DNA of 22,240 nucleotides from a virus: positions 1 to 22,240 of IMG/VR virus record IMGVR_UViG_3300028027_000259; one strand, written 5' to 3'. The position numbers were made by a program, and so were the translations under genes. Positions within the stretch are counted from its first letter, which is position 1; every line of letters starts with the position of its first letter. Positions 1 through 22,240 of this stretch are shown here, piece after piece. The notes below the pieces were generated by a model. That model was not told the DNA's origin. It saw nothing but the letters and a program-made list of their open reading frames with translations, and searched no databases.

Positions 1-2
1 CT

Positions 3-443
3 GTTAATACAGGCAAACCCGTCGCGATGCCGCAAGGCAATAAGCCAGTTCCTGCACCAGTAGCAATTAGCCGCTTGTCGGGAACTTACAAGTCTGGTGG
101 ACGTGCAACTCCTGCTGAAAGCCGTTTGTTGAAAAACAATGCGGCTGAAAACAAGACTGCCATGCGCGAAGCCAAAACGCAAAGCAACCTGAAATACGGT
201 TCGCCCAAGCGTATGAATGCTGGTGGAAGCAGTACACAAGACTTGTCCAAAGGTGCTTACGATAAAACTGGTAAGTACAACCGTGAACTTGAGGATGCAA
301 TGAATCCTTTGAGTATGATGAAAGAACTTGCTGGTAAAGCAAAAGACTACTTCATGCCAAAGGGTTCTGAGAGTGTGACTAAGACTAAAGAGTCTGTAAC
401 GGTTTCACCAGCAACCAAAAAGCGCGGCGGTGGCGCTTGTTAA
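3..443 (+). CDS. Small basic glycine-rich virion-type protein, 5' end outside window
   Basis: The reading frame is open from the left edge. The first internal ATG is at 27, but no ribosome-binding site precedes it and the upstream codons (VNTGKPVA) continue the same Pro/Lys style as the text after it (PQGNKPVPAPV), so I treat the gene as 5'-truncated. At least 138 residues are visible. They are rich in Lys, Arg, Ser, Gly and Asn, with no membrane segment or cysteine-based motif apart from a final Cys. The protein ends in KKRGGGAC, a Gly-triplet/basic tail of a kind seen again in other proteins of this window. A helical stretch lies near MNPLSMMKELAGKAKDYF. I do not recognise a family. Position at the start of a structural gene block suggests a minor virion or assembly protein; that is inference from context only. 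Confidence 0.75.
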   Translation, partial: VNTGKPVAMPQGNKPVPAPVAISRLSGTYKSGGRATPAESRLLKNNAAENKTAMREAKTQSNLKYGSPKRMNAGGSSTQDLSKGAYDKTGKYNRELEDAMNPLSMMKELAGKAKDYFMPKGSESVTKTKESVTVSPATKKRGGGAC

Positions 444-448
444 AAACG

Positions 449-470
449 AGTGGGGGGTTCGCCCCCTGCT
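449..470 (+). terminator. Stable UUCG hairpin between genes
   Basis: Five G:C pairs (453-457 with 462-466) close a TTCG tetraloop. The stem extends outward through two G:U wobbles and the pairs G450-C469 and A449-T470, giving about nine pairs. It lies directly after the stop codon at 443. The downstream sequence (TCTAATT) is only weakly T-rich, so it may be an inefficient terminator, an attenuator or an mRNA-stabilising 3' end. The ribosome-binding site GGAGAAG for the next gene follows at once. Confidence 0.6.
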
Positions 471-487
471 TCTAATTGGAGAAGTAA

Positions 488-769
488 ATGTCAACATTGA
501 CAAATGTATTTTCGGAACACAATGACGCAACTGGAACCATTTATGCAGGTGCAACAAACCTTGCTGGCTACCAATTAGCTTCTGGCGGCGTTGCTGGCGA
601 AATTGTTTTTCGTGACGGTGGTTCGGGTGGCACAGAGCGCTTGCGCGTAAACATCACAGTCAATACTGCTGTGATTTCAACGCAGATACCCGGCAATGGC
701 ATCCGCTTTAACACAGATATTCACGTCACATTGCCTGCTGGCGCGGCTGTAACTATTTTTTGCGGCTGA
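488..769 (+). CDS. Small beta-rich virion-type protein (93 residues)
   Basis: ATG at 488 is preceded by a good ribosome-binding site (GGAGAAG). The 93-residue product has alternating hydrophobic residues typical of beta strands and no helix-forming low-complexity stretches. The C-terminal half reads GNGIRFNTDIHVTLPAG, then VTIFCG. A closing pattern of this kind (strand, turn, VT[IV]F[YC]) is one I associate with small phage structural proteins encoded near capsid and neck genes. It lies between two basic proteins and just before the adaptor gene. A role as a capsid decoration or small head protein is plausible but unproven. No signal peptide or membrane segment is visible. Confidence 0.8.
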   Translation: MSTLTNVFSEHNDATGTIYAGATNLAGYQLASGGVAGEIVFRDGGSGGTERLRVNITVNTAVISTQIPGNGIRFNTDIHVTLPAGAAVTIFCG

Positions 770-771
770 TC

Positions 772-1050
772 ATGCCAAGCAAATCACCATCCCAACATCG
801 TTTGATGGAAGCGGTCGCACATAACCCTGCGTTTGCCAAAAAGGTTGGTATCTCTCAAAAAGTCGGCAAAGAGTTTGCAAAGGCTGATGAGGGTAAAAAG
901 TTTAAAGGAGGCGGCTTGTATGACAATATCAATGCAAAGCGTGAAAGAATCGCTGAAGGCTCTGGGGAGAAAATGCGCAGAGTTGGTAGCAAAGGTGCGC
1001 CAACGGCTGAAGCCTTCAAGCAATCCGCCAGAACAGCCAAAGTAAAATGA
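772..1050 (+). CDS. Small basic phage protein with GGGLYDNI / SGEKMRR / KGAPTAEAF motifs
   Basis: I chose ATG 772 (product begins MPSKSPSQHRLMEA); it starts two bases after the preceding stop codon and needs no separate strong ribosome-binding site. The 92-residue product is strongly basic. The N-terminal part has SQHRLMEAVAHNPAFAKKVG followed by a KVGKEF element. The second half has FKGGGLYDNINAKRERI, GSGEKMRRVGSKGAP and TAEAFKQSARTAK. This motif set recurs in small proteins of uncultured aquatic phages and I recognise it as a phage-specific family, but I know of no assigned function. The charge suggests nucleic-acid contact or internal packaging in the virion. It overlaps the next gene by four bases (ATGA), so the two are probably co-translated. 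Confidence 0.8.
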   Translation: MPSKSPSQHRLMEAVAHNPAFAKKVGISQKVGKEFAKADEGKKFKGGGLYDNINAKRERIAEGSGEKMRRVGSKGAPTAEAFKQSARTAKVK

Positions 1051-1301
1051 GCAAAAAGAATGTCAGTCTTGCAGTGGGTCGCGGTGAGAAGTTGTCCGTT
1101 GAAAAAGGTGCTGGATTAACAGCCAAAGGTAGGGCAAAATACAACCGTGAAACTGGGAGCAATTTAAAGGCTCCACAACCTAAAGGCGGTGCTCGAAAAG
1201 ACTCTTTTTGCGCACGCATGAGCGGCGTTGTAGAACATTCAAAAGGGGACGCTCCACGCGCTAAAGCATCGCTAAAGCGGTGGGACTGCCCCGGCTGGTA
1301 A
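1047..1301 (+). CDS. Small basic phage protein with GLTAKGRAKYNRETGSNLKAP signature
   Basis: The start is the ATG of an ATGA overlap with the preceding stop. The 84-residue product is Lys/Arg/Gly-rich. Its core (residues about 22-60) carries GLTAKGRAKYN, TGSNLKAPQPKGGARK and SFCARMSGV, a signature I associate with a family of unknown function (a DUF, possibly DUF6321; the number is from memory and unchecked) found in many marine and freshwater phages. The C-terminus (ALKRW-like, here ASLKRWDCPGW) holds Trp and Cys. With its upstream neighbour it forms a pair of basic proteins just before the neck genes. Packaged DNA-binding or capsid-interior protein is a reasonable guess, not something the sequence proves. 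Confidence 0.8.
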   Translation: MSKKNVSLAVGRGEKLSVEKGAGLTAKGRAKYNRETGSNLKAPQPKGGARKDSFCARMSGVVEHSKGDAPRAKASLKRWDCPGW

Positions 1302-1311
1302 AAGGACAGAT

Positions 1312-2385
1312 ATGGCTTACTCAGGAACCGTCGGAACGACCGTTATCAACGTCCAGACGCTGATAGACCACGGTGCTCGTCGGTGCGGTAAGTTAGCCGA
1401 AGAATTGACCTCTGAGCAGTTGTTGTCTTCGAGGCAGTCTCTTTTCTTCTTGTTGTCCCACCTTGCCAACATCGGCATCAATTATTGGGCAATCAACAAA
1501 AAAGTGATTGGTTTAAACGAAGACCAATACATTTACTCCATGCCATTGGGTTGTATTGACGTTTTGAACGTGCTTTATCGCACAATGAACCGTCCAAGCG
1601 GTGCATATACAACTTCCGCAGGCGGTGTAGTGGCAAATGTGTACGACGGGAATGTTGATACATACTGTCAACAAACGTCTACAAACGGCAATATTGCGGT
1701 CAATTTTGGCCCTTCAAACCCCATTTATATTGGTTCTATTGGCTTTTTGCCCTATGTAGCGGGTGGTGGAACAGCTACTTGGTCAATTGCGTTGGAATAC
1801 TCTACAGACAACGCAACATGGAATATGTTGGATGATTTGGGAACCATTGTGGTTTCCGACAACGAGTGGGTGTGGACGGATATAGACCCCGGTCAATCTG
1901 TGGGCTACTACCGCATTCGTGCCTATAACAGCACTACTTTGGCTTTGCGTGAGTTGTACTTCGGTAATAACTCCCGCGAGATTCAAATGTCACGCCTAAA
2001 CCGCGATGACTACACAAACTTGCCAAACAAGAACTTCACGGCTAATCAGCCCTTCCAGTTTTGGTTTGATCGCACAATTCCTCAGCCAACGGTGTACCTA
2101 TGGCCTACCCCCAGTGATCCATTTGTGCAGATGACTGTTTGGTATCAGCGCCAAATCATGGATGTTGGAGCACTGACAGACGAGTTAGAAGTCCCACAGC
2201 GCTGGTATGAGGCTGTGGTGTTCATGCTGGCTCACCGCATGAGCCTCGAACTTCCACAGGTTGCAATGGATCGCGTTCAGTATCTTGAGAAGATGGCTGA
2301 CCGTTATTACTCAGAAGCCGAAGCAGAAGAGCGCGATAAGTCGCCAATCTACTTTGCCCCCAACATCAGCGTGTACACAAGATAA
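1312..2385 (+). CDS. Head-to-tail adaptor-like protein with inserted discoidin-like module
   Basis: The 357-residue product has three parts. Residues 1-93 are mostly helical (LIDHGARRCGKL, LLSSRQSLFFLLSHLANIG), followed by a strand-rich SMPLGCIDVLNVLYRTMNR. Residues about 96-222 form a separate beta module: YDGNVDTY, NIAVNFG, IGSIGF, LEYSTDNATW, YYRIRAY and LALRELYFGNN fit the F5/8-type-C (discoidin) carbohydrate-binding pattern. Residues 223-357 return to neck-protein style: VYLWPTP, MTVWYQRQIMD, ELEVPQRWYEAVVFMLA and a C-terminal helix. The outer parts resemble the SU10/P22 gp4-like adaptor proteins that sit under the portal. A clear AAGGA precedes the start. The following zinc-ribbon gene overlaps by one base. 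The insertion would project a binding domain from the neck; that is inference. Confidence 0.75.
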   Translation: MAYSGTVGTTVINVQTLIDHGARRCGKLAEELTSEQLLSSRQSLFFLLSHLANIGINYWAINKKVIGLNEDQYIYSMPLGCIDVLNVLYRTMNRPSGAYTTSAGGVVANVYDGNVDTYCQQTSTNGNIAVNFGPSNPIYIGSIGFLPYVAGGGTATWSIALEYSTDNATWNMLDDLGTIVVSDNEWVWTDIDPGQSVGYYRIRAYNSTTLALRELYFGNNSREIQMSRLNRDDYTNLPNKNFTANQPFQFWFDRTIPQPTVYLWPTPSDPFVQMTVWYQRQIMDVGALTDELEVPQRWYEAVVFMLAHRMSLELPQVAMDRVQYLEKMADRYYSEAEAEERDKSPIYFAPNISVYTR

Positions 2386-2762
2386 TGGCTATCTTTCTTG
2401 ACACAATGGGTCTGACATCGGTCGCCATCGCGGTATGCGATAGGTGCAAGATGAAGGTTCCTTTTGTTACGTTGGTGGCGGACGGGAACTCGCCCGGTCT
2501 GCGGGTGTGTGCCGAAAGAGGGTGCAAAGATCAGCTTGACCCCTATCGACTCCCTGCAAGAAAAACCGAGCGGATTAACCTTCGGTTTCCACGTCCTGAT
2601 GTCAGCGTTGCCGCAGGTGACAACTACTTGATGACAGGAAGTCAAAACCTCGATGGTTCAAGTCAGTTCCAAATTTCCACGGAGCAAAACACTCAGACTC
2701 CCACAAATACTGGAAATAAAGATACGATTGCTCCGAACCCTCCAGACAATACGAGTACATAA
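2385..2762 (+). CDS. Small zinc-ribbon phage protein, neck/tail accessory
   Basis: The start ATG overlaps the preceding stop (TAATG). The 125-residue product has Cys18-x2-Cys21 in VCDRCKM and Cys42-x4-Cys47 in VCAERGC, spaced as in a zinc ribbon. After this come QLDPYRLPARKTERINLRFPRPD, a stretch I associate with small proteins encoded next to phage adaptor genes. The last 45 residues are Asn/Thr/Gln-rich, likely disordered. The constant gene neighbourhood suggests a role in neck or tail completion; zinc binding is inferred from the four cysteines only. There is no membrane segment. The next gene begins immediately after the stop codon. Confidence 0.8.
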   Translation: MAIFLDTMGLTSVAIAVCDRCKMKVPFVTLVADGNSPGLRVCAERGCKDQLDPYRLPARKTERINLRFPRPDVSVAAGDNYLMTGSQNLDGSSQFQISTEQNTQTPTNTGNKDTIAPNPPDNTST

Positions 2763-5135
2763 ATGTCAGCACAAGTAACGATTACCCAACTGCCAGCGGC
2801 TGGTGCTATTACAGGCACTGAGTCGGTTCCTATTGTCCAAAATGGCGTGACGGTGCAAACCACGACTGGTGCAATTGCGGGTTCGCCCACGCAGACCTAT
2901 TCGTACCTGACTGTTACCCAAACCCCTCAGCTACCCAACAGCCGTTATGTTGGGGTGACCAATGGTTTGGTGATTACTGATGGCGGTTCTCAAGGTCTCT
3001 TTAACATCAGCACTACAGGCGCTTTATTGTCCTTGGTGAACTCTGGTACTGGAATACAGGTAAAAACGTCTTCTACAGCCATTACAGGGCGTTCTATAGC
3101 GGTTTCTAACGCAGGTTTGTCAATTACTGACGGAGATGGGGTTGCTGGTAACCCAACTCTTTCGCTAAGTGGATTGCCTTTGAACTTGGCAAACTTGACT
3201 GGTGCGGGACTGCTTGCTATCACAAGCGGTGGAACTAGCATCAATCCAAGGGTACTGACTGGTACAACAGATCAGATCACAGTAACAAATGGTGACGGTC
3301 AGTCGGGTAATCCAACAATTTTAATTGCTGATAACCCCGTGTTCCCCGGCACCTCTGCCATGACTGTCGTAACTGGAACCTCTGCCCAGCAACCAGTTGG
3401 TGCTAGTGGTCAGATGCGTTTTAACTCTGACACGCAAACATTTGATGGTTATGCCTCTGGAACATGGAGACAGTTCTCCCTTGCTGGTGGTGTAACGTCT
3501 TTCAGCGCAGGATCAACTGGCTTTACCCCTGTTTCTCCCACTTCTGGTGCTGTTACGCTTGGTGGTGTGTTGAATGTTGCAAACGGTGGTTCTGGTGCAA
3601 GCACATTGACTGGTTACCTTATTGGTAACGGAACAAGCGCATTTACCGCCTCTGCGACGATTCCTACAACGGCTTTGTCTGGGACTATTACAAACGTCCA
3701 ACTTGCTAACAGTTCGGTTACCTACAACGGTATTACTGTTGCTCTTGGTGCTTCAGGAACAATTACTGCAAGCACAACAAGCACATTGACCATTGGTACT
3801 GGTTTGTCTGGTACTTCTTTTAATGGTTCTTCACCCGTAACGATTGCAATTGATTCCACAGTTGCGACATTGACTGGTGTGCAGACGTTAACAAACAAGA
3901 CAATAAATGGCCCTGACAACACGCTGACAAACATCGCCAACGCATCTTTGTCAAATAGTGCAATCACGATTAACGGCTCCTCTGTAAGCCTTGGTGCTTC
4001 AGTGACTGTGACCGCTACAGCGTCTAATGCTTTGACTATTGGCACTGGTCTGACAGGAACCTCCTACAACGGCTCTGCCCCAGTCTCTATTGCTATTGAC
4101 TCAACCGTAGCCACACTGACTGGTACGCAGACGCTGACCAACAAGACGATTGACAGCGCAACAATCAACACGCCTACGATTGCCACTCCTGCTATTACAG
4201 GCGGAACAATCAACAACACGCCGATTGGTGGAACAACACCTGCGGCTGGTGCGTTTACTTCTGTGGCAATGACATCTGGGACAATTCTTAATGCACCTGC
4301 CAGCGGTACAGATATTGTCAACAAAGACTACGCTGACTCAATTGCTTCAGGTATTAACTTCCATGCCGCTTGTCGTTTAGCAACTGCTACAGCACTTCCA
4401 GCAAATACATACAACAACGGAACTTCTGGTGTTGGTGCTACGCTGACTGCAAATGCCAACGGTGCATTGACTGTTGATGGTGCGCTTGCTGTAGCAACTA
4501 ATCGAATCTTGGTTAAGAACGAAGCCACACAAGCAAACAACGGTGTGTACACGGTCACGCAGACTGGTTCTGCTGGTACACCTTACATTCTGACTCGCGC
4601 AACTGATTTTGACTCCGCAGGTACAGGGGTTGACCAAATTGATGCTGGTGACTTCTTTTTAATCACCGCAGGTGTGACTCTAGCAAATACATCATGGGTA
4701 CAACAGACTCCGCTTCCCATTACTGTTGGCACAACGGCACTTGTGTTTACGCAGTTTGGTGCGCCTTTGGTGTATTCAGCAGGTACTGGTTTAAGCGAGT
4801 CACCAGCGTACACATTCAACATTGCCAACACCACGGTTGTGTCGGGGTCTTATGGATTGGCGGCATCTGTACCTACAATTGCAGTAAATGCACAAGGTCA
4901 GATTACAAGCGCCAGCAACACAGCGATTGCGATTGCGGCAACTCAAGTAACATCTGGTACGCTTGCAATTGCGCAGGGCGGTACTAATAGTTCTGCTACA
5001 GCAACTGCTGGCGGTGCGGCTTATGGAACTGGAACTGCATTTGCATTTACTGCGGCAGGAACGGCTGGACAAGTATTAACATCGGCAGGGGCAGGCGCAC
5101 CAGTGTGGTCGGGCATCTCTGGCGGAACATTCTGA
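2763..5135 (+). CDS. Modular tail fibre / receptor-recognition protein without C-terminal chaperone
   Basis: The 790-residue product is almost entirely Thr/Gly/Ser/Ala-rich beta sequence with no Cys-rich or enzymatic motif. Residues 1-60 are an N-terminal attachment-like part. Residues about 245-300 hold the module FSAGSTGFTP, SGAVTLGG, NVANGGSG, which the next gene also carries. Residues 317-463 are two 82-residue tandem repeats (see the repeat entry). Residues about 531-665 form a distinct domain with RILVKNEATQANNGVYTV, TRATDFDSAG and DFFLITAG, a pattern typical of cyanophage and other fibre proteins. The protein ends in WSGISGGTF. It lacks an S74 chaperone, unlike its neighbour. A role in host binding follows from the family style; which surface structure it binds cannot be read. 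Confidence 0.85.
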   Translation: MSAQVTITQLPAAGAITGTESVPIVQNGVTVQTTTGAIAGSPTQTYSYLTVTQTPQLPNSRYVGVTNGLVITDGGSQGLFNISTTGALLSLVNSGTGIQVKTSSTAITGRSIAVSNAGLSITDGDGVAGNPTLSLSGLPLNLANLTGAGLLAITSGGTSINPRVLTGTTDQITVTNGDGQSGNPTILIADNPVFPGTSAMTVVTGTSAQQPVGASGQMRFNSDTQTFDGYASGTWRQFSLAGGVTSFSAGSTGFTPVSPTSGAVTLGGVLNVANGGSGASTLTGYLIGNGTSAFTASATIPTTALSGTITNVQLANSSVTYNGITVALGASGTITASTTSTLTIGTGLSGTSFNGSSPVTIAIDSTVATLTGVQTLTNKTINGPDNTLTNIANASLSNSAITINGSSVSLGASVTVTATASNALTIGTGLTGTSYNGSAPVSIAIDSTVATLTGTQTLTNKTIDSATINTPTIATPAITGGTINNTPIGGTTPAAGAFTSVAMTSGTILNAPASGTDIVNKDYADSIASGINFHAACRLATATALPANTYNNGTSGVGATLTANANGALTVDGALAVATNRILVKNEATQANNGVYTVTQTGSAGTPYILTRATDFDSAGTGVDQIDAGDFFLITAGVTLANTSWVQQTPLPITVGTTALVFTQFGAPLVYSAGTGLSESPAYTFNIANTTVVSGSYGLAASVPTIAVNAQGQITSASNTAIAIAATQVTSGTLAIAQGGTNSSATATAGGAAYGTGTAFAFTAAGTAGQVLTSAGAGAPVWSGISGGTF
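3711..4151 (+). repeat. Two tandem 82-residue repeats in the first fibre
   Basis: Residues 317-398 and 399-463 align at an offset of exactly 82 codons; the second copy is shorter in its last part. Both contain NG..V.LGAS, LTIGTGL.GTS.NGS.PV, IAIDSTVATLTG and QTLTNKTI. The second copy is followed by a Thr/Ile-rich INTPTIATPAITGGTI run. This is probably a repeated beta-helical shaft unit. Confidence 0.8.
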
Positions 5136-5146
5136 GGAAATAGAAA

Positions 5147-7738
5147 ATGTCACAAGCAGGCTATACACCCATTCAACTTTACTACAGCACCACTGCGTCG
5201 GCTGTACCTGTTAACACCAACCTTGCAAACGGTGAGTTGGCTATCAACATCACCGATGGCAAGCTGTACTACAAAGACAACGGCGGAACAGTTCAATTGT
5301 TGGCATCAAACGCTACATCTGCACCAGTTCTTTCGTTCTCTGCTGGTACAACAGGATTTACCCCAAGCACTGCAACATCGGGTGCTGTGACTCTTGCAGG
5401 TACGCTTAATGTGGCAAATGGCGGTACTGGACAGACATCGTATACAAATGGTCAACTGTTAATTGGCAATACTACTGGCAATACTTTAACAAAAGCAACA
5501 TTGACTGCGGGTAGTGGCGTAACCATTACCAATGGCACTGGTTCAATTACCATCAATGCAACGGGTCTTGGTGGCGATGTAGTTGGCCCAGCCTCTGCAA
5601 CGGCTAACGGTATTGCTCTGTTTAACAGCACAACAGGCAAGCTGATTAAAGACTCAGCCGCATCTGATGGTTTAATTTATGGTCTAACAGTAGGCCGTGG
5701 TGCAGGTGCTGTGGCTACCAATACTGCGGTGGGTGCTAGTGCTTTGGCGGCTAATACCACTGGCTCTCAACATACTGTTGTTGGCGCAAGTGCTGGTGCA
5801 AGCATTACTACCAATGCTTATTTATCAGCATTAGGTTATCAAGCGGCTTATTACATGACTGACAGTAATGATGCTTTTGGTCGTCAGGCTTTATATGGTC
5901 AATCTGGTGCAACGGGTTATTACAATGTAGGCGTTGGATTTCGCTCTGGGTACTCAATGACTTCAGGAAATTTGAATACCGCCATTGGAAGTCAAGCCCT
6001 TTACTCCAACACCACAGCATCAGAAAGCACCGCTGTAGGTTATCAGGCTCTCTATACAACTACCACATCAGCTAGAAACACTGCTGTTGGTTATCGGGCT
6101 GGCTACCTAACTTCTTCTGGTCATGTCACGGCAGTTGGTTCTTATGCTTTGTCGGCAAACACAACTGGAAACTCCAATGTGGCTGTTGGTGGAAACGATG
6201 AATCTACTGCTGGCGCATTGCAATCTAATACAACTGGCTCTAACAACACCGCAATGGGTGTAGGCGCATTAAAAGATAACACCACAGCCTCTAACAACAC
6301 TGCTGTAGGTTATCAGGCAGGATATACAAACACCACGGGAACACAAAATTCGGCAATCGGTAGCGGGGCTTTATACACAAATAGTACAGGAAATGCAAAC
6401 ACAGCACTTGGCTATGGTGCGTTGAATCTTAGCACCACGGCCTCTAACAACACTGCGGTTGGCAGTTATTCTCTCAGGGCTAATACTACTGGAACTAACA
6501 ATATAGCGGTTGGTGCGGCAGATTTTGGGACAGATTACGGAGCTTTGGGATACAACACCACTGGCAGTCAAAATACTGCTATTGGTAAACAAGCATTATT
6601 AAACAACACCACAGCATCTAACAACACAGCAGTAGGTTATCAGGCGGGATATACAAACGTAATTGGAACATACAACACATTTTTGGGACAAGTTGCTGGA
6701 TATGCTAATACTTCTGATTCCAATACTTTAATTGGTAGAGCCGCTGGTTATGGTGTTACTTCTGGCGGTGGCAATACGCACGTTGGTGCTTCTGCTGGCT
6801 CTGGTGCTTCTGGTACAGGAAATTACAACTCATCCGTTGGTTTTTTATCTGCATCAAGTTTAACTTCAGGCTCAAACAACGTAGCTTTTGGATACCAATC
6901 ACTTGCCGCCAACACCACAGCATCTAACAACACTGCTGTAGGTTATCAGGCGGGATATGCTTTAACCTCCAATGCCGATGGTGGGTTGGTTGCTGTTGGC
7001 AACAGAGTGTTATCTACCGCAACAAATAACAGAAATACTGCTGTTGGTAATGAGGCTATGCGATATAACACTACAGGTAGTGTAAATACCGCAGTTGGAA
7101 ATCTTGCCGCTCAAAACAATACAACTGGCTCTTTCAATACCTGCATTGGAGATTATGCTGGTATATTTTTATCAACTGGTAGTTACAACATTTGTATTGG
7201 CGCACTTGCTGGATACAACCAAAACAGCGGGCCAGTAACTACGGGAAGCAACAACATTCTTATTGGCTATGATAGTGGACTTGACGCAAGTAGTAATAGC
7301 AATTGTATAAATATCAATACGGCTGGTAGTAAGGGTAAAGGCGCAACTACAGGATTTATCAATCCTAATGGTGGTGGCGTTTATCAAGGTAACAATTCAT
7401 CGTCATGGTCAACCACTTCTGACCAGCGTCTGAAGAAAAGTATTGTTGACAATACTGTCGGTCTGGATGCAATCACTTCTATCCGTGTACGCAACTTTGA
7501 GTACCGCCTACCAGAAGAAATCACCGAACTTGGCGCATCCAACGCTATCAAAAAGACTGGCGTTCAACTTGGCGTAATTGCCCAAGAGTTGCAGGCCGTA
7601 CTTCCAGACTGCGTAAAGCAGGAATCAACAGGTGTCTTATCTGTTGACCCAGATAACTTGACTTGGTACATGGTTAACGCCATTAAAGAGTTAAAAGCCG
7701 AGGTAGACAGCCTCAAATCTCAACTTAAAGGAGCCTAA
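5147..7738 (+). CDS. Tail fibre with YadA-like head repeats and S74 self-cleaving chaperone
   Basis: GAGGAAA precedes the ATG. The 863-residue product has an N-terminal NGELAINITDGKLYYKD element (residues about 27-43), common in phage fibres. Next is a FSAGTTGFTP/SGAVTLAG module shared with the preceding gene. Residues about 180-720 are repeats of the type NNTAVGYQAGY and TAIGSQALYSNTTA, which resemble the left-handed beta-roll of trimeric autotransporter adhesin heads. Residues 758-863 are an intramolecular chaperone of peptidase family S74: SDQRLK places Ser758 and Lys763 at the spacing of the known Ser/Lys dyad, followed by VRNFEYR, GVIAQELQAVLPD, LSVDPDNLTWYMVNAIKEL and a C-terminal coiled coil. 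In that family the chaperone trimerises the fibre and then cuts itself off before the Ser. This is the most secure receptor-binding fibre in the window. Confidence 0.93.
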   Translation: MSQAGYTPIQLYYSTTASAVPVNTNLANGELAINITDGKLYYKDNGGTVQLLASNATSAPVLSFSAGTTGFTPSTATSGAVTLAGTLNVANGGTGQTSYTNGQLLIGNTTGNTLTKATLTAGSGVTITNGTGSITINATGLGGDVVGPASATANGIALFNSTTGKLIKDSAASDGLIYGLTVGRGAGAVATNTAVGASALAANTTGSQHTVVGASAGASITTNAYLSALGYQAAYYMTDSNDAFGRQALYGQSGATGYYNVGVGFRSGYSMTSGNLNTAIGSQALYSNTTASESTAVGYQALYTTTTSARNTAVGYRAGYLTSSGHVTAVGSYALSANTTGNSNVAVGGNDESTAGALQSNTTGSNNTAMGVGALKDNTTASNNTAVGYQAGYTNTTGTQNSAIGSGALYTNSTGNANTALGYGALNLSTTASNNTAVGSYSLRANTTGTNNIAVGAADFGTDYGALGYNTTGSQNTAIGKQALLNNTTASNNTAVGYQAGYTNVIGTYNTFLGQVAGYANTSDSNTLIGRAAGYGVTSGGGNTHVGASAGSGASGTGNYNSSVGFLSASSLTSGSNNVAFGYQSLAANTTASNNTAVGYQAGYALTSNADGGLVAVGNRVLSTATNNRNTAVGNEAMRYNTTGSVNTAVGNLAAQNNTTGSFNTCIGDYAGIFLSTGSYNICIGALAGYNQNSGPVTTGSNNILIGYDSGLDASSNSNCININTAGSKGKGATTGFINPNGGGVYQGNNSSSWSTTSDQRLKKSIVDNTVGLDAITSIRVRNFEYRLPEEITELGASNAIKKTGVQLGVIAQELQAVLPDCVKQESTGVLSVDPDNLTWYMVNAIKELKAEVDSLKSQLKGA
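6278..6960 (+). repeat. Three near-identical 50-base direct repeats inside the fibre gene
   Basis: Copies at 6278-6327, 6605-6654 and 6911-6960 each begin AACACCACAGC and end in a GGTTATCAGGC(A/G)GGATAT block; pairs differ at only a few positions (three for copies 1/3 and 2/3). All are in the same frame and encode NTTASNNTAVGYQAGY. Spacing is 109 and 102 codons. A more diverged relative begins near 6008. Confidence 0.85.
7418..7735 (+). other. S74 intramolecular chaperone domain and predicted self-cleavage point
   Basis: Codon 758 (TCT, 7418-7420) is the Ser of SDQRLK and codon 763 is the matching Lys. Cleavage between Thr757 and Ser758 would release a 106-residue chaperone trimer. The assignment rests on motif spacing and the downstream GVIAQELQ and LSVDPDNLTWYMVNAIKEL segments typical of the family. 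Confidence 0.85.
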
Positions 7739-7740
7739 AA

Positions 7741-7962
7741 ATGTCTGAAACTATTGACCAACCCACAGCAGAAGAAATTGCCAAGCACTACAGTGCCGCA
7801 ATGGACTCAGTAAACCTCATTAACGGCGGCAAGCCCGAAGGCATGACCGCTGAAGAATGGACTGCTTGTCTTGCTCGTAACAAAGAACACTTACGTTTAA
7901 TGGTAGCCAAAACTTATTGGACAACAGAAGACCTGACACCACTGCGTACAGCATCCGCATAA
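7741..7962 (+). CDS. Small fibre-associated protein of unknown function (73 residues)
   Basis: A strong AAAGGAG precedes the ATG, two bases after the fibre stop codon. The 73-residue product is mostly helical: EEIAKHYSAAMDSVNLING, then MTAEEWTACLARNKEHLRLMV, then AKTYWTTEDLTPLRTA. The last segment resembles short proteins that follow fibre genes in other phages. Its position immediately after a trimeric fibre makes a fibre-assembly or attachment helper plausible, but the S74 domain already supplies chaperoning in cis, so this is a guess. There is no membrane segment or cysteine cluster (one Cys). It is followed by a hairpin, so it probably closes the fibre transcript unit. Confidence 0.75.
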   Translation: MSETIDQPTAEEIAKHYSAAMDSVNLINGGKPEGMTAEEWTACLARNKEHLRLMVAKTYWTTEDLTPLRTASA

Positions 7963-7968
7963 CGGGAA

Positions 7969-7990
7969 GCCACCACCCGATCTTGGTGGC
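7969..7990 (+). terminator. Hairpin with GCCACC/GGTGGC stem, upstream of 78-residue gene
   Basis: GCCACCA (7969-7975) pairs with TGGTGGC (7984-7990) over seven bases around an eight-base loop. The downstream sequence is ACTTT then the ribosome-binding site AAAGGAAA, so there is no real T-tract. Attenuator, processing site or weak terminator are all possible. The outer six pairs are the same as in the hairpin at 8251. Confidence 0.55.
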
Positions 7991-8007
7991 ACTTTAAAGG
8001 AAACATC

Positions 8008-8244
8008 ATGGGAAAAAACGAAAAAACCCCTGTGACTATTGACGGCGTTGAGTACAAGTTTGAAGACATGACACAGCAACAGCAGATGTTGCTCAACCAT
8101 GTTGCTGACTTGGATCGTAAGTTGGACTCAGCACGATTCAACGTGGATCAGTTGCAAGTTGGCAGAGATGCCTTCTTCAGAATGCTGAAAGACGAATTGG
8201 AAAAGAAGCCTGAAGAGGCAGTTACTGACGTAACAGTGAACTAA
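8008..8244 (+). CDS. Small coiled-coil phage protein (DUF6447-like), function unknown
   Basis: AAAGGAAA lies just upstream of the ATG. The 78-residue product begins with KTPVTIDGVEYKFEDMT, a short beta hairpin, then a long helix with heptad character (QQQMLLNHVADLDRKLDSARFNVDQLQVGRD, split here only by position) and an acidic/basic tail. This layout, 'IDG-x-Y' followed by an aspartate/leucine helix ending in a Arg-rich turn, matches my memory of a small phage family of unknown function (possibly DUF6447, unchecked). It stands alone between two hairpins and before the lysis genes. It might oligomerise through the helix; no enzymatic motif is visible. Confidence 0.75.
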   Translation: MGKNEKTPVTIDGVEYKFEDMTQQQQMLLNHVADLDRKLDSARFNVDQLQVGRDAFFRMLKDELEKKPEEAVTDVTVN

Positions 8245-8250
8245 AAATTA

Positions 8251-8266
8251 GCCACCTTCGGGTGGC
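8251..8266 (+). terminator. GCCACC-TTCG-GGTGGC hairpin before the lysis cassette
   Basis: A perfect six-pair GC-rich stem closes a TTCG tetraloop, with a seventh A:T pair outside it. It lies seven bases after a stop codon, is preceded by AAAAATT and followed by TTCTTC. This is the most terminator-like hairpin here, although the T-run is interrupted. The ribosome-binding site AAGGAA for the next gene begins only seven bases after the stem, so folding could also affect its translation. Confidence 0.65.
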
Positions 8267-8282
8267 TTCTTCAAGGAATTTT

Positions 8283-8477
8283 ATGGAATCGGTGGATACT
8301 AAATTGGCTGTACACGAAGCGATCTGTTCAGAGCGGTACAACAGTATCGACCGATCCCTGCGCGATGGGGACAAGCGCATGACGAAGATTGAGTACCTCT
8401 TGTATGGGGTGATTGTGTGTGTGTTGTTTGGCCCCGGCGTCGCTGGCGAGTTAGTCAAAAAGATTTTGGGTTTGTAA
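8283..8477 (+). CDS. Small one-TM protein, putative holin accessory (XhlA-like layout)
   Basis: I chose ATG 8283, preceded by AAGGAA at a good distance; an in-frame GTG at 8262 lies inside the hairpin and is unlikely. The 64-residue product has an N-terminal amphipathic helix with KLAVHEAICSERYNSIDR, a charged segment (LRDGDKRMTKIE), and one membrane segment at about residues 38-55 (YLLYGVIVCVLFGPGVAG) with a KK tail. A helix with the 'HEA-x-C-x-ER' pattern followed by a single TM is common among small phage lysis-cassette proteins, similar in layout to haemolysin XhlA. It is directly followed by another one-TM protein and the endolysin, supporting a lysis role. The exact function is inference. 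Confidence 0.78.
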   Translation: MESVDTKLAVHEAICSERYNSIDRSLRDGDKRMTKIEYLLYGVIVCVLFGPGVAGELVKKILGL

Positions 8478-9095
8478 ATGCCAGAAGAAAGGCTCAACCC
8501 CAACTCTGTTTTGGACAGGGTGCTTGGATATGTAGACAGCCCGTTTAAGTTGTTTGCAATCCTTGTCATGGGGGTTGTGGCGTTTGTTGGGTATATGTTT
8601 TGGCAGAACCAATCATTCTTGATCTCTGCGTACCAAGAACAAAAAAGAATGCCGACCATTCACGAAGAACGTGTCGATGATGCGGCTTCTGTATTGTTTA
8701 AACAAACAGATGCTAAGTTTGTGGCTATCTTCAAGGTCAATCCAATATTGGGGACGCGAGTGCTGTATCGCTTGTACACCAAGGATGGTCGCAGTAAAGA
8801 TATGGAAGGATTGGATGTTGGTTTGTTTACGTCTAACCATGCAAACAACAATGATGTCGTGAAGCTAATGGCTGGGGATGTACCTTGCAGTCAATACCTT
8901 CGACCACAGAGCGAATTAGGTATTTGGTACATAGCGCAAGGTGCTGGTTATACCTGCCGTATATCTGTTCCGCCTGATCGCAGTCGATTTATTGGGCAGA
9001 TCACAGCAGGGTGGGAAAAACAACCTGACAACTTAGAACACATTATTTCAATGATGGAAATTGCGGCAACCATGTTAACTAAACGAGGCAACTAA
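8478..9095 (+). CDS. Membrane-anchored protein with GAF-like domain in the lysis cassette
   Basis: The ATG follows the previous stop without a gap, so translation is probably coupled. The 205-residue product has a short N-terminus, one membrane segment at about residues 24-42 (KLFAILVMGVVAFVGYMFW), a linker, and a globular domain of about 140 residues. The domain pattern (AKFVAIFKVNPILGTRVLYR, VVKLMAGDVPCSQY, GYTCRISVPPDRSRFIGQI) suggests a GAF-like sensor fold: strand-helix order with a closing F-I-G-Q-I strand. Cys137 and Cys160 could form a disulfide if the domain is periplasmic. Topology is not clear from flanking charges. Neighbours are holin- and endolysin-like genes. It may be a spanin-like, holin-regulating or lysis-timing protein; I cannot decide among these. 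Confidence 0.8.
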   Translation: MPEERLNPNSVLDRVLGYVDSPFKLFAILVMGVVAFVGYMFWQNQSFLISAYQEQKRMPTIHEERVDDAASVLFKQTDAKFVAIFKVNPILGTRVLYRLYTKDGRSKDMEGLDVGLFTSNHANNNDVVKLMAGDVPCSQYLRPQSELGIWYIAQGAGYTCRISVPPDRSRFIGQITAGWEKQPDNLEHIISMMEIAATMLTKRGN

Positions 9096-9610
9096 TGGCT
9101 CAGTTTGAACCAGCTTTTGAGCAGATGATTAGGGACGAGGGTGGTTACGTCCTCCATGAAGTCGCTGGCGACACAGGCGGGATGACTTACGCTGGTATTG
9201 CCCGTAACAAAAACCCCCAGTGGAATGGCTGGGCGCTGGTAGACAAAAAAGAATTTGGTGGCTCTTTAACACCTATGGTGCGTGAGTTTTACCGTGTTGA
9301 GTTCTGGGACAAGATGCGCGGTAACGAGATTTCAAACCAAGAGGTGGCTAACTCCATCTTTAATTTTGGGGTAAATGCTGGAATGGGAATGGCTGTAAAG
9401 CTGGCTCAGTTAGTTGTTGGAGCCACTCCTGATGGCGGTATTGGTGCTAAAACCATAGAGAAACTCAACCAGATTACTGACGGACAGCGGTTTAAGGAGT
9501 CTTATGCCTTGGCTAAGATTGCCCGTTATGTTGAGATATGCAACAAAAATCCTGTGCAAGTTAAGTTCCTCAAGGGTTGGATCAACCGCACATTGAAAGG
9601 TCTAGCATGA
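9095..9610 (+). CDS. Endolysin, glycoside hydrolase family 108 with C-terminal peptidoglycan-binding region
   Basis: The ATG overlaps the preceding stop (TAATG). The 171-residue product starts with a GH108-type catalytic region: FEQMIRDEGGYV carries the EGGY signature with Glu15 as the likely catalytic acid, followed by GDTGGMTYAGIA (residues 25-36). Residues about 85-135 (SIFNFGVNAGMGMAVKLAQ, GATPDGGIGAKTIEKLN) match the peptidoglycan-binding half common in this family. The length is normal for a single-domain phage endolysin. No signal peptide is visible, so export needs a holin; the 3TM holin gene follows with an ATGA overlap. It would cut the glycan strands of the host cell wall at the end of infection. 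Confidence 0.92.
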   Translation: MAQFEPAFEQMIRDEGGYVLHEVAGDTGGMTYAGIARNKNPQWNGWALVDKKEFGGSLTPMVREFYRVEFWDKMRGNEISNQEVANSIFNFGVNAGMGMAVKLAQLVVGATPDGGIGAKTIEKLNQITDGQRFKESYALAKIARYVEICNKNPVQVKFLKGWINRTLKGLA

Positions 9611-10044
9611 GTTTGCTTGCAGTTGGATCAATTATTGAAGCCGTTGGTAAGGTTGCAGGTGACTTAATTACCACCGACAAAGAAAAGATGGAGATGGAGA
9701 TTGAGCAACGAAAACTCGATCTTGAAGAGAAGCGCATTGACCAAGCTACAGACTTAGCCCAAATTGAGGTCAATAAGATTGAGGCGGCGTCTTCTAGCGT
9801 GTTTGTCTCTGGTTGGAGACCTGCAATTGGGTGGATCGGTGTGGCGGCTATGGGTTACCAGTTCCTGCTCTATCCCCTATTTCAATGGGCTTGGAAATAC
9901 TTACAGGCTATGGGTTGGGTTCCTGTTGGTATGGAACCTCCTCCTGTACTAGACGCTGATCAACTATGGGTCATTCTGTCAGGCATCTTAGGTATTGCTG
10001 GTATGCGCTCTTTTGAGAAGACCAAAGGCGTGGCTAGTAAGTAG
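9607..10044 (+). CDS. Holin of the 3TM superfamily
   Basis: I chose ATG 9607 because it forms an ATGA overlap with the endolysin stop; a further upstream in-frame ATG at 9577 lies deep in the endolysin gene and has no ribosome-binding site. The 145-residue product has a charged N-terminal helix (residues about 22-60, KEKMEMEIEQRKLDLEEKR) followed by FVSGWRPAIGWIGVAAMG, the hallmark W-R-P-x-I-G-W motif of the phage/GTA 3TM holin family. Membrane segments lie at about residues 73-100 and 118-134, with a basic tail. Coupled translation with the endolysin fits joint expression. It probably permeabilises the inner membrane to release the endolysin. Confidence 0.9.
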   Translation: MSLLAVGSIIEAVGKVAGDLITTDKEKMEMEIEQRKLDLEEKRIDQATDLAQIEVNKIEAASSSVFVSGWRPAIGWIGVAAMGYQFLLYPLFQWAWKYLQAMGWVPVGMEPPPVLDADQLWVILSGILGIAGMRSFEKTKGVASK

Positions 10045-10073
10045 CCTTGTCACAAGCTAAAAGGCAGACTAAA

Positions 10074-10106
10074 ATGTCTCAACAAATCCACGAGGTGAAC
10101 GCATGA
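10074..10106 (+). CDS. Possible ten-codon leader ORF coupled to the adaptor gene
   Basis: ATG 10074 opens a ten-codon frame (MSQQIHEVNA) whose TGA overlaps the adaptor start as ATGA. AAAGGCAG lies upstream at a usable distance. The ORF holds the adaptor's own ribosome-binding site (GAGGTG). Too short to claim as a gene; it could be a translational coupler or a remnant of a longer gene. Confidence 0.3.
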   Translation: MSQQIHEVNA

Positions 10107-10738
10107 CGACCGCAAGTGTTATGACCTATGACAGTTTGGTCGAAAACATCCAGTCCTATTTAGAGCGGACGGATACGGCGACCCTCGAAAAGATTCCTCT
10201 GTTCATCATGTTGGCAGAGCAAACAATTGCCAGCCAGATCAAATTCCTTGGTAACTTAACCGTTCAGGAATCTACAATGGTTTCCAACCAAGCGGTAATT
10301 GACAAGCCTGCTCGTTGGCATAAGACGGTTTCGTTCAACATTACAGTGGCTGGTCAACGACAGCCTGTGCTGTTACGAAAGTATGAGTACCTTCGTGAGT
10401 ATTGGCCTAACGCGACCGATACTGGTATTCCCGCTTATTTTGCGGACTACGACTATACCCATTGGTTGGTGGCTCCTACGCCTGCTTCAGCCTACACGTT
10501 TGAAGTTTTGTACTACGAGCGCATTCAACCTTTGGATTCTTCTAATCAGACGAATTGGTTCACAATTTACGCGCCCCAAGCGTTGCTGTATGGGTCTTTG
10601 TTGCAGGCGATGCCGTTCCTCAAGAATGATGAGCGCATGGCTATGTGGCAACAAAACTATGACCTCATCATGCGCACCTTGATGGCTGAGGATAAATTGA
10701 GACTGGCTGATCGTCAAGCCGTAGCGGTGGATTCATAA
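10103..10738 (+). CDS. Head-to-tail adaptor protein (SU10 adaptor / P22 gp4-like)
   Basis: GAGGTG precedes the ATG. The 211-residue product begins with YDSLVENIQSYLER and a helical stretch LFIMLAEQTIASQIKFLG typical of small phage adaptor proteins that bind the portal ring. A beta-rich middle follows: ARWHKTVSFNIT, RKYEYLREYWPN, PAYFADYDYTHWLVAPTP, YTFEVLYYERIQPL. The C-terminal helices (FTIYAPQALLYGSLLQAMPFL and ERMAMWQQNYDLIMRTLM) complete the family pattern. The length matches single-domain adaptors. It precedes a fibre-like gene and the gp10-like nozzle gene, the order expected for a podovirus neck. The gene at 1312 is a larger protein of similar type, so the window encodes two adaptor-like proteins. 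Confidence 0.87.
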   Translation: MTTASVMTYDSLVENIQSYLERTDTATLEKIPLFIMLAEQTIASQIKFLGNLTVQESTMVSNQAVIDKPARWHKTVSFNITVAGQRQPVLLRKYEYLREYWPNATDTGIPAYFADYDYTHWLVAPTPASAYTFEVLYYERIQPLDSSNQTNWFTIYAPQALLYGSLLQAMPFLKNDERMAMWQQNYDLIMRTLMAEDKLRLADRQAVAVDS

Positions 10739-12030
10739 TGAGTTACAACAGCCCTTTTACTGGTAACGTCATCCAACCAACTGACGTATCGTATCGCCGC
10801 ATCACGCTGACGACTGACTTGCAGTTGGAATGGCCTATCAACGGCACGACAACTGACGACGCCGCCGCTCGAATCATGGAGGTGTCTACAGCCTCCAGCG
10901 CAAACGAGTTGTGGATGCCCCCAGCTAATCAAGCGTCAGTAGGTCAAGATGCATTGATCCGAAATGTCGGCGCTGTAAGTTTGCTGGTTAAAGACTACAC
11001 TGGTTTGAATACCATTGTGACTGTAGCCGCTGGCGAGGCTCAGTACATCTACATTACCGCAAATCCAACCACAGCAGGTACTTGGGGCATCATTGCCTAC
11101 GGTATTGGTTCTTCTGGTGCAGATGCCGCTACGCTGGCTGGATACGGTCTTTTGGCTATTGGTCAAACACTGAACCAAAGCCAACCTGTTACCACGTTTT
11201 CATCTAACTACACAGCACTTACTACTGATCGTTCTAACACTTATGTGTGGACTGGTGGTGCTGGAACATTGACCCTAACAGCCGCCGCAACATTGGGCGA
11301 CAACTGGTTTATGTTCTTGCGTAATAGCGGAACTGGTGCTTTGACGGTTGCAGGTTCTGGTGGAAATACCATCAACGGTTCTGCAACAATCATTCTTCAA
11401 CCAAGCGACTCTTGCATTATTGTTTGCAGTGGTTCTACGTTCTACACGGTAGGTTTGGGTAAGTCTACGCAATTTGCGTTTACTCAATTGACCAAAGCAG
11501 TAGTAACTGGTAACTACACATTGACTTCAGCCGAAGCCTCCAATGTGATCCAAAAGTACACTGGAACGCTGACTGGAAACGTAAACATCATTGTTCCTCC
11601 AACAGTGCAGGTGTACTACATTCAGAATGCTACGGTCGGTGGGGTGGGTAACTATACGATTACCATCACAACCAATACTGGAGGCTCTACTGCAACGATT
11701 GCGTCAAATCAACAGGCAACATTGATTTGCGATTCTACAAACTTAGTTAATGCCAACACGGTATTGGCTGGTTCATCTTCAATTGGTTTGGTCAACGGAA
11801 CTGTTGGTGCTCCTGCTTTGTATTTTTCTTCAGAGGCAAGCACTGGTGTGTATCGCGCCGCTTCTGGTGAGTTCAACACTTCAATTCTTGGTGTGTTGAG
11901 ATCAACATTGTCAGCAACAGGTTTGGCAATTGTTGGAAATGTCTCTGGTGTTGCTGGGGTGTTTTCTGGTGCTGTATCTGGTACGACTGGAACATTTACT
12001 ACTGGTATTACTGGCGGAACATTTACATGA
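10738..12030 (+). CDS. Beta-rich fibre-like virion protein between adaptor and nozzle genes
   Basis: TAATG overlaps the preceding stop. The 430-residue product starts with MSYNSPFTGNVIQPTDVSYR and then has three related beta units (about residues 60-125, 155-240 and 250-345), each with a VY/NYT strand, a glycine-rich turn and a closing line such as IIVCSGSTFYTV or LICDSTNLVNAN. The last part, PALYFSSEASTGVYRAA and GLAIVGNVSG, is the pattern that precedes chaperone domains in many fibres, but here the protein ends at TTGITGGTFT without one. A gene of this type located between gp4-like and gp10-like genes is something I associate with aquatic podovirus-like contigs. A tail-surface or fibre-base protein is likely. 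Confidence 0.8.
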   Translation: MSYNSPFTGNVIQPTDVSYRRITLTTDLQLEWPINGTTTDDAAARIMEVSTASSANELWMPPANQASVGQDALIRNVGAVSLLVKDYTGLNTIVTVAAGEAQYIYITANPTTAGTWGIIAYGIGSSGADAATLAGYGLLAIGQTLNQSQPVTTFSSNYTALTTDRSNTYVWTGGAGTLTLTAAATLGDNWFMFLRNSGTGALTVAGSGGNTINGSATIILQPSDSCIIVCSGSTFYTVGLGKSTQFAFTQLTKAVVTGNYTLTSAEASNVIQKYTGTLTGNVNIIVPPTVQVYYIQNATVGGVGNYTITITTNTGGSTATIASNQQATLICDSTNLVNANTVLAGSSSIGLVNGTVGAPALYFSSEASTGVYRAASGEFNTSILGVLRSTLSATGLAIVGNVSGVAGVFSGAVSGTTGTFTTGITGGTFT

Positions 12031-14117
12031 CCAAAAAAGTTTTTTCGATTGATACGCAACCCGGTGTCCAGCGGGATGGTACATATTTCGACAAAAACTT
12101 TTACTCCGACGGTCGTTGGGTAAGGTTTCAACGTGGTCGTCCTCGCAAGATTGGCGGTTATCGCGCCATTACAAATGACGCTTTTGGTTACTCTCGCGGT
12201 ATCTACGTCAACTCTACTGACGGTATCAATCAAGTATTTAACGGCTATAACAATGGTTTGGAAGTCGTCAACATTGACAACAATGGTATTGGTGCTGGTG
12301 TTAGTGAATTCACCTTTACTGGTTTGGTTTTAACACTCAACACGCTTGTTGGTGGAACCTTGTACACCAACGGCACATATACCAACGTAACCCTCACAGG
12401 AGGCTCTGGATCAGGGGCAAAAGCTACAATTGTTGTGTCTGGTGGCTCTGTGACCACTGTAACAATTACGACGGCTGGAAACGGTTACGTTGTTGGTAAC
12501 ACATTAAGCGCAACAGCCGCAAGCATTGGTGGAACTGGTAGTGGGTTTTCAATTAAGGTTGCAACAATTGATGACGGATTCACAGCCAGTAATCTAAACC
12601 TTTGGCAATTTGATTCGACCTTTGATTCTCAAGGTTCTGGAAACCAGTTGTTGCTTGCGCACCCCGGTCTGAACTTAGCGGAAATTGATCAAACCGTAAA
12701 CACGCCAGTTTTAGCAGGGAACATTTCTGGCACCTCCATGTCTCCCCTGACTGATACTACTGGAACATCGCCAACAGGTGACATTATTGAAGTATCTGGT
12801 GGCGTGGTTGTTTTGCACCCATATGTTTTTGTGTATGGAGACAACGGTCTGATTAAAAATTCAGTGGCTGGTAATCCATATGATTGGAACGGTGCAGATG
12901 CAAACGAGGTCAATGTAGCCTCTACAAAGATTGTCAAGGGTTTACCTGTTCGTGGTGGTTCTAATGCCCCATCTGGTTTGTTTTGGGCGCTTGATTCATT
13001 GATTCGCGTTTCTTACACTCCAACAACAATTAGCACTGGCGGAACAACATCGACGTTTTATTGGCGCTATGACGTGATCTCTAGCCAATCTTCTATCTTG
13101 TCTTCTCAGTGCGTCATTGAGTACGACGGTATCTATTATTGGATTGGTGTTGATAGATTCTTGCTCTACAACGGTGTAGTCAAGGAAATTCCAAACTCCA
13201 TGAACCAAAACTACTTCTTTGACAACCTAAATTATGACCAACGTCAAAAAGTTTGGGCTACAAAGGTTCCTCGTTTTGGTGAAGTTTGGTGGTTCTTCCC
13301 TTCTGGTGACTCAGAAGAATGTAACGATTGCGTGATTTACAACATCCGCGAAAACTGTTGGTATGACGGCGGTCAGGCATTGGGTTCTCGTCGCACGGCT
13401 GGTTACTTTTCTCAAGTGTTCAAGTACCCTATCAATGCTGGCGTAGATTTGACAGTGCAAGAAGAAGTTTTTGCTACAACAATTGACACAACAAATACAA
13501 GTGCAAATATTGAAGTGCCAGTAAACAATTTGATTGCACTAAATCAACTGGTGATTGCAACAGGTATTCCAGACAACAGCATAGTGACTGCAATTGCTCC
13601 AAGTGCAACGGCTGGATACTTTACTGTCACACTTAGCAATGTTGCCACGGCAACTGGTACTGCTGTTAGTGCAACTTTTAATACGACGGCAAATCGAATA
13701 ACTTTGTGGCAACACGAGATTGGTACTGATGAGGTAAATGATCAAACTGTAAATGCCATTGAAAGTTATTTTGAAACATCTGACTTGGGTTGGGTGGGGG
13801 GCGGCCCGTCCCAGTCACCACAACCACTGCAAGGCGGTGCGGGTGAAAACTTCTGGTTGCACTTAGAGCGTGTTGAACCTGACTTTGTTCAATCAGAGCA
13901 GATGTCGTTGCAAATCATTGGTAGACCGTTTGCGCAAAAAGCAGATGTAATTTCTGATCCATATTATTTTGATCCAGACACTGGAAAAATTGATATGCGT
14001 GAACAGCGTCGAGAGATACGATTGAGATTCACAAGCAACGTGCAAGGCGGAAACTACCAAATGGGTCGAGTTCTGCTCAGTGCCAACTTGGGCGACGTTC
14101 GTCCATACGGGGGTTAA
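12027..14117 (+). CDS. Tail nozzle / stabilisation protein (P22 gp10-like) with two inserted beta modules
   Basis: An ATGA overlap joins it to the preceding gene. The 696-residue product begins TQPGVQRDGTYFDKNFYSDG and WVRFQRGRPRKIGGYR, then has propeller-like repeats (GLFWALDSLIRVSYTP, IYYWIGVDRFLLYNGVVKEI, VWWFFPSG, CVIYNIRENCWYDG) and ends with QRREIRLRFTSN and YQMGRVLLSANLGD. This layout matches the P22 gp10 / T7 gp12 group that forms the tail nozzle below the adaptor. Two stretches look inserted: residues about 105-180 (TNGTYTNVTLTGGSGSGA, GNGYVVGNTL) and about 475-555 (VNNLIALNQLVIATGIPD, VTLSNVATATGTAVSA). Both resemble mobile beta modules of phage surface proteins. No enzyme motif is visible. 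Confidence 0.82.
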   Translation: MTKKVFSIDTQPGVQRDGTYFDKNFYSDGRWVRFQRGRPRKIGGYRAITNDAFGYSRGIYVNSTDGINQVFNGYNNGLEVVNIDNNGIGAGVSEFTFTGLVLTLNTLVGGTLYTNGTYTNVTLTGGSGSGAKATIVVSGGSVTTVTITTAGNGYVVGNTLSATAASIGGTGSGFSIKVATIDDGFTASNLNLWQFDSTFDSQGSGNQLLLAHPGLNLAEIDQTVNTPVLAGNISGTSMSPLTDTTGTSPTGDIIEVSGGVVVLHPYVFVYGDNGLIKNSVAGNPYDWNGADANEVNVASTKIVKGLPVRGGSNAPSGLFWALDSLIRVSYTPTTISTGGTTSTFYWRYDVISSQSSILSSQCVIEYDGIYYWIGVDRFLLYNGVVKEIPNSMNQNYFFDNLNYDQRQKVWATKVPRFGEVWWFFPSGDSEECNDCVIYNIRENCWYDGGQALGSRRTAGYFSQVFKYPINAGVDLTVQEEVFATTIDTTNTSANIEVPVNNLIALNQLVIATGIPDNSIVTAIAPSATAGYFTVTLSNVATATGTAVSATFNTTANRITLWQHEIGTDEVNDQTVNAIESYFETSDLGWVGGGPSQSPQPLQGGAGENFWLHLERVEPDFVQSEQMSLQIIGRPFAQKADVISDPYYFDPDTGKIDMREQRREIRLRFTSNVQGGNYQMGRVLLSANLGDVRPYGG

Positions 14118-14118
14118 C

Positions 14119-14376
14119 ATGGCGCTGGCTGTTGTTTACGACCCTCGATTTCAAGATTGGAATTCTTGGGCTTCTCTTATGGTGGAAGCGTATGCGGGTC
14201 AACAGTTGTCTATTCCTTCTGGTGAAGAACATTGGAAAGAGTGGGCGGCAAGTCTAAAAGCTATTGATGTGTTTACGAACGAGGGCATCCCCGGCCCGTA
14301 CATCTACGACAACTGGCAAGACTGGGCGGCGGCTCTAGTCGGCGCTGTTAACCAGAAGACTGAACAAAATGCGTAA
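14119..14376 (+). CDS. Small Trp-rich tail protein (85 residues)
   Basis: I chose ATG 14119, two bases after the nozzle stop; an upstream in-frame ATG at 14080 lies within the nozzle gene. The product shows three related elements with the pattern 'W..WA..L': FQDWNSWASLMV, EEHWKEWAASLK and YDNWQDWAAALV. Small proteins with this pattern commonly follow gp10-like genes in podovirus-like phages, in my recollection. The threefold internal repeat suggests three similar helices that pack against tail proteins. There is no membrane segment or signal peptide. It overlaps the next gene by eight bases, which makes coupled translation likely. Confidence 0.8.
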   Translation: MALAVVYDPRFQDWNSWASLMVEAYAGQQLSIPSGEEHWKEWAASLKAIDVFTNEGIPGPYIYDNWQDWAAALVGAVNQKTEQNA

Positions 14377-16858
14377 CGATAACGACGACGACTACTACAC
14401 GGCTTATGAGGATTCCGCTCCTGCCGTTTCTGATGCCGACATTAGAGCCTTTGTTGAAGCCAACATTGGTAACCCAGCACTGATTGCTGAGACAGCGGCG
14501 CAGTATGGTGTTTCTGTTGACGACTTGTCTCGCGCTACTGGCTATGATTCCAATGCTGTTGTCAGTTATTTTCAGCAAGCTGATGTTGCTCCCCCTGCTT
14601 ATGAACCTCCACCTACTGGTGGTTTAAGTGCTGTTTCTGTTGCTGAGGAACCTACTCCACCACCACCTCCAGATGAACGTGTTTACGAGCCTCCAGATGA
14701 GCGTGTTTACGAACCTCCACGTCCTGATGAGCCACCTCCTAGACCAGAGCCTCCTCCTCCGCCAGAGCCGCCAGTTTATGAGCCACCAGAACCTCCACCA
14801 ACAAGGATTGTAGAAACAAACGCGCCTGTTGATTTAGGCGATGGTACGTTTAGAACGCGCGGCGGCACCATCATCGATAAAGATGGTCGACCCGTTACTA
14901 AGACTGTTGACACAACGTCTACTGCTGTTGTTAATACTCCAAAAACATACACTCAAACTGAAGTCAATGACGCTCTAACAAATCTGCTTGCTAATGATCC
15001 TAATGCTAAAAGATCAGATGTAGCCGCGCTTGCCTCCACATTAGGCATAACCGCAGATCAAGTTAATGCCGCATACAGTAGTTTGCCAGCCGCCAAAACA
15101 ACTGTTGCTGATACAACTACAGGTACAGCAACTGGTACAACTAAAACAACTGACACAACTACTGCCGTTGCACTGCCCACGCTTACTGACTATCAAGGTA
15201 ATCAGTTTGACGGTGCTCAGTTATTAACGCTGGCTCAACAGATTGCACAAAACGCAGGCTCCATGACTGGTGGTGCATTTCAAACTAAAGGTGAGAACAT
15301 TGGTTTTGCCGCAACCGAAGCAAACAATTTATTAGGCAGGACAGCCACAGCATCAGAACAAGTTCTGCTTGATATGGCGCGTCAATTTATTCAATCTGGC
15401 GTAACTGATTTAAGTCAGTTAAAAACCCAAGACATTACAAGTAGCGGTGTTAGTGTTCAACTTGACCCTGAGACAAACCAATACTACGCACTTATTCCAA
15501 GTGCTGATGGCGAAACATCTACTCGCAAAGAATTAACTCCTGATCAAGTTGCCAAGATTAAAACTGAGGAAATTTATTTAGGTGGTGATAACGGCACACA
15601 AATCCAAAGAACAATTGATGACTTAGTCACGGGCAAAGGTTTGTTTGCCAATGGCAAGCTGTTGACAGCGCAAGATGCTGTAGACAATCCTATTGCATAC
15701 ACCATTGGTTCTACCTACACGGGTGGTGGTGGTACTAGTTATGACTTAAAGTTTGATCCTAAGACTGGCAAGTCGGTAGTTTCTGCAAATGGTTTTACAA
15801 CCAGCGATGCAGATACGATCATGCCAATCATTATGATTGCGTCCAACTTCTTGTTGCCGGGCGTTGGCTCCATGCTTACCAGCACTCTTGTTGAAGCTGG
15901 TATGAGTGAGATAGTGTCTCAGGTTGTTTCTAAGTCCATCATCAACGGCGTGACAAGCGGCATCATGGCTGAAGCCTCTGGTGGTGATTTTGGCGACGGA
16001 TTCTTAAAGGGTTCTATTACTGGTGCAATCTCTGCTGGGGTCGCTCCAATGATCTCTACGGCTTTGCCTTCAGACTTATCGCCTGCCGTATCAAGCGCAC
16101 TTACTAAAGCAGGCACAGCGGCTATAACGGCTTTGGCGACTGGTACAGATGTCGGTACTGCTATTGGCACTCAGTTGCTTAATTCTGCCGTTGGAACAGG
16201 TCTTTCTTCTGTTACTGGCGAGATGGGACTTTCCACAGCGGATGCAAAATTGTTAAATTCTGTTTTGACTCCAGTTGTAACTCAATTAGTCACTAACGGT
16301 AATGTCAACGATGCAACCCTAATGAATGCCGTGTTGTTGGCTGGTTCAACCATTCTTGCCAATACGGGTTCTAACACTGTAAACAATGTATCTACATTGA
16401 CTACTGGCACTGATGCTGACAAAACGGTTGGTGGTTTGAACTTGCTTGCAAGTACAACAGGCAATGAAACATTAACTGATTTGGCATCAACAGTTGGAAC
16501 TGGTTTGGGTGCGGTATCTACAGCAACTGGATTGTTGAACAAAGCAACGTCTTTAACCAAGCCCGTTACCAAAGTTAACAAAACAAGAGCCAATTTGACT
16601 GGTGCTTTAAGAACAACTAAGCCAACAACAAGAACAGCGGCTGTAAAACCTGCGGCACTTGGTGCATTGAATACAGCCAAGAAAACCATATCGGCACAAC
16701 AGATGTCTCAGATGAAGGCATCTAAACCGCCAGCACGAGTTAATGTGGCAAACTTGACAGCAATTAAAAAACCACCACAAAGGGTGGATGTTAAAACCTT
16801 AATACCTGTAAAAAAGGCACAGTTGCCAGCAGGTCTGAATACGAAGAAAATGGGGTAA
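14369..16858 (+). CDS. Large ejection-type virion protein with proline-rich linker and hydrophobic core
   Basis: The ATG overlaps the preceding gene by eight bases. The 829-residue product starts with an Asp-rich leader (NDNDDDYY) and a helical element SDADIRAFVEANIGNP then ETAAQYGVSVDDLSRATGYD (residues 21-60). A related element, TQTEVNDALTNLLAND then VAALASTLGITADQVNAAY, recurs at 195-236. Between them lies a proline-rich linker (residues about 75-145). Residues about 483-530 (ADTIMPIIMIASNFLLPGVG, SEIVSQVVSKSIINGVTSG) and 545-665 are long hydrophobic, Gly/Ala-rich stretches able to enter a membrane. The last 100 residues are Lys/Thr/Pro-rich and basic. Such a build fits an internal protein ejected into the host envelope with the DNA. 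No named family is recognised. Confidence 0.75.
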   Translation: MRNDNDDDYYTAYEDSAPAVSDADIRAFVEANIGNPALIAETAAQYGVSVDDLSRATGYDSNAVVSYFQQADVAPPAYEPPPTGGLSAVSVAEEPTPPPPPDERVYEPPDERVYEPPRPDEPPPRPEPPPPPEPPVYEPPEPPPTRIVETNAPVDLGDGTFRTRGGTIIDKDGRPVTKTVDTTSTAVVNTPKTYTQTEVNDALTNLLANDPNAKRSDVAALASTLGITADQVNAAYSSLPAAKTTVADTTTGTATGTTKTTDTTTAVALPTLTDYQGNQFDGAQLLTLAQQIAQNAGSMTGGAFQTKGENIGFAATEANNLLGRTATASEQVLLDMARQFIQSGVTDLSQLKTQDITSSGVSVQLDPETNQYYALIPSADGETSTRKELTPDQVAKIKTEEIYLGGDNGTQIQRTIDDLVTGKGLFANGKLLTAQDAVDNPIAYTIGSTYTGGGGTSYDLKFDPKTGKSVVSANGFTTSDADTIMPIIMIASNFLLPGVGSMLTSTLVEAGMSEIVSQVVSKSIINGVTSGIMAEASGGDFGDGFLKGSITGAISAGVAPMISTALPSDLSPAVSSALTKAGTAAITALATGTDVGTAIGTQLLNSAVGTGLSSVTGEMGLSTADAKLLNSVLTPVVTQLVTNGNVNDATLMNAVLLAGSTILANTGSNTVNNVSTLTTGTDADKTVGGLNLLASTTGNETLTDLASTVGTGLGAVSTATGLLNKATSLTKPVTKVNKTRANLTGALRTTKPTTRTAAVKPAALGALNTAKKTISAQQMSQMKASKPPARVNVANLTAIKKPPQRVDVKTLIPVKKAQLPAGLNTKKMG
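14669..14718 (+). repeat. DERVYEPP tandem repeat in proline-rich linker
   Basis: Two 24-base units encode DERVYEPP twice with two mismatches between copies. The surrounding linker adds AYEPP, VYEPP and long Pro/Glu runs over residues about 75-145. This is likely an extended, flexible spacer. Confidence 0.75.
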
Positions 16859-16861
16859 ATT

Positions 16862-19800
16862 ATGGCAAGAACAGTACGCAACCCTTTGGAATTAAGAACG
16901 CCCGTCCGAACAATTAGTTCGGTGATGCGTAACGCCCCCAACAAAAGATTCAGACCTACTGAGTTAGATTTTGGTGATGGTCGCGGTGACCGAGGCGGTC
17001 GCGGTGGCATGGGTGTTCGCGGCGGTCAAGATGATTTTGGCAATTTAACCTCTGTTTCTCGCGCTCCCCGTGAAACAATTGCTAGTCGCGCACCCGTATC
17101 TGAAGGCGTAGCGACTCCTATTTCCCGTGGAACAACTACTGGTGCTCCAGCGGCGCGTGTACAAACAGGTACAACAAGAGCGCCTCAAGCTAGTCCCAAA
17201 CCTGCCATTACTTCTGCAATTAAAAAACCTGCTGTAGCGGCAAAGACTACTACGCCTGCGGCAAAACCTCCTGTTGCGGCTAAAACAACAACCAAGACTC
17301 CAGTTGCCGCCAAGACTACTACGACAAAGGCACCTGTTGCGGCTAAAACTACAGCAACAAAACCAGTAACAACAGCAAAAAAACCTGCCGTTACTCCAAC
17401 TAAGCCAGCAACAAAGCCATCAAGCAGTTTAACAAGTACGTTGAAAAAAGCGGCTGTTGCCGCAGGAACTGCCGCGCTAGTTAACAAGGCAGTTAACAAA
17501 TTAACGACGCCTAAAACACCCGTTGTAAAGCCGCCAGTGATTCCCGGCACACCTAAGCCACCAATTGGCAAACAACCAGTTATCCCCGGAACGCCTAAGC
17601 CTCCAATTACATCTATTGTTAAGCCAGCAGGCATTCCGACAAAGGGTGGCGTTGGGATAAAGCCCGGCGGGGGCGCTCCTACTTTGAAGCCACCAGCAGG
17701 CACTAAACCTCCTGTTGTTCCTAAAGGCTCTACAGCAGGCGCAACTGGCGCATTGACTGAAGATCAAATTCAAGCCGAGTTAGATCGCGTTAGAACAGAG
17801 ACAGAGGGCAATGTTGTTCCTGAAGGCGCTGTAACAAATGAAGATGGTTCTTACTCAGTTACCGAAAATGGAATGATTAACACCTATGACAAGGATGGAA
17901 ACATCATTGGCATGGAGGCGGTTACAGATACCACAACCGACACTACAACTGACACAACTACTGGCGTAGATACCACCACTGGTTTGACCAGAAGCCTTAC
18001 TGGTGGTGCTGGAGACACAACGGTTACTGGTGAAGACACCTCTGGAATGACAGACCTTGGCGAAGGTTACTTTGCTGATGCAAGTGGAAACATCTACGGC
18101 GCTGATGGAAACTTGATGTACACCGTTGGTGCAGACGGAGAATACGTTGATGCCTCTGCTTCAGGTGCTACTACAACTGCTGATGAAACAACTTGGACAG
18201 ACCCAGAAACAGGTTTAACTTGGAATATGGGTGAAGATGGTAGTTGGTCACAAGAGGGCGTTAGCACTGAAGACGTAACCTCTTGGACTGACCCTGAGAC
18301 AGGATTAACTTGGAATCAGGGTGCAGACGGTGAGTGGTCTCAAGAGGGGTTTGATGCTTCTGCTGAAGATACAACTTCTTGGACTGATCCAGAAACAGGT
18401 CTTACTTGGAATCAAGGTGCTGATGGTGAATGGTCTCAAGAAGGTTTTGACGCATCTGGCGAAGATTACACATTAGGTGATGACGGATCAGGTGAAGACA
18501 CATACGTTGCTGACGATGAATACGTCGATGACGGTACAAATTACGAAGAAGATGCCAAGGGTGGTTCAATTCGTCGTAAGCGTCATTTTGACGATGGTGG
18601 CTATACAGGTCTTGGTTACGGCGAAGATTTTGGTTACTCTGACACTGGCGAAGAAGTTCAAGATTTTCAGAACGTCGGCTACAACTATGGTGAGTTTGAC
18701 GACCCAACAATGTTTGCTGGTGATACATCACCATATGCTGGAAGCATGGCAAGAAATACTTATTTGAGTTCAGCGTCATTGCCATCCCCAGAGGGTTGGC
18801 CTGCTGGTTTCGTTGACAACGGTGACGGCACGGCTACCTATGTTGATGATGACGGTAGCACAATGACAATTGATGCCGACAGCAACATTGTTTATGTAAC
18901 TGATACAGAGGGAAATTCCTTTGACTCTGAGGGCAATACTGTTGACCCAGCAAATATCTCATCTACTTCAAGCACAGGCGGATGGAATGACAATGGCGAT
19001 GGAACATATAGTCGTTGGGATGGTGATCAATATGTAACCGTTGACGGCGAAACCAATACTGAATTGCTTCGCACCGACTCTGAAGGAAACCCAGTTACTG
19101 CTCCAGTAGGATCAATTACCTCTTCTGGTGGTGGAAACAAGCCAAGTTTTGCAACAGCGGCGGCTGATGCGGCGGTTAATCAAAACCAGCCAGACCAAAC
19201 TGGCATTTTGGATTCATTGTTAAATGCCGTTCGCGATAACCCCGGTCTGGCTGGCGGAGCCGTAGGTGCTCTGATTGCATCTTTGATGGATCAAGCCGAA
19301 AGCAGTGAGTCTGCTAGTCCAAGCCAACCCGTTGACATCTCTGAGTTAACTTCGTTTGACCCACGCACTACAGACTTTGGTGCAGGCATGGTGGGTGGTC
19401 GCACAGGTACTGGTAGCCCAATTGTTTCTTATTCTGACTATGCAGAAGGCTACGGCGATGAGACTCCTGATGACCGTCTGTATTCAGACCTTGGTATCTC
19501 TGGCTGGCTCAGAGAGCCTGACATGAACAATTACAGGGATGAAGAGGGCAACCTATTAGATCAGTCTGGAAACCTTGTTGATGAATATGGCTACTTGCTA
19601 GAAGACGGTGACTATGAGGAAGCAGTTCCTGAAGAGGAAACTGCTGTCGAGGACGCATACGAAGCCGAAGAAGAACCAGCAATGGCGGGTGGCGGTACAA
19701 CGCACTACACGTTTGGTCGCGTAATGAACCCTGCTGACAATCTTGGTTTGGGTCAAGGTATGAAAAAGGGTGGTCTGTCACAGGCTCACACCGTTCACAG

Positions 19801-20095
19801 CCACCACACCAATCCAGTGGTGAACAACCGTGTGGACTTCCGCAAAGGTTCTGCCGTTAACGGTGCTGGCGACGGACAGTCTGACGACATTCCAGCGTGG
19901 TTAGCTGACGGTGAGTACGTTATGGATGCCGAATTGGTTTCCATGTTAGGTAACGGCTCAAACAAAGCTGGCGCAAAAGTTCTTGATAAATTCCGAGAAA
20001 ACATTCGTGCTCACAAAAGAAGCGCACCTCTCGGTAAAATACCACCAAAGGCTAAATCACCTTTGAACTATCTGAAGGAGTCTATGAATGGCTGA
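16862..20095 (+). CDS. Very large low-complexity ejection-type virion protein
   Basis: The start follows three bases after the previous stop with a weak ribosome-binding site. The 1077-residue product is divided by charge. Residues 1-290 are basic and Ala/Lys/Thr/Pro-rich, with an Arg/Gly patch (GRGDRGGRGGMGVRGG) and VAAKTT repeats like histone H1 tails. Residues about 300-640 are acidic, with DGN-type turns and three WTDPETGLTW units. Residues about 890-945 are very acidic (GNLLDQSGN, EEETAVEDAYEAEEE). The C-terminus is basic and carries GAGDGQSDDIPAWLADGEYV, LGNGSNKAGAKVLDKF and IRAHKRSAPL (from residue 1001), a closing signature I associate with phage virion proteins of this class. Gly-triplet/basic tags occur at three places. 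A DNA-associated or ejected internal protein is the best reading. Confidence 0.75.
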   Translation: MARTVRNPLELRTPVRTISSVMRNAPNKRFRPTELDFGDGRGDRGGRGGMGVRGGQDDFGNLTSVSRAPRETIASRAPVSEGVATPISRGTTTGAPAARVQTGTTRAPQASPKPAITSAIKKPAVAAKTTTPAAKPPVAAKTTTKTPVAAKTTTTKAPVAAKTTATKPVTTAKKPAVTPTKPATKPSSSLTSTLKKAAVAAGTAALVNKAVNKLTTPKTPVVKPPVIPGTPKPPIGKQPVIPGTPKPPITSIVKPAGIPTKGGVGIKPGGGAPTLKPPAGTKPPVVPKGSTAGATGALTEDQIQAELDRVRTETEGNVVPEGAVTNEDGSYSVTENGMINTYDKDGNIIGMEAVTDTTTDTTTDTTTGVDTTTGLTRSLTGGAGDTTVTGEDTSGMTDLGEGYFADASGNIYGADGNLMYTVGADGEYVDASASGATTTADETTWTDPETGLTWNMGEDGSWSQEGVSTEDVTSWTDPETGLTWNQGADGEWSQEGFDASAEDTTSWTDPETGLTWNQGADGEWSQEGFDASGEDYTLGDDGSGEDTYVADDEYVDDGTNYEEDAKGGSIRRKRHFDDGGYTGLGYGEDFGYSDTGEEVQDFQNVGYNYGEFDDPTMFAGDTSPYAGSMARNTYLSSASLPSPEGWPAGFVDNGDGTATYVDDDGSTMTIDADSNIVYVTDTEGNSFDSEGNTVDPANISSTSSTGGWNDNGDGTYSRWDGDQYVTVDGETNTELLRTDSEGNPVTAPVGSITSSGGGNKPSFATAAADAAVNQNQPDQTGILDSLLNAVRDNPGLAGGAVGALIASLMDQAESSESASPSQPVDISELTSFDPRTTDFGAGMVGGRTGTGSPIVSYSDYAEGYGDETPDDRLYSDLGISGWLREPDMNNYRDEEGNLLDQSGNLVDEYGYLLEDGDYEEAVPEEETAVEDAYEAEEEPAMAGGGTTHYTFGRVMNPADNLGLGQGMKKGGLSQAHTVHSHHTNPVVNNRVDFRKGSAVNGAGDGQSDDIPAWLADGEYVMDAELVSMLGNGSNKAGAKVLDKFRENIRAHKRSAPLGKIPPKAKSPLNYLKESMNG
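17222..17386 (+). repeat. Histone H1-like (P)VAAKTT repeats
   Basis: Residues about 121-175 repeat PVAAKTT(T)K with variations (PAVAAKTT, PPVAAKTTTK, TPVAAKTTTT, APVAAKTTAT). Codons differ between copies (GTTGCGGCTAAA versus GTTGCCGCCAAG), so the repetition is in the protein rather than recent DNA copying. An IPGTPKPPI pair follows at residues 227-249. Confidence 0.75.
17924..17983 (+). repeat. Short Thr/Asp run (TDTTT)
   Basis: Residues 355-374 are built from TDTTT and TTTG units, a low-complexity linker between the first acidic segment and the GEGYFADASGN segment of the same protein. Confidence 0.6.
18188..18466 (+). repeat. Three ~30-residue WTDPETGLTW repeats
   Basis: Trp445, Trp475 and Trp507 begin units reading WTDPETGLTWN(M/Q)G then DG.WSQEG, spaced 30 and 32 codons. 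Copies 2 and 3 differ in one of thirty residues over SWTD...AED but in thirteen further codons that are synonymous. Confidence 0.85.
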
Positions 20096-21086
20096 TCTAT
20101 TCCAAGGCGCGGCACTGCCTGACGTAACAACAACAACGCAGTCGCAAGACACCGCCCCCCAGTTTTACACTGACTACCTACAAGACATTGCTAACTTAGG
20201 TCAAAGCGCCGTCCAACAGGGCGGTGTGGCAGGCTTTAGCCCATTGCAACAGCAAGCCCTCCAGATGGCTCCCAATCTGGCTTTTTCAGGTACTGGCACA
20301 TTAGGTCAAGCCAGCCAGATGCTCACGGGTGCAGGCGGTACAGCCGCTCCTGAGATTGTCGGCGGGTACATGAACCCCTATCAAGACTATGTGGTCGATG
20401 AAATGGGTCGCCTGACACAACGCAACGTGCAAGAAAACGTGCTTCCAGCATTGGGTGCGGCGGCGGCTGGTACTGGACAGTTTGGCTCACGTCGCCAACA
20501 GCAAGTCACTGGAAACACGCTTAGAGACATTCAGAGCGATTTATTGGGAAGACAGTACCAAGCCCTCAGCGGTGGTTACGACACAGCTACAAAAGCCGCT
20601 CAGAACGATTTACAGCGCCAATTGCAAGCTGGTCAGGGTTTGACTCAGTTAGGACAAGAGCAGTATCAGACAGGAACGGGTGGATTGACTACGCTGTTCA
20701 ACATGGGTGCCAACGAGCAAAAGTTAGGTCAAGCCGCATTGGATTATCCAATGATTCAGGCTCAGAACTATGCCAAGTTGTTGCAGGGTCAGAACATCCC
20801 CGGCGGGTCAATCAAGCAAAGCACCGCGCCCGGTCAACAAGGTCAGTTTGGCATCAGCCCATTGGCTCAAATTGGTTCTTTGGGTTCTATCCTGTATTCT
20901 CTGTATTCGGGCGACCCTACTGCCGCCGCAAAGACAGCAACCACTGTTGGCGTACCTCAAAAGGCAGGCGGTGGTGCCGTAATGATGGCTGAGGGTGGCG
21001 GTCTGCAAGACGTTATGCCAAACAATGCCGCATACCACGATGGTCAGGGTAATTATTACGACGAACACGGTTATTTGGTGGGGTAA
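20088..21086 (+). CDS. Putative internal / ejection virion protein (332 residues)
   Basis: GAAGGAG precedes the ATG, which overlaps the previous gene by eight bases. The product begins MADLFQGAALPDVTTTT, with QFYTDYLQDIANLGQSA and FSPLQQQALQM. Residues 94-145 carry YMNPYQDYVVDEMGRL then a Gly/Ala stretch and GTGQFGSRRQQQV, a motif set typical of virion proteins in podovirus-like aquatic phages: a NPY helix, then an Ala/Gly turn and GSR. The middle (residues 150-235) is a Gln/Leu-rich helix (RQLQAGQGLTQLGQEQYQ). The C-terminus carries two Gly-triplet tags (AGGGAVMMAEGGGLQ) and GNYYDEHGYLVG. Location inside the ejection-type block suggests delivery with the DNA. No family name is certain. Confidence 0.78.
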   Translation: MADLFQGAALPDVTTTTQSQDTAPQFYTDYLQDIANLGQSAVQQGGVAGFSPLQQQALQMAPNLAFSGTGTLGQASQMLTGAGGTAAPEIVGGYMNPYQDYVVDEMGRLTQRNVQENVLPALGAAAAGTGQFGSRRQQQVTGNTLRDIQSDLLGRQYQALSGGYDTATKAAQNDLQRQLQAGQGLTQLGQEQYQTGTGGLTTLFNMGANEQKLGQAALDYPMIQAQNYAKLLQGQNIPGGSIKQSTAPGQQGQFGISPLAQIGSLGSILYSLYSGDPTAAAKTATTVGVPQKAGGGAVMMAEGGGLQDVMPNNAAYHDGQGNYYDEHGYLVG

Positions 21087-21089
21087 AGA

Positions 21090-22240
21090 ATGATTGCACA
21101 ACAACCACAGGGCGGCTTGGGTCAAGTCTCCCAGCCACCACAGGCTAAACCAGCCGCTTTGCCACAGGGTAAGCCTGCGCAAAAAACAGATCAATCTGCT
21201 GATGCAGATCGCATTGCCGCTGAACAAATAACTGCTCAAGATGAACCGTTTGATGTCAACAAAGAAATTACGAACTTAAATAAGGGTCGTATGCAGTTGG
21301 ATCAGCAGATTCAAAAAATGCAAGAGTCTTTAGCCAAACGCACAACCCTTCCCTATGATCCACGTTTTATGGCGTTAGGCGTTGGTTTGGCTCAACCTAC
21401 AAAGACTGGTCAATTTGTTGAGTCTCTTGGTCAGGGCATGGGAGCATTCCAAAAAGCCACAACAGATGAAATGGCGCGTGAACAAGGTGTTGACACACAA
21501 AACCTTGACTTGATGATGAAGCAACAGCAGTTGCGTCAAAAGCTGGCTGGTTCTGCAATGCTCCAAAACTTGGGTGGCGGTGCTCCTATGCCATCACAGG
21601 CACCTACTGGCGGCGCTCCTTTAGGTGGATTAGCGGTTCCTGCTGGTGGTGCTGGCGCTCCTCCAATGGGTGGTGGTATGCCCCCAAGTCGCCCCGGTCT
21701 CCCGACCACGGTCACAGGCTTTGCACCTATTGGTCGCAGAGAACTTGTCGCGGCTCAACAGATTGGTGACCCAGACACAGAAAAGTTTTTGTTCAACCTT
21801 CAGAAGGCTGAAGTCGAAGCCAAGAAAGCGGCTGACGCTGGATTCACTGAGGTTACTATTCCTTACAGCGACAAGAAGGTTAAGGTTCGCACTGAGGTGG
21901 CTGACGGTTTCTTTGATGCCGCACGCCAAGCCGCCACTACTGGTAACGAGCAAATCCTAATTCGCTTTATGGCTGAAAACGGCATGATTGCCCCAACAGG
22001 CAAAAAGAATGCTCTGGGCAAAACAGAGTACGAGAGACCAAAAACAGAACTTGAATCAGCGCAGGAAAGAGAGCGCTTAACGCAAACCGAAAAAACTCGC
22101 GCTGAGTCTTCAGAAAAATCTGCAACCGATTTGAAAAATCGTGCATCTGTTGCTTTTGACAATCAGCAAACAGCCGCTGACATGATTTCGTATGCAAAGA
22201 ACAACCCAGAGGTGTTCCGCCTGCTAAACACTGGTAAGAC
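21090..22240 (+). CDS. Large virion protein, 3' end outside window (likely ejection protein)
   Basis: ATG 21090, preceded by GGGGTAAAG, opens a frame without stop codons to the right edge (383 complete codons). The visible part starts with a Gln/Pro/Lys-rich stretch, then a charged helix (NKEITNLNKGRMQLDQQIQKM), then YDPRFMALGVGLAQPTKTGQ and ESLGQGMGAFQ (residues 89-121). That last pattern recalls the N-termini of phage internal proteins, some of which carry a lytic transglycosylase further on. A Gly/Pro/Ala-rich linker (residues 160-205) follows, then an alternating charged helical region rich in Glu, Lys and Arg. No catalytic motif is present in the visible part, so the function beyond 'virion-associated' stays open. 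Confidence 0.8.
   Translation, partial: MIAQQPQGGLGQVSQPPQAKPAALPQGKPAQKTDQSADADRIAAEQITAQDEPFDVNKEITNLNKGRMQLDQQIQKMQESLAKRTTLPYDPRFMALGVGLAQPTKTGQFVESLGQGMGAFQKATTDEMAREQGVDTQNLDLMMKQQQLRQKLAGSAMLQNLGGGAPMPSQAPTGGAPLGGLAVPAGGAGAPPMGGGMPPSRPGLPTTVTGFAPIGRRELVAAQQIGDPDTEKFLFNLQKAEVEAKKAADAGFTEVTIPYSDKKVKVRTEVADGFFDAARQAATTGNEQILIRFMAENGMIAPTGKKNALGKTEYERPKTELESAQERERLTQTEKTRAESSEKSATDLKNRASVAFDNQQTAADMISYAKNNPEVFRLLNTGK

Follow-up and report, generated by a model that had tools for sequence, protein, structure and literature searches.

The three tandem WTDPETGLTW units of a 1077-aa phage protein form an old, moderately constrained array of small β-meander beads, variable in copy number, in a putative phage ejection protein. 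The protein is encoded in the window, the whole 22,240-nucleotide stretch of viral DNA that was analysed (IMG/VR record IMGVR_UViG_3300028027_000259, positions 1 to 22,240), and the virus is an uncultured short-tailed phage similar to SU10 and Caulobacter phages. The explanation that we favor sees a putative ejection (pilot) protein whose acidic middle carries the units as old paralogous aromatic beads, which may serve as repeated contact sites; taken as a whole, contact role included, it has about an even chance of being correct. Since the synonymous sites are saturated and the skeleton of the unit is retained, the copies are older than the split of the virus from its nearest relatives and are under purifying selection.

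Gene layout and genomic setting

The features of the gene and of its neighbor are as follows.

14585-14800, + strand: proline-rich acidic arm with PPAY/PPVY and repeated YEPP in the adjoining upstream 829-aa protein (ORF 14369-16858), a candidate partner of the units
16862-20095, + strand: repeat-protein gene, 1077 aa; the N-terminus is basic and disordered, the middle acidic and bead-bearing, the C-terminus conserved; putative ejection (pilot) protein
16862-17755, + strand: basic N-terminal region rich in K, T, A and P, predicted to be disordered, net charge about +38
17852-17920, + strand: predicted three-stranded bead (SYSVTENGMINTYDKDGNIIGME region), strands within residues 331-353, pLDDT about 80-86
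18068-18151, + strand: Y-type bead (YFADASGNIYGADGNLMYTVGADGEYVD) directly before the W-type units; tandem Y-type hairpins are found instead in L008-L010 and L278
18188-18259, + strand: W-type unit 1 (TTWTDPETGLTWNMGEDGSWSQEG), predicted strands 444-446, 453-456 and 462-464
18278-18349, + strand: W-type unit 2 (TSWTDPETGLTWNQGADGEWSQEG), predicted strands 474-476, 483-486 and 492-494
18374-18445, + strand: W-type unit 3, with the same protein core as unit 2 and randomised synonymous sites, predicted strands 506-508, 515-518 and 524-526
18830-18901, + strand: predicted three-stranded bead (TATYVDDDGSTMTIDADSNIVYVTD region), strands within residues 657-680, pLDDT about 85
19004-19078, + strand: predicted three-stranded bead, residues 715-739, from the full-length model
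19862-20092, + strand: conserved C-terminal segment (GDGQSDDIPAWLADGEYV...), common to Caulobacter phages and tape-measure PHROGs

The N-terminus (16862-17755, the first 298 residues) is histone-H1-like and strongly basic, and it is followed by a strongly acidic middle (17760-19700). The named PHROG matches of the protein were tape-measure families, all to the C-terminal segment with a best E of about 2e-5, and the C-terminal 85 residues were 53.5% identical to gp065c of Caulobacter phage GB2A, named 'tail length tape measure protein'. Gp065c resembles our protein in these residues and in gene position but has no basic N-terminus, no beads and no W-type units. This C-terminal resemblance leaves room for a role in the tail, which the protein may have. 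No profile of a known ejection-protein family matched the 1077-aa protein, and its likeliest function, as judged from gene position, is that of an ejection (pilot) protein.

Profile matches placed an SU10-type adaptor at 10103-10738 and a stabilization/virion structural protein at 12027-14117, after which the cassette continues with proteins of 829, 1077, 332, 580 and 605 aa, the last two completed from the overlapping contig IMGVR_UViG_3300028025_000958. The 605-aa protein gave a glucosaminidase match above the cut-off and a weaker SLT match. The gene thus lies where an ejection-protein gene is looked for: its neighbors in the late cassette include tail adaptor/stabilization genes and a gene for a peptidoglycan hydrolase. 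The same cassette order was found in Caulobacter phage GB2A and in MW202545, where the homologue is named tape measure or hypothetical protein. Terminase, portal and capsid are also encoded on the overlapping contig; the P22_portal model found no match in the related records. The window and this contig showed 0 differences in 11,379 bases, and the lack of polymorphism therefore precluded a population test. Within a separate adaptor-like protein at 1312-2385, an F5/8 type C (discoidin-like) domain seems to be inserted; the two matches stayed below the curated cut-offs.

The cassette resembles those of the ejection proteins of SU10 (gp20-24, PMC9509320) and P22 (gp7/gp16/gp20) in its order after the adaptor and stabilization/nozzle-type genes, in its several adjoining large low-complexity proteins and in its peptidoglycan hydrolase. 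SU10 has five ejection proteins, one of them with transglycosylase activity (PMC9509320). The 1077-aa protein differs from these ejection proteins in that no common sequence family was detectable, in the bead-on-string acidic middle and in the role, which is putative here.

The repeat and the age of its copies

WTDPETGLTW occurs three times in ORF 16862-20095, with codons starting at 18194, 18284 and 18380. Our recount reproduced the figures of the initial annotation: copies 2 and 3 agreed at 29 of 30 residues (SWTDPETGLTWNQGADGEWSQEGFDAS[A/G]ED), with 13 codons differing synonymously. Over 33 codons, the two copies had 31 residues in common and differed at 21 nucleotides, with 15 codons changed synonymously. 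The repeat can still be detected at the DNA level (96-bp period, 2.9 copies, 78% matches), and the longest exact DNA match between units was only 11-12 nt.

Codon identity was counted only at positions with a shared residue that has more than one codon. By this count, 13 of 28 codons were identical between copies 2 and 3, against 10.9-11.6 expected from random draws on the codon usage of this virus; since the matches were near the random expectation, the synonymous sites of the two copies are saturated. The same held in every homologous array found, the pooled within-array pairs showing 46% identical codons vs 41% expected (15 pairs from seven viruses). In the window, L006 and L007, codon identity was 57% between units at the same array place in different viruses, 44% between units at different places and 45% within one virus, and the difference between same and different places was significant (exact permutation P = 0.028). 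The linker after unit 1 also corresponds, with VSTEDVTSW in the window against ISTEDVNSW in L006. Because units and linkers at the same place agree between viruses, the copies predate the split of these viruses. The earlier claim that the units are old and not a recent slip was therefore borne out by the saturation in every array together with the closer codons at corresponding places, and codon identity at the random level ruled out a recent tandem duplication or slippage. The age that saturation yields for the copies is only a minimum.

Alternatively, selection could disfavor recombination between repeats and in this way make the codons of neighboring copies diverge. In L006 and L007, units 2 and 3 had fewer common codons than expected (z = -1.1 and -1.9), but adjacent pairs taken together matched slightly more often than random (44% vs 41%), so that selected codon divergence between neighbors was unsupported and we consider it highly improbable.

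The initial annotation had also taken the pattern as the mark of a segment with a real function. This did not prove specific: codon identity was also random in the KTTTKTPVAAK and VKPPVIPGTPKPP repeats (KPPVIPG) of the same gene, and likewise in a repeat of ORF 2763. Other repeats of the gene being equally saturated, saturation alone does not mark a uniquely functional segment, and a saturation peculiar to the W-type segment was ruled out. The tail-fibre repeats (NTTASNNTAVGYQAGYTNTT) at 5147-7738, in contrast, had 73% identical codons vs 36% expected and, unlike the W-type units, look recently copied or homogenised.

Selection and conservation across relatives

When 21 random changes were placed on copy 2 in 20,000 trials, a mean of 13.8 and a minimum of 7 amino-acid changes resulted, against the 2 observed, and this neutral simulation therefore rejected the absence of selection. 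Saturated synonymous sites combined with few amino-acid differences are what an anciently duplicated repeat under purifying selection should present, and both were found here. Relatives of the protein were found in viral contigs, and 25 units from 14 viruses gave the consensus T-[TS]-[WY]-T-D-P-[ED]-T-G-x-T-[WY]-N-x-G-x-D-G-x-W. Among these 25 units, P6, T8, G18 and W20 were invariant and D5, G9, D17 and E23 nearly so, while positions 10, 14, 16, 19, 21 and 22 varied widely. The skeleton under protein-level selection is W/Y-x-D-P-E/D-T-G-x-x-W/Y-N-x-G-x-D-G-x-W.

Copy number ranged from three (window, L006, L007, L265) through two (L004, L005, L281) and one (L011, L013, L266, L268, L273, L283, L284) to zero (L278, L279, L282, L286, L008-L010, L012), and L014 ends inside its unit. 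In L007, around 7413, the homologue is interrupted just before the units by a frame change, either real or an assembly error. Two further phage proteins with charged/proline repeats, encoded by minus-strand ORFs in L067 and L121, carry a single TWTDP[DE]TG.VYVIN hairpin that is perhaps convergent. When DNA was scanned broadly for the patterns WTDPxTG and YTDPxTG, most of what came back were unrelated proteins with the short motif.

The pN/pS ratio between orthologous units was 0.216, about eight times the 0.026 measured over the final 90 codons. The middle of the gene, its most divergent part, had the highest pS and pN, and both values were lower towards either end; between the window and L004, pS was 0.14 in residues 395-434 and 0.62-0.79 in residues 471-535. 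From this profile, we infer that the array region was reshuffled by recombination between diverged lineages. The dN/dS comparison proposed with the initial annotation thus placed the units under purifying selection, less constrained than the C-terminus. Its claim of strong selection on the protein applies to the skeleton of the unit and does not extend to singling out the segment, given the free positions, the 0-3 copies and the higher pN/pS. Residues varying freely in homologues, which were to speak against the claim, were found at part of the unit, namely the six variable positions.

Predicted structure of the units

AlphaFold2, given a 161-aa segment and an input of 14 sequences, predicted for each unit a three-stranded β-meander (SWT, LTWN, EWS) with DPETG and GADG turns and a local pLDDT of about 80. 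The arrangement between units was not fixed, and the pTM of 0.26 indicates low global confidence. The triple unit of the initial annotation is accordingly modeled as three separate folds. The full-length model was disordered (mean pLDDT 46.8) save for several meander beads and a few helices, and each unit is predicted to fold locally within a chain of several similar beads with disordered linkers between them. Foldseek gave no significant match for the beads, the best being a choline-binding module in the PDB (E 0.02) and a viral match at E 0.008; the unit profile found no match among PDB sequences, and Pfam and PHROG returned nothing for the unit.

Relatives that have no W-type units carry a different type of tandem hairpin (FFTDDDGNLYDSNGNIYQYADGT) at this place (L009:6151-6600, L008:6391-6717, L278:1975-2289). 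Across the relatives, the bead types appear as if interchangeable, like cassettes.

Likeness of the units within an array

Residue agreement was 83% within arrays vs 73% between arrays, a difference reached in 0 of 20,000 label shuffles (uncorrected for relatedness), and synonymous sites showed no such excess (46% within vs 49% between). With array position respected, the agreement was 83.3% vs 78.7% in three close relatives (P = 0.027; P = 0.001 with L265 added). The residue after DP was either all E or all D within each of the 7 multi-unit arrays. This likeness is a modest oddity for which phylogeny may account in part.

Repeat copies within proteins have been reported to show dN/dS below 1 universally, and copies inside one protein usually diverge faster in protein than orthologous copies (Nat Commun 2016, PMC5120217). 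The W-type units share the purifying selection between copies; they differ in that copies within the protein are at least as alike in protein as orthologous ones (83% vs 80%) with synonymous sites more diverged. Coordinated protein selection might keep the units of one array alike, with the DNA not homogenised, since all would have to fit the same partner, for example the proline-rich arm. The residue after DP, uniform within each multi-unit array amid randomised codons, would be an example. If so, evolution would be concerted at the level of the protein and would involve no gene conversion, and the bead module of phage ejection proteins would be one not described before; we hold this to be unlikely.

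Possible functions of the beads

Under the favored explanation, the protein would be packaged along with the DNA and ejected with it, and small independent beads would be able to unfold for the narrow tail channel and then refold. Birth-and-death, together with recombination between diverged lineages, would shape the array, and the bead fold would be what selection acts on. With exposed Trp and Tyr, the beads could repeatedly make weak contact with a partner that belongs to the ejection complex or to the cell envelope. For the repeated binding site suggested in the initial annotation, the predicted aromatic-rich β-meander beads are a plausible candidate.

The beads could alternatively be a mere flexible acidic spacer for which any small soluble fold suffices, the identity of copies 2 and 3 being chance within a slowly changing motif. 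The 0-3 copies, the other hairpin types in L008-L010 and L278, the many free positions and the high pN around the units are consistent with such a spacer, but the skeleton of W/Y, D, P, T, G, N, G, D, G and W persists despite synonymous saturation, and the units of one virus are alike in protein beyond the likeness between relatives; we judge the spacer reading unlikely.

Two more specific contacts were weighed. In one, WW-like units would bind the proline-rich arm of the upstream protein and so hold the ejection complex together. The predicted fold, an antiparallel meander of three strands that has a DPxTG turn and spaced Trp, recalls the WW domain (PF00397), and the units were present in all nine viruses with a homologue of the proline-rich neighbor and absent in 8 of the 13 without it (one-sided Fisher P = 0.004, uncorrected for relatedness). 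L266 has both the neighbor and a unit despite N- and C-termini of another type. However, the Pfam WW model matched no unit at E <= 10 in six records, the virus is one of bacteria, and the W-to-W distance of WW domains is longer than in the units, which counts against a WW-like fold. Units also occur without the neighbor homologue in five viruses (L013, L273, L281, L283, L284), and four viruses with both neighbor and units (L005, L014, L265, L268) are without PPxY, which ruled out an obligate pairing with this motif. This contact is thus quite improbable in our view. We assign a similarly low likelihood to the other, in which the beads would be cell-wall or glycan-binding hairpins, like choline-binding repeats (PF01473), that touch peptidoglycan during ejection. 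The units are hairpins of about 20 residues rich in aromatics and Gly-Asp, a glucosaminidase protein is encoded in the same cassette, and the best, non-significant Foldseek PDB matches include the choline-binding CbpL, LytC and LytB (E from 0.02, prob 0.1-0.5). Against it, Pfam Choline_bind_1 gave no match to the units at E <= 10, the structural matches were not significant, and the beads are separate with variable linkers, a continuous solenoid not being predicted. At the profile level, the units were placed in neither the WW nor the choline-binding family.

Biological meaning

Synonymous saturation makes it possible to date the tandem repeats of this phage virion-type protein, and the array offers a clean example of such dating. 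Its units define a short β-meander bead that is unclassified and has a simple consensus. Unless the within-array effect is confirmed, the array is nothing out of the ordinary: its repeats are old and under purifying selection, and the phage protein that carries them is a mosaic. The causes of repeat uniformity, selection and gene conversion, are usually hard to separate; if the likeness of units in protein but not in DNA within arrays holds in a larger, tree-corrected sample, the two would become separable here.
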